Shown: one piece after another, positions 1-64,000 of the stretch
Layout of the letters: the number at the start of each line of letters is the position of its first letter
Position numbering within the stretch: the first letter of the stretch is position 1
Virus record (IMG/VR): IMGVR_UViG_3300035670_000150
Coordinates: 1-64,000 of that record
DNA length: 64,000 nt
Direction: 5' to 3' (one strand)
DNA from: a virus
Notes under the pieces: model-generated
Told to the model about the DNA's origin: nothing
The model's database searches: none
The model's input: the letters and a program-made list of their open reading frames with translations, nothing else
Translations under genes and position numbers: made by a program

Positions 1-2507
1 GTACAGGAGCTGCTTATGGTGTAGCAACAACTGCGGTCAACGGTTTTATGTCTGCTGCGGATAAAACTAAACTAGATAGTGTTGCTTCAGGGGCTAATAA
101 TTACACCTTACCTACTGCAACTTCGAGTGCTATTGGTGGGGTTAAAGTAAGTGCTACTGCCCAAACAGTAGCTGCTAATGCTGTGTCAGCTACTGCAAGT
201 AGAAGCTATTCAATACAGTTGGATGCTTCTGGTAACGCTGTAGTAAACGTACCTTGGGTGGATACGAATACTGTGTATACTCATCCAACCTCGGATGGCA
301 GCTTGCATGTTCCTGCTACTGGTACAGTAAGCAATGGTAAAGTACTTAAAGCAGGTGCCACTGCTGGTAGTATGTCTTGGGGGAGTTTAACTGCTGCTGA
401 AGTAGGAGCCGCAGCTACTACGCATACCCATGCTTGGAGTGATTTAAGCGGTATTCCTATCTATGCTACTCGATGGCCTACAGTAGCTGAGATTGGAGCT
501 GCTGCCTCTAGCCATACCCACTCTATAGCTAACGTTACTAATCTTCAATCTGAGCTAGATGGAAAACAGCCTATTGATACTACGATGGGGGCAATAGTAG
601 GTGCCAGATACTTAACTGCTGGACAAGGCGTTCTAGGAACCAAAATTAGACTGCCTTTTACTACCAATTCAAGAAAAATGGTATGTTTCACAGTACGGGT
701 ATACCAGTCATATGGGGCGTATGATATTCAATTTAGCGGGTATCTATATGAAACCCCTAATCAGTGGTATTCACCAAGAGCAGTTATGATTGCTGGTAAT
801 GGTGCTATCGCTGTCAGAATGGGAAGAGATACAGATGGCGTTGCTTATGTATGGATTGCAGGAGGCTACTACAGGGGTGTAGCAGTACTTGATATTGTTG
901 GCGGGTATATGCAAGGAGATTGGAATAGTGGTTGGGATATTACTGAAACAGATACCACCCCTAACTTAGCGTTGGATTCTGTAGTATACCCCCCGTATTC
1001 CCCGCATAATAAACCGACTCCATCTGATATTGGAGCCTTACCAGCAGGTTCAAATGCTGTATCAGCTACTAAATTACAAAGTGCTGTTACTATAAATGGC
1101 GTAGCATTTGATGGTTCTTCAAATATCACTATCACTGCTGCAAACCCTACTACATTAACTCGTGGTACAGGTTTAACAGGAGCCAATTATAATGGTGCTT
1201 CTGCTACTACTTGGGCAGTTGCTTATGGTACTGCTGCGGGTACAGCTTGCCAAGGCAATGACTCAAGATTAAGCGATGCTCGTACTCCGTTGGCTCATAG
1301 TCATGGGGTAGCAGATGTTACTGGGTTGCAAGGGCTACTAGATAGTAAATATAGTTCAGGCAATACCAATATAGGTACAGGGGCTTCCAATTATGCAGCA
1401 GGAAACCACTTGCATACTGGTGTATATGCCCCTGCTGCACATACCCATGATTATGCACCTTCAGTGTCCGGTACTTTATTAGGTAATGACTCTACAGTCG
1501 CTTACGGAAGACAAGGTCTGCAGGTGTCTAACTTCAACGGAGTAGGCGGTACGGGTGCTAACGGTACGCAGCTACCAAACCCTACGAACGATTGGTACCA
1601 CCATATTACGCTGAACCATGCTAACGCAGGTGGTTATTACGTGGATATCGCAGCTTGCTTCCACTCAGATATTCTTGCATTTAGAAGAGTGTCTAATGGA
1701 GCAAACTCTGGCTGGATGACTATCTACCACACTGGTAACAAGCCTACCGCCGCAGATGTAGGTGCTGCTCCAACGAACCATACTCATAGCTATGCACCTC
1801 TGACAGGTGCGGGAACAAGCGGTACATGGCCTATCAGTGTTACAGGTTCTAGTGCTTCTACAACGGGGAACGCCGCTACTGCAACTGTATTGCAGACTGC
1901 TAGAACTATCAACGGGGTTAGCTTCAACGGAAGTGCTAACATTACTATTACTGCTGCTGCAAATGGAGGTACATCTGCTGCATGTTCTGGTAACTCTGCT
2001 ACAGCTACGCTAGCTTCTACAGTCGTAGTGAATGGTAGTGCAGATAATAATTTCTACGATATGTTATGGAGAAGTGGGAATACGGTTTATGCAGCAAACT
2101 CCAGTAAAGCTACGCTTAACCCTGCTACAGGTGATATGCGTTTAGGAGGGCATGTATCCTTTGCCTACACCTCAGATGAAAATCTGAAGTCAGGTATTCG
2201 TGAAATTGATAGTCCACTTGCTAAAGTGTGCTGTCTACGCACTGCAACCTACATGAAAAGGAGTATTCTTGAGGGTGAAGATGGCAAGTTTACCTACACC
2301 CCTGAAACTGGATTCATTGCTCAGGATTTAGAGAAGGTTATTCCTGACCTTATCCAAAACAATGACCATGGTTATAAGACCATTAAAGGGGGTGGATTTG
2401 AAATTGAAGCTCTCTTGGCTGGGGCAATCAAGGAACTTAAAAAGCAGCATGACGAAGAGATTGCTGCATTGAAAGAACAGATTGCCGCACTGATGAAGCT
2501 GATTTAA
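1..2507 (+). CDS. Tail fibre protein with C-terminal S74 chaperone, 5' end outside window
   Basis: The reading frame is open to the window edge, and residues before the first in-window ATG (position 48) read as fibre sequence, so the gene starts upstream. It carries repeated HxH sites followed by small residues (ATTHTHAW, ASSHTHSI, LAHSHGV, AAHTHDY, TNHTHSY). In T4 gp37-like fibres such sites bind metal along the trimer axis. The last 115 residues match the Peptidase_S74 intramolecular chaperone: SDENLKSGI, TGFIAQDLEKV and a final coiled coil. In that family the domain cuts itself off after helping the trimer fold. Probable role: receptor-binding fibre. Unknown: how much is missing at the N-terminus. 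Confidence 0.88.
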   Translation, partial: TGAAYGVATTAVNGFMSAADKTKLDSVASGANNYTLPTATSSAIGGVKVSATAQTVAANAVSATASRSYSIQLDASGNAVVNVPWVDTNTVYTHPTSDGSLHVPATGTVSNGKVLKAGATAGSMSWGSLTAAEVGAAATTHTHAWSDLSGIPIYATRWPTVAEIGAAASSHTHSIANVTNLQSELDGKQPIDTTMGAIVGARYLTAGQGVLGTKIRLPFTTNSRKMVCFTVRVYQSYGAYDIQFSGYLYETPNQWYSPRAVMIAGNGAIAVRMGRDTDGVAYVWIAGGYYRGVAVLDIVGGYMQGDWNSGWDITETDTTPNLALDSVVYPPYSPHNKPTPSDIGALPAGSNAVSATKLQSAVTINGVAFDGSSNITITAANPTTLTRGTGLTGANYNGASATTWAVAYGTAAGTACQGNDSRLSDARTPLAHSHGVADVTGLQGLLDSKYSSGNTNIGTGASNYAAGNHLHTGVYAPAAHTHDYAPSVSGTLLGNDSTVAYGRQGLQVSNFNGVGGTGANGTQLPNPTNDWYHHITLNHANAGGYYVDIAACFHSDILAFRRVSNGANSGWMTIYHTGNKPTAADVGAAPTNHTHSYAPLTGAGTSGTWPISVTGSSASTTGNAATATVLQTARTINGVSFNGSANITITAAANGGTSAACSGNSATATLASTVVVNGSADNNFYDMLWRSGNTVYAANSSKATLNPATGDMRLGGHVSFAYTSDENLKSGIREIDSPLAKVCCLRTATYMKRSILEGEDGKFTYTPETGFIAQDLEKVIPDLIQNNDHGYKTIKGGGFEIEALLAGAIKELKKQHDEEIAALKEQIAALMKLI

Positions 2508-2516
2508 GGGGGCACT

Positions 2517-3071
2517 ATGGCAACTATACCAAGTACGAACTTTACTTCTGCCCAAGTCATTGAAGAGGCGGGCGGGAGTATCAGGTCGTTTAACTCTAAT
2601 GATACCGATGTGCGTACCCTAGCAGGGGTACTCACAGGAAGTTACTCGTCTGCCGATTGGGCAGGTAAATCTTCATTCTCTCCTTTTGTGCCTAATGCAA
2701 TATCATGGACTACAGAAGAAGCGACAAACATGGGAAGATTATCATTCAACTCTGGAGGAACTTATCAGGCTTGGGCATTATTTCCAGCCTACGGTGCAGG
2801 TCAGGGTGCATGGACAAATGTGGCTAATGGTACTCAATTAAAGATTAAAGCAACATTTCCAACTCCTGGGCACACTGATTTTGAAGTTAGGGTTACTAAT
2901 GGAGGAGTTCAAGTTGTTGATCCTATGGTTAGCGGCCAAGAATATACCGTAGCGTTTAATAATAACTTAGTATTTGAATTTTTCTCAACATGGTGGGATG
3001 GCGAACCCCCAGCTGATTTTATTCTTACTATTAATGGTCAACAGTTTAAAGCTACTATTATCTCAGCATGA
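2517..3071 (+). CDS. Unknown protein following the tail fibre (184 aa)
   Basis: Not recognised as a named family. It starts 9 bases after the fibre stop, with a GGGGG run just before the ATG, so it is probably co-transcribed and translationally linked. The N-terminus (FTSAQVIEEAGGS, then NDTDVRTLAGV) resembles short proteins often found behind phage fibre genes. The rest is rich in Thr, Gly and aromatics with no membrane segment, as in a beta-sandwich virion or fibre-accessory protein. A virion role is inferred from position only. Confidence 0.72.
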   Translation: MATIPSTNFTSAQVIEEAGGSIRSFNSNDTDVRTLAGVLTGSYSSADWAGKSSFSPFVPNAISWTTEEATNMGRLSFNSGGTYQAWALFPAYGAGQGAWTNVANGTQLKIKATFPTPGHTDFEVRVTNGGVQVVDPMVSGQEYTVAFNNNLVFEFFSTWWDGEPPADFILTINGQQFKATIISA

Positions 3072-3080
3072 GGTTAAATT

Positions 3081-3422
3081 ATGAAAACAATTAAGGTGCG
3101 CTGTATTAAAGGATTCTCTGGATTCTTTATTAACTTATTTGCACTACTGTTCAGCGGGATTTCATGGGGACATCTAGCTGGATGGGCAAGTGCTTGGAAC
3201 ACTATCTATATCCGTAAGGATAAGATTGGTGATACTAAGCTTATTGCACATGAACTCTGCCATATTCACCAGATGAATACTCATGGCAAGTTTAAGTTTA
3301 TGCTGCTGTATGCTATTGAGCAATGTAAGGTAGGGTATCGAAATAATAAGTATGAAGTGGAAGCTCGGGCAGCAAGATTGCAAAACTTCCTTGGTATTTA
3401 CAAGGTTGAAGGCTATTTGTAA
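3081..3422 (+). CDS. Small HExxH protein, possible zinc metallopeptidase
   Basis: 113 residues. Residues 1-35 hold a hydrophobic stretch (FFINLFALLFSGISW). The centre has LIAHELCHIHQM, an HExxH zinc-metallopeptidase signature, followed by a conserved-looking acidic site, YEVEARAAR, about 35 residues later that could supply the third ligand. GAGGTTAAATT precedes the ATG. A rho-independent terminator follows, so this gene closes the fibre transcript just before the lysis cassette. A role in cell-wall or envelope breakdown is possible but not shown; it is too short for a typical secreted protease. Confidence 0.7.
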   Translation: MKTIKVRCIKGFSGFFINLFALLFSGISWGHLAGWASAWNTIYIRKDKIGDTKLIAHELCHIHQMNTHGKFKFMLLYAIEQCKVGYRNNKYEVEARAARLQNFLGIYKVEGYL

Positions 3423-3454
3423 TTATTGATTTAAATCAAAGTTCGAAGAATAAG

Positions 3455-3482
3455 GGCACATTAAATAATGTGCCTTTTCTTT
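3455..3482 (+). terminator. Rho-independent terminator after the fibre genes
   Basis: A 9-bp stem GGCACATTA / TAATGTGCC with a 2-base loop is followed by TTTTCTTT. It lies 32 bases after the HExxH gene and separates it from the lysis genes. A second hairpin (ACTCACT / AGTGAGT, 3483-3501) follows directly. Confidence 0.85.
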
Positions 3483-3587
3483 ACTCACTCACAAAGTGAG
3501 TGTTTACATTTTATACTTTTTGGTTATCTGATAATCTTAGTCTGTTTGCAGTATACTCAACATTTTTAACCAAGATGAGGTGATACC

Positions 3588-4040
3588 ATGCCATACAAAG
3601 CCAAGTATTTTTCAGCGTTTGAATTAGTACCTAAAAGCTTGTTTGATTTACGAGGGGAGAAAGCAATTGAGCTGTTAGATAAGGAACTGTTAATTGCCCT
3701 CGATTATGTGCGAGAGTGTCTTGGTAAGGTCACGGTGAACAATTGGAAGTCAGGGGGTAAGTTTCAATTCAGGGGTATCCGTACTGCGGAATCCTCAGAC
3801 TACTCTGTCACTTCTCAGCACGCTTATGGCAAAGCAGTTGATTTTGATGTGGAAGGCATGACTGCTGAAGAAGTGAACCAATGGCTAATCGACAACAGGG
3901 AAGCAACGGAATTAAGAGCTATTAGCTTTATTGAAATGGGAATGAGTTGGGTGCATATGGATACACGGCCTGACGATAAAAATAACCTAACTTGTTGGTG
4001 GACAGATGGAAGAACAAAAGTCTTTAGCCGTTCGGTTTAA
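3588..4040 (+). CDS. Endolysin, M15-family L,D/D,D-peptidase type
   Basis: Cuts peptide cross-bridges of peptidoglycan at lysis. The 150-residue length and the zinc-site pattern fit Peptidase_M15: SQHAYGKAVDFD gives His78 and Asp85, and WVHMDTRP gives His123. There is no signal peptide or membrane segment, so export would depend on the holin-like product of the next gene, which overlaps this one by 35 bases. A strong ribosome site (GATGAGGTGATACC) fixes the start. It is the first gene of the lysis cassette, behind a terminator, so it probably has its own promoter in 3483-3587. Confidence 0.88.
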   Translation: MPYKAKYFSAFELVPKSLFDLRGEKAIELLDKELLIALDYVRECLGKVTVNNWKSGGKFQFRGIRTAESSDYSVTSQHAYGKAVDFDVEGMTAEEVNQWLIDNREATELRAISFIEMGMSWVHMDTRPDDKNNLTCWWTDGRTKVFSRSV

Positions 4041-4230
4041 CGAGTGGAGAGTATTTCCAAGACTGTTTTCCTTGCTTTTTGGAATGCTCCTTTATGATAC
4101 TTCAGTTTGGTTCATGGGATTGTCAGACCCTAATACACAGCAAGCATCCTTTGCAGCTTCGATGGTAACAGCAGCAGCAGGATTCTTTAAGTTCTACGTG
4201 GATTCAGGCAAAGCTCCCAAGGATGAGTGA
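4006..4230 (+). CDS. Holin-like small membrane protein
   Basis: 74 residues with two hydrophobic segments (about residues 17-36, LFSLLFGMLLYDTSVWF, and 46-63, ASFAASMVTAAAGFFKFYV) and short charged ends. The size and layout fit a class II type holin. It sits between endolysin and spanins, where holins are usual. It overlaps the endolysin 3' end by 35 bases in another frame, suggesting coupled translation. Sequence alone does not separate a holin from an antiholin. Confidence 0.75.
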   Translation: MEEQKSLAVRFNEWRVFPRLFSLLFGMLLYDTSVWFMGLSDPNTQQASFAASMVTAAAGFFKFYVDSGKAPKDE

Positions 4231-4237
4231 GGGATAA

Positions 4238-4627
4238 ATGCTAAGTAAGTTATTAACTACCGAAGTAAAAATAGCCCTATCTTTGGTTTTGGCTATTCTA
4301 GTCATTGTATGGGTGAGCAAGCTTGAAAGGGATGCGTATACCAGTGGCTATAACAAGGCCATTGAAGAGTTTGCAGAAAAAGCCTTAGTGCAGCTCCAAG
4401 AAAAGGAAACCAAAAGGGCACAAGCAGAGAAAGAGCTTCTTCAGGTCAATGTAGCATTAGAGACTGAGAAAGCTAAAAAGAAACAGGTTATCAAAGAGGT
4501 AACAAGAGATGTTATTCAATATGTTCAAGTTCCTGACCGTACTCAGTGTAAGTTTGATGCTGATTGGTTGCGTATCAGGGAATCAGCAATCTTCATTGCT
4601 GACCCCAGAAGCCCACCTACTCGTTGA
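4238..4627 (+). CDS. Inner-membrane spanin (Rz-like)
   Basis: 129 residues. One N-terminal transmembrane helix (about 11-27, ALSLVLAILVIVWV) is followed by a long charged coiled coil (about 45-95), the normal layout of an i-spanin. Spanins join the inner and outer membranes and finish lysis of Gram-negative hosts. GAGGGATAA precedes the ATG. Its 3' part contains the whole 5' part of the o-spanin gene in another frame, the classical embedded Rz/Rz1 arrangement. Confidence 0.87.
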   Translation: MLSKLLTTEVKIALSLVLAILVIVWVSKLERDAYTSGYNKAIEEFAEKALVQLQEKETKRAQAEKELLQVNVALETEKAKKKQVIKEVTRDVIQYVQVPDRTQCKFDADWLRIRESAIFIADPRSPPTR

Positions 4628-4772
4628 GCCTTGCGTACTAACAAAAGAGCCAGTAACCACAAGTGATGAGGTACTGGCTCAGGATGTTATTAACTGGCAA
4701 TGCGCTGGTGACTGGTTAGATTCCTTACGTGGTTGGCAGGAGTGGTATAAGAGACAGGTTAACCTATTCTAA
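4509..4772 (+). CDS. Outer-membrane lipoprotein spanin (Rz1-like)
   Basis: 87 residues with a signal peptide and lipobox ending LMLIGC, giving lipidated Cys21. The gene starts inside the i-spanin gene (119 bases shared) after AGAGGTAACAAGAG. The mature part is short, with further cysteines and no second membrane segment, as expected for an o-spanin, although it is less proline-rich than lambda Rz1. It meets the opposite-strand gene 4759-5154 tail to tail with a 14-base overlap. Confidence 0.85.
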   Translation: MLFNMFKFLTVLSVSLMLIGCVSGNQQSSLLTPEAHLLVEPCVLTKEPVTTSDEVLAQDVINWQCAGDWLDSLRGWQEWYKRQVNLF

Positions 4773-5154
4773 AACTGCCTATCTGTACTTTAAGAGAATT
4801 GATGTCTTGTGATAAAGCTTCAATTCTCTTTTCTAATTTTGCTCTATCCTCTTGTTCATACGCCCTTACTGCTTGCATAGCTGATAAGATACTATTCAGT
4901 TGGATAATGGATTCGTTAAGTTTGTCTAGATTGATAGATTTGCTCGCTTCTTCCCTGTCGAGTCTCTCAACAATAGGCACATACTTACTGATAGTGGCTT
5001 TTTGTCTCGCTTCAATTTCAACTACTCTAGCGTAGGTTGAAGCTGAAGTATAAACGAACCCACCTACAGCGAAAGCAGCGGCTAAAAGTTGGAGCCAACT
5101 AAGCGTGAACTTTTCAATGGTAATTCCTTGAGTTGTCATACGTATGTATTCCAT
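4759..5154 (-). CDS. Single-pass membrane protein with coiled coil (131 aa)
   Basis: The only minus-strand gene inside the late block. One transmembrane helix (about residues 19-39, WLQLLAAAFAVGGFVYTSA) is followed by some 85 residues of heptad-like charged sequence (VEIEARQKATISKY, LEKRIEALSQDINSLK). GGGGCTATT precedes the chosen ATG. A second in-frame ATG lies five codons on. No family was recognised. It has its own transcript, divergent from the fibre gene at 5269. Possible roles include lysis timing or superinfection control, both guesses from topology. Confidence 0.72.
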   Translation of the reverse strand: MEYIRMTTQGITIEKFTLSWLQLLAAAFAVGGFVYTSASTYARVVEIEARQKATISKYVPIVERLDREEASKSINLDKLNESIIQLNSILSAMQAVRAYEQEDRAKLEKRIEALSQDINSLKVQIGSFRIG

Positions 5155-5268
5155 AATAGCCCCAATTGCAGTGATAGTTTACAGTTACGAGTAAAAGTTA
5201 ACAAATACTTATACTAAGATATTGGCACATTATCACACCATTTAGCTACCCATAAACTAGGAATTATC
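5155..5268. promoter_or_regulatory. Divergent intergenic region, probable promoters
   Basis: 114 AT-rich bases lie between two divergent genes, so start signals for both directions should be here. TATACT at about 5210 is the best -10-like hexamer on the + strand, but no well-placed -35 is convincing. N4 late genes use host sigma70-type promoters, so a weak match is not unexpected. Confidence 0.4.
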
Positions 5269-5562
5269 ATGGCTATTACTATCGAAGACACACTACGTTA
5301 TCCAGATTATTCCCCCATGCTAGATACTGTTATAAATATCACCACCTTAGAGTCTACCGAGGTAATTAAAGGTTCCTCTTTGAAGATAAAAACTAATCCT
5401 AGTGGGGCTTTCTCTTCTCAGTTATGCACGGGCAAATTTGCTATTGAAATTAAACCTTGCTCGGGAGTGCGTTATGCAGAGTTTGTGGTCGAAGTTACAG
5501 GTGCCACACCTTCTCCTATCACGCTCATTGACCTTATCAATAACCACTCTGTAACGGTTTAA
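5269..5562 (+). CDS. Small fibre-domain protein, paralogue of the next gene's N-terminus
   Basis: 97 residues. It can be laid over the first 95 residues of the protein at 5578: each has an N-terminal strand, then a short core (VINITTLE in one, VIRVTSLS in the other), an IKG site, a G-x-Y/F strand and a closing L-x-x-L-I/M. The fold is likely a small beta-sandwich of the carboxypeptidase-regulatory or transthyretin type that often opens fibre proteins. AGGAATTATC precedes the ATG. It probably forms part of the fibre base or a copy-number partner. Confidence 0.75.
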   Translation: MAITIEDTLRYPDYSPMLDTVINITTLESTEVIKGSSLKIKTNPSGAFSSQLCTGKFAIEIKPCSGVRYAEFVVEVTGATPSPITLIDLINNHSVTV

Positions 5563-5577
5563 TATTCGGGGTATTTA

Positions 5578-8500
5578 ATGGCTACTACTATCACAGGGAT
5601 TCTAAAACCCTTCGGTATTCCCATAGCTAATGCGGTTATTAGGGTGACTAGCCTTAGTAACGATGGCACTATCAAAGGGGTGTACCTTACTCGATGCACT
5701 AACGAGAATGGTGAGTATAACTTCCATCTCGAAAATGGTGTCTACTCGTTAGAGTACAGACAGCTAAAGGTAATGGTGCCAGTGGGTAACGTCTATATTA
5801 GTGACAATACCCCTCCTGTACTCACACTTGAGGAGCTGATGAATACTAGCTCCTTGGTTCCAGTACCTGATTTGCCAACCACGGATGCTGATTGGGATGC
5901 TCTATTGAATGAGCACAATTCCAATGCAGAAAAGAGCATTGATATTAACCAAGCTACTTCAGGGGATGCAGCTTCTATCGACTACGAGGAAGCTTCGAGT
6001 ACTGCTAATTCATTTTTAGGTCGGGCAGTGGATACGGTATCTACCCCTATCGGTAAATCCACTAAGCAGGTTATAGAGTTCTCCAAAGGCTCTAATGCCT
6101 TGGCTAAAGAGGTAGATACCCTTACAGCTAAAGAAGCCGTTATGGAGTCATCCAAGGCCATTTATGCGGATGCTAATTACACCTTCGATATTAAGAGCAC
6201 CCTGCACCTTCCTGATTTGGAATTGGTAGACCGTTTCCAGAAAGTGAAGGAACTTAGTTCCTATTCAGTTAAAGACCATGAACGCATAGCTTTTGTGAAT
6301 AGCTTCCTTGAAAAGCAGCGTACCGCTACAACTGACTTAACAGGCAAGGTAACTAAGCTATCTGAGAGCCGTGGTGACTCTGTAACGGATAATTTCGTAG
6401 AAGCCTCAGTAACCACATCAAGAAATATAGAAACCTCTTACCGTGATTCTGAGGGCGTTCTAGTGAATGCTCCTAGAATCCTCGAAGAAACCTCCACTTT
6501 GGTTGATGGTGGCACTAACCACTCCAAGATTACCCAAGGGTATGAGCAGCGTATTACCAAGGATGATGAATCACTTACACGGTGGTATCAAAAGGTCACT
6601 ACCTATTTAAAGGAAGGGCTTGATGAGATAACCAACAATGGCTTTACCTCTTTACGTAAGTTCATCTATGACAAATTGCAATTTGGTGATGTGCTGTTTG
6701 TGGATAACGTTAAAAAAGAGGTCAAAGTACAGGGTAAGTTAATTATTGAAAACAGGGAAGATTTTACAGGGGATACTATTTTTGAAGTATTCCAATACTC
6801 TGTTGATGGCGTGACTTTATGGCATGACATATTTGCCATAGAAGACAGATGGCGTAGGCATAACACCTCAGTTAATGGCTATGTTGACCCTTCAAAATGG
6901 TCTGCTCCTTACTTGCTTCAAGCGGAGGATGGGCATGAAGGGGATACTCTGTATATTCAATACCGCTACTCTGCCAATATGGTTAACTGGCACGCTACTT
7001 TTGTGGATGGGGATATTTGGAGACAGGAGCGTATCATTGAAAACGGATACCCCATTACAGAATGGTCTACCCCTGCAAGAATCATTGGTGCTGATGGAGT
7101 GCCCGGGGATACGGTAACTATTGAATACCAGTACTCAATTGATGGTTTAGAGCCTTGGCATAATAACTTCAGTACGGGAGACCACTACAGGCGTGAAAGG
7201 TTAATCACCAATGGTGTTGCAGGTGCTTGGTCACAGCCTGCTAAGTTGGTTCCTGAAAAGGATGTGGATTACACCGATGGTAAGGATGGTAAGGATGGTA
7301 TCAATGGTGCCAAGTCCATCATCCTCCACCTGTACAAACGAGGTGATACAGCAGGTTCGATGGTTAGTACTGTATGTACATACAACTTTACAACCAAAAC
7401 GCTTACTGGGTTTAACAATGGATGGAGTCCTACAGTACCTTCGGGTAACGGTGCCATTTGGTTAACCGTAGCCACTGCCAGCTCTATTGGGGAAACAGAT
7501 ACTGTTGCTGCTAATGAATGGGCTACTCCTATCAAGTTTAGTGATGGGGGTAAAGGCGTTGCTGGCGTAGTAAACGAATATGGCTTATCTGCTTCAGCAA
7601 TGACTGAGCCTGCTAACTGGACTACTTCAGTACCTTCTGCTACGAAAGCTATGCCCTACCTATGGAACAGGGAAATCGTTACCTACAGTGATGGTGCTTC
7701 TGTTACAACTCCTTCGGCCATCATTGGGATGTTCTCAGAGGATGGTAGAGGTATTGCCAGTGTAACCGAATACTATTTGGCTTCTGCTTCAAGCAGTGGA
7801 GTTACCACGGCAACAACGGGGTGGACTACCACTATTCAGCATACCTCAGCAACTAAACGGTTTCTTTGGAACTATGAGGTAATTGCTTACACCGATGGCA
7901 CAACCAGTACTACAACCCCTGTTATTATTGGTACTCAGGGTGTTGATGGTAATGGGGTAGCAGGTATTGTGAACTATTACTTAATCAGTGACTTGAATTC
8001 AGGGGTTACTGTAGGTACTGCTGGATGGGCAACCAGTGTTCCTATCCCAACTAAAGCAAAGCCTTACTTATGGAACTACGAGAAAGTTACCTATAGTAAT
8101 GGGGCTATCGACAATACTCCTCCTGCATTGATTGGTACTTACAGTGAAGATGGTGTGAGTATTACAGGGGTTATTGAGTATTATCAAGTGGGTACATCTA
8201 GCAGTGTACCTCCTGCTAACCAAGCCTCTTGGCCTACTACTGCACCACTTACTACTCCTACGAATAAGTACCTTTGGAACTATGAAAAGATTACTTATAG
8301 CAACGGTACTTCTACTTCCACTGCTCCCGTGGTTGTTGGTGTGCATGGGGAAAAGGGTGATACAGGTGTAGGGATTAATTCAGTAGTGAATGAGTATGGT
8401 TTATCGGCCTCTGCTGGGACTGAACCAAGCACTTGGACTGCCACAGTGCCCACAGCAACCAAGGTATTACCTTATCTATGGAACAGGGAAATTGTCACCT

Positions 8501-10968
8501 ACACCAATGGTGATACAGTGACTACTCCTGCTGCCATTATTGGGATGTTTACTGAGGATGGTAAGGGCATAGCCTCCGTTACTGAATACTACTTAGCTTC
8601 TTCATTAAGCACAGGAGTGACTACAGCCACTGCTGGATGGACAACAGCAATTCAACATACCACAGTAACTAATAGGTTTCTGTGGAACTATGAAGTTACC
8701 ACCTACACTGATGGCTCAACCAACACTACAGCTCCTGTGGTTATTGGTACTCAGGGCATCAATGGGGTAGGGGTATCAAGCATAGTTAACTACTACTTGA
8801 TTAGTGCTGCTGGTTCTGGGGTAACTACTGGGACTGCTGGATGGACTCAAGCTGTGCAAATCCCAACCAAAGCAAGCAGGTATCTGTGGAACTACGAAAA
8901 GGTCACATATACCAATGGCACAGTGGAAAATACTCAGCCAGCTATCATAGGCACCTATAGTGAAAATGGGGTGAGTATCACTGGGGTAACTGAGTATTAC
9001 CAAGTGGGCACTTCAGGAAGTGTTGCACCTGCTGACCCTGCTTCATGGCCTACCCTAGCCCCACTGACTTCCCCCACTAACAAGTATCTCTGGAACTATG
9101 AGAAGATTTCTTACAGTGATGGAACCACTACTTCAACTACTCCTGTGGTTGTGGGTATTCATGGTGAAAAAGGGGACACAGGGGTAGGTATTACTTCAGT
9201 GGTGAACGAGTATGGTTTATCCAATAGCCCTGTTACTCAACCAGCTTCATGGAGTACTTCTGTAGTTACCCCAACAAGTGCTCAAAGGTACTTATGGAAT
9301 AGGGAGAAAATTTCCTATACGGATAGCACAGTAGTAACCACTTCTGCCGCTATTATCGGTATGTATAGTGAAGACGGTAAAGGAATTGTATCTATTACTG
9401 AGTGGTATTTGGTTACCAACAATACTACCCCACCTGCTAATGATGATGCTCGTTGGACAACTACTTTACAAATACCGACAGAAACAAATAGGTATCTGTG
9501 GAATAAGGAGGTAATTAAATACACAGTAGGGGCTGATACTGTAACTCCTCCTGTGATTATAGGTATCCACGGAACCAATGGTATTGATGGATACAACGCA
9601 GCTACTTTGTTTATTTACCAAAGGACTGCTAATCAACCTGCATTACCTACAGCAAACGTCACATACACTTTTGCTACTGCTGCAATAACAGGGCTAAATG
9701 GTGGCTGGTCACCTACTATCCCTGCTGGTACAGGTACTATTTGGGTAAGTACAGCTACTGCTCTATCCCAATCAGCTACGGATACCATTGCACCTAGTGA
9801 ATGGGCTGTGCCAGTGGTGCTTGCTCAGAGTGGTGAAGCAGGTAAACACGGAGCTGGTTCATACATTGTTGTGGTATCGAACGTATCTGCAATACCTGCT
9901 GATGCGGGCAAGGATAACCATATCTTGCAGTTGTCTGGTAGACCTGCTCAAGCAGGGGATATGCTGACTTATACCTCCCCTACAGGGGCAGCAGATGCAG
10001 ACAAATTTGTGAAACAATTCATTCGTGGGGCAAGTACTTGGGAAGCTTTCGTATTCGCTGTGGATGGTTCTGCTGTAATCAACGGTACTTTGGCTGCTCA
10101 GGCATTGAAAGCCGAATCTGCTATTGTTGATAAGCTGTATATCTCTGATGCCTTGGCTCAGAATGAGATGACCCTATCAGGTAAAGGAGATTATCGATTA
10201 TGGGCAGGTGGTGCTGACCCTCTTACGGCTATGTTTAGCTTAGATAAATTAGGCAATATCATAGCGAAAAACGGTACTTTTAAGGGGAGAATTGAGGCTA
10301 CTTCAGGCACATTCACAGGGGCGGTTAATGCCACTTCAGGTACGTTTACAGGGGTGGTTAATGCTACGTCTGGTAACTTTACAGGTAAGGTTAACGTAGG
10401 TGCGGGTTACATTCAGAATGGCACAGGTACTGCTAAGTTTTTAGCTACCAATAATGGAAACTTTTACGTTGACCATAACGGTAAGGTGTATGCTAAAGGG
10501 GGCATCTATGGTGGGGCTAGAATTGTAGCACAAGGGGAAAAAGTACTCTCTGATGCCACTACCCTTATTGCATTCCCTTCACAGTTCAGCGAGCTTTACA
10601 GGAAGGATGTGGCAATCTCTCCTTCAGGCCAACAAGGTGAAGGGGAGTACTATACTGACCGTGATGGTATGATATTCAGTACAGGCTTTACCTCACTGAT
10701 GCACCATACCAATAACAGACAGTACATTGTTGCTGTATCTATTGGAGGCACATGGACGTACTACATTAACCAACAGATAAATGCTAAAGCAGGTATTTTG
10801 GCTACTGTAGTACCTATGCTTAAAATGGATGGTAACTCTTACTATTATGATGCTGAGATTTTCATTCACTGTAAGATTGTGGGTTTCTATATGAGTGCTA
10901 AAACTTCTCTATCGACAGTAAGATGGAAGCTTATAGAATTGCTAACTAACCCTGAAGAAATGGTGTGA
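5578..10968 (+). CDS. Giant repeat-built tail fibre or appendage protein (1796 aa)
   Basis: Layout by residue: 1-95 beta-sandwich head; 100-390 helical, coiled-coil-like; 400-560 three repeats of about 52 residues (Y-x-Y-S-x-D/N-x-x-x-W-H); a short collagen-like GKDGKDGINGA with a sandwich domain (565-655); ten repeats of 65-70 residues (660-1335) each with YLWN(Y/R/K)E and a closing IIG or VVG; a second copy of the collagen-plus-sandwich unit; then a gpJ-like C-terminal part with three ATSGTFTG-type repeats. The ten repeats are arranged as ABCD-ABCD-AB. Its position before the portal fits the N4 appendage region. It probably binds host surface structures; receptor specificity cannot be read. 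Confidence 0.85.
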   Translation: MATTITGILKPFGIPIANAVIRVTSLSNDGTIKGVYLTRCTNENGEYNFHLENGVYSLEYRQLKVMVPVGNVYISDNTPPVLTLEELMNTSSLVPVPDLPTTDADWDALLNEHNSNAEKSIDINQATSGDAASIDYEEASSTANSFLGRAVDTVSTPIGKSTKQVIEFSKGSNALAKEVDTLTAKEAVMESSKAIYADANYTFDIKSTLHLPDLELVDRFQKVKELSSYSVKDHERIAFVNSFLEKQRTATTDLTGKVTKLSESRGDSVTDNFVEASVTTSRNIETSYRDSEGVLVNAPRILEETSTLVDGGTNHSKITQGYEQRITKDDESLTRWYQKVTTYLKEGLDEITNNGFTSLRKFIYDKLQFGDVLFVDNVKKEVKVQGKLIIENREDFTGDTIFEVFQYSVDGVTLWHDIFAIEDRWRRHNTSVNGYVDPSKWSAPYLLQAEDGHEGDTLYIQYRYSANMVNWHATFVDGDIWRQERIIENGYPITEWSTPARIIGADGVPGDTVTIEYQYSIDGLEPWHNNFSTGDHYRRERLITNGVAGAWSQPAKLVPEKDVDYTDGKDGKDGINGAKSIILHLYKRGDTAGSMVSTVCTYNFTTKTLTGFNNGWSPTVPSGNGAIWLTVATASSIGETDTVAANEWATPIKFSDGGKGVAGVVNEYGLSASAMTEPANWTTSVPSATKAMPYLWNREIVTYSDGASVTTPSAIIGMFSEDGRGIASVTEYYLASASSSGVTTATTGWTTTIQHTSATKRFLWNYEVIAYTDGTTSTTTPVIIGTQGVDGNGVAGIVNYYLISDLNSGVTVGTAGWATSVPIPTKAKPYLWNYEKVTYSNGAIDNTPPALIGTYSEDGVSITGVIEYYQVGTSSSVPPANQASWPTTAPLTTPTNKYLWNYEKITYSNGTSTSTAPVVVGVHGEKGDTGVGINSVVNEYGLSASAGTEPSTWTATVPTATKVLPYLWNREIVTYTNGDTVTTPAAIIGMFTEDGKGIASVTEYYLASSLSTGVTTATAGWTTAIQHTTVTNRFLWNYEVTTYTDGSTNTTAPVVIGTQGINGVGVSSIVNYYLISAAGSGVTTGTAGWTQAVQIPTKASRYLWNYEKVTYTNGTVENTQPAIIGTYSENGVSITGVTEYYQVGTSGSVAPADPASWPTLAPLTSPTNKYLWNYEKISYSDGTTTSTTPVVVGIHGEKGDTGVGITSVVNEYGLSNSPVTQPASWSTSVVTPTSAQRYLWNREKISYTDSTVVTTSAAIIGMYSEDGKGIVSITEWYLVTNNTTPPANDDARWTTTLQIPTETNRYLWNKEVIKYTVGADTVTPPVIIGIHGTNGIDGYNAATLFIYQRTANQPALPTANVTYTFATAAITGLNGGWSPTIPAGTGTIWVSTATALSQSATDTIAPSEWAVPVVLAQSGEAGKHGAGSYIVVVSNVSAIPADAGKDNHILQLSGRPAQAGDMLTYTSPTGAADADKFVKQFIRGASTWEAFVFAVDGSAVINGTLAAQALKAESAIVDKLYISDALAQNEMTLSGKGDYRLWAGGADPLTAMFSLDKLGNIIAKNGTFKGRIEATSGTFTGAVNATSGTFTGVVNATSGNFTGKVNVGAGYIQNGTGTAKFLATNNGNFYVDHNGKVYAKGGIYGGARIVAQGEKVLSDATTLIAFPSQFSELYRKDVAISPSGQQGEGEYYTDRDGMIFSTGFTSLMHHTNNRQYIVAVSIGGTWTYYINQQINAKAGILATVVPMLKMDGNSYYYDAEIFIHCKIVGFYMSAKTSLSTVRWKLIELLTNPEEMV
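7555..9590 (+). repeat. Two-level tandem repeat inside the fibre gene
   Basis: Ten units of about 200 bases encode the YLWN modules. Units 1-4 (from about 7555), 5-8 (from about 8368) and 9-10 (from about 9184) line up with a period of about 813-816 bases: A units carry VVNEYGLS, B units VTEYYLAS, C units VNYYLIS and D units EYYQVGTS. This points to duplication of a four-module block, so the region is prone to recombination and to assembly error. Confidence 0.88.
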
Positions 10969-10975
10969 GGACAGT

Positions 10976-11215
10976 ATGGGTAAATTAATTATTAAACAGT
11001 TGGGTGAAGGGTTTTCTGAATACAGAACTGCATTACACCAGATAGGGGCAGAGTTAGGGGATATGATATTTCCTAGTGAAGTCCCTGTGGAAGTAGAATT
11101 AGTCGATGGTGCTCAGTACCATGCGACTTTGTTTTTTGGTAATGGTCAAACACTAGAATTTGATATTAATGGGAGTGAGACTACTGACTTACTTAATTTA
11201 ATTGAGAACTATTAA
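10976..11215 (+). CDS. Unknown small protein between fibre and portal genes (79 aa)
   Basis: Not recognised. It starts 7 bases after the fibre stop with GAGGACAGT before the ATG, so it belongs to the fibre transcript. It is acidic and soluble with no membrane segment. The second half reads as alternating strands (VEVELVDGAQYHATLFF). Position suggests a chaperone or small structural partner of the fibre, as inference only. Confidence 0.65.
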   Translation: MGKLIIKQLGEGFSEYRTALHQIGAELGDMIFPSEVPVEVELVDGAQYHATLFFGNGQTLEFDINGSETTDLLNLIENY

Positions 11216-11225
11216 ACAGTTTACG

Positions 11226-11252
11226 GGTAGAATACTGATACAGTGTTCTACC
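11226..11252. other. Strong hairpin upstream of the portal gene
   Basis: A 12-bp stem, GGTAGAATACTG / CAGTGTTCTACC, with one G-U-type mismatch and a 3-base loop ATA. No T-run follows; TATAATC does. It could be a weak terminator of the fibre transcript, an mRNA-end stabiliser or part of the portal promoter. Confidence 0.6.
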
Positions 11253-11310
11253 TATAATCTTTCAATGTGTTGTATCATTACCCAAATTAAGTTTAAGTTA
11301 CGAGGTTACA

Positions 11311-13491
11311 ATGGCTAAGAAGACTACAAAAGAGGATGAGTTAGAAATCATCGAAAACCCTTCTGAAATCATCGAAGAAGTTGAAGATGCTAAAAGCGTT
11401 GGGGTAGATTGGGAAAATCCTCCTTCTTTGGCTGCTATGCAAGAAGACCTCGCTAATATCATTACTCACCACGGTAAGAACATTGAGTCTATTGACCGTT
11501 GGTTAGACTTATTGCATATCCGTGGTTCTGCCAAGCGTCCTAAAATTGCAGGGCGTTCTAACGTACAGCCTAAACTCATTCGTAGGCAAATGGAATGGCG
11601 TATTCCAACGCTTACAGACCCTTTCCTAAGTACCAAAGAGCTGTTTAATGTTCAAGGTAAAACCTTCGAAGACGTTTATGCCGCCAAGCAAAACCAATTA
11701 GTATTGAACTACCAGTTCGACACTATCATTGATAAAACTCAGTTTATTGATAAGTATGTCCGTACCTTTGCCAGTGAGGGCACGGTATTCTTACGAGTAG
11801 GTTGGAAATTCAGGGAAGAAACCAAAGAGGTAGAAGTACCCAAGTATGAATATCGTGTCCCCACTGCTGAAGATATGGTGGTGTTGCAACAAGCTGTGCA
11901 ATTGCAAGCAGAGGATTTAGGCAAGTATATTGCCTTGGTTCCTGAGAGTGTGAAGCACTCATTAGAACTTACTCAAGCTGGAGGTGTTCCTACGTTTGCA
12001 GTGCAAGTAGGGATGGAAAAAGAGGAGCAGTTAGTTACTACTGCTAACCACCCCACATTGGATATTGTGGATTACCGTAGACTATATATTGACCCTAACT
12101 GCCAAGATAATATCGAAGATGCTGAAGTCATCATCTATTCGTTTATGACTTCTATGTCAGAGTTGATTGCTTCGGGCAAGTACTCCAATTTAGATAAAGT
12201 TCAGGTAGATAATGCCACTGTTGCTTCACTCACTGATGAACAGTTCAATGCGGGGAATATCCTTAACTTCAATGATGAAGCACGCAAGCGTTTGATAGCT
12301 TATGAGTATTGGGGCAATTGGGATATTCATGGTGATGGGGTAGCTGTGCCTATTGTGGCTACATGGATTGGTGATGTGCTTATTCACATGGAAGAAAACC
12401 CCTTCCCTGATAAGAAACACCCCTTTGTGAATGCTACCTATATCCCTGTTAAAAACTCAGTATATGGTGAACCTGATGCAGAACTTTTAGCTGATGCCCA
12501 AGCCATCTATGGGGCTACAATGCGTAGTATGGTGGACATCCTAGGCAGAACAGCTAACGGTCAAGAGGGGATGAGACAAGACCTGTTAGATGCAGTGAAT
12601 AAACGTAAGTACCTCAGAGGAGATGCTTACGAGTTCAACCCTACAGTGGATGCACGCCAAGGTATCATCAAGCATGTGGCTCCTGAGATTCCTCAATCAG
12701 CCACCTATATGCTTCAGTTACAAAATAACGAAGCTGAGTCCTATTCGGGGGTTAAAGCATACTCCTCTGGTATTGGTTCTACTGCTTTGGGTGATGTAGC
12801 TGCTGGTATTAAAGGCGCTTTAGATGCTGCGTCTAAACGCGATTTAAGTATCTTACGGAGACTGGCTTCAGGTTTAGAGAAAGCAGCTCGTAAAATTATA
12901 TCCCTCAATTCTGTATTCTTAGATGAAACAGAAGTGGTGCGTATCACAGAAGGCAAATATGTGCCTATACGTAGGGATGATTTAGCGGGTAATTTTGACT
13001 TAAGCTTATCTATTAGCACTGCTGAGGAAAATGAAAACAAAGCTAGTAAATTAGCTTTCATGCTTCAAACTTTAGGTAATACAGTACCATTTGAATTAAC
13101 CAAAACAGTATTAACTCAAATTGCTGACCTATATAAAATGCCTGACTTGGCTAAACGGTTGGAGAATTACACTCCTGCCCCTGACCCAGTTCAGCAACAG
13201 AAGGACGCTCTTGAATTACAATTACTTCAAATGAAAATTGAACAAGAGAAAGCTCAAATTGAAGAACATAGAGCCAAGACTCAGTATTATCTTTCTCAAT
13301 CTGCTAATAAAGATGCAGATACTAATAAGAAAGTGCTGGACTTTGTGGAACAAGAATCAGGAACTACGCAAGAAAGAGCCAAGGAATTGCATCAAGCACA
13401 GGCTGAAGGTAATATAAAGCTCGAATTGGTTAAAGCAGCAATAACCAAAGAAACTGTAAAAAAAGATAAACCTACACCAACCTCCATCTGA
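11311..13491 (+). CDS. Portal protein (N4 gp59-like)
   Basis: 726 residues, close to N4 portal length. It forms the twelve-fold ring at the capsid vertex through which DNA, and in N4 the virion polymerase, pass. Features: acidic N-terminus; conserved-looking core IDRWLDLLHIRGSAKRPK and NVQPKLIRRQMEWRIP (about 60-95); a region LYIDPNCQDNIEDAEVIIY (about 250); and a C-terminal coiled coil (about 625-720) rich in Gln, Lys and Glu. GAGGTTACA precedes the ATG. The gene order portal, scaffold, capsid matches N4 and supports the call. Confidence 0.87.
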   Translation: MAKKTTKEDELEIIENPSEIIEEVEDAKSVGVDWENPPSLAAMQEDLANIITHHGKNIESIDRWLDLLHIRGSAKRPKIAGRSNVQPKLIRRQMEWRIPTLTDPFLSTKELFNVQGKTFEDVYAAKQNQLVLNYQFDTIIDKTQFIDKYVRTFASEGTVFLRVGWKFREETKEVEVPKYEYRVPTAEDMVVLQQAVQLQAEDLGKYIALVPESVKHSLELTQAGGVPTFAVQVGMEKEEQLVTTANHPTLDIVDYRRLYIDPNCQDNIEDAEVIIYSFMTSMSELIASGKYSNLDKVQVDNATVASLTDEQFNAGNILNFNDEARKRLIAYEYWGNWDIHGDGVAVPIVATWIGDVLIHMEENPFPDKKHPFVNATYIPVKNSVYGEPDAELLADAQAIYGATMRSMVDILGRTANGQEGMRQDLLDAVNKRKYLRGDAYEFNPTVDARQGIIKHVAPEIPQSATYMLQLQNNEAESYSGVKAYSSGIGSTALGDVAAGIKGALDAASKRDLSILRRLASGLEKAARKIISLNSVFLDETEVVRITEGKYVPIRRDDLAGNFDLSLSISTAEENENKASKLAFMLQTLGNTVPFELTKTVLTQIADLYKMPDLAKRLENYTPAPDPVQQQKDALELQLLQMKIEQEKAQIEEHRAKTQYYLSQSANKDADTNKKVLDFVEQESGTTQERAKELHQAQAEGNIKLELVKAAITKETVKKDKPTPTSI

Positions 13492-13519
13492 ACGGTATTA
13501 GCCGCAGGACAAGGAAAAT

Positions 13520-13894
13520 ATGAAACCAATGGTAGAAGTAACTAAAGAAGAAGCAATTGCAGAGTGCCAACAGCGTATTGAAATTTACACGAAGAACGCT
13601 GAAAAATTAGCAATGCTTGACAGGCTTGTTTTAAATCCAGACTTTATTGCATTGATTGAAGAAGATTACTTCAAAGCTCGGCCAGTTCGTTTGGTTATGG
13701 CAAAAGGTAATCCGTCAATGGATAGTGCAGATAGCCAAGCTCGGTTAGTGCGTGAAATGGATGGTATTGCAATGCTACGCCAGTACTTCCATGTAATTGA
13801 AACAGAAGGCACTGTTGCTAAGGCTATGATTGAGCGTGAGCTTGACCAAATCAAAGAATTAGAATTAGAAGTTGAAGGGGATTACCATGAGTAA
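13520..13894 (+). CDS. Small protein between portal and scaffold (N4 gp58 position)
   Basis: 124 residues, helical and charged, no membrane segment. Start set by AAGGAAAAT before the ATG. Its last 8 bases overlap the next gene (ATGAGTAA), indicating translational coupling with the scaffold-like protein. No motif was recognised. The N4 counterpart is assigned by order and size only; its function is not known to me. Confidence 0.7.
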   Translation: MKPMVEVTKEEAIAECQQRIEIYTKNAEKLAMLDRLVLNPDFIALIEEDYFKARPVRLVMAKGNPSMDSADSQARLVREMDGIAMLRQYFHVIETEGTVAKAMIERELDQIKELELEVEGDYHE

Positions 13895-15002
13895 GAAAAC
13901 CCTCGAATCACTGGCAGCTATGTCAGATGCGGATTTCGCTAAATTTTCTGCCTCCCTTCCAGCTACTGAAGAACCTACTTCAGATGTAGATGATACTGAA
14001 GACACCGATGATAATGATGCTACGGATGTTGAGGTAGAAGATGACTCAAACAATGAGGAAGAGACGGCCACTGCTGATGACTCAGATGAGGAGGAAGCAG
14101 AGGAACAGGAAGATGATGCAGAAGAGGGAGAAGCAGAACAGGAAGCTACGGAAGATGAAGACGAAGCAACTGCTGCTGACGACAAATCTGATATTGAGTC
14201 TACCAGTGCCAAACAGTTAGAAAAACTGTTTACTCCTTTTAATGCTAATGGCACCCAAATCAAAATTGATTCAGTAGAGGAAGCTATTGAATTAATGCAG
14301 ATGGGTGCTAATTATCATAAAAAGATGCACACGCTCAAACCTTACATGAATATCGTTAAAACACTTGAAAAAAATAATCTATTAAACGAAGATAGTATTA
14401 ACTTCTTAATTGATTTATCCAAGAAGGATAAAAATGCAATTAGTAAGTTGATGGCTGATGGTGAAATTAATCCATTAGACATCGAAACGGAAGCCGTTAA
14501 TTATTCTCCTGCAAAGCACGTTGTAAGTAATGAAGAAGTTTTATTAGATGAGGTGCTCCAGTCCATTAAGGGCACTCCAACATTTAAAGAAACGATGGAC
14601 GTCATTACTCAACAATGGGATGCACCCAGTAAAGTATATTTAACAGCAAACCCTAAACGCATTGCTGACTTGAACGCACATAAGGCAAGTGGATTATTTG
14701 ACCTTATCAATACGGAAGTAGCCAAGCAACGTATGTTTGGGAGATTGCAAGGGCTTTCTGATTTTGAAGCTTATGAGCGTGTTGGTATCCAAGTACTCGA
14801 AAAGCAAATGGCAACTGCTACGCAACATGCTAGCAACCCAAAAACTGCTAAGAGTAAGGTAGACCCTGAAACGCAAAAAGCACAAAAACAAAAAGTAGCT
14901 GCACCAAAAGGGAAAATTACGAATGCGGCTTTACCTAATGTGGAAAGACTAGCCTCGTTATCTGATGAAGATTTCTTGAAGCTGTCTAAAAAATATATTT
15001 AA
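13887..15002 (+). CDS. Acidic scaffold-like head protein (N4 gp57 position)
   Basis: Start chosen at the second candidate: AGGGGATTACC sits before this ATG, while the longer frame would begin with TTG. Residues about 25-100 are extremely rich in Asp and Glu, the middle is helical, and the C-terminal third is basic (KSKVDPETQKAQKQKVAAPKG). Lying directly before the major capsid gene, it fits a scaffolding or head-assembly protein. The first and last 25 residues carry the same short pattern, L-A-x-(M/L)-S-D-x-D-F-x-K-(F/L)-S, which may be a paired capsid-contact site. Confidence 0.75.
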   Translation: MSKKTLESLAAMSDADFAKFSASLPATEEPTSDVDDTEDTDDNDATDVEVEDDSNNEEETATADDSDEEEAEEQEDDAEEGEAEQEATEDEDEATAADDKSDIESTSAKQLEKLFTPFNANGTQIKIDSVEEAIELMQMGANYHKKMHTLKPYMNIVKTLEKNNLLNEDSINFLIDLSKKDKNAISKLMADGEINPLDIETEAVNYSPAKHVVSNEEVLLDEVLQSIKGTPTFKETMDVITQQWDAPSKVYLTANPKRIADLNAHKASGLFDLINTEVAKQRMFGRLQGLSDFEAYERVGIQVLEKQMATATQHASNPKTAKSKVDPETQKAQKQKVAAPKGKITNAALPNVERLASLSDEDFLKLSKKYI

Positions 15003-15024
15003 TAACTAGCGGAGTTATGCATCT

Positions 15025-16209
15025 ATGGCTATGCAATATAAAGACCCCATTGGTGGTACAAAGTCATCTATCGGTGATCAGTTATCACTATACGTTTTCG
15101 ACCGCAATTCTCTAATTGAGATGCAGAAGGAACAGTATTTTACTCAAATGTCTGACACTACCAGTATGCCTAAGCATTTTGGTAAAACTATCAAGAAATT
15201 CGTTTGGATTCCGATGCTTGATGACCGCAACGTTAACGACCAAGGTTTGGATGCTGCTGGTGCCCAATATGCTAAGGGTAACATCTACGGTTCAAGCAAG
15301 GACGTTGGTACAATCGTTTCTCGTTTACCTGTGGTAGGTGAAAACGGTGGCCGTGTAAACCGTGTTGGCTTCACCCGTGTAACACTGCAAGCGGAAATTA
15401 CGAAGTTAGGCTTCTTCACTGAATTCACTCGTGACTCAGTGCAGTTCGATAGCGAACAAGACATCTTACGTCACTACCGCCGTGAAATGATGTATGGCGC
15501 TAACGAAATCTCTGAAGATGCTCTTCAGGTTGATTTGTTAAACGCTGCTGGCGTGGTTCGTTATGCGGGTATTGCAACCCAAAACAGCGAAGTTACAGGT
15601 GAAGGTGATAACGTATCAGAAGTTGATTATGATGACCTGATGCGTTTGGCTATCGACTTACGTAACAACCGTACTCCACTGCGTACTAAGGTAATCGTAG
15701 GTTCTACCCTGACTGATACCCGTGTGATTGCAGATGGCTACCCACTGTACATCGGTAGTGAATTGCTTCCTACCCTGAAGCACATGGCTGACCCATTTGG
15801 CAACCCTGCATTTATTGCAGTTCAGCACTATGCTGATGGTGGTAATACCTTACGTGGTGAAGTTGGTACAGTAGACCATTTCCGTATCATCGTAGTTCCT
15901 GAAATGCAACACTTTGCAGGTGCTGGTGCTACAGCTACCGCAGCCAACAAAGGCTATATGGCTACTGCTGGTAAGTACGATGTGTTCCCAATGCTGTGTG
16001 TAGGCGGTGACTCATTTACTACCTTAGGCTTCCAGTCTGATGGTAAAAGTGAGAAGTACAAAATCATCACCAAGATGTATGGCGAAGAAACCGCAGACCG
16101 TACTGACCCTTACGGTGAAACTGGTCTGGCGTCTATTCAGTGGTGGTACGGTACTTTAGTACAACGCCCAGAACGAATTGCACTGTTAAAAACTGTTGCT
16201 CGTCGTTAA
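15025..16209 (+). CDS. Major capsid protein (N4 gp56-like)
   Basis: 394 residues, near the N4 capsid protein length of about 400. Characteristic stretches include SMPKHFGKTIKKFVWIPMLD near residue 50 and ELLPTLKHMADPFGNPAFI near 245. It builds the icosahedral shell. Codon use differs from neighbouring genes: arginine is mostly CGT and asparagine mostly AAC, as expected for the most expressed late gene. A rho-independent terminator follows. The ribosome site GCGGAG is about 10 bases before the ATG, slightly distant. Confidence 0.92.
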   Translation: MAMQYKDPIGGTKSSIGDQLSLYVFDRNSLIEMQKEQYFTQMSDTTSMPKHFGKTIKKFVWIPMLDDRNVNDQGLDAAGAQYAKGNIYGSSKDVGTIVSRLPVVGENGGRVNRVGFTRVTLQAEITKLGFFTEFTRDSVQFDSEQDILRHYRREMMYGANEISEDALQVDLLNAAGVVRYAGIATQNSEVTGEGDNVSEVDYDDLMRLAIDLRNNRTPLRTKVIVGSTLTDTRVIADGYPLYIGSELLPTLKHMADPFGNPAFIAVQHYADGGNTLRGEVGTVDHFRIIVVPEMQHFAGAGATATAANKGYMATAGKYDVFPMLCVGGDSFTTLGFQSDGKSEKYKIITKMYGEETADRTDPYGETGLASIQWWYGTLVQRPERIALLKTVARR

Positions 16210-16224
16210 TCCCTGATAGTATGA

Positions 16225-16254
16225 AGGAGCCTAGAAATAGGCTCCTATTTTATT
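16225..16254 (+). terminator. Terminator after the capsid gene
   Basis: A 9-bp stem AGGAGCCTA / TAGGCTCCT closed by a GAAA tetraloop is followed by ATTTTATT. It would let capsid mRNA accumulate apart from downstream genes. Confidence 0.88.
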
Positions 16255-16299
16255 AGCTCAATTTAGTCATATGGTTCCACCCATTAAAAGGAAATGAAA

Positions 16300-16935
16300 A
16301 TGTTTGAAAACAATCCAGATACCGAAACCACTCAAGACCAGTTAGAAGATGCCTCTTTAGAAGCTGCTGAAACAGCTCCTACTTATACCCCTGAAGATGA
16401 AATGGCTGCATTAAAAGCCAGAGCACGCCTATTAAAAATTACCGTGCGTGGTAATCCTTCGTTAGAAACCATGCGTAAATTGGTTAACGATGCAATTAAT
16501 GGCACAACCGAAGAAACCCCTGAAGGCAGTACTCCAACTTCTGCCCCTAAAGCGTTAACCAAACAAGAGAAAGAGCAGCAAGTTATTGATGATGCTATGC
16601 GCTTAGTTCGGGTACGCATTGTGTGTATGAACCCTGCCAAGCGTGATATTCAGGGTGAAATTATCTCCGTGGGTAATAAGCTGTTAGGCACAGTTAAAAA
16701 GTTCGTTCCCTTTGTTGCTTCTGCGCATCCTGATGGTTATCACTTGCCCAACATCCTGTATCAAGAGATGAAATCTCGTAAGTATCAGGGTTTCCGTACC
16801 GTCACACACAACAACGGGCAAAAGACGCAAGAAGCAGCTTTATTCAATGAGTTCGCCATTGAAGTGCTGCCTAACCTATCACCTGAAGAGCTGAAAGAAT
16901 TGGCTCAAGTACAGGCTGCTAAGAAAGGCGTTTAA
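16300..16935 (+). CDS. Virion-region protein (N4 gp55 position, 211 aa)
   Basis: Start taken at 16300: the ribosome site AAAAGGA ends only one base before the first ATG (16294) but seven bases before this one. N-terminal third is acidic and Pro/Thr-rich, probably disordered. The C-terminal two thirds are folded (VRVRIVCMNPAKRDIQG, FVPFVASAHPDGYHLPNILY, EAALFNEFAIEVLPNLSPEEL). The last pattern is common in N4-like relatives next to the capsid gene. Function not known to me; head-completion or adaptor role is inferred from order. Confidence 0.75.
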   Translation: MFENNPDTETTQDQLEDASLEAAETAPTYTPEDEMAALKARARLLKITVRGNPSLETMRKLVNDAINGTTEETPEGSTPTSAPKALTKQEKEQQVIDDAMRLVRVRIVCMNPAKRDIQGEIISVGNKLLGTVKKFVPFVASAHPDGYHLPNILYQEMKSRKYQGFRTVTHNNGQKTQEAALFNEFAIEVLPNLSPEELKELAQVQAAKKGV

Positions 16936-16945
16936 GGGGTAGACC

Positions 16946-17767
16946 ATGGCAGTGAATAACACTATCGAGGAATTAACCAAAGGGTCAGTGGACGGTAATG
17001 GTGCATTCGATTGTTTGATGCGTGCTGTTGCTGCTCACTTAGAAAAAGAGCATAAGTCATCACGCATTACGGGTGCAGACTATACCCAAGTATACCTTGG
17101 TTCTATCACTGCCGTTCTTGCCCAAGCTACTCAATATGTTTTACAGTCTGAACTGACTAAGAAGCAAACTGCTTTAGTCGATGCCCAGATTAAAAATATT
17201 GAGAAAAATAGTGAATTGGTTGCTGCTCAGATACGCAAGATGGATGCTGATGTTTTAGTATCCGAGCAACAAATCCGCTTGATGCAAGAGCAGGTTGCCC
17301 AAGTAGTGCAACAAACCCGTTTAACAACACAGCAAGTTACCAATGCTATGAAGGACGTTGAGGTAGCTACTGAACAGATTTTAAAAATCAAAGCTGATGT
17401 TAAAGCTGTTGAGCAGAGTATCATTAATGCCAAGAGCCAAGACCTTTTGATTAATAAAAACATTACTAAAATCGATGTTGAAAATGAGTTATTGCAACAA
17501 AAGATTGAAACTGAGAAAGCCCAAACTTTAGGTACTTCATCTACAGTACAGGGTGTACTCGGCAAGCAGATGCTGTTATTTGATAAGCAAGCTGAAGGTT
17601 TTGACAGGAACGCAGAACAGAAGCTGGCTAAAATTCTGGTCGATACATGGACAGTAAGACAAACTACCGATGGTGCCAATGTGGATACTAACGGTTTGTC
17701 AGATTCAGAAATCAATAAGGTGCTGAACGTTGCCAAGATTGGTATTGGAGTTGCCCCCTTTAGTTAA
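16946..17767 (+). CDS. Coiled-coil virion protein, tail-tube or internal (N4 gp54-like)
   Basis: 273 residues. A short N-terminal domain (DGNGAFDCLMRAVAAHL) is followed by a long, Gln- and Val-rich heptad region (about 70-215) with repeated A-Q-I-R-K and E-Q-I units. Size and position match the 30-kDa N4 virion protein gp54. GGGGTAGACC precedes the ATG, 10 bases after the previous stop, and a strong terminator follows. The N4 assignment is by order, length and coiled-coil character. Confidence 0.78.
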   Translation: MAVNNTIEELTKGSVDGNGAFDCLMRAVAAHLEKEHKSSRITGADYTQVYLGSITAVLAQATQYVLQSELTKKQTALVDAQIKNIEKNSELVAAQIRKMDADVLVSEQQIRLMQEQVAQVVQQTRLTTQQVTNAMKDVEVATEQILKIKADVKAVEQSIINAKSQDLLINKNITKIDVENELLQQKIETEKAQTLGTSSTVQGVLGKQMLLFDKQAEGFDRNAEQKLAKILVDTWTVRQTTDGANVDTNGLSDSEINKVLNVAKIGIGVAPFS

Positions 17768-17788
17768 TACTCAGTAATCGGTCTAGTG

Positions 17789-17824
17789 AAAAAAGAGTCT
17801 TTATAGTAGACTCTTTTTTATTTC
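17789..17824 (+). terminator. Terminator after the coiled-coil virion gene
   Basis: A 12-bp stem AAAAAAGAGTCT / AGACTCTTTTTT with a 7-base loop ends in TTTTTTATTT. The symmetry would also allow stopping on the other strand. Confidence 0.9.
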
Positions 17825-17835
17825 AGGCATTTGAT

Positions 17836-19965
17836 ATGAGTATCTTCAGTCGAACTAAATATTACTTTGGTTCTGCCACTACGTTGATTATGGATGAGAC
17901 TCCAAACCTCGTTGGGGACTCTGTTAAATTATCAGTGGTGAATAACCGTGATATAGCCAATGACCTCATTGCCAATTATATGGATAGCCTCCATATGAAA
18001 GGTAAGCAATTACGCAGATACGCTAAAACGCATTATACGAGGGGTTTACCTGAAGGGGTAACCAACTATCAACAACCTAAGAATGACCTCGTTAGAGTGC
18101 TTCTACGAAGCCTGCTAGGCTTTAACGTGCTCATCTATAAAAACGTTATTGATACTGCTGACCCTCTACGCTTTGCCTTCCCCTTTCTCACTGCTAACCG
18201 TGGCTATGATGTTAGCACTAACATAGTCTCTGCCCCTCCTTATACGGTAGCTGCTGGGGTAACAGTGAAAGTAGCTTGGGCTGACTTCCTTTCCCCTACC
18301 CAGATAGAACTAGCCTACGAGCATCTTAATATGTTTGGGGAATATGTAGAAGGGTTTAAGGAAACCATTACTTTGGCTTCTCCTGTGGTATTGGACAGTC
18401 GTTATTACCATGTCTGCTATTACCCTTTAGATAAGTATGCTGAAATCAGTGGGGGAATGGAATTTTGGTTCTATGATGAACGGTCTAACCAATACCCTGT
18501 ATTAACTCTGCCTGATGTTTTGGTAGAGGAAAGTCAGTATTACCCTGTTGTACCCATTAGGGAAGACAAGGTAAATATGACTGCTGAAAACTTACGGGAT
18601 ACTGAGTTATACCTAACCAGTAAAAGAACACTGAAATTTTTTGGTATTGATATAAATGCCCTATCAGATGCTGTGCATGAGTCACCTGATATTAACGATG
18701 TGCAACATGCTTACGTGACTGTTGGAGTTAATATTAAAGATACCAATGATTATGTTTTAGAGTACTTGTTTAATTACTTCCTCTACCTTTATGACAGGTC
18801 AGAAGTTACTGAACAGGAATTCTATTACTGGCTACATAACTACTCGAATAATTATTATAGTACCGAACTACCACCGACTAACATAGTGAGAATTAAAGAT
18901 AGTCACTATGATGCTTCAGTCTATTATAACTATATCACTACGAGTATTGATGAAGGGGTGGTGGCTGACGGTAAACTTGGTGGATTTGAAAGGGTAGTCT
19001 CTACAGGTTCGAGTATTGCCCTCGATGAGAACACTTACTACGAAATGTCTGAATATACTATCAGGTGCCAAATAACCCCTAGATTTGTGCAGACAGTCAA
19101 AGTATATGGTCTAATTCATGAATCCTTTGTGACTGCCCAAGGCAGGGGTAAGTTCATTAAGACTACGCTTAATGATGCTATTCATGATGATGACGAGGAG
19201 AAAAATAATTTTATCATTCCTCTAAATATTGATGTGTGCGAAGGCATGAGTAATTTAAAGGCAAATGGAGTGCTTTATTACTCTATTCGAATTGTCTTTC
19301 ATAGCATGGTCAAAAAGAAATTGAAGTGGTATCAAACAGGGCTATTCCGAGGAATCATCATGGTGATTTCCTTGGTTCTGACTGCTTATGGTATGGGGCA
19401 ATTTGCTGCTGCTTTGATGTCTACTACTACGGTAGCTCAAGTGGTTATGCTCATTGTGCAAACCATTGCTATTGGTGCTGCTGTGAATATTGCCATGGAC
19501 TTTTTGATTAACGTTATTGGCCTAGAACTGGCTATGGTAGTAGTACTTATTGCCAGTGCTGTAGCCATGACAAATACTAATGTTTCTTTCAAAGATATAG
19601 GGGGATTCAGATTACCTACTGCGGTAGATTTATTGCAGATAACCAACTCTATGCAGAATTCTTTACAGAACTATATCGGAGATGAAATATCAGGGGTTTA
19701 CTCTGATATGGATGAATTTATCGAATATGGTAAGCAGCTCATGGATGAACTTGAGGAGTTGAAAGACAGTGGGGTATTAAATCCCTATACTATGGGTATT
19801 GTGGATACTTCAATGGGTGTTTATGAAACTGCTGAAGAATTTATAAACAGGACTACCTATGATGATAATATAGGGGTGCTTGCTTTGGAAACACCTTCAA
19901 CATTCGTAGAACGTATCCTCACTTTGGATATGCCTTCGAATGAAATCAGAACACAAGTAATGTAA
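17836..19965 (+). CDS. Internal virion protein with membrane segments (N4 gp53 position)
   Basis: 709 residues. Residues 1-490 look globular and strand-rich, with many Tyr and Asn. About residues 505-580 hold three or four consecutive hydrophobic segments (GIIMVISLVLTAYGMGQF, VVMLIVQTIAIGAAVNI, LAMVVVLIASAVAMT). The C-terminal 120 residues are acidic and helical. A protein of this layout next to the virion polymerase could be ejected and inserted in the cell envelope, helping DNA and polymerase entry. That role is inference. The ribosome site is weak (AGG about 10 bases upstream). Confidence 0.75.
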   Translation: MSIFSRTKYYFGSATTLIMDETPNLVGDSVKLSVVNNRDIANDLIANYMDSLHMKGKQLRRYAKTHYTRGLPEGVTNYQQPKNDLVRVLLRSLLGFNVLIYKNVIDTADPLRFAFPFLTANRGYDVSTNIVSAPPYTVAAGVTVKVAWADFLSPTQIELAYEHLNMFGEYVEGFKETITLASPVVLDSRYYHVCYYPLDKYAEISGGMEFWFYDERSNQYPVLTLPDVLVEESQYYPVVPIREDKVNMTAENLRDTELYLTSKRTLKFFGIDINALSDAVHESPDINDVQHAYVTVGVNIKDTNDYVLEYLFNYFLYLYDRSEVTEQEFYYWLHNYSNNYYSTELPPTNIVRIKDSHYDASVYYNYITTSIDEGVVADGKLGGFERVVSTGSSIALDENTYYEMSEYTIRCQITPRFVQTVKVYGLIHESFVTAQGRGKFIKTTLNDAIHDDDEEKNNFIIPLNIDVCEGMSNLKANGVLYYSIRIVFHSMVKKKLKWYQTGLFRGIIMVISLVLTAYGMGQFAAALMSTTTVAQVVMLIVQTIAIGAAVNIAMDFLINVIGLELAMVVVLIASAVAMTNTNVSFKDIGGFRLPTAVDLLQITNSMQNSLQNYIGDEISGVYSDMDEFIEYGKQLMDELEELKDSGVLNPYTMGIVDTSMGVYETAEEFINRTTYDDNIGVLALETPSTFVERILTLDMPSNEIRTQVM

Positions 19966-19974
19966 GGAGTCGAT

Positions 19975-20478
19975 ATGACAGTTAACAACTCTCTTTGGAG
20001 TATGCCTTCTATGATGCCTAATACCAATGCGGCAGTGGGCAATAGTTCCAATAACAGCCTATGGGGCAATACCTCATACACCATGCCTACAGCCCCTGTA
20101 GCGCCTACAGCAGACTTTTGGGGTGCAGCTAATATGCTGACACCTGAAGCTTTGATGATGGCCTTTAATCAGCAAAATGGTGGGGGTATGGGCAATTTCA
20201 GTAATGTGCCTGCTGTTCAAGGTATGTCGATGTTTAATACACAACAACAGCAACCCTCTTTCTGGAAGAATGCTGAGATGTTTGGCACCATTGGTAAAGG
20301 CTTACAAGGTCTTTCAGCTATTGGCGGTACTGTCCTTGGTTTCCAGCAATTGAATGAAGCCAAAGACCAAGCAGCATTTCAGAAAGAAGCATTCTGGATG
20401 AACTACAACCAACAACTAGAAGATAGGAAAGAAGCAGCCAGACGCAGGGAAAGTGCTGCTGCGGTATCTAAAGGTTAA
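19975..20478 (+). CDS. Small virion-region protein rich in Asn, Gln and Met (N4 gp52 position)
   Basis: 167 residues. N-terminal half is low-complexity with two short NNSLW sites (NNSLWSMPSM and NNSLWGNTSY). A glycine-rich stretch follows (GTIGKGLQGLSAIGGTVLGF, residues about 103-122) and then a charged helix. AAGGAGTCGAT precedes the ATG, 9 bases after the previous stop. N4 gp52 is a small virion protein at the same place. The gly-rich stretch and position suggest an ejected internal protein. Confidence 0.75.
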   Translation: MTVNNSLWSMPSMMPNTNAAVGNSSNNSLWGNTSYTMPTAPVAPTADFWGAANMLTPEALMMAFNQQNGGGMGNFSNVPAVQGMSMFNTQQQQPSFWKNAEMFGTIGKGLQGLSAIGGTVLGFQQLNEAKDQAAFQKEAFWMNYNQQLEDRKEAARRRESAAAVSKG

Positions 20479-20495
20479 TAGATAGGGGATTAAGC

Positions 20496-21773
20496 ATGGC
20501 TATTACATGGCGTAACGTAGATGCTCCTAACATGGCTAGTGCCAATGCTTTGGGAGTTACCGCAGGTAGGCAAATAACTCAAGGGTTAGATGCCCTCTCT
20601 TCTTTGGCTTTGGACAGGGAAGACGAAATTCAAAAAGAGAATACTCAAACGGTACTAGACCGCATCTACGCTATGAACTCCGTGGCTGATGTGGAAAGTG
20701 CATTGAGTAGTAATGCTTATGGATTAGATGCCCTTAACCAAGAATTTGGTAATAAGGGTGTGGATGTAACCAAAGTAAGAAATGCCCTTATGGAAAGGGA
20801 TAACCAAATCATGACGGATGAAAACACCCGTTATGAATATGACACTAACTTAACCAAACGTAAGGATACTCCTTTGTTGGATAAGAAATTTAGTGAATTA
20901 ATTGATGCTGGTTCTTTGGATGAGATTAATAGCATTACTGCTGATTTAGATAACAGCGGTTTATCAGAGGCGGGTATTCTTGCAGTACGCCAAGCTGAAG
21001 CCAAGGCTAAGCAAAATTTACTTGATTTGAAAGATGCTGAGGTTAACCGTACTCGGTCTGCTATTAATTTCCAAAATAGCCAGCAAAAACACCAATGGGA
21101 TGCATCTAATCAAGCCTTCACTCAATACAACCAAGAACAGCAAAAAATGGCTGATTTTGTTAATAAGTATGAGCCTGAAAAGGTACTCGAAATTCAGAGT
21201 ACTTTGGCTACTGCACAAAGTGAAATGGAAAAGATAGCTAAAAAGTATCCTACCAATGTTGACTTGGATGCTGTAGTAGAAAAAGGTACTGCGGTAGATG
21301 CTATTTCTGATTACGTGAAAACTCTTGATTCCTCTAAAGTTGACGTAGCTGAAGTCCAAAGACGCTTAGAAGATAAGATTATTCATAATGGGGATAAAAA
21401 TGTTTTCACTGTTGATGTAGGTGAAATGGTTAATGGTGAACTGGTTAAAAAGCAAAAAAGTTACACTATGAGCAATATGCCTAAATGGGTAGTTGACCAG
21501 AGTTTGAAATCCATCGGTGAAATTAGTGATGATTGGTATTTCTCTGATTGGGGTAAAGGGGATTTAAAAAGCAAACAACGGGAAAAGTTTGTTAAGGATA
21601 TTAAGACTAACCTTGAAATCTATAGTGATTACAGGCTTAATGTGTTGCAGAAAGAGAGAGAGGAAAATAAGGTAAAAGCAGTTATTGCTAATGCTCATTC
21701 ACAGGAACTCGCTAGGGTACTTAGAGCAGAGCAGGCTTATAAAGAATCTCTTAAACCTAAGAAATCCCTTTAA
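20496..21773 (+). CDS. Internal virion protein (N4 gp51 position, 425 aa)
   Basis: Highly charged and mostly helical with several coiled-coil stretches; no membrane segment. N-terminus ITWRNVDAPN then LGVTAGRQITQGLDALSSLA resembles the start of phage internal or core proteins. It lies between gp52- and gp50-position genes with 12-17 base gaps, so it shares their transcript. Packaging with the virion polymerase is probable from N4 gene order; its own activity is unknown. Confidence 0.73.
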   Translation: MAITWRNVDAPNMASANALGVTAGRQITQGLDALSSLALDREDEIQKENTQTVLDRIYAMNSVADVESALSSNAYGLDALNQEFGNKGVDVTKVRNALMERDNQIMTDENTRYEYDTNLTKRKDTPLLDKKFSELIDAGSLDEINSITADLDNSGLSEAGILAVRQAEAKAKQNLLDLKDAEVNRTRSAINFQNSQQKHQWDASNQAFTQYNQEQQKMADFVNKYEPEKVLEIQSTLATAQSEMEKIAKKYPTNVDLDAVVEKGTAVDAISDYVKTLDSSKVDVAEVQRRLEDKIIHNGDKNVFTVDVGEMVNGELVKKQKSYTMSNMPKWVVDQSLKSIGEISDDWYFSDWGKGDLKSKQREKFVKDIKTNLEIYSDYRLNVLQKEREENKVKAVIANAHSQELARVLRAEQAYKESLKPKKSL

Positions 21774-21785
21774 GGTAATCAGATA

Positions 21786-24700
21786 ATGGCTAAAACCCCT
21801 TTAGATACAGCTTATGATGAAATTCTAAGTCCCGCTGAACAAAAGTTAGCTGCGGCAGTAGAGGCCAGTAATAAAGACCTTGCGGTTATTGCAGATATTC
21901 GCAAGTCTTATTTAGACGCACAAACTGCCCGTGTTAGGGATAGGGCAGAGTCTCCCAATGCGGTTGTATCTGATACGGATTTAAGCACTTTCACAGGCCA
22001 ACTCACTAACTTAGCTATCAGTGCAGGAGCTAAAACCGTTTCCGTTTTAGGAGATGTGATTCAAGCTCCTGCTAAGCTATGGCGTGAAAACGAATTAGCC
22101 AGTGCCAATATTACCCAAGAGGATATTGATAATTATTGGTCACTGAAAAATAAGCAAGTGCAAGAAGCTGCTGGTATGAATCTGCTTGAAGATTATACCG
22201 AAGCAGAGAAAGCCTTGACTAAACCCAACATTGGTAAGACCCGTGGTGTGGGTACTTACATGACTACCCATGATGCCCCTTCTAAAGCTCAGACATTAGA
22301 TGCTTTCTTTGAAGGTGAGAAGAATGCTCAAGTATCACGTACTTACGTATACGATGCTTTTTCAAGATATGCCAATGACCTCAAGAAAAATGAGGTTATG
22401 GCTGATGCTAAGAAGACCTACGAAGAAAATAAAAAAGATGTTGTTCAGGGATTTGAAGAACTCAGAAAAGGTGATTTAGCGGGTATTGGTAAAATGGTAT
22501 CTGCTGCTGATAAGATGGGCGCAGATGCTTTGGTTACCTTATTCACTAATCCTTCAGGCACTGCCCAATTAGCTGCTGAAGCTATTCCAACTGCTGTTAT
22601 GGCTGCTATTAGTGCTCCGTTAAGTGCTGCTGCTTATGGAACTTCGTATATCCGTGATGCAGAAGACATGTACAGACGGGAGTACAAAAAGATGCCTTTG
22701 GGTACTGACCGTGCAATCATGGTTAGTGGTTCTATGCTGGCTGGTGCAGTGGGTACTTATGCTGACCGTTTACTGGGTAGGGCAGTAGTCAACTCCATCG
22801 GTGGCAATGCAACTAAAGTTGCTGGTGAAGTGGCCGAAGACGTTGCTCAAGGTAGCCTCAAGGAAGGGGCTAAAAAGGTCACTCAGGAGCTGGTAGACAC
22901 TGCCTTGGGGATTGCTGCTACTGCAACGAAAGAAGGAATTACAGAAGCTACTGAGCAGGCTATTAACGAATACTCAGGTAAGCAAGACATCGACAAAATG
23001 GATGGTGCTGAAATCTTCGCTAATGGTGTAGCAGGTTTTGGTGCTGGTGGTATGTTAGCTGGTGGTGCTACCGCTGTAGGTAAAGTGAATGACTTTGCCA
23101 AATCAGCTAAGGCTTCCATCGTAGCCAAAGAGGCAACTAAAACTGTATTGGCCGCTGATGCCAAAGCTGATGAAGCTACTTCTGAGCAAGGCGTGGTTAA
23201 TCCTGAAGTCAGAAAAGGTGCTGACTTATCTTCCTCTTTGGGTATTGCCAAAGTTATTCGTAATGCCCGTACAGTGCTAGAGAAGGATGAAACTGACCAA
23301 GGTACTCGGGAAGATACCATTCTTTTTGCTAAACATGCTCTGTCCTCTATCGACAACCGTTTAGATGCTACTGCTGAAAAACTGTTGGATGTAGAAGACA
23401 TGAGCAAGGTTGAAGGCATTAGTGAAGATGCTAAAGAGCTGCTGAATTCTACTAAGAATGAATTACTCAAAGAGCAGAAGCGTTTACAAAAAATTAAAGA
23501 TGAAAACGCTGAAAAGATTACTGCTGAATATGATGCTTTAGTTTCTAATCCTGAAGTGTATGAAGCTGCTAAGTCTCGTCTGACTGCTGAAAAGTTAGAT
23601 GAGCTTGCAGACATGGATACTCAAGCAGTCCCTCTCGATGAAGAGTCAGACACTACTGAGACTGATACCACTCCTACAGTAGATAACACACTGGATAAAG
23701 ATGCAGCCTTGCTTGCTGCTTCCTCTTTGGTTACCGATAAGGTAACCCCTGAAGATTTAGAAGCTGCTGCTAACTCCTCTAAAATCTCTCCTCAACGTGC
23801 TACACAGTTGAAAGAGACTGCAATTCTCAATCGACTAATTGATGTTGCTAAGTCTTCTGCCATGGTAGCAAAAGACATTATTGAAGGTGGTGAAGGTTTC
23901 GTAGGTATCAAGCAATATCAACAACGTATTACTGAGCATTTAAACTCAGGCAGTCTACGTACTGCTGCAAGAGACTTAACTAGCTTAGGTAAATTTGCTG
24001 CTCACCATGAAGCCAAGGCCAAGGCGTATGAAGCTGCTTTAGTGCAAGCACAGAATGCTCCTAAAGGTACTCGTATCGAGGTAGCAGGATTCCGTACTCT
24101 ACCAACTAAAGCCAATCCTAAAGGTAACCCTGTTACCTTGGATGCCAATGCTGGCAAGTTGGTTAACAGTGTTCGTCAAGAAGCTGATTTAGTGAAGAGT
24201 GCCTTTACCTCTTTGGCTAACCAAGTGACTGCTTTCATGCCTAAGCAGAATACAGCTAAGCCTGAGACTGCTCCTACTGAGACTGCTCCTAAAGCTGAAG
24301 CCCCTAAAACTGAGGCACCTAAAGCTGAACCCGTGGTTCAAGAGACAGTCAATAAAACTGAACCTGAAGCCAAGCCCGAAGAAAAAACTTCTGAGCCTGA
24401 AACAGTAAGTGAACCTACTGCCAGTGTTCAAGAGCAGACTGTTCAAGAGCAAGTTGCTGAGGAGCAAGCTGTTGAAGAACAGGTTACTGAGGAGCAAGAA
24501 GATACTTCTCCTAACCCTATTACCAAGTCAGTGAACCAAGGTAGTAGAGCTGGACTGAAGCCTAAGCACCTTGTTAATGAAGCAGATGCTCAACACTTAA
24601 TGACAAATCCTGTAACCCTGTTTAAACGCATCAAACGGGGCGTATTATGGGCGATTAATTACAGAGATACCAATGCAGTAATGGAAGCGTTAAATCGCGA

Positions 24701-27700
24701 ATTGACTCCATCTGAGAGCTTATTACTGGATAAGCTGCCAGTCTTCATGGGAGGATTCGAAGCCCGCTTAAGAAGCTTGCTGCCATCTCCTGAAACTGTG
24801 TTGAGTAAACGTGGTTGGCAAAGTGTCTCTGCCCCACTTCACGCCTTCACACTGGAAGATGGTACTTTCAGCAAAGAGTTCACCGAAGCTATGGCTATCT
24901 CTGCGTTGGAATACTTGGAGAGCAATAGCTTATCTCTGATGGGAGATAACACCACAAGCATTGCTACCCTACTTGGTTTGGATACCAAGGACTTTGTACC
25001 TACTCGGGAACAATACGAAGCCTTGGGTAATGCAGGAAGCCCTTACGCTGACGTAGCACAAAAGCTTGGTGCCATTGCCCTTAAGAACATGGGAATGAAG
25101 AAGGATTCTTCTAAGCCTCAAAATATCATGAATAACATGGAGTATGACTTAGGTCGGGCAATCATTGGGGCATTGAATGGAACTACCCGTGAGAATGGTA
25201 TTCTGACAGTAACCAGCTATAAGATTAGTGATTTAGTGGCTCTTGGTGGTGATTACACTATCGACCCTAAAAACCCGCACGCCACTATTGAATCCATTGC
25301 ATTCAACCCTAAAGTGGTTGCTAGCTTCCTTGGGGTTAAAGATGTGTCCTCTATCTTTGGGGGCACTAATGGCTTATTAACTACCCTAACCAGTAATAAA
25401 GCTGAGTTACCTAAAGCAGAGATTGGTACTAAAACCCAAAAAGTGAGCAATTTTATTAGGCGCTCTAAAGGCCAAAAAGCGCCAAAAGAATTTGTAGAAG
25501 GTTTACAAAAAGATGCCAATGTACCTAATTACTTAGACTTGAATATGCATACGCTATTCAATGAATTAGGTAAAAATTGGTTTGCTTATATGTTAGGCAC
25601 ACGGGATGCAAGCAAGGCTATTCTAGGTAAACGCCCTTCTATCGAAGGTAAGAATAAAACTGCTGAAGTGGACATTACTCGTTATGAAATGTTCCTAGCT
25701 CGTATGCAAGAGACAGCGGGCAATCTTACTGCTCCATTCTTCTATAACTACCGTATTGGTAAACAGCTACGGGCAAGTGCTATTGGTTCAGATATTAATT
25801 TCCAGACCTCTAAATTCCATCGGTATATGACTGCCATGGAACCAAGTGAAATTGATATGGTTAATGATACAAACCAATCATTCACTCTGTTCAAGTTGGG
25901 CGTAGCTCAAGGTTTAGGTTTCGGTGTAGACAAGAAGACAATTCAAGCCAGTTTAGCATTTTATGATAGCGTGTTAGCTGACCCTGTGTTCATGAATGGT
26001 GTCTATGCCATTAAGGAAATCTTAAGTGGTACACCTGCTACTGACGGCCATAGACAAGCCATTCTTGATGCAGTAGAGAAAGGCGAAGAAGCTACCCATT
26101 CCCTGAAATCGTTAACAGGTCTGGCCGAAATGCTTATGGCTACTGAGGGTAAATTCAATACCACAGTAACTCTTGAGCTTGATGGTGTGACTAACGGTGT
26201 AGCTAACGCCCATATCCAAATGGGATTGGCTATGCAGAATGGTAAGTTAACTGAAACTTCTCGTATTCGTTTAGCTCAGAGTGGGTTCTTCTTAGATGGT
26301 ACTGAGACATACAACGAATGGATTAACCGTGCTGGTAATATGGATATGTACCAGTCAACGGCTGTTGCAGCTAACGTAGCTGAACAAGTATGGATTGAGG
26401 ATTCAGCTAACCAAGATATGCTTGGTACTTTGGCTACTTTCAAGAAATACACAGGGGAATTAGTTAAGGAAACTATCGAAGGGGATTTGGCTGCTACGTC
26501 TGAAGGACGTAACTTTGTCAAGAACCCTATTACTACTACTGTGTATGCATCGGGTGCTAAAAGCCGTAGTGATAAGATGGCAGATAAGGTCATGGACAAC
26601 CTATTAGATGCCGTTGAGAAAGCTGTTTTAGCTAATGATGTTCAAGCATTGAATGAGTTGAAACAGGACATCAGTACTCTTGCGGGTATGAGAATCATCT
26701 TCCCTCGTAACATGATGGAATTTGAATTTAACTCTTTCATTGCTAAGGGTATTAAGTACTCATTCAGTAAATCGCTGGGTGCCATTGTCAACGAAGCAAT
26801 TTCTAATGAGTATGCTAAACAATTAGATAACACTGCATTGGTCACTGAAACCAGTAACGTTATCTTTGATATGTTCAATGCTTTGTATCAAACCAAGATT
26901 AAAGAAAAGTTAGCTGAATTGAGAAGTGCAGGTAAGTTAAGCACTTACGCTTACTTGTCTGAAGACCAATTGGATGAGATTAAAAATTCCTTACTCCATA
27001 CTATGCCCGTATTCAATTCTTTTTACGGTAACATCAGTAACGGGGTAATGACTGCCAAATACTCGGGCACTAGCAATGTAAGTAATGCGGATAAAGATGT
27101 GAAAGCTGCATTCCATCTTGGTTCTGCGTTAGGCCACAGAGGAAGCAACTACTCCTATACCGATGGTTACGAAGCTCCTGCTGCTGGTACTATGGCTATT
27201 CTAAACATCGCCTTCGGTGATGCTACAACCATGGCTAGAGCAGCATATAAGTCAGATGAGCCACTAGGATTAAACGTATTCGATGCTCGGTTAACCCGTA
27301 TTGCTAACGTAGCCAATACTGCTACAGCATTAAACGAATCCGCTTATGAAGCAGTGACTTACCATAATCTGTTGGGCACAGTGAGTAAGCGTTTACAGGA
27401 AGCCACTAAAGAGTTTATGCAAAGTGGAGTAAGTAAAACTTACTCTCCTGAAATTAATGCTCTAGCCCATAAGGTGCTTGTGGCTCATTACTCTGATGGG
27501 TTAAGCCTTATCAATGGTAAAGCCCATTACAAAAATAGCGATGGCAAACCAATTGCACTTGAAGATGCTGAAGTGGCTCAGTCATTTACTCCTGATATGC
27601 TTGTGCGTTACATAGACAACTTGAATGCTCGTATGACTGCTGCCCATAAGCAAAGTCAAGAAGCTAAGCAAGTGCTGTACAAGTCACTTAGCGTAAACCA

Positions 27701-30700
27701 ATTCAGTTCCGTTACTGGTGGGGCTAAGTTTGCTAATGGTAAGAAGCAGGATGTACGTGACTTCACTATGGAAGAAGCGGCTAATGCCCAAGCCTCTTTA
27801 GAGACCCGTATCATTGAAACAGTGATGGACTCTACGGAACCTTTAACAGGAGATATTGACCAGACTTTAGCTAACTTAGAAGCTGTATTACCTCCTGTTC
27901 AAGCAGAGACACCAAGTGTTGCCACGGTAGAGCCTAAGCTAGAAGCTATCATTGCAGGCCGTACTGAGTTCCCTCTTGCCGATATTCTGAATAATTTGAA
28001 AGACCTCACAGATATTCGTACTGCTAAAGCAATGCGGGAATTACTGAGTAATCTTCGTGGTTCGAATATTCAGGTAAGAATCTTAGGTGCCAATGAACAG
28101 AAAGTGATTGCTACTTCACTAGGCGAGATGAGCACAGAGTCCCTATACGGTTATTGGGAACCCAATGAAAAGGTCATCTACTTGCAAGGTACTCACTCCC
28201 CTAATTCAGGCGTGGCTATTGAAACACTTTTGCATGAGGCAATTCATGCGGCTTTGGATAGCAGACTAACCAGTATCGAAAAACAACTCACTCAAGGTGT
28301 GAATGGAGGCCATACAGTTAAAGAGCTTAGTGCCTATAAGCACATTGAACAGATGCGAGCTAAGGCTAAAGAATTCTTAGATGCTGACTCTACAGCCAAC
28401 ATTAAAGAGTTTATTGCATGGGGCTTATCCAATGCTAAAAACAGGGGTTTGTTAAGTAAACAACCAACCCGTATTAGGGCATTTGTTAAGGCTATCGTTA
28501 CCCAATTGAAATTGATGCTCGGGCTGAAAACTCAAGATTCAAACATGCTTCTTGATTTACTTGCTGATGCCATGGTTATTGGTAAAGCAGGCACTGAGGT
28601 ACGGAGTTCACTAGATAACACTATAGCAAGTTCTCCTCAAGTGGCTCATGATGCTACACGTTATATGGACTTAAACCAAATCTATGACCATATTGCCAAA
28701 AGCAACACTAATACCATTACTGCAAGCCATGATGCCCATCTACGTGAGGTATTAAATAAGGCTGTTATCAAGGCCATTAACCCTACTCTGTTGGTTATCC
28801 CTGATAATGCTAAAACTTTATCTTCTCAGGATGCTGCTTTACTTCATGCATTAGACCCTGAAATTCGTAAAGACTTTGGTTTGTTGACTGCTCTCAACTT
28901 CCGTGTAAGTGACCAAGAACTCATGGTCTATGCAACCTATAGCACTATCATTGGTTCAGCCTTAAATGACTTTGGTTGGAATACCCGTGAAATCCGTAGG
29001 ATGTACGCCCATGCTAAGAAGAATCTAAGCTGGCGTGACTTTATTGGACAGGACAGTGTACTTGATACTGAGGCAGATAGAGCACGTTCTGAAAGTGAAG
29101 CTAGGGCAAGATACAATGCAGTATTTGCCAATACTCAGACTAATGATTATCTGCGTAACTTCATGGCCTTGGCTGCTACTAACGAAGCGTTCAGGGAAAG
29201 ATTGGCTACTCTAACCACTCCACCAGCGGTAAGCAAAGCTATCAGAGGGGAAACTGTTAGAGACACTCTTAAAAATATTATTGAAGCTATCTTAAACTTT
29301 TTGAATGACTTAGCTATCACTCGTTCACATGAACCTACTGTGTTGGCTAAGTTAGACAAATTGGCTAAGAACATTCGTCACAGAGAAATTAAAGAGAAGA
29401 ATAAACTACAAAGTAAGATTATTAAATCTGCTAAGTTTGCTTCTAAAGTACTGAATACTGTGAATGAATTCAGTCGTATTAAGATTGATAAAGCATTCGA
29501 TAAAATGAAAAAGAAAGTGAGTAAACGCAGAATACTAAATGCTGCTGTAACTCTTTCTAGTGTGGTACTCAGTGAACGTAGAGCAAGTGAATTCGCTTTC
29601 GGTTTGGATACCATTCAGAACTTTATGACTACGGGTCGTGAGGGATTTGTATCTGCCTTATGGACAGACCTAAAAGGGACTGATGATAGCAATATCCGTA
29701 TTCATAGTTTGCTGGCAACGAAGAACAAGCTAATCGACCAAGAGACAGTGAACGTTAAAACCAATACTTCTGAATTGGTAAAATCCTTGTTTGGTAAAGA
29801 GCTTACTGATAAAGAAAGTGTAGCTGCTACTAAAGTACTGATAGCTCCTGACTTATCCAGCTTATTAACTAATGGCTATAGCTTTGCTCAAATTGCTAAC
29901 TTCTTGAATAACCCTCTAGCTGTTAAAAATGAGGCGACTAGGCTGCAAGTGGCTATACGCCAACAGGCACCAAAAGGCACAGATGAGTATTTCATTAACC
30001 AAGCCAAGAACACTGCTCACATGATGATTAGAGGCTATCAGAAGTACCGAGGCCACGTTATGAGTAACGCTGCAACTATCGTTACTCTGTTCGGTACTGG
30101 TGAACCTAATCCCAATGCGAGTATGCAAGTTAGGACTATGGTAGATTCCTTGATTACTCTGGAAGCCTTGCAACTGGTTGACCCTGTGCAACTACAGATG
30201 ATGAGCAATCTGTATAAGAGAGAGGCTGCTCGTAAAGGGGAAAACGGTGTTGAGTCCCTTTTGGCTATGCACAACGTAGTGAAAGACAAAGTGCTTAAGA
30301 ACACCTTCTTAGGTAATGAGTTCAACTATGTCAAAGGCCATACCACAGACATTACTGACCCTTACATGTCAATCCAGATTGCACCTAAGAGTATGGAAAA
30401 TGAGCTGCTGATGCAGAACTATGAAAGGGTTGGGGAACCTCTCGTTAAGGATAAGCATGACCCAGTGGCAGAGCCAATGTATATGTATGTGTCCAACTAC
30501 GGGGGCGAAGCTACTTACCTGCAAGGAGCAATGTCTCTTGCAAGTAAAGGTGCTCGGGGTATGAGTGTGCTTGATGCTAATAACCAAGCAGGCAATGCCC
30601 TACCTATCTACAAACAGAAGGATTTGATTAACAAGATTCGTAGAGGCAAGGCCATTGATAACCAGAAGTTGTTCATGCCTAACCCTCCTTTGGCTGATAA

Positions 30701-32090
30701 CGAATTAGTCCCTACCTTTGACAGCAAAGGACAAGTGATTGACTATCGTTATATTATGAAACAAGAAGTTAAGGATACTTTACTCAGAAGGGATAACAGG
30801 GTAGACCAAGTGTTTGGGGCTATGTCAGCGAGTGCTACCGTTAAGAAAAATACTGTAATAGTAAACTCAGCATTAATGAAAGCTCTCTATGACCAGTATA
30901 GCCATGACAGAAAGAACAATAATGTTAGGGGCTATTTGTTAGTTGAGCCTAATGCCAAGGATAAACAACTTGCTGAAATTTGGAATTTGATGCCACAAGA
31001 AGCTCAAAAAGAAGCTACTGCTTTATTTGGTAGAGAAGGCGTGTATGTCAGGAAGGATGTGATTAATGCAGCCTTTGGTTATCGTAAATGGACTATAGCC
31101 AATCTTTGGAATCCAAATAATGATTATCCTGAAGTGGTCAAGAATGCCCTTAATCAGCTCATTACGAGCATTTATGGCAAAGCCCTAGCCAAGTTCCTTA
31201 TGATGGGTGAAAGAGGGCTTCAGGAGATTGTTAAGGAGGCTAAAGACATTATCGTGATTAAATCGGTTGTGGTGCTTGCGAGTAACTTCATGTCTAACAC
31301 AGTACAGTTGTTCCTGCTCCACGATGTGAACCCGATTAAAGCGGTGTCTGACCAGATAACAGCTATCACTGCTGCTCAGGAGTACAACAAGAATGCTAAG
31401 GAGATATTCTTCTTGCAGGCTAAAGTAGATGCCAATATTGCAACCTCAGCTATGCGTTTGAAATTGCACCAATTGTTGCAAGACCAAGCAAGGAATCCAG
31501 TTAAAGGACTGATTGATGCAGGTATGCTACAAACGATTGTCGATGATGCCAGCGCCCAAGAAGACTTGTACTCGTTCAAGCATGGCTTAATTGGTAAGTT
31601 AGAGGAAGTGACTTCGGCCATTCCTGATGGGGTGAAAGAAGCCTTTAAGCAGGTTACTTTCCAACAGGGTTCTATAGCCTACGACTTTTTGAGAAGAGCT
31701 ACGCAATTCTCGGACTTTGCTGCACGGTATGCATTGTATACCCACCAAGTAAATAATGAGGGAGTAAGCCACGACAAAGCCATTCAAAATATTATGGATG
31801 CTTTTGTTAACTACGACTTACCCCCACATAAAGCGATGCAGTACACAAATGATATGGGTATTACTTGGTTCTTTAAGTACTTCATACGGATGCAGAAGGT
31901 TATTGTGAAGAGTTTCAGGAAGAATCCTGCCAAGGTATTAAGCTTATCTGTTGGGGCAGACATGTTAGGAATTAACATACCTACCCCGCTAGATGCTTTT
32001 GCTCCGTTCGTGGATGTGAATAGAAAGATTGGACTAATAGATGGTTTTAGCATGGCTGCTAATGCCCTTCCATTAGCCAAGGTGTTCTAA
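21786..32090 (+). CDS. Giant virion RNA polymerase (N4 gp50-like, 3434 aa)
   Basis: T7-like single-subunit RNA polymerase packaged in the head and injected to transcribe early genes. Residues 1-800: helical domain with Gly/Ala hydrophobic stretches (about 250-300 and 385-430). About 820-915: Pro/Glu/Lys linker. Polymerase core: YNYRIGKQLR near 1320 for the T/DxxGR motif; ELDGVTNG with Asp1466 (motif A); RNFVKNPITTTVYASG with Arg1575, Lys1579 and Tyr1587 (motif B, exact Rx3Kx7Y); VFDA with Asp1833 as likely motif C. Spacing between motifs A and B matches N4. About 2150-2210: HEAIH plus Glu2208, a metallopeptidase-like site. The C-terminal 800 residues are unassigned, ending in basic helices. 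Length compares with 3500 in N4. Confidence 0.95.
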   Translation: MAKTPLDTAYDEILSPAEQKLAAAVEASNKDLAVIADIRKSYLDAQTARVRDRAESPNAVVSDTDLSTFTGQLTNLAISAGAKTVSVLGDVIQAPAKLWRENELASANITQEDIDNYWSLKNKQVQEAAGMNLLEDYTEAEKALTKPNIGKTRGVGTYMTTHDAPSKAQTLDAFFEGEKNAQVSRTYVYDAFSRYANDLKKNEVMADAKKTYEENKKDVVQGFEELRKGDLAGIGKMVSAADKMGADALVTLFTNPSGTAQLAAEAIPTAVMAAISAPLSAAAYGTSYIRDAEDMYRREYKKMPLGTDRAIMVSGSMLAGAVGTYADRLLGRAVVNSIGGNATKVAGEVAEDVAQGSLKEGAKKVTQELVDTALGIAATATKEGITEATEQAINEYSGKQDIDKMDGAEIFANGVAGFGAGGMLAGGATAVGKVNDFAKSAKASIVAKEATKTVLAADAKADEATSEQGVVNPEVRKGADLSSSLGIAKVIRNARTVLEKDETDQGTREDTILFAKHALSSIDNRLDATAEKLLDVEDMSKVEGISEDAKELLNSTKNELLKEQKRLQKIKDENAEKITAEYDALVSNPEVYEAAKSRLTAEKLDELADMDTQAVPLDEESDTTETDTTPTVDNTLDKDAALLAASSLVTDKVTPEDLEAAANSSKISPQRATQLKETAILNRLIDVAKSSAMVAKDIIEGGEGFVGIKQYQQRITEHLNSGSLRTAARDLTSLGKFAAHHEAKAKAYEAALVQAQNAPKGTRIEVAGFRTLPTKANPKGNPVTLDANAGKLVNSVRQEADLVKSAFTSLANQVTAFMPKQNTAKPETAPTETAPKAEAPKTEAPKAEPVVQETVNKTEPEAKPEEKTSEPETVSEPTASVQEQTVQEQVAEEQAVEEQVTEEQEDTSPNPITKSVNQGSRAGLKPKHLVNEADAQHLMTNPVTLFKRIKRGVLWAINYRDTNAVMEALNRELTPSESLLLDKLPVFMGGFEARLRSLLPSPETVLSKRGWQSVSAPLHAFTLEDGTFSKEFTEAMAISALEYLESNSLSLMGDNTTSIATLLGLDTKDFVPTREQYEALGNAGSPYADVAQKLGAIALKNMGMKKDSSKPQNIMNNMEYDLGRAIIGALNGTTRENGILTVTSYKISDLVALGGDYTIDPKNPHATIESIAFNPKVVASFLGVKDVSSIFGGTNGLLTTLTSNKAELPKAEIGTKTQKVSNFIRRSKGQKAPKEFVEGLQKDANVPNYLDLNMHTLFNELGKNWFAYMLGTRDASKAILGKRPSIEGKNKTAEVDITRYEMFLARMQETAGNLTAPFFYNYRIGKQLRASAIGSDINFQTSKFHRYMTAMEPSEIDMVNDTNQSFTLFKLGVAQGLGFGVDKKTIQASLAFYDSVLADPVFMNGVYAIKEILSGTPATDGHRQAILDAVEKGEEATHSLKSLTGLAEMLMATEGKFNTTVTLELDGVTNGVANAHIQMGLAMQNGKLTETSRIRLAQSGFFLDGTETYNEWINRAGNMDMYQSTAVAANVAEQVWIEDSANQDMLGTLATFKKYTGELVKETIEGDLAATSEGRNFVKNPITTTVYASGAKSRSDKMADKVMDNLLDAVEKAVLANDVQALNELKQDISTLAGMRIIFPRNMMEFEFNSFIAKGIKYSFSKSLGAIVNEAISNEYAKQLDNTALVTETSNVIFDMFNALYQTKIKEKLAELRSAGKLSTYAYLSEDQLDEIKNSLLHTMPVFNSFYGNISNGVMTAKYSGTSNVSNADKDVKAAFHLGSALGHRGSNYSYTDGYEAPAAGTMAILNIAFGDATTMARAAYKSDEPLGLNVFDARLTRIANVANTATALNESAYEAVTYHNLLGTVSKRLQEATKEFMQSGVSKTYSPEINALAHKVLVAHYSDGLSLINGKAHYKNSDGKPIALEDAEVAQSFTPDMLVRYIDNLNARMTAAHKQSQEAKQVLYKSLSVNQFSSVTGGAKFANGKKQDVRDFTMEEAANAQASLETRIIETVMDSTEPLTGDIDQTLANLEAVLPPVQAETPSVATVEPKLEAIIAGRTEFPLADILNNLKDLTDIRTAKAMRELLSNLRGSNIQVRILGANEQKVIATSLGEMSTESLYGYWEPNEKVIYLQGTHSPNSGVAIETLLHEAIHAALDSRLTSIEKQLTQGVNGGHTVKELSAYKHIEQMRAKAKEFLDADSTANIKEFIAWGLSNAKNRGLLSKQPTRIRAFVKAIVTQLKLMLGLKTQDSNMLLDLLADAMVIGKAGTEVRSSLDNTIASSPQVAHDATRYMDLNQIYDHIAKSNTNTITASHDAHLREVLNKAVIKAINPTLLVIPDNAKTLSSQDAALLHALDPEIRKDFGLLTALNFRVSDQELMVYATYSTIIGSALNDFGWNTREIRRMYAHAKKNLSWRDFIGQDSVLDTEADRARSESEARARYNAVFANTQTNDYLRNFMALAATNEAFRERLATLTTPPAVSKAIRGETVRDTLKNIIEAILNFLNDLAITRSHEPTVLAKLDKLAKNIRHREIKEKNKLQSKIIKSAKFASKVLNTVNEFSRIKIDKAFDKMKKKVSKRRILNAAVTLSSVVLSERRASEFAFGLDTIQNFMTTGREGFVSALWTDLKGTDDSNIRIHSLLATKNKLIDQETVNVKTNTSELVKSLFGKELTDKESVAATKVLIAPDLSSLLTNGYSFAQIANFLNNPLAVKNEATRLQVAIRQQAPKGTDEYFINQAKNTAHMMIRGYQKYRGHVMSNAATIVTLFGTGEPNPNASMQVRTMVDSLITLEALQLVDPVQLQMMSNLYKREAARKGENGVESLLAMHNVVKDKVLKNTFLGNEFNYVKGHTTDITDPYMSIQIAPKSMENELLMQNYERVGEPLVKDKHDPVAEPMYMYVSNYGGEATYLQGAMSLASKGARGMSVLDANNQAGNALPIYKQKDLINKIRRGKAIDNQKLFMPNPPLADNELVPTFDSKGQVIDYRYIMKQEVKDTLLRRDNRVDQVFGAMSASATVKKNTVIVNSALMKALYDQYSHDRKNNNVRGYLLVEPNAKDKQLAEIWNLMPQEAQKEATALFGREGVYVRKDVINAAFGYRKWTIANLWNPNNDYPEVVKNALNQLITSIYGKALAKFLMMGERGLQEIVKEAKDIIVIKSVVVLASNFMSNTVQLFLLHDVNPIKAVSDQITAITAAQEYNKNAKEIFFLQAKVDANIATSAMRLKLHQLLQDQARNPVKGLIDAGMLQTIVDDASAQEDLYSFKHGLIGKLEEVTSAIPDGVKEAFKQVTFQQGSIAYDFLRRATQFSDFAARYALYTHQVNNEGVSHDKAIQNIMDAFVNYDLPPHKAMQYTNDMGITWFFKYFIRMQKVIVKSFRKNPAKVLSLSVGADMLGINIPTPLDAFAPFVDVNRKIGLIDGFSMAANALPLAKVF

Positions 32091-32281
32091 CTATCCTTAT
32101 CTTTGTTGGTTCCCCTAATGTCCCTGATGATTACTAGGGCTAGGGGAATTGCAATTAGGATACCTGCTATTAAGGCAAGAACAGGGAGAATCAGGGGGAT
32201 AAAGACTATAAGTCCTATCCCCACTGCAACTACTAGAATAGCTAAGAACAGTTCCCAAAGACCTGTCAGCAAATTCCACAT
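32087..32281 (-). CDS. Small two-helix membrane protein
   Basis: 64 residues, nearly all hydrophobic: two transmembrane helices (about 10-30 and 33-52) and a charged tail (RDIRGTNKDKDS). AGTAGGTAACT precedes the ATG. It is the last gene of the minus-strand middle block and meets the virion polymerase gene tail to tail with a 4-base overlap; no terminator separates them. The opposite-strand frame here is less plausible, having no ribosome site. Role unknown. Confidence 0.68.
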   Translation of the reverse strand: MWNLLTGLWELFLAILVVAVGIGLIVFIPLILPVLALIAGILIAIPLALVIIRDIRGTNKDKDS

Positions 32282-32291
32282 AGTTACCTAC

Positions 32292-32765
32292 TTATAAGAA
32301 AGGGTCTTCCTCTTCTTCTTCTTCATCCGCAAAAGCGTTTTCCGCTACTTCAGGTGCAGCTTTTGGCTTACCTTTACCCGCTTTCTTAGCAGCGGTTTCA
32401 GGTGCTGCTGTCTCTTCTTGGAATGGGTCTGTATCTTCCGTTTCGAGGAAAGCTGATGCAGGGTCTTTTTGTTGTTCAGTTGCAGGCGCTTCTTCTTCGA
32501 CAGGAAGCTCCACTTCTTCATCCCAACCGTTATCGGTGCCATTGTCTGCCACTTCGGCAACTTTAGTAGGTGATTGAGCACTGGCATCAATTGGCTCCAT
32601 ATGGGCTTCAATCATCGCTTCGATAGTCGGAGGATTTCTGCGAGCCACAAATGAAATGGCGCTAATCACAATGTTGGGGTCATGTGCAGCAACCTTATCA
32701 ATGATAAGCTGCTTAAGGCCAGCTTCATCAATTTTGATACTTACGCTACGTGTGATTTCTAACAT
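32292..32765 (-). CDS. Acidic-tailed replication-region protein (157 aa)
   Basis: Residues 1-60 appear folded (ITRSVSIKIDEAGLKQLIID). The remaining two thirds are disordered, with Glu, Pro and Ala, and end EEEEEEDPFL. The phage SSB two genes upstream ends in a similar EEDPFA, and this protein also has an inner TDPF. SSB-like acidic tips of this kind recruit replication partners in bacteria, so a partner-binding or decoy role is possible. AGAGGTAAGC fixes the start. No family recognised. Confidence 0.75.
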   Translation of the reverse strand: MLEITRSVSIKIDEAGLKQLIIDKVAAHDPNIVISAISFVARRNPPTIEAMIEAHMEPIDASAQSPTKVAEVADNGTDNGWDEEVELPVEEEAPATEQQKDPASAFLETEDTDPFQEETAAPETAAKKAGKGKPKAAPEVAENAFADEEEEEEDPFL

Positions 32766-32773
32766 GCTTACCT

Positions 32774-33172
32774 CTATATGATTTCTTTAATGTAAATAGT
32801 TACCCTTGGGTTGGCTTTATCTATGCCACCAAAGGCAAAGCGTTCTTCGACAATAACTTGGTAGTTATCGTCAGGTATTTTCCCCATTTCAGTCAGAGCG
32901 TCCGTAAAGAATTTAGCAATGATAGTGCAGATGTTGTGTGTATCGCAGAGACGGGCGTTACCCACAAAGAGTACATACTTCACCATTATAGGATGTTGAA
33001 AAGTAGGTAATTTCTCTATCTGTTCTTGCATTAACTTTTTGTACTCTATCTTCATACTGTTCAGGGTGTGGAAATGAGCATTCCTGTAAATATTCAGATT
33101 GAGAGCAAAATCCTTTGCACGTACCCTCTTAATCTTCAATGGGGAAAAAAGGGTGTAAAACTTGGTGCTCAT
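32774..33172 (-). CDS. RusA-like Holliday-junction endonuclease
   Basis: 132 residues, the usual RusA length. The pattern YVLFVGNARLCDTHN, then FTDALTEMGKIPDDNY, gives Asp77, Asn80, Asp91, Asp101 and Asp102, in the order of RusA acidic active-site residues (DxxN, then D...DD). A closing NPRVTIYIKEI strand also fits. RusA enzymes resolve branched replication and recombination intermediates, and neighbours here are SSB and a Sak4-like ATPase. AGGGGTACTGT precedes the ATG. Identity was judged by pattern, so it remains provisional. Confidence 0.65.
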   Translation of the reverse strand: MSTKFYTLFSPLKIKRVRAKDFALNLNIYRNAHFHTLNSMKIEYKKLMQEQIEKLPTFQHPIMVKYVLFVGNARLCDTHNICTIIAKFFTDALTEMGKIPDDNYQVIVEERFAFGGIDKANPRVTIYIKEII

Positions 33173-33190
33173 ACAGTACCCCTAAGTAAT

Positions 33191-33210
33191 AAGCCCCTAT
33201 ACAGGGGCTT
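33191..33210 (-). terminator. Hairpin between SSB and RusA-like genes
   Basis: Stem AAGCCCC / GGGGCTT around TATA, read on the minus strand and followed by ATTACTT. The T-run is weak, so attenuation rather than full stop is likely. Confidence 0.55.
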
Positions 33211-33234
33211 TGGTTACTTTAGCACTGAGGAAGC

Positions 33235-34041
33235 TTAAGCGAAAGGGTCTTCTTCGTCAGCATCCATAGGAGCTGATTCTTGTACTGGTGCCTGTTTAGA
33301 AGCTGTAGCAGGAGTACCTTCTTCTTCGGCACCAAACAGGTCGGAGGTATCAGTAGGAGTACTGAATGGGTTATCCCCCATGCTAGTACCAACTGCACCT
33401 TCGATTGGCTTGTAGGTGTTTTTAACATTGCCTGTCCAATGCTTAACCCAATCGTTATACATCTTGGGTTCTGTCTTGCCATTGGCCACTTCTTTAGGGG
33501 TCAGGTCATTGGCAGCATTAAACACCATATGGATTTCGTTGGTTTCCCGCTTATCATTGGTTGCAGCACCGTTTTTGAAGCCGTTGCTAATCACTTTGAT
33601 GATACCGAGTTTGACCAGCTTCTTGCACATCATAGGCAACACTGGCACTGTCTGAGGAATCTCTTTGCGAGATTCAGCATCGTACAGGTCAATGGTTTTT
33701 TTCTGCTTGGCTTTGAACACTTCCATAAATGGTTTGCCACAAGTAGCCAAGCACAGGTTGTCCAAAAGTTGATACCCGGGTAATTTCACTGCTTTACCTG
33801 ATTTCTTGTTCATGTAGAACACTTCACCTTTGGCATTAGTGAAATACAGGGTATAACGACGTTCATCACCTTCTTTGTTTTTGGTGGTGAGGTTTACCGC
33901 AGAAGCACCTTTAGCGGATTGGGTGATGTAGGCTTCAGTAATAATTACCTTCTGAATACCGCTATCATCAGCCGACCAACCGCCTACGCTTTCTGTGTTG
34001 TCTTCTACGTTCTCACCAAAATTGATATTGTTAATATCCAT
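33235..34041 (-). CDS. Single-stranded DNA-binding protein (N4 gp45-like)
   Basis: 268 residues, close to the 265 of N4 SSB. It coats single strands during replication. In N4 it also activates late transcription by host RNA polymerase. N-terminal part carries strands consistent with an OB fold (IQKVIITEAYITQSAKGA, RRYTLYFTNAKGEVFYM). The C-terminal 50 residues are flexible with DNPF and the acidic tip DADEEDPFA. The ATG overlaps the preceding gene's stop by one base. Position beside the Sak4-like ATPase repeats the N4 gp44-gp45 order. Confidence 0.87.
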   Translation of the reverse strand: MDINNINFGENVEDNTESVGGWSADDSGIQKVIITEAYITQSAKGASAVNLTTKNKEGDERRYTLYFTNAKGEVFYMNKKSGKAVKLPGYQLLDNLCLATCGKPFMEVFKAKQKKTIDLYDAESRKEIPQTVPVLPMMCKKLVKLGIIKVISNGFKNGAATNDKRETNEIHMVFNAANDLTPKEVANGKTEPKMYNDWVKHWTGNVKNTYKPIEGAVGTSMGDNPFSTPTDTSDLFGAEEEGTPATASKQAPVQESAPMDADEEDPFA

Positions 34042-34763
34042 TATTTTGCCTCATTAAATGCTTTGAGTTTATTTAAGACATGCATGATGTTGTTATCAAT
34101 GAATGTCTCTTCGCGTTTCCACAAGCCCTTAGTGGAACGGATATTTAAACCCACTCCCATAGCTGTCTTGCGGGTTTGGAATACGTATTTACCTTCGTCA
34201 ATGCGTTCATCTTCAGTGATGTTTAGCATTGGGTTGGCATATTCTTCCAAGTCTGAGAGGTCTACGTAATCCGCAAACACAATGTTTGTAAAGAAACTTT
34301 CGATACCCCTGTTAGCTGTTGAGCCTTTTACTGCAATTGCGAGTTTTGACCTCCCTTTTATATCCTTAGCCATTTCCACATGGCATAGGAAAATGATGGG
34401 CTTATTACATGAGGCTACCCCTGATTGGAACAAATCAAGGATGAAGTCTCGGTATTTATCCCAAATTTGGAATTTGTCATCTGCAACACGCTTTGCGTGC
34501 ATCTCTTGCATATCCAAGGCAGATGTCAAAGTGTCGATAATGATACCAGCACACTTAGGATTGTTGGCACCTTCTTTTACCCAATGCGTTAAAGTCGCGG
34601 GAGAGGTCACAACAACCTCTTTAAACTTATGGGCAAAGGGCAAAGGTTTATTGGTTTCACAGTTAAGGTAAAGCCAGCTTTGTTGGTTTGGAATATACTC
34701 CAACGAGGCTGACTTTCCGTTACCTGCTAAACCACATACTGCAACTATGTAGTCATTAGCCAT
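34041..34763 (-). CDS. RecA-fold ATPase, Sak4-like (N4 gp44-like)
   Basis: 240 residues. Walker A GLAGNGKS (residues 11-18) and Walker B AGIIIDT (about 73-79) are clear; a further strand ends IIFLCHVEMAKD with the polar residue expected for motif 3. Size and motifs fit the Sak4 or small RecA-like phage recombinases that act with SSB on single strands. In N4 the gp44 gene is likewise between gp43 and SSB. Ribosome site AAAGG is about 13 bases upstream, so coupling to the upstream gene (2-base gap) probably matters. Confidence 0.82.
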   Translation of the reverse strand: MANDYIVAVCGLAGNGKSASLEYIPNQQSWLYLNCETNKPLPFAHKFKEVVVTSPATLTHWVKEGANNPKCAGIIIDTLTSALDMQEMHAKRVADDKFQIWDKYRDFILDLFQSGVASCNKPIIFLCHVEMAKDIKGRSKLAIAVKGSTANRGIESFFTNIVFADYVDLSDLEEYANPMLNITEDERIDEGKYVFQTRKTAMGVGLNIRSTKGLWKREETFIDNNIMHVLNKLKAFNEAK

Positions 34764-34765
34764 GG

Positions 34766-36922
34766 TTACTTTTTACCTTTAATCGATTTGAGAATAGTCT
34801 CTTCAAGTTCCTTACTACTTAACGGGTCGTCAAGTAATTCGTTAACTTCAATGACTGCCGCCTCTATCTTATCAATGCCAACTTTTTGCTCCGCTAGGAA
34901 AGCTGCATAACGATATAGGGTTTGGTTTCTGTTCCCTTCAGTAGCTGTCCGTACTACCCAACGCTTCATTCCACCTACAGAGACCATCTTACCTTTGGTG
35001 GTTTCCAGCTCTTCAGAACGCTGCGTATTTGGATAATAGGGCATTACCCCTAGGTTGATACCATCCAACTTACTAAACACCTTAGAGCCTGCGTAATAGC
35101 GGTATTTGCGTTCACGCTGAATAGCTGGAATATCCACAGTCACTGGCAACCAATAAGCAATGTTTTTACACAGTGCTCGGTACTGGTCTTCTTCCAATGT
35201 GACTTTATGTGACAATGGCAGAATGAGTCTGTACCGTGGGTCTTGCTCAGTGTGGGACTTAGTGGTGTAAATGATGTGGTTGTACTCACCTAAAATCTTC
35301 GAGAGAAACTCGGGTTTGATTTTGGTTTGGTCAACATCAAATACCACCATATTAGCGCCCGCTATTGTGGTATCCCGTGTACGTCTACCGTTCCCCACCT
35401 CACCATTTTCAAAGTGGTGATTACAGAAGTTACCTGTTTTGGATGCAAAGAATGCGGGTAACTTATGGAATGGGGGGGTATTGTTGGTGTACTTATCCGC
35501 GAACTCAGTTGAGGTCGATAGGATAGCTTTGCTTAGGTCGTTCTCTTCCAGTTTGGTTCCCTTGTAGAACATGACGTTAGCCTCTTTGTAGGCTGTGATA
35601 GCCAAGGCATTCTTATAGCCATAGGACATGGCTAAGTTAATCAAGTCCTTTTTGGATGAAACAGAACCAGAATAAAAAGGTAAATACTCAACCAAATCCG
35701 CTTCCGTTACAGGGGTGCCAAAGTCAGCTAAGAAGTTAGCCAAACGAATGTGCGCCCTTGGTTGGTTTAGGATTTTGTAGAGTGATTCCCCTGAACGTTC
35801 TGCAATAGCAATGGCATTCTGTAAGTGCAGGATAGACACTTCATTTTTGCCATCACAGAATGCATAGGCAGCAGCAAGCTTAAGCGCCTTAACATGCCTA
35901 TGGGTCATTTCAGTACGCTCAATAGGGCGGTATTCTGAAATCATCTCAGCACGGGTTTTGCAGAAGTCTTGATAGTCCATACGGAACTTTTCAGCATCTT
36001 CCCCTACATAGATGGTCTTACCCACAAGGGCAATATCAGCAAGGCGTTTAAAATGCTTTCTGATAGCCATAACTTCGTTCTGAGTGTTCTTGTCCGTTAA
36101 GGTCTTGAATATCTCATCACGGGTCTTTTTATTGACGTTCTTAAGGTTGAGGTCACCATAGGCAAAGAAGCAGCGTCTGCCATAGCCTGTTTTTAACCAG
36201 TTGAGGAATATTTCTTCTACCTTACCGCCATCGAATACGTTGACTGGTGTACCGAAGGCAAACACGTTAGCAGGGGTATAACCTTTAACAGGTCTTGCCC
36301 GCTTGTTTTCCTTGGTGGCCTTAATCAACTTATCCTTGGTGAACCCTACGTCATAGAGTTCAAGGAAGGTAGCAATGATTTCCCCATTGTTGGTTAGGTT
36401 TGAACCTATTTCATCCATCTCAAGACTGGCAGCACCACAGCGAGCCAAGTTAATTGACTTGCATAGTTGCTTCAGTGCAGGTGAAGTACCTTCAGGGAAT
36501 GCATAGAGGAAATGGCCGTTCTGAGTAAAGTCAGTCAGCAATTCCGCTTCCACATCACTTGAGTCTTCCCCTGTCTTAGCTGCAATTTCCATAGCCAAAT
36601 CGGTAATGGATTTCTTAGCACGGTTAGGGTAAGTCGAGTGAACGAACTCTTCCTCGAAGTCACAGAAAATTTCATTTTCCATGATGTTCTGAGAGTAGTT
36701 TTTACCATAGCCTGATTCAGCAAACGCAATAGCAAAAGCATTCACAGGCATTTTATTGTTTGTGATAGTTTGCACAGAGACATGCATATTACTGGCTAAC
36801 TTACACAAGTAGTAAGCAGTCTCTATTCGGAAGAACATCCTGTCTTGGTTCTGTACCTGAGTACATACCAAATCAATAATCTTCTCCGAAAGATGATGAT
36901 ACGGGAATGACGTTACTAGCAT
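34766..36922 (-). CDS. Helicase-primase fusion (N4 gp43-like)
   Basis: 718 residues. The N-terminal half looks like a DUF3987-type P-loop ATPase, with AFAESGYGKN as Walker A (about residues 68-77). The C-terminal half resembles an archaeo-eukaryotic primase: FDVD (Asp531) for the metal site and KSHT (His557), followed by RYRLILPLS. Family knowledge: such fusions unwind DNA and lay primers. N4 gp43 is essential for replication and shares position. It overlaps the nuclease gene by 50 bases. The primase part is judged from these two motifs alone. Confidence 0.75.
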   Translation of the reverse strand: MLVTSFPYHHLSEKIIDLVCTQVQNQDRMFFRIETAYYLCKLASNMHVSVQTITNNKMPVNAFAIAFAESGYGKNYSQNIMENEIFCDFEEEFVHSTYPNRAKKSITDLAMEIAAKTGEDSSDVEAELLTDFTQNGHFLYAFPEGTSPALKQLCKSINLARCGAASLEMDEIGSNLTNNGEIIATFLELYDVGFTKDKLIKATKENKRARPVKGYTPANVFAFGTPVNVFDGGKVEEIFLNWLKTGYGRRCFFAYGDLNLKNVNKKTRDEIFKTLTDKNTQNEVMAIRKHFKRLADIALVGKTIYVGEDAEKFRMDYQDFCKTRAEMISEYRPIERTEMTHRHVKALKLAAAYAFCDGKNEVSILHLQNAIAIAERSGESLYKILNQPRAHIRLANFLADFGTPVTEADLVEYLPFYSGSVSSKKDLINLAMSYGYKNALAITAYKEANVMFYKGTKLEENDLSKAILSTSTEFADKYTNNTPPFHKLPAFFASKTGNFCNHHFENGEVGNGRRTRDTTIAGANMVVFDVDQTKIKPEFLSKILGEYNHIIYTTKSHTEQDPRYRLILPLSHKVTLEEDQYRALCKNIAYWLPVTVDIPAIQRERKYRYYAGSKVFSKLDGINLGVMPYYPNTQRSEELETTKGKMVSVGGMKRWVVRTATEGNRNQTLYRYAAFLAEQKVGIDKIEAAVIEVNELLDDPLSSKELEETILKSIKGKK

Positions 36923-37889
36923 TTTGAATTAATCCTTTGTTAAGCAGGCGTTGATACTGACTACAAATTGGAGAGCCAAAACAATATTCACACGCTTTAG
37001 CAAATTGAGGTTTTTCTTTTACTACCCCACAACCTTTTTCAGCCGCATACGCCAAAGCTTCATTACGGGCATTGTCCGAATCGAAGTTTTTGCTTGCCCG
37101 TGCAGCATCAGGTTTAGAAAAGTACTGATAAACAGGCTTCTCATCCATCCAAAGCTCTTCGCGGGTACACTCAATGGTATCCACATCTTCAATGGTCAAG
37201 TCACGATGTTCCCGAATACGGTCAGCCATCCACTGTTCTAATTGTCGGAAAGACATTAGAGGTACTCGGAATCCCATAATAGGAGCATGGGGATACTTGT
37301 CATCATTGTTGATTTTATCGCGGAAACCCTGCATCCAGTTTTGGTAGATGGAGTAGTAAGTACCGAATGAAATATTTGCAGGCAAGTTGTTTTTAATACG
37401 GAGCCATGCGTAAATACTTAATTGGATAATACGTTCTTTTTCTTTGGTTTTATCGCCAAAGGAAAAGGTATTTTCAGTCTTCCAATCCACCACCTCACCG
37501 TCAATGGTAATGTCATACTTACCCGAAATAGTGTAAGTCACACCGTCAACATCAATAGTGGCAGTCAAACGTTTTTCCACTGACATTTCAGGTACAAACA
37601 TCCCAAGCTGTTTGGCTACCTTAGCAACCTCATTAGCGTCTTGGTTACTTTCTTCAATGGCGGCATGGATATTTTGCCCGCGAATAGCAGCCATACGCTT
37701 AGTAATATCCATTGGGTAATGGATACTTGGTGAGCGAGCCACAGCAGAGGATAACTTCGTTTTCTTGGTAGGCTTAATTAACGATGTGGCCGAGAAGGTT
37801 TTAGGGTCAGGGTTATAGTCGTAATCGTCATTCAAGAGCCACATAGCAAGTGGCAGTGGAATGTTATACTGGTTAGTAAGGGTAATCAT
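36873..37889 (-). CDS. PD-(D/E)XK nuclease, Cas4/RecB-like (N4 gp42-like)
   Basis: 338 residues. The core is GKYDITIDGEVVDWKT, giving Asp126, Asp135 and Lys137 of the nuclease site, followed by Gln155 in IIQLSIYAW. The C-terminus has a cysteine set (KACEYCFGSPIC, with an earlier GCG) as in Cas4 and AddB iron-sulfur nucleases, though the N-terminal partner cysteine is not evident. Probably processes DNA ends in replication or recombination. GAGGTAAGC precedes the ATG. N4 gp42 is equivalent by order. Confidence 0.8.
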   Translation of the reverse strand: MITLTNQYNIPLPLAMWLLNDDYDYNPDPKTFSATSLIKPTKKTKLSSAVARSPSIHYPMDITKRMAAIRGQNIHAAIEESNQDANEVAKVAKQLGMFVPEMSVEKRLTATIDVDGVTYTISGKYDITIDGEVVDWKTENTFSFGDKTKEKERIIQLSIYAWLRIKNNLPANISFGTYYSIYQNWMQGFRDKINNDDKYPHAPIMGFRVPLMSFRQLEQWMADRIREHRDLTIEDVDTIECTREELWMDEKPVYQYFSKPDAARASKNFDSDNARNEALAYAAEKGCGVVKEKPQFAKACEYCFGSPICSQYQRLLNKGLIQNASNVIPVSSSFGEDY

Positions 37890-37891
37890 GC

Positions 37892-38227
37892 TTACCTCAG
37901 AATAAAGTGAGTAGTTTTGGAATCACTTACAGCAGTAAAGATTTCACCCACAATAAGGTAACTTTTATTGCGGGGGTTAAATACTACTGCAAAGTCGAGT
38001 GTAGGGGTATGACTTTGGACAACTTCAGCACTACTTTCGTAAATTTCTTCGAAAGTGGTAGCTGAAGCGGGGGTATGTCCTAAGTCTAACAGCCCTTTAA
38101 AGTACGGTAATACCGTATCCGTAACAAGGTGGGCAGGATATGCAATGGAATAACCTCGATATGGCATAAACAACCACGTTGTATTTTGTAACATCAAATA
38201 AGCGAGCATTTCATCATAGGTCTTCAT
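37892..38227 (-). CDS. Unknown protein between polymerase and nuclease (111 aa)
   Basis: Not recognised. Soluble, mixed alpha-beta, with a strand-rich C-terminus (DFAVVFNPRNKSYLIVGEI). It overlaps the DNA polymerase stop by 4 bases and is followed after 2 bases by the nuclease gene, so it lies inside the replication operon. N4 gp40 or gp41 lies in the matching place. A role as a polymerase accessory factor is possible from context only. Confidence 0.68.
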   Translation of the reverse strand: MKTYDEMLAYLMLQNTTWLFMPYRGYSIAYPAHLVTDTVLPYFKGLLDLGHTPASATTFEEIYESSAEVVQSHTPTLDFAVVFNPRNKSYLIVGEIFTAVSDSKTTHFILR

Positions 38228-40710
38228 ACTTCTGAATTCTCTACTAAAAAGGCAGTAATATCTTCTGCTTTGATATTGTTAGGGAGCTTGATTGGTGTAG
38301 CCCAATTGGGGAGGAAAACTTCAAGCTGTGCAGGAATAGGTATATCTCCAACCAGCTCAGGTACATCAGACAAGTCTGTCATACATTCAATTAGGTTACG
38401 GTTAACCCATTCAGTAATAACAGGGTCATCCCTCCACATGACATAGGCAGCATCATGGATTGTAGCCACAGATTTAACATCGTTTTCCATACCTGCATCA
38501 TAAACTCGTTTTAGGAATTTATAGCCTGCATCTACGGTAATCTGACCATAAGATTGCCCACCAATAGCATTACCAAGAGTACGAATATATTCCTGTACTG
38601 CCCTTGGTGTTCTTGGACTATCCAATAGCACTTGAGTAATACCATAACAGTATATCCGTAAACCAAAGGCCAATTCAGCATAGCCTTTTTCCACTACCTT
38701 TTTAATTTCTGCATCAAGCCACTCAGCAGAAACTCGATAGAGAGAGTAGTAGTTAGCCACTAATTTATCTGCCTCCTCTTGAGTGAAACCACATTGACGA
38801 ACTAAACCATAAGCAGTACCCAAGTACTGAAGTAAGAACGTAGGCGGCTTACCTTTGCTTCTTACTTTTTTATAACGAGTCTCAATAGAGTTAATGATTG
38901 CTACTCGTTCTTCCTTGGTTTTGGCTAGCTTAACTTCGTTAACAATTTCCTGAAGTTCTTCAGGGAAATAGTTGAATGCACGGAAACTGTGCCCGTCATA
39001 GCCATCCAAATACACTGCCCGTTTATTGGGGTCTTTAGTAAGAATGGTGTTTACCCGTTCTTCTAATGACGAATAGTCTGCACCTCCCCAAAGCCAACCA
39101 TCAGGAGGGGAGAAAATACCTTTGAACACTTTGCTTAGCTCAGTGCCTGAAGGCATGTTCTGAAGGTTAGGATTACTACTGCTTAAACGTCCGCTCACTA
39201 CTTTGGCTAAGTTATAATTACCAAATAGGTAATGATGCCCATTGATTTCCTGAGAGTTGTTTTTCAACGCTTCAATGAAGGTTCCTTGCATCTTGCTGGC
39301 CTTGGCTATGTCATGCAGACTGTCAAAGATTTCATGAGTACTTTCAGGTGCTCGGGCTTTCAATGCTTTCAGGTCATCCCCTGAAGTACTGGGTTTGCCT
39401 GTAGCAGTTTTACTCAGTGGGGTGAGCTTAAGCACATCAAACATCAGGATAGCTAATTGGTCATTAGAGTTAGGATTGAATTCCAATGGGTATTCCCATT
39501 CCTCCTTCTTCGATACCCGCTTAGCATTGATTTTGGCTACCTTGTCAGCCCTGATTAATTGCATTGCCTGTTCTACTTCTGGCCTTGCCATAAGTATTTG
39601 GGTAGCTTCATCAATCATTTTGGTTAGCTTCTGGTCAGCTAGTTGCATAGCCTTATCAGAGAAAGGCATACCTGCTAATTCAGTCTGAGTTAGATACCAT
39701 TGCCAATTTTTAAAGCGGGTATAGAGTTCTTCCGAATGAATCCTATGACGGTAAGTCTGATATAGCCAATACGTAGCTCTAGAATCATCTAGGTTGTATT
39801 CACACACCTTCTGAATAGGTACATTCATCATATCGGTGATTTCAGCATTGGTTAGCTTGTATTCGCCACAGAGGTCTAATGCAAGCGTACCTAAATCCCT
39901 TGGGAACCGTTCAGGTGAATTCGTACAGAGGTAATGTAAAATGAGGGTATCCTCATAAGTGCGGTACAACTCACGGCTATCTGAATTGAAATACTTGTAA
40001 GCAAGCATCTTCAAGTCATAAGAACCCCCATGCCAAGCTATCCTTCCTTGATATTTTTTCAAAAACATAACCATGTAAGGGGTGAAATCGAAGTTCTTCA
40101 CATGAAAGGTGTAACCACATTGCTCATTGATAGCAAAGGAAATGGAAACTAGCTCGGCCTTGTAGAATTTCAGCGAAGTTGCTTCAATGTCTGCACCCAA
40201 TACAGGTTTAGTCAGCAGGTACTTGAAAGCCTTAATCACTTCTTCTTTGGTTGAGGGAGCAATAAGCTTTCTGGGTATCTCTGTACACAGAGGTTTACCT
40301 TTGCTTAGGTAGTGATGAATGTGGCCTAGGCAAGTTAAGTTAACTTTGAGATTGGCATAGTTATACAGGGCACGGGAACTAAAATCGAAATACTGTATAA
40401 ACTTGCCAGTGTTCTCAATAGGCATCAGTTTACCCATGGTTTTGGGGACTGATTTACTGCCACTTAGGAGCTTGTAAGCTTCTTTGCTATAAGTGGTTAT
40501 TACTTTTACATTTTTGAGCTTTTGGCATGACTCCACTACTTCAAGTATGTTGCCATTGTCAGGGGCTAATACTAAGGCTTTGTCATGGTATAGAGGGTCT
40601 AGCTGAGATAATAGATTAGCCCTTATATGCTTATCCGAACATTCGTTCGGATGCACAATAAAGACTAACTGGATATTGTTAGGATTATTTGAATAATTCA
40701 AGTATTTCAT
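38224..40710 (-). CDS. DNA polymerase, family A with 3'-5' exonuclease (N4 gp39-like)
   Basis: 828 residues; replicates the phage genome. Exonuclease: GADIEATS (Asp173, Glu175) and CEYNLDDSRATYWLY. Polymerase: LSSSNPNLQNMPSG, motif A ADYSSLEER (Asp545), motif B ending LQYLGTAYG (about 613-633) and motif C TIHDAAY (Asp753). All catalytic acids are present. AGGGTAACTAA precedes the ATG, 4 bases after the helicase stop. Order helicase, polymerase, nuclease, helicase-primase, ATPase, SSB is that of N4 gp37 to gp45. Confidence 0.94.
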   Translation of the reverse strand: MKYLNYSNNPNNIQLVFIVHPNECSDKHIRANLLSQLDPLYHDKALVLAPDNGNILEVVESCQKLKNVKVITTYSKEAYKLLSGSKSVPKTMGKLMPIENTGKFIQYFDFSSRALYNYANLKVNLTCLGHIHHYLSKGKPLCTEIPRKLIAPSTKEEVIKAFKYLLTKPVLGADIEATSLKFYKAELVSISFAINEQCGYTFHVKNFDFTPYMVMFLKKYQGRIAWHGGSYDLKMLAYKYFNSDSRELYRTYEDTLILHYLCTNSPERFPRDLGTLALDLCGEYKLTNAEITDMMNVPIQKVCEYNLDDSRATYWLYQTYRHRIHSEELYTRFKNWQWYLTQTELAGMPFSDKAMQLADQKLTKMIDEATQILMARPEVEQAMQLIRADKVAKINAKRVSKKEEWEYPLEFNPNSNDQLAILMFDVLKLTPLSKTATGKPSTSGDDLKALKARAPESTHEIFDSLHDIAKASKMQGTFIEALKNNSQEINGHHYLFGNYNLAKVVSGRLSSSNPNLQNMPSGTELSKVFKGIFSPPDGWLWGGADYSSLEERVNTILTKDPNKRAVYLDGYDGHSFRAFNYFPEELQEIVNEVKLAKTKEERVAIINSIETRYKKVRSKGKPPTFLLQYLGTAYGLVRQCGFTQEEADKLVANYYSLYRVSAEWLDAEIKKVVEKGYAELAFGLRIYCYGITQVLLDSPRTPRAVQEYIRTLGNAIGGQSYGQITVDAGYKFLKRVYDAGMENDVKSVATIHDAAYVMWRDDPVITEWVNRNLIECMTDLSDVPELVGDIPIPAQLEVFLPNWATPIKLPNNIKAEDITAFLVENSEV

Positions 40711-40714
40711 TTAG

Positions 40715-42130
40715 TTACCCTACAAGAAACAGTTTGTCCGAACATCGAGAAATGCTAGTGTATAGTAACCGCCTAACCATGTCCTTATCCCCTTTCCAAT
40801 CGAAGATGCTCTTCATGTCCACCCATACTTCCTTTGCAGTAATGCCTTGGGCAGCATGGATAGTCTTGATGAATGCGGGGCGTATAAAGATGATGAACAC
40901 TCCTAATCCGCCTGCCATTGCCCAAAGGGTACGCATTACATCAGAAGGGAGTTTTACTTCTTGGATATTGGAGATGAGTACGTGGATTTGGCGTCTATCT
41001 CTACTGATATGAAAGATAACCCCAAGAGAATTGAGCTTATCAATAAATTGGGGATTCTTTGTATCAAAGGCTTTTCTGCATTCTGCCAAAACCAGTGCAT
41101 TATTTCGTAAATTTATCGTTACACCCTTAGGGATGTAATAAGCTGTTTTGCCGTTACTGTACTCGTAAGGTACATTATGCCCAAAAGTGTAGGCTACTTC
41201 ACACTTTTCAAGTGGATGGATGATACTAGGCTCATTATTGGCTCTGGCTCTCAATGTAATGACAGCGTGCATAAAGAAAGCAGCACGGTTACGAGAAGCA
41301 CTCAAAATGCACAACTCACTTAAAGGCGGAGGAGTATCTAGTTTTGCATACTCTTCTACTTTTCTGTGCAACGCTTGCACTTTGACTACAGAGATACCCT
41401 CTACGCTTTCTGTTGGCAGCAAGTCTATAAAAGACTCCTCCTTGTATTGCACTGCTAATCGAAGCAAATTAACCAAGGGCTTTAGATGAAGATTTTTAGT
41501 GTTCATCGTAAAGCGGGGGGAACTATGCAGAGTAGTGATTACTGCATTGTTTTCTGTGTAGTCTTCGATAGGAGAACGAGATAGCCCTATAGGGGGTGTT
41601 TGATATGGATCACCGATGAATACTTTCAAATCATCGGGGCGTAGATAATTTAATATTTTTACTAACCAGTCATCCATTCTGAATGCTTCATCTACAATAA
41701 TGACACGTATTTTTCCATAGGTTTGGGGCAATACGGGGTAAATCATTAAATAGGGGCAATGTTTGAACCCATCAGGGTTTGAGGGTTTTAAACCATCTTT
41801 TGGTATTAAGCCTAAGTACTTATGAATAGTATATAAAGCTGCGACTTTGGTGTTTTCACTATCTTGAGCCATGGCTTCCAATGAATCACATGCTTGATTA
41901 GTGGTGGTAGTTAACGCATAGGCTATTTGAGGGAATGTTTTAAGGTAGGGGAGCAGCAAATTAGCTGTTACCCAACTCTTACCATTGCCTGCCCCTGCTT
42001 TTAATATAAAAGGCTTGGACGGGTCTAAAGTAAGTAGCTGGTCTTCTATCCATGATTTGAATAAATTCAAAGCTTCTAATTGGTCTTTAGTTGCCCCTAC
42101 ATGGGAAGCTAAATTTGCTGCTCTATTCAT
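40715..42130 (-). CDS. SF1 DNA helicase, Dda/RecD2-like (N4 gp37-like)
   Basis: 471 residues. Motif I KAGAGNGKSW (about 44-53), II VDEAFRMDD, III GDPYQTPPI, V TIHAAQGITAKEVWVD and VI YTSISRCSDKL are in order, as in Dda and RecD2 5'-3' helicases. DEAF replaces the more common DEAS or DEAQ. It unwinds DNA ahead of the polymerase encoded 4 bases downstream. AAGAAGATATAGC precedes the ATG, just 1 base after the VWA gene's stop. Confidence 0.88.
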   Translation of the reverse strand: MNRAANLASHVGATKDQLEALNLFKSWIEDQLLTLDPSKPFILKAGAGNGKSWVTANLLLPYLKTFPQIAYALTTTTNQACDSLEAMAQDSENTKVAALYTIHKYLGLIPKDGLKPSNPDGFKHCPYLMIYPVLPQTYGKIRVIIVDEAFRMDDWLVKILNYLRPDDLKVFIGDPYQTPPIGLSRSPIEDYTENNAVITTLHSSPRFTMNTKNLHLKPLVNLLRLAVQYKEESFIDLLPTESVEGISVVKVQALHRKVEEYAKLDTPPPLSELCILSASRNRAAFFMHAVITLRARANNEPSIIHPLEKCEVAYTFGHNVPYEYSNGKTAYYIPKGVTINLRNNALVLAECRKAFDTKNPQFIDKLNSLGVIFHISRDRRQIHVLISNIQEVKLPSDVMRTLWAMAGGLGVFIIFIRPAFIKTIHAAQGITAKEVWVDMKSIFDWKGDKDMVRRLLYTSISRCSDKLFLVG

Positions 42131-42131
42131 G

Positions 42132-43436
42132 CTATATCTTCTTAATGATGTCGTTAATGCATATCTGCTTACCTACGAATTCAGGGAAGTTGGTAGAGCT
42201 ATTCTGATGAATCAGCCAGACCAATTCCCCTTTGTGTTTCCACTGTTTGACTGGTGCGTCTTCCATATCGGTAAGCACAAATACAAGTTTGTTTGTGGGA
42301 GGTTTCTCGCGGAATGCTTGAGCAATATCAGTGCCACCACCTGTACGAATATTCAGAGATTTCACATCACTGTTAGAATTAATAACAAATGTCTGCTGTA
42401 CCCGTGAATTGTAGGTATGGACTGTGATAGGGCTAACCCCATACTGAGAGGCAAGTTCGAGAATAAACTCGAAACTTTTAGTGACAGCAGAAGCGGGCAT
42501 TGAGCCTGATACGTCTGCATAAATCACTACGTCATTATGCCATTTGGTTACATGTCCTTCTTTCTCAGAGTCGAGTCTTTGATGCCTTCCCATTAGGGCT
42601 TCATCATTGAACTCTCTTCTAAGTAAGTGACGTTGGTTAAAGGTGCTATCGTCCTTAGCATCCCCTCTGCCATAGGTGTTTTTAAACAGCGCCTCAATAG
42701 CAGCAAACGAGTTGAGCTTAGGGCGTTTAATACCTAGCAGCTTCAGGGTGCCATCAGAAACCGAACTGGTTCCTTTGGCAGTGCCTTTGCTTTGCTCGCC
42801 TGTAGGGTCATTGAGGGTATTCTTACCCGCCTCCTGCATAGCACTGTCATTGATAGCATCAACCGCTTCTTTGGCCGCTTTTTGTGTAGCAGCATGGATA
42901 CGCTGTTTGCCTAAATCGCTCAACTGGGGAAGCACAGAGGTAGGGTTTTGTGGGGGTTTAGCCTGTTGCCCATCCCCTGCATACAAGGACTTGTAAATAG
43001 CTTCAGTACCGTTACCCCAATCTTCCCTAGCTACATGATTTTTTAAGCAATCATGGTGCTTTTTGTCTTCAGGTAGGTAAGGAAAGTCCTTATCAATAAT
43101 GTTTTCGATTTCACAATCGGCTGCAATATTGAAGTACTGGTGAGCTTCGTTAGATTCCACTTTGGCGTATTCAGCACGGGCAAAGTGCTCTAAGGCCACA
43201 TGCATACCCTCATGTAGCATAGAGCGTAATACGGCTATCTTGTTCCTTTGCACTATGTCTTCATGAGCAGGGTTGTAAAGGAATTCCCCTTCTCGACTGA
43301 TAGCAAAGGAGTCAATATTAGCGTAAGGAAGCATCGGTAGATGACTAAGGATGCGTCCATAATACGTTGAATCTAAGTTACCAATTAAGGAATCAAGGCA
43401 TGACCGCAAAAAATTATCTGTTTTTTGTTGGTTCAT
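42132..43436 (-). CDS. VWA-domain protein with HExxH N-terminal part (N4 gp25-like)
   Basis: 434 residues from the ATG at 43436; the longer frame begins with GTG, and AGGAG is 9 bases before this ATG. N-terminal LHEGMHVALEH (His75, Glu76, His79) fits the putative metallopeptidase part of DUF2201 proteins. A Ser/Thr/Ala linker follows, then a C-terminal VWA domain with MIDAS site ADVSGSM near residue 308 and the later LTDMEDAP. Partner of the MoxR-type ATPase encoded 18 bases upstream, like RavA-ViaA pairs that remodel protein complexes. Target unknown. Confidence 0.83.
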   Translation of the reverse strand: MNQQKTDNFLRSCLDSLIGNLDSTYYGRILSHLPMLPYANIDSFAISREGEFLYNPAHEDIVQRNKIAVLRSMLHEGMHVALEHFARAEYAKVESNEAHQYFNIAADCEIENIIDKDFPYLPEDKKHHDCLKNHVAREDWGNGTEAIYKSLYAGDGQQAKPPQNPTSVLPQLSDLGKQRIHAATQKAAKEAVDAINDSAMQEAGKNTLNDPTGEQSKGTAKGTSSVSDGTLKLLGIKRPKLNSFAAIEALFKNTYGRGDAKDDSTFNQRHLLRREFNDEALMGRHQRLDSEKEGHVTKWHNDVVIYADVSGSMPASAVTKSFEFILELASQYGVSPITVHTYNSRVQQTFVINSNSDVKSLNIRTGGGTDIAQAFREKPPTNKLVFVLTDMEDAPVKQWKHKGELVWLIHQNSSTNFPEFVGKQICINDIIKKI

Positions 43437-43453
43437 TTGCACTATCTCCTAGG

Positions 43454-44539
43454 TTAATTAGAAGGGAAAGTTAGAAGGTCTTCTATCTTGGTTCCCTTGA
43501 ATAGGTTAGGTGAAGCCACCACTAGCTTGTTAGCAATAGACATACGCAATGCAGGGTCTAAACGCATTAGATAAATCAAGGTTGCATCAATATCCGCAGA
43601 GGTTGATACATTGCCTACTAGGAAGCTGACAATACGCAGAGTATCCGCAGTAGTAGTAGCTATCTGGGCACTGGTTGGGGAGCTTAGGATTTCATCCAAG
43701 CCTACTGAAGGCACTAGCACAGAGTTAAAGAAGTCTGCACCTGCATCATAACCAACGATGGATTGCATCACTTGCAGTTTGTTACGCAGGATAGTGACTA
43801 ATGGCACATTACGCTTATCCGCTGATTCCTGCATTTTGTGCATGATGTTAGATAAGGCTTCAATACCACGGTTTGTAATGAAGGGTGATGCACCATCATT
43901 AATCAAGTCAGGGTGTTCTACTATAACCCAATCATAGTTGCCTTCAATCCAACGAATAACTGAAGGATGGAAGTTGTGAGTTTTCATGTAATCAACAAAT
44001 TCCATAGCTGACTCAGTACTTTTAGTATTGAGTTCGGCAATACCGCAACGAGTACGGATAGCGGCTGAAATAGGCAGAGCATTAGCACCAGAATCGACTT
44101 TGTTACCTAATAGGATAATGCTGGTCTTTTCGTGCAATTTGTGAGAACCCACTGACTTTTCCAGAATTACCCGTTGTGCTGCTACCTGCATCGACTTTGG
44201 ACAGTTACCAAATTCTTCAAACAGGATACAGTGACCTTTATAAGGCTTGCTGGTTTTGGGGTTAATAGGCAGTGGTTCACCTTCCAATGGGAATAAACCA
44301 CAAGGCAGGTATTCAAATTTACCTGTTTCTTTGTTGGGCGAAGCATAGCCAATGATGTCCATTTCATACATGGAATCAAGGTAAATGGTATGCAGAAGTA
44401 ATTCACGGTCTTCGGCATATTGGTGAGCTAAGTGGCTTTTGCCCTTACCTACACCGCCTAATAACATAGGGCTTAGACCTGAAGATAAAACTGCTGAGAA
44501 CCAGCTCGGAACGTCTTTGTGTGAAATTAACGGAATCAT
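43454..44539 (-). CDS. MoxR-type AAA+ ATPase (N4 gp24-like)
   Basis: 361 residues. Walker A LLGGVGKGKS (about 26-35), Walker B ILFEEFGN (Glu-Glu in place of Asp-Glu), sensor ILLGNKVDSGANALPIS and arginine-finger region AAIRTRCG are present, as in MoxR ATPases. Together with the VWA protein it probably forms a chaperone-like remodelling machine. N4 gp24/gp25 have the same order. AGAGGCTATA precedes the ATG. Confidence 0.85.
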   Translation of the reverse strand: MIPLISHKDVPSWFSAVLSSGLSPMLLGGVGKGKSHLAHQYAEDRELLLHTIYLDSMYEMDIIGYASPNKETGKFEYLPCGLFPLEGEPLPINPKTSKPYKGHCILFEEFGNCPKSMQVAAQRVILEKSVGSHKLHEKTSIILLGNKVDSGANALPISAAIRTRCGIAELNTKSTESAMEFVDYMKTHNFHPSVIRWIEGNYDWVIVEHPDLINDGASPFITNRGIEALSNIMHKMQESADKRNVPLVTILRNKLQVMQSIVGYDAGADFFNSVLVPSVGLDEILSSPTSAQIATTTADTLRIVSFLVGNVSTSADIDATLIYLMRLDPALRMSIANKLVVASPNLFKGTKIEDLLTFPSN

Positions 44540-44579
44540 TATAGCCTCTCTGGGGGGGTAACTAATATGCGATTAGGGG

Positions 44580-44894
44580 TTAGTTGAAACAGTCATCGTT
44601 AGCATCTTGCAATGCTTTACGTGCAGCGGTAATTTGCTGAAGTAATTGAGTATCCAATGCTTCAGCAGCTTGATTTAATTTGGCTACTTGGCTATATAAA
44701 TCACGCTGTTGTTTTTCAACAGTAGATTTAAGATTGCCTATGGCCTCATTAATATCGTCAGTCCAGTAGTAACGGTCTGTTACCCTGTCTCTGCGTTTCC
44801 CTTGAATGAAAACGCTGTGTTTCTGTAATTGAGCAGTGGGGTCATTTGTGTGTTCAATGACTAGCTCTTTATGGTCAATACGGAATAGCAGCAT
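44580..44894 (-). CDS. Unknown coiled-coil protein between two AAA+ genes (104 aa)
   Basis: N-terminal strand region (LLFRIDHKELVIEH, VFIQGKRRDRVTDRYYW) then a helical Gln/Ala-rich coiled coil (about 50-98). The ribosome site GGAGAATAAGCC contains the stop codon of the ClpX-like gene, so it is translated in step with that gene. An adaptor for one of the flanking ATPases is plausible by context, without sequence proof. Confidence 0.68.
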   Translation of the reverse strand: MLLFRIDHKELVIEHTNDPTAQLQKHSVFIQGKRRDRVTDRYYWTDDINEAIGNLKSTVEKQQRDLYSQVAKLNQAAEALDTQLLQQITAARKALQDANDDCFN

Positions 44895-44897
44895 GGC

Positions 44898-45752
44898 TTA
44901 TTCTCCAAACTCAATCTTTTTGGTGAACTCTTCAGAGGTAGCCACTAGGTCTTCCTCTTCATAAACTGAATCTTCGTATACTGGGAAAACCCCATCGTAT
45001 AAGAAGTATTGGTGGATTAACCGAGTAATCAAACGATACCCAATAACGTTGTTTTTGAACTGTTTTTCCAATTCAATAGCAATGGCATCTTGGATTTGGT
45101 TTTTCTGCTCGGGTTCAGTGATGTTGTTCACAAAGAAGTATTGAGCCAATAATGGGTCAGCTTTCATTGCTTTAATCAAATCCGCGCAATCAATATCAGG
45201 GATGGGCACATGGATATTCACCCGTCCGAGTAGTTCAGGGAACATCCCCATTTTCAACAGTTTCTCGGGGGATAGCTGTTCCTCGCCTAGGAAAGCACCC
45301 GCAAAAACAAAAAGGATGTTCCGTGTGCTTACTTCCATATAATGGCCGTAATCACCAATTAACTGGGCAATACCTGAAGAGATGATATGCAAGATTTCAG
45401 ATTGAACTCCTGAACGCTCATCCCCTGTACCGCCATTAACCCCGTTGAACAGCTTGTCAAATTCGTCCAGTAGGACAATAGCAGGCTTATTCTGTAAACG
45501 CTTAAGCCCTTCCAGACTCTTAGATAATGAGTTACCTGAGATGCCTTCACGGGTAAGTTGGGCTGCGTTGATGTTCACAAAAGCAATGGCATGTTTCTTA
45601 GCCAGCTCTTCTAAAATGAATGATTTACCCACGCCACTTTTTCCTGATAATAGAAAGTGTGGGCGGATGTTACCTTGGGATTTTAGGTAGTTAGAAAGAA
45701 TGCGGTTAATAACTTGGATAGCACTCTTTTGAGAAGCAATTGAACTAGCCAT
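44898..45752 (-). CDS. ClpX-like AAA+ ATPase
   Basis: 284 residues: a single AAA+ domain. Walker A SGKSGVGKS (36-44), Walker B IVLLDEFDK (92-100), sensor NILFVFAGAF and MFPELLGRVNI, the last matching the ClpX/HslU sensor-arginine region. It lacks the ClpX N-terminal zinc domain and no IGF loop for ClpP binding is seen, so it probably unfolds or remodels without a protease, or acts with a phage partner. A terminator and a folded element precede it. Confidence 0.8.
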   Translation of the reverse strand: MASSIASQKSAIQVINRILSNYLKSQGNIRPHFLLSGKSGVGKSFILEELAKKHAIAFVNINAAQLTREGISGNSLSKSLEGLKRLQNKPAIVLLDEFDKLFNGVNGGTGDERSGVQSEILHIISSGIAQLIGDYGHYMEVSTRNILFVFAGAFLGEEQLSPEKLLKMGMFPELLGRVNIHVPIPDIDCADLIKAMKADPLLAQYFFVNNITEPEQKNQIQDAIAIELEKQFKNNVIGYRLITRLIHQYFLYDGVFPVYEDSVYEEEDLVATSEEFTKKIEFGE

Positions 45753-45781
45753 ACTGGAATTACTCCGATAATTAGAAAATG

Positions 45782-45807
45782 AAAAACCCCTAGGTTTCCT
45801 AGGGGTT
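45782..45807 (-). terminator. Terminator upstream of the ClpX-like gene
   Basis: A perfect 10-bp stem AACCCCTAGG / CCTAGGGGTT with loop AAA, followed on the minus strand by TTTCATTTTC. It ends the transcript carrying the rIIAB cluster, with the ClpX-like gene restarting about 30 bases later. Confidence 0.85.
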
Positions 45808-45836
45808 AGTGGGTTTGGTTAATAGGTCAGTGAGTA

Positions 45837-45893
45837 CTGTCTAGCCCCTATGTCACCTTGCTGACTACCCTTGCCAGTCGCATTGCTAGACAG
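45837..45893 (-). ncRNA. Unexplained folded RNA element
   Basis: 57 bases closed by a perfect 9-bp pair CTGTCTAGC / GCTAGACAG. Inside, TGCGACT pairs with AGTCAGCA, with one bulged base. It lies between the stop of the gene at 45897 and the terminator at 45782. Too short and lacking a T-loop for a tRNA. It may be a 3'-end structure or processing site. Confidence 0.45.
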
Positions 45894-45896
45894 CAG

Positions 45897-46247
45897 CTAA
45901 AACTTGTACACCCCATAGGGTAACATTGTTCTGACCTGATTAGGGTCTTTCCGATGTTTATCCACTATGGTTGGCGTACTAGGGGAATCATGATAACCCC
46001 CTACAAAAGTACTTTGCAAGAAGGGGTACATGAATATAGGCAATATCCACAGCCCTGATTGAATTTCATCACAGCCAAGAGAAGCTAACTCATCTTTACT
46101 TAACAAGTTAGGGTCAATGTACTTGAAGTTCTGCTCTTTAATAGCGAACTCCGCCATTTCATCAAAGGCTTCAGGACATTGAGCTAACAGGCTATTAGCT
46201 ATAAAGCTCAGGAAAGAGGTTAACCGTATGAATTCTTCGCTTTCCAT
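45897..46247 (-). CDS. Unknown protein (116 aa)
   Basis: Not recognised. N-terminal helical (FIRLTSFLSFIANSLLAQ, could be a hydrophobic helix), C-terminal loop-rich with DSPSTPTIVDKHRKDPNQ and the closing MLPYGVYKF. GGGGCAGGTGT precedes the ATG. Last gene of the rIIAB transcript: the folded element and terminator follow immediately. Confidence 0.65.
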   Translation of the reverse strand: MESEEFIRLTSFLSFIANSLLAQCPEAFDEMAEFAIKEQNFKYIDPNLLSKDELASLGCDEIQSGLWILPIFMYPFLQSTFVGGYHDSPSTPTIVDKHRKDPNQVRTMLPYGVYKF

Positions 46248-46267
46248 ACACCTGCCCCTTACAGTTA

Positions 46268-46474
46268 TCAGTCTTGGGATACAGGCTGATAATCATGGAC
46301 TAAGGGGGTATCAGGCTCGCCATAGGTGGGGGATAAGCTATGGAGATAAGTACCGTCCCCATTAACACACACCACACGACGACCATTTTCTAAAGCGTAC
46401 ACTGGTCTGTCAAAATCGTCAGTATACATATACTTAGCTATTTGGCCGTTGTTTAGCTTAAGGTTTCTGGACAT
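46268..46474 (-). CDS. Unknown small beta-rich protein (68 aa)
   Basis: Starts MSRNLKLNNGQIAKYMY, followed by short strands (PVYALENGRRVVCVNGDGTY) suggesting an SH3-like or similar barrel. A strong AAGGAGGGCGT site sets the start. It overlaps the zinc-site gene upstream by 22 bases. No motif; role unknown. Confidence 0.68.
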   Translation of the reverse strand: MSRNLKLNNGQIAKYMYTDDFDRPVYALENGRRVVCVNGDGTYLHSLSPTYGEPDTPLVHDYQPVSQD

Positions 46475-47013
46475 ACGCCCTCCTTATTTACGGGTTCGTT
46501 AGAAGCATCTTTCAGTGCTTCTTTGGCCTCATCCAAAGTGACACTGAAAGCATGGTCAGTACAATGTTTGACTACAGCTAGCATAGGCCAGCGTAGGAAG
46601 TCCGCATGAACATCTTCAGGAGTAACCCCTAAAGTTGTTTGTGCAGTTTTACGCAAGGCGACTACGGTAAGTGGATTGGTAATCAAAGAGTTTTTGCCGC
46701 ATTCTTCGCAGCTTAGACACATGGTAGTTAGTGTGTCTTCTGCCTGTTCTTGCTCAGTGAGAGACTCAATAGCACAAGTACATTGCTCACATACGCTGAT
46801 AGGCAGGTCTTTGGTTATTTCCATGTGAGACATCACTTCACGGCCTACATGGCTCAATTTATGAGTAAGCAACTCTAAATCGGCTTTAACAATAACATGC
46901 ACATCCCCAAGGGAGTCTGATACTTGCATAGCACCTTTTGCAGTTACGTTTTCTGGGAGTGACCCAAAGGGTGTACCGCAGACGCTGCAACGTAGTTTGA
47001 TTGACTTTTGCAT
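46453..47013 (-). CDS. Zinc-binding cysteine-rich protein (186 aa)
   Basis: Has cysteine pairs CSVC (about 9-12), CEQC (about 95-98) and CLSCEEC (about 114-120), a plausible two-site zinc binder. Between them is a soluble helical stretch. GAGGAGTAAGA precedes the ATG. Not assigned to a named family; zinc-ribbon proteins of this kind often bind nucleic acid or RNA polymerase, which is inference here. Confidence 0.72.
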   Translation of the reverse strand: MQKSIKLRCSVCGTPFGSLPENVTAKGAMQVSDSLGDVHVIVKADLELLTHKLSHVGREVMSHMEITKDLPISVCEQCTCAIESLTEQEQAEDTLTTMCLSCEECGKNSLITNPLTVVALRKTAQTTLGVTPEDVHADFLRWPMLAVVKHCTDHAFSVTLDEAKEALKDASNEPVNKEGVCPETLS

Positions 47014-47015
47014 TC

Positions 47016-47279
47016 TTACTCCTCAGTAAGCAATAGATTGTGGTAAATTTGAGAAGCCAGTACTAGCAAAGTCTCGTTGCTAATTACGGCATATCTCATA
47101 TGGGCTTGCCAGAAAGAGAAGTCTATTCCTGTTTTAAGTCCTATGAAAGTGCCATTCTGTCCCCATGTGAAGTAAGTTTCCCAATCGACAGGAACCGAAG
47201 AAAAAAGGCTTATCAGTACGGTGTACAAATGATTTTTAGTCATAAAAAGTAAGCCCCCCATTACTGAGGGGCATCCCAT
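47016..47279 (-). CDS. Unknown protein downstream of rIIB-like gene (87 aa, start uncertain)
   Basis: The first ATG (47279) forms TAATG with the rIIB-like stop, allowing coupling, but the 12 codons after it encode a terminator-like hairpin. The internal ATG at 47243 (MTKNHLYTVLISLF) follows the hairpin with GGGGGG about 10 bases upstream and would give 75 residues. The protein has Trp- and Phe-rich segments and a predicted helix SNETLLVLASQIYHNLLL. No family known. Confidence 0.6.
   Translation of the reverse strand: MGCPSVMGGLLFMTKNHLYTVLISLFSSVPVDWETYFTWGQNGTFIGLKTGIDFSFWQAHMRYAVISNETLLVLASQIYHNLLLTEE
47243..47272 (-). terminator. Hairpin with T-run overlapping a gene start
   Basis: GCCCC / GGGGGC stem with an 8-base loop, followed on the minus strand by TTACTTTTT and directly by an ATG. 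It probably attenuates the rIIAB transcript. Confidence 0.6.
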
Positions 47280-48928
47280 TATTTCTTAGTTGCAGCGGTG
47301 ATTACTTTAACGAAATCGCCAGAAACTCCTAAGAATTCAAAGGACTTCTTAGTGCGTTTTTTAATTTCCATAATACGAACGCTGGAGGCTAGGGGAAGGT
47401 TAGAGGGCGTATGTCCTGCAAGCAACGCTTTCACCTCATCTCGGCTACTTGGTTTACTTGCCTTGGCATCCTTTTTGGCTGCATCTTCAACAGTTTCCAC
47501 CTTCAGGCTCGGAGCTTTTTCCACTTCGTTAATGCCACGAGAAGCAGCTTCCAGTTCGACATTCTGCTTAACTTCGGGAGGTAATGAAGTTGGCTTATCC
47601 ACTGGTTGCTCAGTGGGGGTTGTTACCGCAGCATTTTTAAGTTTAAGGTCTATTGGGGCATAAGTGGTATTGCTACCGTTATGCCCGCCAATAGTTACCT
47701 TGTACGCTGCTTTAGGGTAAAGCCCTTTAATTGCCTTGTTTAGCATCAATGCTAAAGAGTCAGGCATTGTTGTAGACGGTGTTCGTGATAGCACATATTT
47801 TGCTGATTCATCATCGAGCACATCCAACAAACGATAGCGGTAAGTACGCACTTTACTTACGTTACGTTCAGGCACCGCTAGAATGTCTTCAGGGCTAAGT
47901 AAGCCCAATAGAACATTACTGCCATGGAAGGTAGATAGGTAAGTGCGGGTGCATACATGGAGGCCATTGGAACAGTCTTTTTTCCTGTCCAAGTCCACCA
48001 GCTTTTTATCCACCACGACTTCACAGCCTGCCCACTGTTTCACATTGCCTGAATGGCAATCTTTAAACACTTGTTCAGGTAGAGTGATACCATCTATCTT
48101 GGTGTTACTAGGGCACTTGTTTACCCGTTTGTAAATAATGATGTCACCATCATTGGTTAAGGGTAAATCTGCTTTTTCAACAAAGGCCAGCACATCTTGC
48201 ACTGAATGGTTCGGTTTAGTCGTCATAGCCGCTAAACGCTGCATGAGCCTATCTACCCCCTTGGTATTATGTGTTTTAACACCATGAGCTATTTGAGAGG
48301 CTAAGGCATCAGCATTTGGAATGATAGCTACCCCTTTTTCGGTTTCCACAACAGCAATGACAGTGGTGTTAGCTTCTTCCCGCACTTTGGTTTTTTCGTC
48401 CCACGCATCATCATCCATATGGATAGATTTAGGTGTGTCTAAGTGAACCACTTCAGAAGCTTCTGAGAGGAGTTCTGAGACTTCTTCAGCAGATGCCAAG
48501 GCATTCACATTAGGGACAGTTTGAGTGCCCTCAGAGGCTTTTGCAGCAGCGTTAATAGGGGCTTGCCTAATATCCCCTATGAATTCCTCTTTGAGTTCTA
48601 CAGGGGCATCATCAGAGGATTTCTTACCAAATAGAGAAGCCAAGGCTTTTTTGGTAACTGAAAAGAATCGAGCTACGCCTGATTTCTTCTCGTATTCCTC
48701 TATAGAGACACCCTTGCTTTCCACTTGGGCATTACGGTTGAGGTTGAAGTACACCTCACCCTTTACCCGCAGCTCTGGAAAGACTTCTTCCGCGAGCACG
48801 GGAATCATAGGGTCGCCTTGAACATAAATGTAGGCATTACCTTCACTATCATAGATAGTTACATTTTGGGCAGTGACCAGAGCTGCAACGACTTTAATCA
48901 GCCGTGGCTGATTCTTTTGGTTGTCCAT
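47279..48928 (-). CDS. rIIB-like protein (549 aa)
   Basis: The centre (about 225-390) carries rIIB features: FVEKADLPLTNDGDIIIYKR, then DLDRKKDCSNGLHVCTRTY and LSPEDILAVP with VSKVRTYRYRLL. The N-terminal 200 residues and the basic C-terminal tail are additions compared with T4 rIIB (312 residues). rII proteins act against host exclusion systems and at the membrane in T4; the exact role in N4-like phages is unsettled. GAGGAAACAAC precedes the ATG, which overlaps the rIIA-like gene by 35 bases. Confidence 0.82.
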   Translation of the reverse strand: MDNQKNQPRLIKVVAALVTAQNVTIYDSEGNAYIYVQGDPMIPVLAEEVFPELRVKGEVYFNLNRNAQVESKGVSIEEYEKKSGVARFFSVTKKALASLFGKKSSDDAPVELKEEFIGDIRQAPINAAAKASEGTQTVPNVNALASAEEVSELLSEASEVVHLDTPKSIHMDDDAWDEKTKVREEANTTVIAVVETEKGVAIIPNADALASQIAHGVKTHNTKGVDRLMQRLAAMTTKPNHSVQDVLAFVEKADLPLTNDGDIIIYKRVNKCPSNTKIDGITLPEQVFKDCHSGNVKQWAGCEVVVDKKLVDLDRKKDCSNGLHVCTRTYLSTFHGSNVLLGLLSPEDILAVPERNVSKVRTYRYRLLDVLDDESAKYVLSRTPSTTMPDSLALMLNKAIKGLYPKAAYKVTIGGHNGSNTTYAPIDLKLKNAAVTTPTEQPVDKPTSLPPEVKQNVELEAASRGINEVEKAPSLKVETVEDAAKKDAKASKPSSRDEVKALLAGHTPSNLPLASSVRIMEIKKRTKKSFEFLGVSGDFVKVITAATKK

Positions 48929-51731
48929 GTTGTTTCCTCAAGTTATCTAGCAGTAGTTTAATGACAGGAACCAAGGTTTCGTCATCAGGTTCATTATTTT
49001 GGGCAAACGTTTTCATCATAGAGTAGTTGATATAATTAGGCAGCACTGAATTTTCAAGCAATGCTGCTAATTCTAATACCCTTTTAGAATACGTCATCTT
49101 TTTGGTTATATCATTAATGATATTCTGTACCCGCTTCATTTCTTCAGGGTACTCATTTACCAGAGGTTTTAATGAAGGGATAATATCTTTTAACAATAGC
49201 AAGAATTTACATTCTTCCGAATTTTCATCGAGGATTGCAAAATTCTTAAGTTTAACTAACGAATGTGCTTTTTCAGTTAGCAACAGAGTAATGAATAAAT
49301 CATCCCTACTGGTGCAACTTCTAAATAAATCAAATTTATCGTATCTCACTTTAATTTTGCCATACTTGGTATCCACTTCTGTATTACTTACAAAGAATAC
49401 CGAAGAAAGAGAGCTACAATAGTGACTTAAATAAAGAGCATCAGCTAAGTTGTTAGGTAACTTAACACGCTTATAAAGCTCTTCAATCGCATCAACTATC
49501 CACGATACAACATGGTTGTTTTGCCCTTTTGGCAAAGTGTTGGCTTTTAGCCATTTACGATATTCCACTGCCCGCTTTGTGATATATACACTACTTTTCG
49601 TTAATTTCTGTAAAGCAGAAATAGTTTTGTATAAATCAATAGAAGGGGATTTTGTATCACCTAAGATTTTCATCTCAGGGCTTAACAATCCACTCTTATT
49701 TAACAGAAGCAATAGAGAAGGGGTTTCCATAGGGGCTGCTGTAGATGCAGGCATTTCAACCATCACCACTGAATCGTTGGCTGTCTTTGAAAGATGCAGT
49801 GGGGCAACCGCAACAGTTTTTACTTTGTTGGCTTTATTCAGAGCTAAAGTAGCTTTACGCTTATTCACAATCTCGTCATGAGCTTGCTGTTCTGCTTTGC
49901 TCTTAATGAACAAATCAACTACTTCGTATCCTTCAGCTTCTAATTCTGCAATTAAAGCTTTACGAACCGCTTCTTTTTTATCCCCTTTGATAACCAAAGG
50001 GGTAACAGTGTCCACCTTATGTTTGAATTTTCCAAACATGATTCTGTCACGAATTCTGCGGAAAGTAGTATTCAGTACATCAGTTATGATTACCACTTTA
50101 TTCATTAAGGGTGTCACTTTTTGCAATGGTACTTTATATTCCCCCAATCTTTGAACATTTTTCAAGGTCAAGGGAATAACATGCATTGAACTATCTATAT
50201 TGTGTTCAAGGTAATTAGCAGCAGTTAGATTCAATAAATACGCAGAACTATCAGGGTAATGTTTGAATTGGATGTCTCTTGCTTTGCCATAAGACAATTC
50301 AAGCACATCTGAAAAGTCCACATTGATTATATCATTTTTAGGAACTTCGCTTAATTCAATTCCCAACTGTTTCATTACTGCATCTAAAAGGTTTAAATCA
50401 CAATAAGCCCCTTTAGGTAATTTTTGATTAAATATCGTAGTGGGGTTAATAAAGCTCTTTAAATTTTGTAATTGGAACAATTTACAGAAGGCTAATTTTT
50501 CATAGCTATCCACCCTTTTATACGCCAAGATACGGTGAACAACATCTAAAGTAGTTTCTTTTAATTTAGAATCAGCTATATTAAAAAGTTTCTGCGCCAT
50601 TACGGTTAATGGCATGTCTTTAGGCAATGGAGAAATATCTATACTATAGCGGTCATGGCGTCCTTCTTTTTTCCTTCTGCCAATAATTGCATCAGTTTCA
50701 TCAATCACTTTTTCTATGTGCTTTGGCAGCAGTGTCCATAAAGGCTCTTCTGCTTTTTTCACCCCTTCGATAAAGGTGTTAAGTAATTTAGTGAGTTCTT
50801 TGATGTTTTCAGAAGTTACGGACAGTGATTCACGGCTAGGGTGTACTACCAGTGAATCAGGGGCAGCTTGAATAATAAGGCATCCATAATCATAACAGTC
50901 GTCTTTGACTACGGAGAGCAGGCTGACAACTTCTTTATAAGCAGTGATGTAATCCATATTTTCCACGCCTTCTAGGTCGGGGAAACGGTATACGATGTTA
51001 GCGTAACGCACGTTAAGGCTATTGCCTACTGTAGGCAGTTGGATAGCATCACTTGGCATTAGAACAGTGAAAGCATTGGCTTCTCTGCTCAGATTAATAC
51101 CACGGATTTCATTATCAGGAGCGCCCTTAAAGGTTATCACTGCTGGAATATCCCCGCTGTATACTACGTTACGAGCATACTTAACGATGGTGCTAGCATC
51201 ATGAGGTTTAAGCGGGATATTGACAGTAAGCCCTGTTTCAGTGGTTGGGGCTTCCATGATTTTTACAATGGCTGGCCTGCCTTGGGTAAGCTTAGAGGCT
51301 TTGACTATCTGATAGATTGTCTTGGTGCCATTACAGCAAGAGATAACTTCGAATGCATCGGTATAGCCATGGGGTGATTTGCATCCTAGCCCTAGGCCGC
51401 CTGTACTTCGAGAATCCCCTGATTTGGTTCCTTCCCCAATGGTGCCATAAATTTTGCCCATTAGTGAGTGAGGAATACCTAAACCAAAGTCTTTGATGGT
51501 GAACATGGTATCGGTGATGTCAATTTGGATAGGGGTATCAATACCCTTTTCAATATGGGCATCCCAACCGTTTGTGATAGTTTCCCTTACCATAGCCAAA
51601 GAGTGGTATTGATATAAGCTCTTTTGGAATATGGCAATGAATTCAGGCGAGTTAGCCAGAGTCATTTCTGATACTTCTTGATAGCCTACTACAGCCGCTG
51701 AGTTTTCTTTGGTGGTACTGGTTACTTTCAT
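48894..51731 (-). CDS. rIIA-like GHKL ATPase (945 aa)
   Basis: N-terminal ATPase of the GHKL type: ETITNGWDAHI (Glu50, Asn54, Asp57, N box) and IKDFGLGIP (Asp81, Gly83, Gly85, G1 box), then STGGLGLGCKSP for the ATP lid. The rest is long, helical and unassigned, with a Lys-rich stretch near 640. Longer than T4 rIIA (725). Works with the overlapping rIIB-like gene, by family precedent. AGAGAAATAATC precedes the ATG. Confidence 0.85.
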   Translation of the reverse strand: MKVTSTTKENSAAVVGYQEVSEMTLANSPEFIAIFQKSLYQYHSLAMVRETITNGWDAHIEKGIDTPIQIDITDTMFTIKDFGLGIPHSLMGKIYGTIGEGTKSGDSRSTGGLGLGCKSPHGYTDAFEVISCCNGTKTIYQIVKASKLTQGRPAIVKIMEAPTTETGLTVNIPLKPHDASTIVKYARNVVYSGDIPAVITFKGAPDNEIRGINLSREANAFTVLMPSDAIQLPTVGNSLNVRYANIVYRFPDLEGVENMDYITAYKEVVSLLSVVKDDCYDYGCLIIQAAPDSLVVHPSRESLSVTSENIKELTKLLNTFIEGVKKAEEPLWTLLPKHIEKVIDETDAIIGRRKKEGRHDRYSIDISPLPKDMPLTVMAQKLFNIADSKLKETTLDVVHRILAYKRVDSYEKLAFCKLFQLQNLKSFINPTTIFNQKLPKGAYCDLNLLDAVMKQLGIELSEVPKNDIINVDFSDVLELSYGKARDIQFKHYPDSSAYLLNLTAANYLEHNIDSSMHVIPLTLKNVQRLGEYKVPLQKVTPLMNKVVIITDVLNTTFRRIRDRIMFGKFKHKVDTVTPLVIKGDKKEAVRKALIAELEAEGYEVVDLFIKSKAEQQAHDEIVNKRKATLALNKANKVKTVAVAPLHLSKTANDSVVMVEMPASTAAPMETPSLLLLLNKSGLLSPEMKILGDTKSPSIDLYKTISALQKLTKSSVYITKRAVEYRKWLKANTLPKGQNNHVVSWIVDAIEELYKRVKLPNNLADALYLSHYCSSLSSVFFVSNTEVDTKYGKIKVRYDKFDLFRSCTSRDDLFITLLLTEKAHSLVKLKNFAILDENSEECKFLLLLKDIIPSLKPLVNEYPEEMKRVQNIINDITKKMTYSKRVLELAALLENSVLPNYINYSMMKTFAQNNEPDDETLVPVIKLLLDNLRKQHGQPKESATAD

Positions 51732-51733
51732 GA

Positions 51734-52075
51734 TTATTTCTCTGAATTGGTTAAGCGAATATCTCTTCGCTTTTGGTTTTCTTTATGGGTTACAACTTCG
51801 AGGTGAGCAGGATTGCAGCAGTTCCTTATCCCACATAGGTGGTCAACTTGCCTACTACTAGGGATATACCCGTAATAGTGGGTAGCTACTACCTTATGCA
51901 CGGCTGAGGTAACGCCATCTATCGATATTCTGCCATAGCCGCCTCCTCTGCCTTTGCCAGAGGTTCCCCCTTGCCATATAAAGCAAGGACTGTTTTTCCC
52001 ATCAATAGAAAAACCTGTATCTATTTCAGATACCTTACTGAGGATGCGGTCTAGTATGTCAGTTCGTCTACACAT
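51734..52075 (-). CDS. HNH homing-type endonuclease
   Basis: 113 residues. Residues 58-98 form an HNH_3 zinc site: HKVVATH, QVDHLCGIRNCCNP, HLEVVTHKEN, with His60, Asp78-His79, Cys81, Asn85, Cys86-Cys87, His91 and His97. Free-standing genes of this type spread into intron-free phage loci. It lies 2 bases upstream of the rIIA-like gene, with its own AAGGGGGAATC site. No interrupted gene is next to it, so it is probably a mobile passenger. Confidence 0.85.
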   Translation of the reverse strand: MCRRTDILDRILSKVSEIDTGFSIDGKNSPCFIWQGGTSGKGRGGGYGRISIDGVTSAVHKVVATHYYGYIPSSRQVDHLCGIRNCCNPAHLEVVTHKENQKRRDIRLTNSEK

Positions 52076-52111
52076 GATTCCCCCTTTCAGTAAAGTGGTA
52101 ATTGCACCAAG

Positions 52112-52456
52112 TTAAAAGGGTACTTTGGAGTCACAGAACACACAGGGTTTGTTCAGTGCAGTTCCATGCACGCACATATCTTTATAGATAAGATGCGGAT
52201 AACGCTCACCTGTAGGGCTTTCAATAAGCACATCGGGCAAACTGTTGGCATAGGTAATGACTTCTGCATACATGGCAGTAATCAGAGCACGTTTATCTTG
52301 TTCTGTCAGGTTGAGGTCTACCCACCCCATGGTTGTTTCAAACATGTTTAGCAAAATGCTTACATGCTGTTCTTTAGGCACTTCGTTTTGAAGTCTGCCG
52401 AGTACTGCTAAGAAGTGTTCGAACACCTTCAAATCTTTAATTTCACTGTCTTTCAT
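52112..52456 (-). CDS. Unknown protein (114 aa)
   Basis: Start moved to the ATG with AAAGGCGTAACCGT upstream; the longer frame would use TTG. Helical N-terminus (FEHFLAVLGRLQNEVPKEQH) and a Cys pair at the C-terminus (CVHGTALNKPCVFCDSK) that could bind zinc. Not recognised. It ends 36 bases before the HNH gene and follows a terminator at 52490-52516, so it opens the transcript that carries HNH, rIIA and rIIB. Confidence 0.65.
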   Translation of the reverse strand: MKDSEIKDLKVFEHFLAVLGRLQNEVPKEQHVSILLNMFETTMGWVDLNLTEQDKRALITAMYAEVITYANSLPDVLIESPTGERYPHLIYKDMCVHGTALNKPCVFCDSKVPF

Positions 52457-52489
52457 ACGGTTACGCCTTTGATTAGAAACCAAAGAGAG

Positions 52490-52516
52490 AAAAACAAATG
52501 CCCCAATTAAGGGGCA
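52490..52516 (-). terminator. Terminator after the macro-domain gene
   Basis: TGCCCC / GGGGCA hairpin around TTAAT, followed on the minus strand by TTTGTTTTTCTC. It ends the dUTPase-to-macro-domain transcript. Confidence 0.82.
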
Positions 52517-52534
52517 AGATGTTTAGAGAGGGAG

Positions 52535-52996
52535 TTAGACTACGTAGACCAGCACGTTATCAGGGAGCTTTTCTACGTGCTCATCCAATTCCTCACGGGT
52601 TAGTCCGCCTAGTCCTATAGCAGGGTAGGGTAAGTGGAAAGTAAGATGAGGGTCTTTCGTGGCTATCGAAGCAAGGTCTTCAATAGCTTTGATGACCGTA
52701 GGCAAATCGCTCGGGTCTTTGTAGTGGTTTTTAGTGAACATGGCACCAATACCTGCTTCCACTTCCATTGGATGAGGATGGAATAGATTATGCACAGTTA
52801 AATCCTGCACTTTGGCTTTCAGTTTTCGGCCAAATAGTTTAGGAGTATCTGGCAAGGCCATAGCACATGCTAAAGCATTGCCCCCACCCATGATAAGCAC
52901 ACCAGAAGGATGGATAATACGATTAGCGGTAAACATGATAACATGTTGTTTTTCAGGCTTGGCACCATAGTTGATTAAGTCATTAATGTATTTCAT
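52535..52996 (-). CDS. Macro-domain protein (ADP-ribose binding)
   Basis: 153 residues. GVLIMGGGNALACAMAL (about 32-48) gives the glycine-rich ADP-ribose loop, followed by GAMFTKNHYKDPSDLPTV, a run common to phage macro proteins, and PYPAIGLGGL with EELDEHVEKLPDNV at the end. Macro domains bind or remove ADP-ribose. In a phage this may reverse host ADP-ribosylation or recycle NAD products, which is inference. GGGG precedes the ATG; it overlaps the next gene upstream by 14 bases. Confidence 0.68.
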   Translation of the reverse strand: MKYINDLINYGAKPEKQHVIMFTANRIIHPSGVLIMGGGNALACAMALPDTPKLFGRKLKAKVQDLTVHNLFHPHPMEVEAGIGAMFTKNHYKDPSDLPTVIKAIEDLASIATKDPHLTFHLPYPAIGLGGLTREELDEHVEKLPDNVLVYVV

Positions 52997-53552
52997 TGGA
53001 ACCCCGCAAGATTAAGTTAGTTAACGGCACCACATTGTTGGTATCAATACCATCCAATGCTTGAGAAGCTTTTAGGCGTGCTTGTTCAGCAGCGTGTGCA
53101 AGCATTTCAATACGGAAGGTGGTCAGATAATCCAAATGAGTGGCATCGAATAAACGTGGGATTTGGGATAGCCAGAACGCTTTTACTGCTTGTTTAGCAG
53201 CGTTATAGGCGGCTACTTGTTCATCGGTAAATGGAGTTGTGGCATGGTAACGCACGGGGTCTTTAGGTGTTCCACCTAAGTCCATAGCACCTAACGTCAA
53301 CGCTTCAGCTAAGAAATCACTAATTGTTTCATGGTTGCTGGGGATTTCGATATTTTCGAAATCGGGAATACCACTTAATAACAATGGGATGTTTTGAATT
53401 TTGAGGGAATTAACAGCGAAAGTAACAGCATTGAAGTCATCGAGGAATGACTCACTGATACCTGCTAGAACAGCTTCCACTGCGGTCAGTTTTTCAATGT
53501 ATGTCTCAGGCTTCTTTGACATCATCAGTTGAATAGAAACGGGTTTTTTCAT
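52983..53552 (-). CDS. Unknown protein (189 aa)
   Basis: Start set at the ATG with AAGAGGCAACCC directly upstream; an earlier in-frame ATG would run into the preceding gene and has no ribosome site. Helical, Ala- and Leu-rich, with a stretch TLGAMDLGGTPKDPVRYH and RIEMLAHAAEQARLKASQAL. No motif or membrane segment recognised. Part of the dUTPase-macro operon. Confidence 0.66.
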   Translation of the reverse strand: MKKPVSIQLMMSKKPETYIEKLTAVEAVLAGISESFLDDFNAVTFAVNSLKIQNIPLLLSGIPDFENIEIPSNHETISDFLAEALTLGAMDLGGTPKDPVRYHATTPFTDEQVAAYNAAKQAVKAFWLSQIPRLFDATHLDYLTTFRIEMLAHAAEQARLKASQALDGIDTNNVVPLTNLILRGSNEIH

Positions 53553-53571
53553 GGGTTGCCTCTTAGGTAGG

Positions 53572-54114
53572 TTAAGCCATATCACTGGCTACGTGTTTAA
53601 AATCAATAGTGCCTTTTTCGTTGATATAACCAACGAATTCACCATCAAATCCCCCTATCTGTTCGAACGCTCTCATAAGAGCTTCATCTTCGATAGGTTC
53701 ATCTGAAATGAAGGCAACGAATCCATAGCCCACTATTCGGTTGGCTATGTGTGTGAAGGAGTAGAGATAGTCTCTGTGAGCTTCTTGGATGCTCTTGGTT
53801 ATGTCTTTGAACACCACAGGGGCAGACACACCTATATCAATACTTTTGAGCTTATTCTTGCCGTTTGGTTCTTTGATGCATACGCCTGCATAGATAGTCC
53901 AAGAATGTTTGCAATTGAACATCATATGCATGATGTCCTTCTTGTACATAGGAGGTACACCCTGTTCCATAAACAGCCCTGATTTAGTTTCATCAAGCAA
54001 GTTACAGGCAATGCCTATCTTTCTGAACCCCTGCTTAAACTTGGTTACTTCGAGATTGTGCTCAATGTTCAAGTTCTTCTTAGGGTTATATTTTTTGTTT
54101 CTTTTCTTGGTCAT
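53572..54114 (-). CDS. Unknown protein (180 aa)
   Basis: Basic N-terminus (TKKRNKKYNPKK), then mixed alpha-beta sequence with SWTIYAGVCIKEPNG, IDIGVSAPVVFKDITKSI and VGYGFVAFISDEPIE. The basic start may bind nucleic acid. AGAGATTCAAGCT precedes the ATG. It stands between a terminator and the gene at 52983, 19 bases apart. Not recognised. Confidence 0.66.
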   Translation of the reverse strand: MTKKRNKKYNPKKNLNIEHNLEVTKFKQGFRKIGIACNLLDETKSGLFMEQGVPPMYKKDIMHMMFNCKHSWTIYAGVCIKEPNGKNKLKSIDIGVSAPVVFKDITKSIQEAHRDYLYSFTHIANRIVGYGFVAFISDEPIEDEALMRAFEQIGGFDGEFVGYINEKGTIDFKHVASDMA

Positions 54115-54140
54115 AGCTTGAATCTCTGTTACACGATAAT

Positions 54141-54168
54141 AAAAAAAGCCCCTAAGTAGAGGCTTTTT
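54141..54168 (-). terminator. Terminator with AGCCTCTA-type stem
   Basis: AAAAAGCC(C)CTA / TA(G)AGGCTTTTT, nearly symmetrical, gives a T-run of seven on the minus strand. It separates the TraR-like gene from the 180-residue gene. Confidence 0.88.
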
Positions 54169-54183
54169 GTGTTACCTAATAAA

Positions 54184-54387
54184 TTAGAGTTTTCTTTTCT
54201 TCAATAACTCATAATCATTTGAGCATTCAATATCACAAAATAGTTTGTCTTTGTCCACCTTTTCTAAGCAGTAATGGCATACCCCAATTTTGAGTAATTT
54301 GGTAGCAGTGCTATTACGTGCATTAGTAATGGCAGTATCCAAAGAAAACATTTCTTGCCTGCTGGCTGCATCGATTATATCAGGCAT
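54184..54387 (-). CDS. Small TraR/DksA-like zinc-finger protein
   Basis: 67 residues from MPDIIDAA; AAGGGACGCT sits before this ATG, while the longer frame starts at TTG inside a terminator. DIIDAASRQEMF then CHYCLEKVDKDKLFCDIEC gives four zinc-site cysteines, in the TraR/DksA pattern. TraR-type proteins bind the RNA polymerase secondary channel and change promoter choice. The family call is from the cysteine spacing and the N-terminal acidic turn, so moderate. Confidence 0.65.
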   Translation of the reverse strand: MPDIIDAASRQEMFSLDTAITNARNSTATKLLKIGVCHYCLEKVDKDKLFCDIECSNDYELLKKRKL

Positions 54388-54403
54388 AGCGTCCCTTAAA
54401 AGC

Positions 54404-54432
54404 AAGCCCCTAGTGGTGTTACCTAGAGGCTT
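54404..54432 (-). terminator. Terminator between dUTPase and TraR-like genes
   Basis: AAGCCTCTAG / CTAGGGGCTT with a 9-base loop, followed on the minus strand by GCTTTTAAGGG. The tail contains the ribosome site of the TraR-like gene. Confidence 0.75.
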
Positions 54433-54443
54433 ATAAGTGGTTG

Positions 54444-54917
54444 TTAAACAGTACCTGTAGAATTGAAGCCCTGTTCGTTACGTTCGGTTTCTTCGTTGAA
54501 ATCTTCAACAGTTTCGAATTCGACAGGGATAACGGGCAAGAACAAGAGTTGGGCAATACGGTCGCCATTATGCACTACTTGCTGAACACTGCCACGGTTC
54601 ATCAGGCTGACTTTTATTTCGCCTTGGTAGTCAGAGTCAATCAAGCCAACGCTGTTACCTAGCACTAAGCCTTGCTTATGTCCTAAGCCGCTACGTGGGA
54701 TTAACACGGCACAGACTTCAGGGTCTTGGATATGGATGGCAATGCCTGTTTCGATGAGCAGAGGAGGGGTGTTAGGTTCGAGAGTAACATACCCTTCAGG
54801 AATGACAGCACGGATGTCAATACCTGCTGAACCTTCAGTACCTCGGGTGAGAGGTAAAGGTTCGTGCGTTTCGGCATCGACTAGGCAGTTAGGTAAAAAT
54901 TTCAATTTCACTTTCAT
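54444..54917 (-). CDS. dut: dUTP diphosphatase
   Basis: Hydrolyses dUTP to dUMP, keeping uracil out of DNA and feeding thymidylate synthesis. 157 residues, usual size for the trimeric enzyme. All five motifs are seen: AGIDIRA (31-37), PRSGLG (74-79), GLIDSDYQGE (91-100), GDRIAQL (118-124) and the C-terminal QGFNSTG (149-155), where Asn stands in place of the usual Gly. AAGGAAAACGTT precedes the ATG. Terminators lie on both sides. Confidence 0.95.
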   Translation of the reverse strand: MKVKLKFLPNCLVDAETHEPLPLTRGTEGSAGIDIRAVIPEGYVTLEPNTPPLLIETGIAIHIQDPEVCAVLIPRSGLGHKQGLVLGNSVGLIDSDYQGEIKVSLMNRGSVQQVVHNGDRIAQLLFLPVIPVEFETVEDFNEETERNEQGFNSTGTV

Positions 54918-54973
54918 AACGTTTTCCTTTTGCGAGGATTAATAACCAACAATGGTATAGCATAATAATGAAA

Positions 54974-55012
54974 AAGCCCCTAACGGCAATTGGAATAGAC
55001 GTTAGAGGCTTA
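54974..55012 (-). terminator. Terminator upstream of dut
   Basis: A 12-bp stem AAGCCTCTAACG / CGTTAGGGGCTT (one wobble) with a 15-base loop, followed on the minus strand by TTTCATTATT. It ends the HTH-protein transcript. Confidence 0.88.
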
Positions 55013-55055
55013 GGGCAGATGCTTCCCAACAAAGTACCCTTAAATAAGTGTATTT

Positions 55056-55457
55056 TTAATTTAAATCGGTAGCAATACCTTTATAGACATATATCGAATC
55101 TTTGATACGTATCACAGGTGGAGTAGGTGTATTTAATTGCATGAAACGAGTAAGCGTATTTCGAGTCATGCCTGTAATCTTGGCAACCTTTGTTTGGTTG
55201 CCATACGTTTTAATAAGCATCCCATCCAGATTATCAGTAATGACATGACTGAATGCAGGGTTTGTCAACATGGAATTAACTAAAGCCAGTCCAGCATTAG
55301 TAGTTAACCCTTCTACTTGGGTAATCCATTTAGCAGGGTCAAAAATAGTGTTTTTACGAAGAGTCCAATTACCTTTTGGTAATTGAATAATTCTGACATG
55401 CTTTATGTCATATTTAAGAAAAACCAAATCGAGGATGATTTTTACTTGGAGATTCAT
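55056..55457 (-). CDS. HTH DNA-binding protein, Fis-type helix-turn-helix
   Basis: 133 residues. Near 88-108, YGNQTKVAKITGMTRNTLTR fits a helix-turn-helix of the Fis/HTH_8 kind. The N-terminal part is strand-rich, LDLVFLKYDIKHVRII. The start has AAGGAGCTATA. It overlaps the DUF4326 stop by 1 base. Probably a phage transcription regulator; target unknown. Confidence 0.72.
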   Translation of the reverse strand: MNLQVKIILDLVFLKYDIKHVRIIQLPKGNWTLRKNTIFDPAKWITQVEGLTTNAGLALVNSMLTNPAFSHVITDNLDGMLIKTYGNQTKVAKITGMTRNTLTRFMQLNTPTPPVIRIKDSIYVYKGIATDLN

Positions 55458-55843
55458 TATAGCTCCTTGAATAACGGTTTCCCGTTTACTCTATCTTCTA
55501 AATAGGCTGCAATGGTTTCACCATGGCATTGGTTAGGGGCACAGTAACAACACAAGTGAAGTTCTCCTTCAGCTTCCAGCCTCTCGGCCAAGCTATCTAG
55601 TAGATTCATTACGGTTACTTTTCGAATATCGTTTTTGCCTTCTATGATGGAATGAAACAGCTTATGATATTCCTCACAAGCCTCTTTCCTAGAGGCTACT
55701 TTAGTGATGCCCTTAAAGGAACTTTCAATATGGCTGAAAGGGTTTCCTAAAATAGTTCCCCTGCCGATGTACACAGCATCTCGGGGAATAGCATCACGAT
55801 GTTTGTTCAGTAGAATCACTTTCTTCATTTTGTTTAGTCTCAT
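55457..55843 (-). CDS. DUF4326 protein
   Basis: 128 residues. DAVYIGRGTILGNPFSHI, the middle AC-E-EYHKLFHS and LCCYCAPNQCHGETIAAYL match the DUF4326 family (PF14216), whose members often occur in phages. Function not established; the fold is thought to bind nucleotides. The start is uncertain: no normal ribosome site precedes either ATG (55843 or 55828), and the candidate promoter motif ends just before 55843. Confidence 0.72.
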   Translation of the reverse strand: MRLNKMKKVILLNKHRDAIPRDAVYIGRGTILGNPFSHIESSFKGITKVASRKEACEEYHKLFHSIIEGKNDIRKVTVMNLLDSLAERLEAEGELHLCCYCAPNQCHGETIAAYLEDRVNGKPLFKEL

Positions 55844-55869
55844 GTCAAAGACACCAAAAAAAGAAAGTG
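55844..55869 (-). promoter_or_regulatory. Candidate promoter motif, copy E
   Basis: Minus-strand sequence CTTTCTTTTTTTGGTGTC, then TTTGAC, directly before the DUF4326 gene. It is one of five related intergenic sites (see finding). Confidence 0.5.
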
Positions 55870-55870
55870 A

Positions 55871-56257
55871 TTACACTTTTTTTCTCGGGGCATTTTTAAT
55901 GCTGTAACAAGTATCTGAAATGATGCTCAATCTCTCAGCCCGTAGATTACAGATAATGCTATGTACGGTGCTTCTAGCTATCCCAAACTCTTTAACTAAA
56001 GCGTTGGTTGATACCTGTTGTCCTGATACCAGCAGCTTTTTGATATGGTCTTTCAACGTAGTGCAGTTACCATAACCAAGGGCTGAGAATTGATAGTGAC
56101 CTCGTTTGTGCCTACGCACAACCTCACTTGTACGAAGTATGTACCGTACTTGGTTCTTGGTTCCAAATACACCCATTTCGGTTAAGTCCGTTAGGGTGTA
56201 TGTTAGATACCAGTTGTTTTGTAGGAACTTTTCCAGAGGAGTTAGTTCTCTACTCAT
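55871..56257 (-). CDS. HTH protein (128 aa)
   Basis: C-terminal half shows STNALVKEFGIARSTVHSII, a helix-turn-helix, followed by LRAERLSI as in a winged helix. The N-terminal half, FLQNNWYLTYTLTDLTE, YILRTSEVVRRHKRGHYQF, could form a second HTH. ATG overlaps the upstream stop in TAATG; GGATATAACC precedes. Probable transcription regulator. Confidence 0.72.
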   Translation of the reverse strand: MSRELTPLEKFLQNNWYLTYTLTDLTEMGVFGTKNQVRYILRTSEVVRRHKRGHYQFSALGYGNCTTLKDHIKKLLVSGQQVSTNALVKEFGIARSTVHSIICNLRAERLSIISDTCYSIKNAPRKKV

Positions 56258-57528
56258 TAGGTTATATCCTTATTAATGGTCTGAAACCCTTCTCCTTGAG
56301 AATCTTTCCCAATTGCTATAGCGGTAGAAATATATGGGGATGAAGGGGTAGGGTTATACATATCCCATTGAGGTTTTTTGGCTTCTTGTTTTGTATTAGG
56401 TATAAATTCGAACCAGTAACGGGTATAAATCTCTTCCCAATCTAACTGGTCTTTTGGAATAAAGGCCAAGCTAGGCAATACTTCAGTTACTAACTTTTCA
56501 TCTTTGAGTTCCAGTGTTGTCCATTCTTCAGTAGGGTTATTTTCTAATGCAAAATGGAGTGCCATTTTAACTCGTTTAGTGACAAACATGCAGTTATCCA
56601 TATCTTTATCGTAATTAAATAGATAGGATTTAAGGCCATATGTTTGTTGGTTATTTATGCATAGTGGGTGAAAGGGAGCATCCTGTTCTTTGATAGCAGA
56701 GATAGCTGTTCTTTCTGGGGCAGTAATTTTAATAGATTCACTATCCACATTTCTGCCTGTGAGTGCTAAGGTGTAGACACCATTCCAGTAATCGTAACCT
56801 TGTGGGCTTTTAGACCAAGGGAAAGCATCCCTTAATGGTTTGTCTGCACAAAGAGTTAACCCACTGCCTACACTACACGAAGCTAGTAAAATATAAAATA
56901 ATTGTAGCTCTGCTCTGTTCACACCTAGCACAGGGATTATTTCCTGTAGCATGGGCATATTTTCAATACACTCATAAATCGTGTTTCCATTTAGGTTATG
57001 GATAAACTGATGAAACTCTTGGGGTGCAGGTGATTTCATTTTTGTGAATTCCTTACTTTGTAGGAATGATACTAATTCATTTGCTGCTTTATCAATGAAA
57101 GCCATCCATTGGTCGTATGTTTTGGGTTGTGTATTAAATGTGAATTGGGCTACTGCTGAACGGGCGTAGTTACAGGCCAATGATTCATTAGCTTTTATTA
57201 ATTGATTATACCCTTGCTCACGGGCTTTACGGATTATGTAAGCTTCTTCTCTGCTTAGTTGATGATATTGCAGCGGTGCTCTTACGGTAGGCAAAGAAGA
57301 CACTAATGGATTAGTATCAAAATTTCCCAAAAGTCTACGTTCTAAAGCAGCATAATCTTCTCCTATCTGCTCTTGTAGATGTTTCAATATAGAGTCACTA
57401 AAAAGGGTTTTATTAGGTGCCGCCCAGTCAGGGAGTATCCCTAGTTCCCTATCCTCCTTTATGCGTTGTGTAGCTGTTTTTGCATATTCTTGCTTAGAGG
57501 GTATTTTATCTGAATCGAAATTAGCCAT
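56257..57528 (-). CDS. Unknown protein (423 aa)
   Basis: Start moved seven codons in: AAGGAGG lies 8 bases before this ATG, while the longer frame begins with GTG. Long, helical, with CADKPLRDAFPWSKSPQG and YDYWNGVY, the latter resembling the W-S-x-T/S-x-E/Q-G-x-x-(F/Y)-W site seen in many small phage proteins. No catalytic motif. Ends in the HTH start (TAATG). Confidence 0.68.
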   Translation of the reverse strand: MANFDSDKIPSKQEYAKTATQRIKEDRELGILPDWAAPNKTLFSDSILKHLQEQIGEDYAALERRLLGNFDTNPLVSSLPTVRAPLQYHQLSREEAYIIRKAREQGYNQLIKANESLACNYARSAVAQFTFNTQPKTYDQWMAFIDKAANELVSFLQSKEFTKMKSPAPQEFHQFIHNLNGNTIYECIENMPMLQEIIPVLGVNRAELQLFYILLASCSVGSGLTLCADKPLRDAFPWSKSPQGYDYWNGVYTLALTGRNVDSESIKITAPERTAISAIKEQDAPFHPLCINNQQTYGLKSYLFNYDKDMDNCMFVTKRVKMALHFALENNPTEEWTTLELKDEKLVTEVLPSLAFIPKDQLDWEEIYTRYWFEFIPNTKQEAKKPQWDMYNPTPSSPYISTAIAIGKDSQGEGFQTINKDIT

Positions 57529-57529
57529 T

Positions 57530-57754
57530 TTAGCAGCCTCCTTTATCACTTGGTTTGCCTATCTGCCTCCTTGCACGTTCAGCAGTTTTGGTGCCTTTAA
57601 TCACTCGTAGAGTGTGGTTACCTCTATCCCACTCGCAGTAGACAATATCCCCTTTGAGGTCATCGACTTTTTCGTTGAGGGAATAGAGGTCATGCTTGAT
57701 ATTGATGCACATCAGGAGCACTATCAGGATGCATCCTAAGAAGAGTTCTTTCAT
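57530..57754 (-). CDS. Small membrane-anchored protein (74 aa)
   Basis: One N-terminal transmembrane helix (residues 3-18, ELFLGCILIVLLMCI) then a soluble basic part (LRVIKGTKTAERARRQIG). AAGGGGTGAATC precedes the ATG. It ends 1 base from the next gene's start. Role unknown; early phage membrane proteins of this type are common. Confidence 0.66.
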   Translation of the reverse strand: MKELFLGCILIVLLMCINIKHDLYSLNEKVDDLKGDIVYCEWDRGNHTLRVIKGTKTAERARRQIGKPSDKGGC

Positions 57755-57774
57755 GATTCACCCCTTGGCTTAGG

Positions 57775-58326
57775 CTAAAGCATAACAGTCATGTAAGGCT
57801 TATTGGCTAGCAGCAGTACACGATTGTTTTCATATTGCCAGACTGATAGATTACCAATTTTGAAGTGAGCCAAAGGGGATTGGTTGAGTACTTCATATAA
57901 TGGTTTTCTTTCTAATGGGGCACCGTAAATGCTCTCTATGGCCTTCACAATTTCGAGTACTGAGTACTCAATACCATTGGCAGGCTTAGCGGTTTTTAAC
58001 GCATTGTAAGCACGCTCAATGATTTCAGGGATACAGCCTATAGCTTCTTTGGTAGCCTTGGTAACATAGGCTGGATGGTTATGGGGATTGAGGACAATTT
58101 CCATAGTGAGTTTCTCTTCATCAAGAATTTGAATAGTGTTATTGGTGAATACCCAATAGTGCCCTCTTTCATCTTGGCAAATTGTAGTGTTATTGGGTAA
58201 TGGGGCTGCTGTTAGAAAGGAGTAAGTAACCCCTTTCGTAAAGGTAACGTTTTCTGCGTCTCTTTTATTAGCAAACCCATGAAAAGGTTTAAATACAACG
58301 TCTTCTAGTGGAGTGAGTTTAATCAT
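57775..58326 (-). CDS. Unknown protein (183 aa)
   Basis: Not recognised. Alpha-beta with a strand-rich first half (GHYWVFTNNTIQILDEE) and a helical second half. Its ATG shares ATGA with the stop of the small broken gene at 58323-58428. The C-terminus closes with VLLLANKPYMTVML. Function unknown. Confidence 0.66.
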   Translation of the reverse strand: MIKLTPLEDVVFKPFHGFANKRDAENVTFTKGVTYSFLTAAPLPNNTTICQDERGHYWVFTNNTIQILDEEKLTMEIVLNPHNHPAYVTKATKEAIGCIPEIIERAYNALKTAKPANGIEYSVLEIVKAIESIYGAPLERKPLYEVLNQSPLAHFKIGNLSVWQYENNRVLLLANKPYMTVML

Positions 58327-58428
58327 TTAATTTCTGCCCATTTAATGGTGAATTCTTTTCCATACTCGTTTATTTCTTTACGAGTAATGGTGAAGATGCT
58401 GGCATCTGACAAGGTATAACGAATTCAT
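58323..58428 (-). pseudogene. Small gene broken by one extra base
   Basis: An ATG that overlaps the preceding TGA (ATGA) follows AGAGGAACACCG, a good ribosome site. Reading ATG then skipping one A gives M-I-R-Y-T-L-S-D-A-S and ends EYGKEF-TIKWAEIK, 34 residues, finishing in an ATGA overlap with the next gene. As written, the frame shifts after codon 1. Either a one-base insertion or a sequencing error. Confidence 0.62.
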
Positions 58429-58664
58429 TCGGTGTTCCTCTGCTTAGGCATTTTGATAAACCGATAACCAATGTAAGCATAGAGTAGTCGGGATTTTCCC
58501 TTATCATCTATGATATTTATCATTGGTTCCATTGATGCAATAAGACCTAATTGTACTTCGAGTACGGTATAGACCTTATTAGGTGTAAGGTCATTTATTG
58601 CAGGGTTGGAGGATGCATATAAAAGTTCATCCCCCACTTCTACGTAAGCTTGGCTATTACTCAT
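58425..58664 (-). CDS. Small beta-rich protein (79 aa)
   Basis: VEVGDELLYA, DLTPNKVYTVLEVQLG, MINIIDDKGKSRLLYAY reads as a small barrel like phage SH3-type or KOW-like proteins, common in early regions. AAGGAACTATC precedes the ATG. It ends in the ATGA that opens the broken small gene. No function known. Confidence 0.68.
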   Translation of the reverse strand: MSNSQAYVEVGDELLYASSNPAINDLTPNKVYTVLEVQLGLIASMEPMINIIDDKGKSRLLYAYIGYRFIKMPKQRNTE

Positions 58665-58676
58665 GATAGTTCCTTA

Positions 58677-59126
58677 TTAGAGCCAGTAGTCTTTAGTAAC
58701 TATTTTGGCTTTTTTGCAGGCAATGGCATCTTCTACGAATAGGTTCATGCCGTAGTCATGGAAGACTATACGACCGTCAAGCCAGCCAATGTTTTCTAGC
58801 TTGAGGTCAGTGACAAAACTAGGAACCACTGTAGGCGCTTCAGAGGGTCTTACAGGGCTTGTTTTAGCCATGATAAGGTATCTACCACAGCCACTGATTT
58901 CTATGCATGGAGCGAACCATTGCTTAGCTATACGGGCGAATTCAGAATTGATTTCTAATCTCTCCCACGTTGAGAATTCAATGATGTTAGCTTCGATGCC
59001 TCGAAAGCTTTTAGCTACCTTGAGCACATGATTAGAGTTGGGTGCCCAATGATATACATCACGGGAAAACCCGCTTCCTATCTTGGCACCTACTACCATA
59101 TCGGCAATACCTTCGAATTGACTCAT
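58677..59126 (-). CDS. Minimal protein-kinase-like protein (149 aa)
   Basis: GSGFSRDVY (17-25) for the glycine loop, VLKV with Lys36, Glu50 as a candidate helix-C acid, DLKLEN (107-112) for the catalytic loop and HDYG with Asp124 for the metal site: a full set of kinase motifs in the right order. Almost no C-lobe follows. Related small phage proteins have been called kinases or pseudokinases. The catalytic Asp, Lys and Asn are kept, so activity is possible. The ATG overlaps the upstream stop (ATGA). Confidence 0.72.
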   Translation of the reverse strand: MSQFEGIADMVVGAKIGSGFSRDVYHWAPNSNHVLKVAKSFRGIEANIIEFSTWERLEINSEFARIAKQWFAPCIEISGCGRYLIMAKTSPVRPSEAPTVVPSFVTDLKLENIGWLDGRIVFHDYGMNLFVEDAIACKKAKIVTKDYWL

Positions 59127-59623
59127 TTTACTTTACCGAATTTAGGGTAAGAGAGCAGTGTCATGCGGATGAATGGAGTACCGTCCCTGCTGAGCATAAT
59201 TACTGAGTTGGTGCTATCAAATACCCAATGCTTGCTTGTACAGAACTGCATGAAGGATTGTTTGCCTTGGGGCAAGCTCATCCATACCCCATTGGTTTGG
59301 ACGCTAATGACTTTACGTTCAATGGACTGGCTATCACTAAATGCCCATGGCATATCTTCAACGAGGATTTCACATAACCAAACAGACTCAAGCATTAGAG
59401 CACGTTTGAGTTCAAGCATGTTGGATATAGGGTAATCTGCTTCTTCATCTAGGGAGATAGATTGGATGAAAGTATTCAATGCTTCAGAGGTAGTCTTAGC
59501 ATGTTCCATAATCTTCTCTGCTTCCGTTGGTTGGTAAAATCCAGCAGAAGCTTCATCAATTTTTGCAGCCACATGGGCATTGATTAAAGCACGTAATTCG
59601 TTCACTTTGCGTTTGTTTAGCAT
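59123..59623 (-). CDS. Unknown protein before the kinase-like gene (166 aa)
   Basis: Helical N-terminus (KVNELRALINAHVAAKIDEA) and strand-rich C-terminus (KHWVFDSTNSVIMLSRDGTPFI). Not recognised. First gene of the middle transcript after the terminator at 59798; two candidate promoter motifs are upstream. GAGAG is about 9 bases before the ATG. Confidence 0.66.
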   Translation of the reverse strand: MLNKRKVNELRALINAHVAAKIDEASAGFYQPTEAEKIMEHAKTTSEALNTFIQSISLDEEADYPISNMLELKRALMLESVWLCEILVEDMPWAFSDSQSIERKVISVQTNGVWMSLPQGKQSFMQFCTSKHWVFDSTNSVIMLSRDGTPFIRMTLLSYPKFGKVK

Positions 59624-59651
59624 GGTAATACTCTCTATATGGTAGGTGGCG

Positions 59652-59670
59652 AAAAACCACGAAAAAAGGG
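59652..59670 (-). promoter_or_regulatory. Candidate promoter motif, copy C
   Basis: Minus strand CCCTTTTTTCGTGGTTTTTC, about 30 bases before the gene at 59623. Member of the five-copy family. An inverted repeat ACGATA / TATCGT (59671-59696) lies directly upstream. Confidence 0.5.
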
Positions 59671-59762
59671 ACGATAACCTATAGACGAACTATCGTACAC
59701 TTTTTGTTAATTTGGAATTTCAGTATATGGTAAGATTCCTCAAAGTAATCTCGAAAAATACT

Positions 59763-59784
59763 TCAAAAACACCAAAAGAAAAGC
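59763..59784 (-). promoter_or_regulatory. Candidate promoter motif, copy D
   Basis: Minus strand CGCTTTTCTTTTGGTGTTTT, just after the terminator of the RNAP2 gene. Member of the five-copy family. Confidence 0.5.
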
Positions 59785-59797
59785 GTTATAAAGTAAA

Positions 59798-59826
59798 AAA
59801 TCCTCCCTCATTTAGAGGGAGGATTT
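59798..59826 (-). terminator. Terminator after RNAP2
   Basis: A perfect 12-bp stem AAATCCTCCCTC / GAGGGAGGATTT with a 5-base loop, followed on the minus strand by TTTACTTT. It closes the early transcript and separates it from the middle genes. Confidence 0.92.
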
Positions 59827-59860
59827 CTATTCTAGTGTAAAACTGAGTTTTTACTAAGTA

Positions 59861-61120
59861 TTAGTTGATAGCATACTTGTTGTTAATGATTTGTGAATAT
59901 ATTTTAGGGTCAACAGGGTCTAACTGGCTGGTGTAATCTATACCTGTTAAGGATTCGATTATTTTGAACAGCCATACGCCTTTGTAGATACTGCCGAGCA
60001 CATTGTTGTAATGAGTCTTCAAGGTATTTACGTGGTTTGCCTTGGCACCGAAGCCATCATGGATAAGCTTCAGTTGGCATGGAGCACGCTTAAGGGATTG
60101 CTTGATAATCAAGGCCAAGGATATTAGATAGTCCTTGTCAATCCCATGCATACCACCACGGGTAACACATTCAGCACCCTTAATTGATACCATGCCAAAC
60201 TTTTCAGAGAGTTCAGCAAGGTGTCGTAGTTCCAAGTTAGTGCTGGTTTGGGACTCACCTTTGAGATAGGCATTGATACTGTCCAAAGCGTTCTGTAACG
60301 CTTCAGGATTGTAGTCACAACGCGCATTAGTCTCACGTAGTACATAGGCATCCAATGAATGTGTTACCCTTGCAGCTAAGCATTTAGTGCCGTGTTCCCC
60401 TACTTCTTTGGTTCCGATTTCCTTGTACTGGTAGGTGAATCGTTGACCATTGAAGTAGAAGGTTTCTGCACGACTGCAAATCACTCTAATCAGCACGTTA
60501 TGCCCATCAGGCATCACATAATGGTATTCTGTGGCTGCTGGGTTCCACGCACCAATTAGGATGTTTTTGATGATTTCAGCACGCTTAACGGTGTTGTAAT
60601 ACGCTTCAGTGAATGCCTTCATATCATCCCCGAATACCATTGCAGGGACTTTAGCTGAGCCATAGATATAAGGCACTGTAGCTTTCTTGACTTGGGTTCG
60701 GGATAAGGCGGATTGGATTGCAGGATTTTGTTTCATCCAATCGTAGATACGCTTATACAGGTCAGGTACTTTGTCACCTATAGCCCCTGTATTTGTCATA
60801 CCTATGATACAACGAGTAGCCACTGAGAGTAGCTGACAGCCTGAGCTAGCTGTATCCAGTTCGATGTAATGGCCTGTTGGATTACCATTGCAAATATCCC
60901 ATACGTTAAGTAAGGATGCAGTGAATAATTCAGGCTCATCGGCATTCTTAATGAGGGCATTAAACTTAGCTGATAAGTCCATAAGTCCTTTACAGGATTT
61001 AATGTCAGCAAGTAAACTTCTGCCCCAATCTAAACGTTCATCAAATTCCTTTTTATCTAGTCCATAGTTGTTAGCTAAGTCAATGAGTGACCATTGAGCA
61101 GGAGTATATAAATCTTTCAT
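59861..61120 (-). CDS. RNA polymerase II large subunit, RNAP2 (N4 gp16-like)
   Basis: 419 residues (N4: 404). With RNAP1 it forms a T7-like enzyme that transcribes middle genes. Motif A IELDTASSG (Asp89), motif B RTQVKKATVPYIYG (Arg141, Lys145, Tyr153, Gly154) and motif C LIHDGFG (His354, Asp355) are all present. GAAGGTATCCGT precedes the ATG. It lies 42 bases downstream of the RNAP1 gene and before a strong terminator. Confidence 0.92.
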   Translation of the reverse strand: MKDLYTPAQWSLIDLANNYGLDKKEFDERLDWGRSLLADIKSCKGLMDLSAKFNALIKNADEPELFTASLLNVWDICNGNPTGHYIELDTASSGCQLLSVATRCIIGMTNTGAIGDKVPDLYKRIYDWMKQNPAIQSALSRTQVKKATVPYIYGSAKVPAMVFGDDMKAFTEAYYNTVKRAEIIKNILIGAWNPAATEYHYVMPDGHNVLIRVICSRAETFYFNGQRFTYQYKEIGTKEVGEHGTKCLAARVTHSLDAYVLRETNARCDYNPEALQNALDSINAYLKGESQTSTNLELRHLAELSEKFGMVSIKGAECVTRGGMHGIDKDYLISLALIIKQSLKRAPCQLKLIHDGFGAKANHVNTLKTHYNNVLGSIYKGVWLFKIIESLTGIDYTSQLDPVDPKIYSQIINNKYAIN

Positions 61121-61162
61121 ACGGATACCTTCATTCTTTAAGTTGGGAAGACTTAATATTGA

Positions 61163-62047
61163 TTAGAAATCTGGTGCTACTAATTCTTTATTAGCTGATT
61201 GCACCATAGCTTTAAGGTAGCTAATACCTTGGTAATTAAAATGGAATGCTTTTGTATAGGTTCTTCCACCATTGTCATATTTATGGTGGATATAGAATCT
61301 ATTACCTTGAAGGGCAATAGTATTCACTTTACTTGGCAATTCATTGATTAATCGACTCCAAGATTCATAGCGTTTACTAATATCTTTTTCGTCTTCATAG
61401 TTACCATCATCTTTGACCTTTGGTGTAGGGTCAAATTTAGGCTGTACTAGGAATTGAATACGAGTTTCTACTCGGTAAGGGTTACGATTGAGTTTATTGA
61501 TATGGGATAAGTTAAGGGGTAAATCATAATGCTTTAATTCACCCCCACAAATAATGCTTTCATTAATTGTTCTATATCCTATATGCCTATTGTCTTTTAC
61601 CAATAAAGGTAATTCGACTGATGGCAATACATAGCTCAATTCTTTTTGCTTATCGAGTATTTCTTGGCTGAGTTTATTGGTTGAATAGAAATGTAAATAC
61701 ATCCCTATTCTTTTTACTTTGATAAACGTATTTTTGCATAAAGCATTTAACATTAAGTCAATGATAATGCCTTTGATAGAATTGTTTCTGACTTTATTAA
61801 ACATCATACCTGTTAATGCTTGGGCAGTTACTGAAGTATTCAATATTACCCTAGCGGTCATCTTGTATATTAATTCGCTATGGTCTTCATTTAACCATTT
61901 ATCGAGTAATATTTTAGTGATGTCATCAACTGGTAGTTTTTCAACATCAATGGTTTCAAGGAATTTCATTGGTTGTTCGATTAGGGAACCATAAGCACTT
62001 CTGAGTAAGTTGAGTTCATGGTCTTTGGCTAATAGTTCTAAGCTCAT
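61163..62047 (-). CDS. RNA polymerase II small subunit, RNAP1 (N4 gp15-like)
   Basis: 294 residues (N4: 269). It is the split N-terminal part of the T7-like polymerase; the C-terminal KYDNGGRTYTKAFHFNYQG holds the T/DxxGR motif (Asp258 to Arg262), so both subunits build the active site. GGAGTAAAAAGAA precedes the ATG, which shares ATGA with the gp14-like gene's stop. Gene order 14-15-16 is that of N4. Confidence 0.88.
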   Translation of the reverse strand: MSLELLAKDHELNLLRSAYGSLIEQPMKFLETIDVEKLPVDDITKILLDKWLNEDHSELIYKMTARVILNTSVTAQALTGMMFNKVRNNSIKGIIIDLMLNALCKNTFIKVKRIGMYLHFYSTNKLSQEILDKQKELSYVLPSVELPLLVKDNRHIGYRTINESIICGGELKHYDLPLNLSHINKLNRNPYRVETRIQFLVQPKFDPTPKVKDDGNYEDEKDISKRYESWSRLINELPSKVNTIALQGNRFYIHHKYDNGGRTYTKAFHFNYQGISYLKAMVQSANKELVAPDF

Positions 62048-62433
62048 TTCTTTTTACTCCACATTGCCCCTTGAGGATAATCTTTAGCTGTATATCCTAG
62101 GGATGTTAATAGGTTTGCCACTTCTCTTTCTCCCACATTGAAATTACTTGTGCGGTGATGAGTATTATCAGTGATGAATCTTACGTTAGCATTGGCAGCT
62201 AAGGTAATCTCATTTACATCAATGAGTTGGCGATTAGGACGATTACCTTCAGCACTGATAAATACAATGTCTGAAGCTTCGTAATGGCCGCAGTTAACTA
62301 TTTCTTTTGGTAAGTGAGTAGCATACCAATTAGTAGAACTGGTTAATGTTCCACGGCCTATGAATTTATTAGCGGGTTTAGCTTTTACTCTATCTTTTTC
62401 ATAGTAGTAATGTTCACGCATCGGTAAGTCCAT
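62044..62433 (-). CDS. N4 gp14-like conserved early protein (129 aa)
   Basis: Pattern KFIGRGTLTSSTNWYA, ASDIVFISAEGNR and NVGEREVANLLTSLGY recur in phage early proteins. It sits directly before RNAP1, as gp14 does in N4. Function not known to me; the nucleotide-binding look of FIGRGT is shared superficially with the DUF4326 protein. AAAGGAGTAAACA precedes the ATG. Confidence 0.75.
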   Translation of the reverse strand: MDLPMREHYYYEKDRVKAKPANKFIGRGTLTSSTNWYATHLPKEIVNCGHYEASDIVFISAEGNRPNRQLIDVNEITLAANANVRFITDNTHHRTSNFNVGEREVANLLTSLGYTAKDYPQGAMWSKKK

Positions 62434-62436
62434 TGT

Positions 62437-62634
62437 TTACTCCTTTTTTCTTTCAAATATAAAGTTAACTATAACGGTGAGAATAGTTATAGCTAACCAT
62501 CCACCTAGTAATATACCGCAAGTAATTGCACCTGCAATAAAGATGAAACCGAATATAGGTAGCATAATGTAGACAGCACCAAATATGATGCCTAGGCTAA
62601 TTACATAGCCTATAAAATTAGCTATTAGATTCAT
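62437..62634 (-). CDS. Small membrane protein (65 aa)
   Basis: Start moved to the ATG with AAAAGGAAACTAATC upstream, which avoids a long overlap with the next gene. Two or three transmembrane helices (LIANFIGYVISLGIIFGAVY, PIFGFIFIAGAITCGILLGG, WLAITILTVIVNFIF) and a charged end. Early membrane protein, role unknown. Confidence 0.7.
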   Translation of the reverse strand: MNLIANFIGYVISLGIIFGAVYIMLPIFGFIFIAGAITCGILLGGWLAITILTVIVNFIFERKKE

Positions 62635-62833
62635 GATTAGTTTCCTTTTCTGTTTGTACCATCCTTTCAATGGTTCCTTCCAATACGATGATATGGAATG
62701 TTTGACTTGCTATATAACGGTCTGCTAGCACTAATTTATTTTGAAGTTGTTTTGTACGATTCTTTAATACACGAATGTAATTAAGTAATACAATGAATGT
62801 AGTAATAATTAGGACAGGGTAAGCGGATTCCAT
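62618..62833 (-). CDS. Small membrane protein with coiled coil (71 aa)
   Basis: N-terminal transmembrane helix (AYPVLIITTFIVLLNYI) followed by a charged helix (NRTKQLQNKLVLADRY). AAGGAATTACC precedes the ATG. The gene overlaps both its neighbours. Unknown role. Confidence 0.68.
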   Translation of the reverse strand: MESAYPVLIITTFIVLLNYIRVLKNRTKQLQNKLVLADRYIASQTFHIIVLEGTIERMVQTEKETNHESNS

Positions 62834-63084
62834 GGTAATTCCTTAGCTTTCTTAGCAGGTTTTTTAGGGGTAGATGCCACTATTTCTCTATCGAGTTGTA
62901 GTGAGTAGTTAGCTATTTTACGTTCTTTCCATGGTTCTTGTGAGTAGATAAAGTCATAGGCTTTTTTGCCATATACTCTAACGGCTGCATAAGAACCAAA
63001 ATTACATTTAGGGCATTTAGGATTTTTAGACTTAAATACCCATTCGCATGAAGCGCACACTCTTACATGACTATATTTAAGCAT
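62809..63084 (-). CDS. Zinc-ribbon protein (91 aa)
   Basis: CASCEWVFKSKNPKCPKC gives a C-x2-C...C-x2-C zinc ribbon (10-27), then AYDFIYSQEPWKERKI and a basic tail (PKKPAKKAKELPW). Probably binds nucleic acid or a polymerase subunit. AAAGGAATCTAATC precedes the ATG. Confidence 0.72.
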   Translation of the reverse strand: MLKYSHVRVCASCEWVFKSKNPKCPKCNFGSYAAVRVYGKKAYDFIYSQEPWKERKIANYSLQLDREIVASTPKKPAKKAKELPWNPLTLS

Positions 63085-63151
63085 GATTAGATTCCTTTAT
63101 TGTGCTGAGCATCATTAACGTTGCGTAATTCTGCAATAATACTTAACTGAA

Positions 63152-63385
63152 CTACTGCTTCAGGTAACAAGTACCTTCTTTGACGATAATGTTTTCTCTT
63201 GGGATGCCTAAGCTAATGAACTTAGCAATGCATTCCCCTTCTTTGGCTTGCACTGCCATAGCGTCTTTGACTGCATCATGCAATACCGTTAGGGATAGGA
63301 TAGCTGTGAGCACTAGGAGTATTTGCATAGCTCCAATTGCCCACAGTTTTAATTGATTCTTTAAACGGTCTGTTTTATAGCTCAT
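63152..63385 (-). CDS. Small membrane protein with cysteines (77 aa)
   Basis: Basic start, one transmembrane helix (about 14-34, LWAIGAMQILLVLTAILSLTV), then an outer soluble part with two cysteines (GECIAKF, EGTCYL) that could form a disulfide. AAGGACTTAGCT precedes the ATG. Function unknown. Confidence 0.68.
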   Translation of the reverse strand: MSYKTDRLKNQLKLWAIGAMQILLVLTAILSLTVLHDAVKDAMAVQAKEGECIAKFISLGIPRENIIVKEGTCYLKQ

Positions 63386-63398
63386 AGCTAAGTCCTTA

Positions 63399-63512
63399 TT
63401 ATTTACAATAGATAACGATTGTTACACCGATAGTACCTAGCAATGCTGCCAGTACGAATAGTGAATTGATACCTTGGTTAAACCATTCCAATACACTGAT
63501 AAATAGTTCCAT
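63399..63512 (-). CDS. Very small membrane protein (37 aa)
   Basis: Begins MELFISVLEWFNQGINSLFV, continues with one hydrophobic helix (LAALLGTIGVTIVIY) and stops at TAA. CAAGGAGCATAT before the ATG is one of the strongest ribosome sites here. It lies 33 bases downstream of motif copy A and 13 bases upstream of the gene at 63385. Single-helix early peptides often act on the host membrane. Confidence 0.72.
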   Translation of the reverse strand: MELFISVLEWFNQGINSLFVLAALLGTIGVTIVIYCK

Positions 63513-63686
63513 ATATGCTCCTTGAGTTGATAGCTGATAGGCATAGACAAACACCAAAAAGAAGCGAAGCGCGAGGTATACATATACTCGCTAAGCTGTT
63601 GCTATCTATTCGGTGATTGTTAGATGTGTTGCTATCTGATAGCTATTTTTCTTTGGCTCAGCAGCTCTTAAAAGAGAGCAGGAGAC
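63513..63686 (-). promoter_or_regulatory. Repeat-rich intergenic control region
   Basis: Holds motif copy A (63545-63568) and copy B (63684-63700), an inverted repeat GCGAGGTATA / TATACTCGC (63571-63591), two direct copies of TGTTGCTATCT 30 bases apart (63597, 63627), and a 5-bp hairpin GCTAT / ATAGC with a 3-base loop (63631-63643). The layout suggests promoter and binding sites for early genes. Confidence 0.55.
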
Positions 63687-63690
63687 ACGA

Positions 63691-63731
63691 AAAAAGAATT
63701 CCTCACCACCCACAAGGGATGATGAGGAACA
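63691..63731 (-). terminator. Terminator after the rightmost gene
   Basis: A 13-bp stem with two wobble pairs (TTCCTCATCATCC / GGTGGTGAGGAA), followed on the minus strand by TTCTTTTTTCG. It ends the transcript of the partial gene at 63744. Confidence 0.88.
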
Positions 63732-63743
63732 CTCGCTAAATGG

Positions 63744-64000
63744 TTAGATAGACCAACCAGTTGCATCAGGTTCATTGGAACCTTTGACGAACAGGGTTAA
63801 GCGGACAGGACATTTGATTACCAAATCATCCTCAGTTACCGCAGCTTCTGCCTTATCCAGCAGAATTTCCATCAGCTTACGCTGATTTGCACCCATACCA
63901 CGAATGTCCTCAGATACAGGACAATTCAATGGCATACGCACGAAGACATTAGGAGCAACCTCAAGCTCAACGTTCAGGTACACCTGAGTTTGAGATTGAG
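63744..64000 (-). CDS. Unknown early protein, 5' end outside window
   Basis: The frame is open to the window edge, and the first in-frame start candidate is only a GTG at 63983, so the gene probably begins beyond 64000. Acidic with strands VYLNVELEVAPNVFVRMPL and CPVRLTLFVKG; the end reads EPDATGWSI. Not recognised. Confidence 0.65.
   Translation of the reverse strand, partial: QSQTQVYLNVELEVAPNVFVRMPLNCPVSEDIRGMGANQRKLMEILLDKAEAAVTEDDLVIKCPVRLTLFVKGSNEPDATGWSI

Follow-up and report, generated by a model that had tools for sequence, protein, structure and literature searches.

A zincin-like domain with an intact active site and a decayed second copy in the virion RNA polymerase of an N4-like phage

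The window, by which we mean the whole stretch of 64,000 nucleotides analysed here, is part of a 72.6-kb virus record (G000) and comes from an N4-like phage. It carries the gene of a virion RNA polymerase (vRNAP) homologous to N4 gp50 (Table 1). In a profile search, PHROG 2206 ("virion RNA polymerase") matched residues 70-3403 of this protein (3334 residues) with 1489 bits, and sequence matches to the N4 vRNAP in PDB had E values down to 1.6e-78; the protein has both the single-subunit polymerase motifs and the full-length similarity to N4 gp50 that characterize N4-like vRNAPs. A search of viral contigs with the window vRNAP as a single protein returned a 100%-identical contig as the sole match, and the relatives for the larger sets below were gathered via polymerase alignments. 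In public phage records (H2, H26, H61, H63, and others), vRNAP genes are misnamed as translation initiation factor 2, DNA polymerase, or ribonuclease E. Elsewhere in the window, positions 3081-3422 (+) encode a 113-aa protein that has an HExxH of its own (LIAHELCHIHQ), matches nothing in Pfam, and may be an unrelated small zincin-like protein, and positions 3588-4040 (+) encode a 150-aa protein with weak matches to M15 peptidases (D-Ala-D-Ala carboxypeptidase type), which is a possible endolysin.

Table 1 Features of the vRNAP gene in the window (aa, residues of the vRNAP)
Feature	Position (nt)	Strand	Evidence or remark
vRNAP, N4 gp50 homologue, 3434 aa	21786..32090	+	PHROG 2206, PDB N4 vRNAP
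Polymerase motif DGVTNG, aa 1466-1471	26181..26198	+	Most conserved 9-mer block of the vRNAP
Zincin copy 1, aa about 2058-2275, intact active site (predicted domain)	27957..28610	+	Profile alignment A3, AF2 model, DUF6782 E=4.5e-4 (below Pfam cut-off)
HEAIH: H2150, E2151 (general base), H2154 (His, putative zinc ligands)	28233..28247	+	Motif, conservation, predicted helix 2145-2170
E2208, predicted third zinc ligand, in KEFIAWGLSN	28407..28409	+	Conservation and model, next-but-one helix
Zincin copy 2, aa about 2286-2535, catalytically dead here	28641..29390	+	Profile comparison (hhalign)
YATYS, aa 2382-2386, in place of HExxH in copy 2	28929..28943	+	Alignment
N2458, in place of third-ligand Glu in copy 2	29157..29159	+	Alignment

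A sequence-only reading of this DNA had proposed a gluzincin-like metallopeptidase site formed by H2150, E2151, H2154, and E2208 in the domain that we call copy 1. All four residues lie where that reading had put them, and the distances it had given, 54 residues from the motif to the later Glu and about 320 residues from polymerase motif C forward to the site, also hold. HEAIH is the sole HExxH of the whole protein, for which the composition predicts 0.045 such motifs by chance. The Pfam families DUF6782 (putative metallopeptidase) and Peptidase_M78 gave weak profile matches over the HExxH region, but copy 1 stays below their curated cut-offs (15.9-20 bits for DUF6782, where 27 are asked for) and is a formal member of neither. 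Conservation bore the proposal out. HExxH and the later Glu were kept in 9/9 divergent full-length vRNAPs, a set that includes the window and covers phages of Escherichia, Pseudomonas, Vibrio, Roseobacter, and Acinetobacter, and when 9-residue blocks were ranked by conservation over the whole protein in this set, DG(V/L)TNG came first, the HExxH block second, and the E2208 block third. Among 54 diverse vRNAPs with two copies, mostly 17-25% identical to the window protein, the two His and the two Glu were present in 54/54 and were the sole invariant columns of about 480. N4 keeps them too: its counterpart of the motif is HELVH at 2228, and its later Glu lies in NEFMAWGL.

An AlphaFold2 model built on the alignment of these 54 vRNAPs (pLDDT 81 on average and about 91 for the active-site helices) shows strands at model positions 39-43, 50-53, 65-68, and 73-77, followed by a helix at 88-113 that bears H93, E94, and H97 of HExxH, and it places E151, which is E2208 of the protein, in a later helix at 149-158. 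The predicted fold, in which a small sheet precedes the HExxH helix and the Glu sits on another helix, is zincin-like. In Foldseek searches of PDB, the window model matched the N4 vRNAP (9PNR, E=7.9e-6); no solved peptidase was matched significantly (LTA4 hydrolase and lethal factor had E values of 0.25-0.9), and a single-copy model gave nothing significant. Taken together, the alignments and the model make it very probable that a zinc-binding hydrolase domain of the zincin superfamily (gluzincin-like, HExxH...E) occupies residues about 2058-2275.

Researchers have described this domain in N4-like phages before. Iyer et al. 2017 (PMC5512222) assigned N4 (aa 2130-2448) and its relatives a zincin-like metallopeptidase of the "polyvalent protein" kind, reached lethal-factor-type zincins in profile searches, and credited N4-like RNAPs with "one or more MPTase domains", and the sequence-only reading had named the same polyvalent-protein family. 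A 2021 review repeats the assignment for Pectobacterium phages (PMC8472413), and a cryo-EM preprint on N4 from 2025 reports a conserved HExxH in subdomain C1 (2124-2375; PDB 9PNR; PMC12633501). The metallopeptidase finding for copy 1 was therefore already known. The window domain is orthologous to that of N4 by alignment, lies in the same protein family at the same place after the polymerase, has HExxH and a Glu on a later helix, and differs in nothing essential. Four further findings, namely the dead copy 2, the pattern of one intact site per vRNAP, the behaviour of copy 1 as a cassette, and the presence of the domain in phiKMV gp37 and the PhiM1 ejection protein, were not found in the literature searched; the portion of PMC5512222 covered here makes no mention of a decayed second copy in N4-type proteins.

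The metallopeptidase interpretation of the sequence-only reading was thus strengthened by conservation and the predicted fold, but a second, dead zincin directly after copy 1 had been overlooked. Its four catalytic positions read Y2382, A2383, S2386, and N2458 in the window. Comparison of profiles with hhalign gave E=4.4e-8 for copy 1 against copy 2, and the profile of relatives whose copy 2 has an intact active site matched the decayed copy 2 at E=1.9e-49 and copy 1 at E=4.2e-15, with controls against the polymerase profile at E=0.4-0.6. Because the intact-copy-2 relatives match both, they link the two copies as homologues. Copy 2 is accordingly a zincin that has lost its metal site and probably survives as a structural module. 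Of the 72 decayed copies, 48 have Glu instead of the second His and Arg instead of the third-ligand Glu, which suggests that a salt bridge may stand in for the metal there. By profile, residues about 2400-2616 of N4, at the start of C2, are a decayed zincin too, whereas the preprint found no structural homology for C2 (PMC12633501). Since copy 2 is dead as well (YGMYS, N) in the nearest distinct relatives of the window protein, L013 and L014, whose polymerase cores are about 50% identical to its own, the decay is probably older than their split from the window lineage.

In a survey of 100 distinct vRNAPs, the two copies showed a clear division. Copy 1 was intact in 75 of the 76 vRNAPs having it, the exception (L147) being a weak match with an intact copy 2. 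Copy 2 was intact in all 24 vRNAPs without copy 1, as against 3 of the 75 with it; in the remaining 72 of these 75, copy 2 had lost HExxH and the Glu and kept the fold. Wherever the C-terminal region was covered among the 100, at least one site was intact. Copy 1 is truly absent from the 24 rather than missed, because the stretch before copy 2 is correspondingly shorter in those proteins. The counts indicate that selection acts on the active-site residues themselves, beyond the fold, and a single intact site per polypeptide suffices, which may lie at one or the other of two places separated by about 230 residues. On the polymerase tree, the presence of copy 1 changes at least six times and the activity of copy 2 at least three times; a sign test of whether gains of copy 1 go together with losses of copy 2 was not significant, the tree providing few independent pairs.

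Copy 1 behaves as a cassette. The vRNAPs of Vibrio phage phi 1 and of a close relative (L116) are 96% identical and differ by one clean block of 218 aa, which is copy 1, present in phi 1 and absent from L116. Among named phages, blastn found the block in phi 1 only, and JA-1, JSF3, VCO139, and 12VC501 matched the adjoining sequence at 95-96%. Origin of the phi 1 block as a duplicate of its own copy 2 was rejected, since its best matches are the copy 1 domains of other phages; this resemblance favours gain by recombination rather than proving it.

Several further vRNAPs were unusual in other respects. One of them (L099, positions 5906-16311) reads as two ORFs with the break after polymerase motif B and before motif C, and has both zincin copies intact (HEMIH and HELIH). 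We rejected a natural split of the polymerase from the C-terminal part, as the join falls between polymerase motifs and the frame apparently changes on either side of it; a sequencing or assembly frameshift is likelier, and the protein was therefore left out of the counts. In L094 (ORF from 3896) and also in L064, two further HExxH motifs lie N-terminal to the polymerase (aa 1178 and 1418), which suggests more zincin domains before the polymerase, while L068, L145, L147, and L157 have single extra HExxH motifs. A contig of an "archaeon" MAG (L163) encodes a vRNAP very close to that of coliphage 24-32N (L009) on the tree and is most likely a misbinned phage contig. Matches to Orthopox_A49R, BrxL, and similar Pfam families in single rows were judged to be due to chance.

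The same domain was also found in ejection proteins. The copy 1 profile matched PDB 9SFN chain G (E=4.5e-20), whose length and aligned letters are those of phiKMV gp37 (1337 aa), and 8VB2 (E=5.4e-5), whose chain A has the length of PhiM1_43 (1263 aa); the alignments show HEAVH and HEAAH, respectively, each with a later Glu. The zincin domain thus occurs in the largest ejection protein of each phage, that of PhiM1 being tetrameric, but these proteins, unlike the vRNAPs, have no RNA polymerase domain and only one zincin, in the N-terminal third. The PhiM1 paper and a review of ejection proteins mention no peptidase. A crAss-like phage protein annotated as "RNAP associated protein fused to zincin protease" (BFVD A0A345MT41) gave a weak fold match to the model of L116 copy 2 (E=0.02), a hint that crAss-like phages may have a similar pairing of RNAP and zincin.

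The N4 vRNAP is delivered into the cell with the genome. Judged by orthology to it, copy 1 is part of a multidomain protein that probably enters in the same way. We consider it reasonably probable that copy 1 is a built-in zincin protease domain with a dead zincin next to it, and that this enzyme is ejected with the polymerase and acts in trans. The ejected polymerase would bring the putative protease into the cell, where copy 1 would bind zinc and hydrolyse peptides; it would then, as the genome enters or shortly afterwards, cleave a protein of the host envelope or cytoplasm or a further component of the ejectosome, a step to which we give about even chances. The occurrence of the site in either vRNAP position and in polymerase-free ejection proteins favours such an entry role in trans over control of the polymerase.

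That control could consist in self-cleavage, by which the domain cuts the vRNAP after ejection, frees the polymerase from an inhibitory C-terminal domain, and turns transcription on. Self-processing of polyvalent proteins was proposed by Iyer et al. 2017 (PMC5512222), and in N4 the C-terminal domain does inhibit the polymerase and a flexible 23-aa linker joins the polymerase to C1 (PMC12633501). However, the N4 vRNAP, with its HExxH intact, is packaged unprocessed (PMC5512222), and the recombinant full-length protein was purified without degradation (PMC12633501). Self-cleavage is thus less likely, and the suggestion of the earlier reading that the enzyme could trim virion proteins finds no support either. 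The tight and loose states of the N4 vRNAP already constitute a non-proteolytic switch (PMC12633501), and the domain is also found where there is no polymerase to release. We therefore regard autoproteolysis as rather unlikely.

It is less likely still that the HExxH domain is not a protease at all and serves as a structural metal site or as another enzyme, such as an oxygenase. The preprint names both options and cites radical-SAM/alphaKG-HExxH (PMC12633501), and the peptidase activity of copy 1 is a prediction, but the general-base residue E2151, which would be superfluous in a structural site, is as invariant as the ligands, and the profile searches of Iyer et al. led to zincins of the lethal-factor type. 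We see hardly any chance that accident or constraint on the fold has preserved the active-site residues as a relic. N4 does need the region for encapsidation (PMC5512222), and a fold could persist for assembly; nevertheless, without selection on the site copy 2 loses it and keeps the fold (72/75), and a copy 2 that stands alone keeps the site (24/24), which largely refutes this explanation.

For the protease that is ejected and acts in trans, we speculate that a rule of one active site holds for schitovirus vRNAPs: in their tandem pair of zincin domains, the site was passed from an older copy 2 to the acquired cassette copy 1, which is shared with phiKMV-type ejection proteins, and copy 2, with which the polymerase-inhibiting C2 begins, then decayed to a pseudo-protease. 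The ejected protease would then be a general entry function of podophages and no accessory of the polymerase; our confidence in this course of events is evenly balanced. The C-terminal third of N4-type vRNAPs is conserved and, in N4, required for packaging. As every relative examined retains a protease site, whichever of the two interchangeable domains carries it, a protease function is a strong and testable hypothesis for this third, and the decayed zincin accounts for part of the C2 region that had been reported without matches. Polymerase-free ejection proteins have the domain as well, which suggests that podophages share the injection of a protease as part of their entry.
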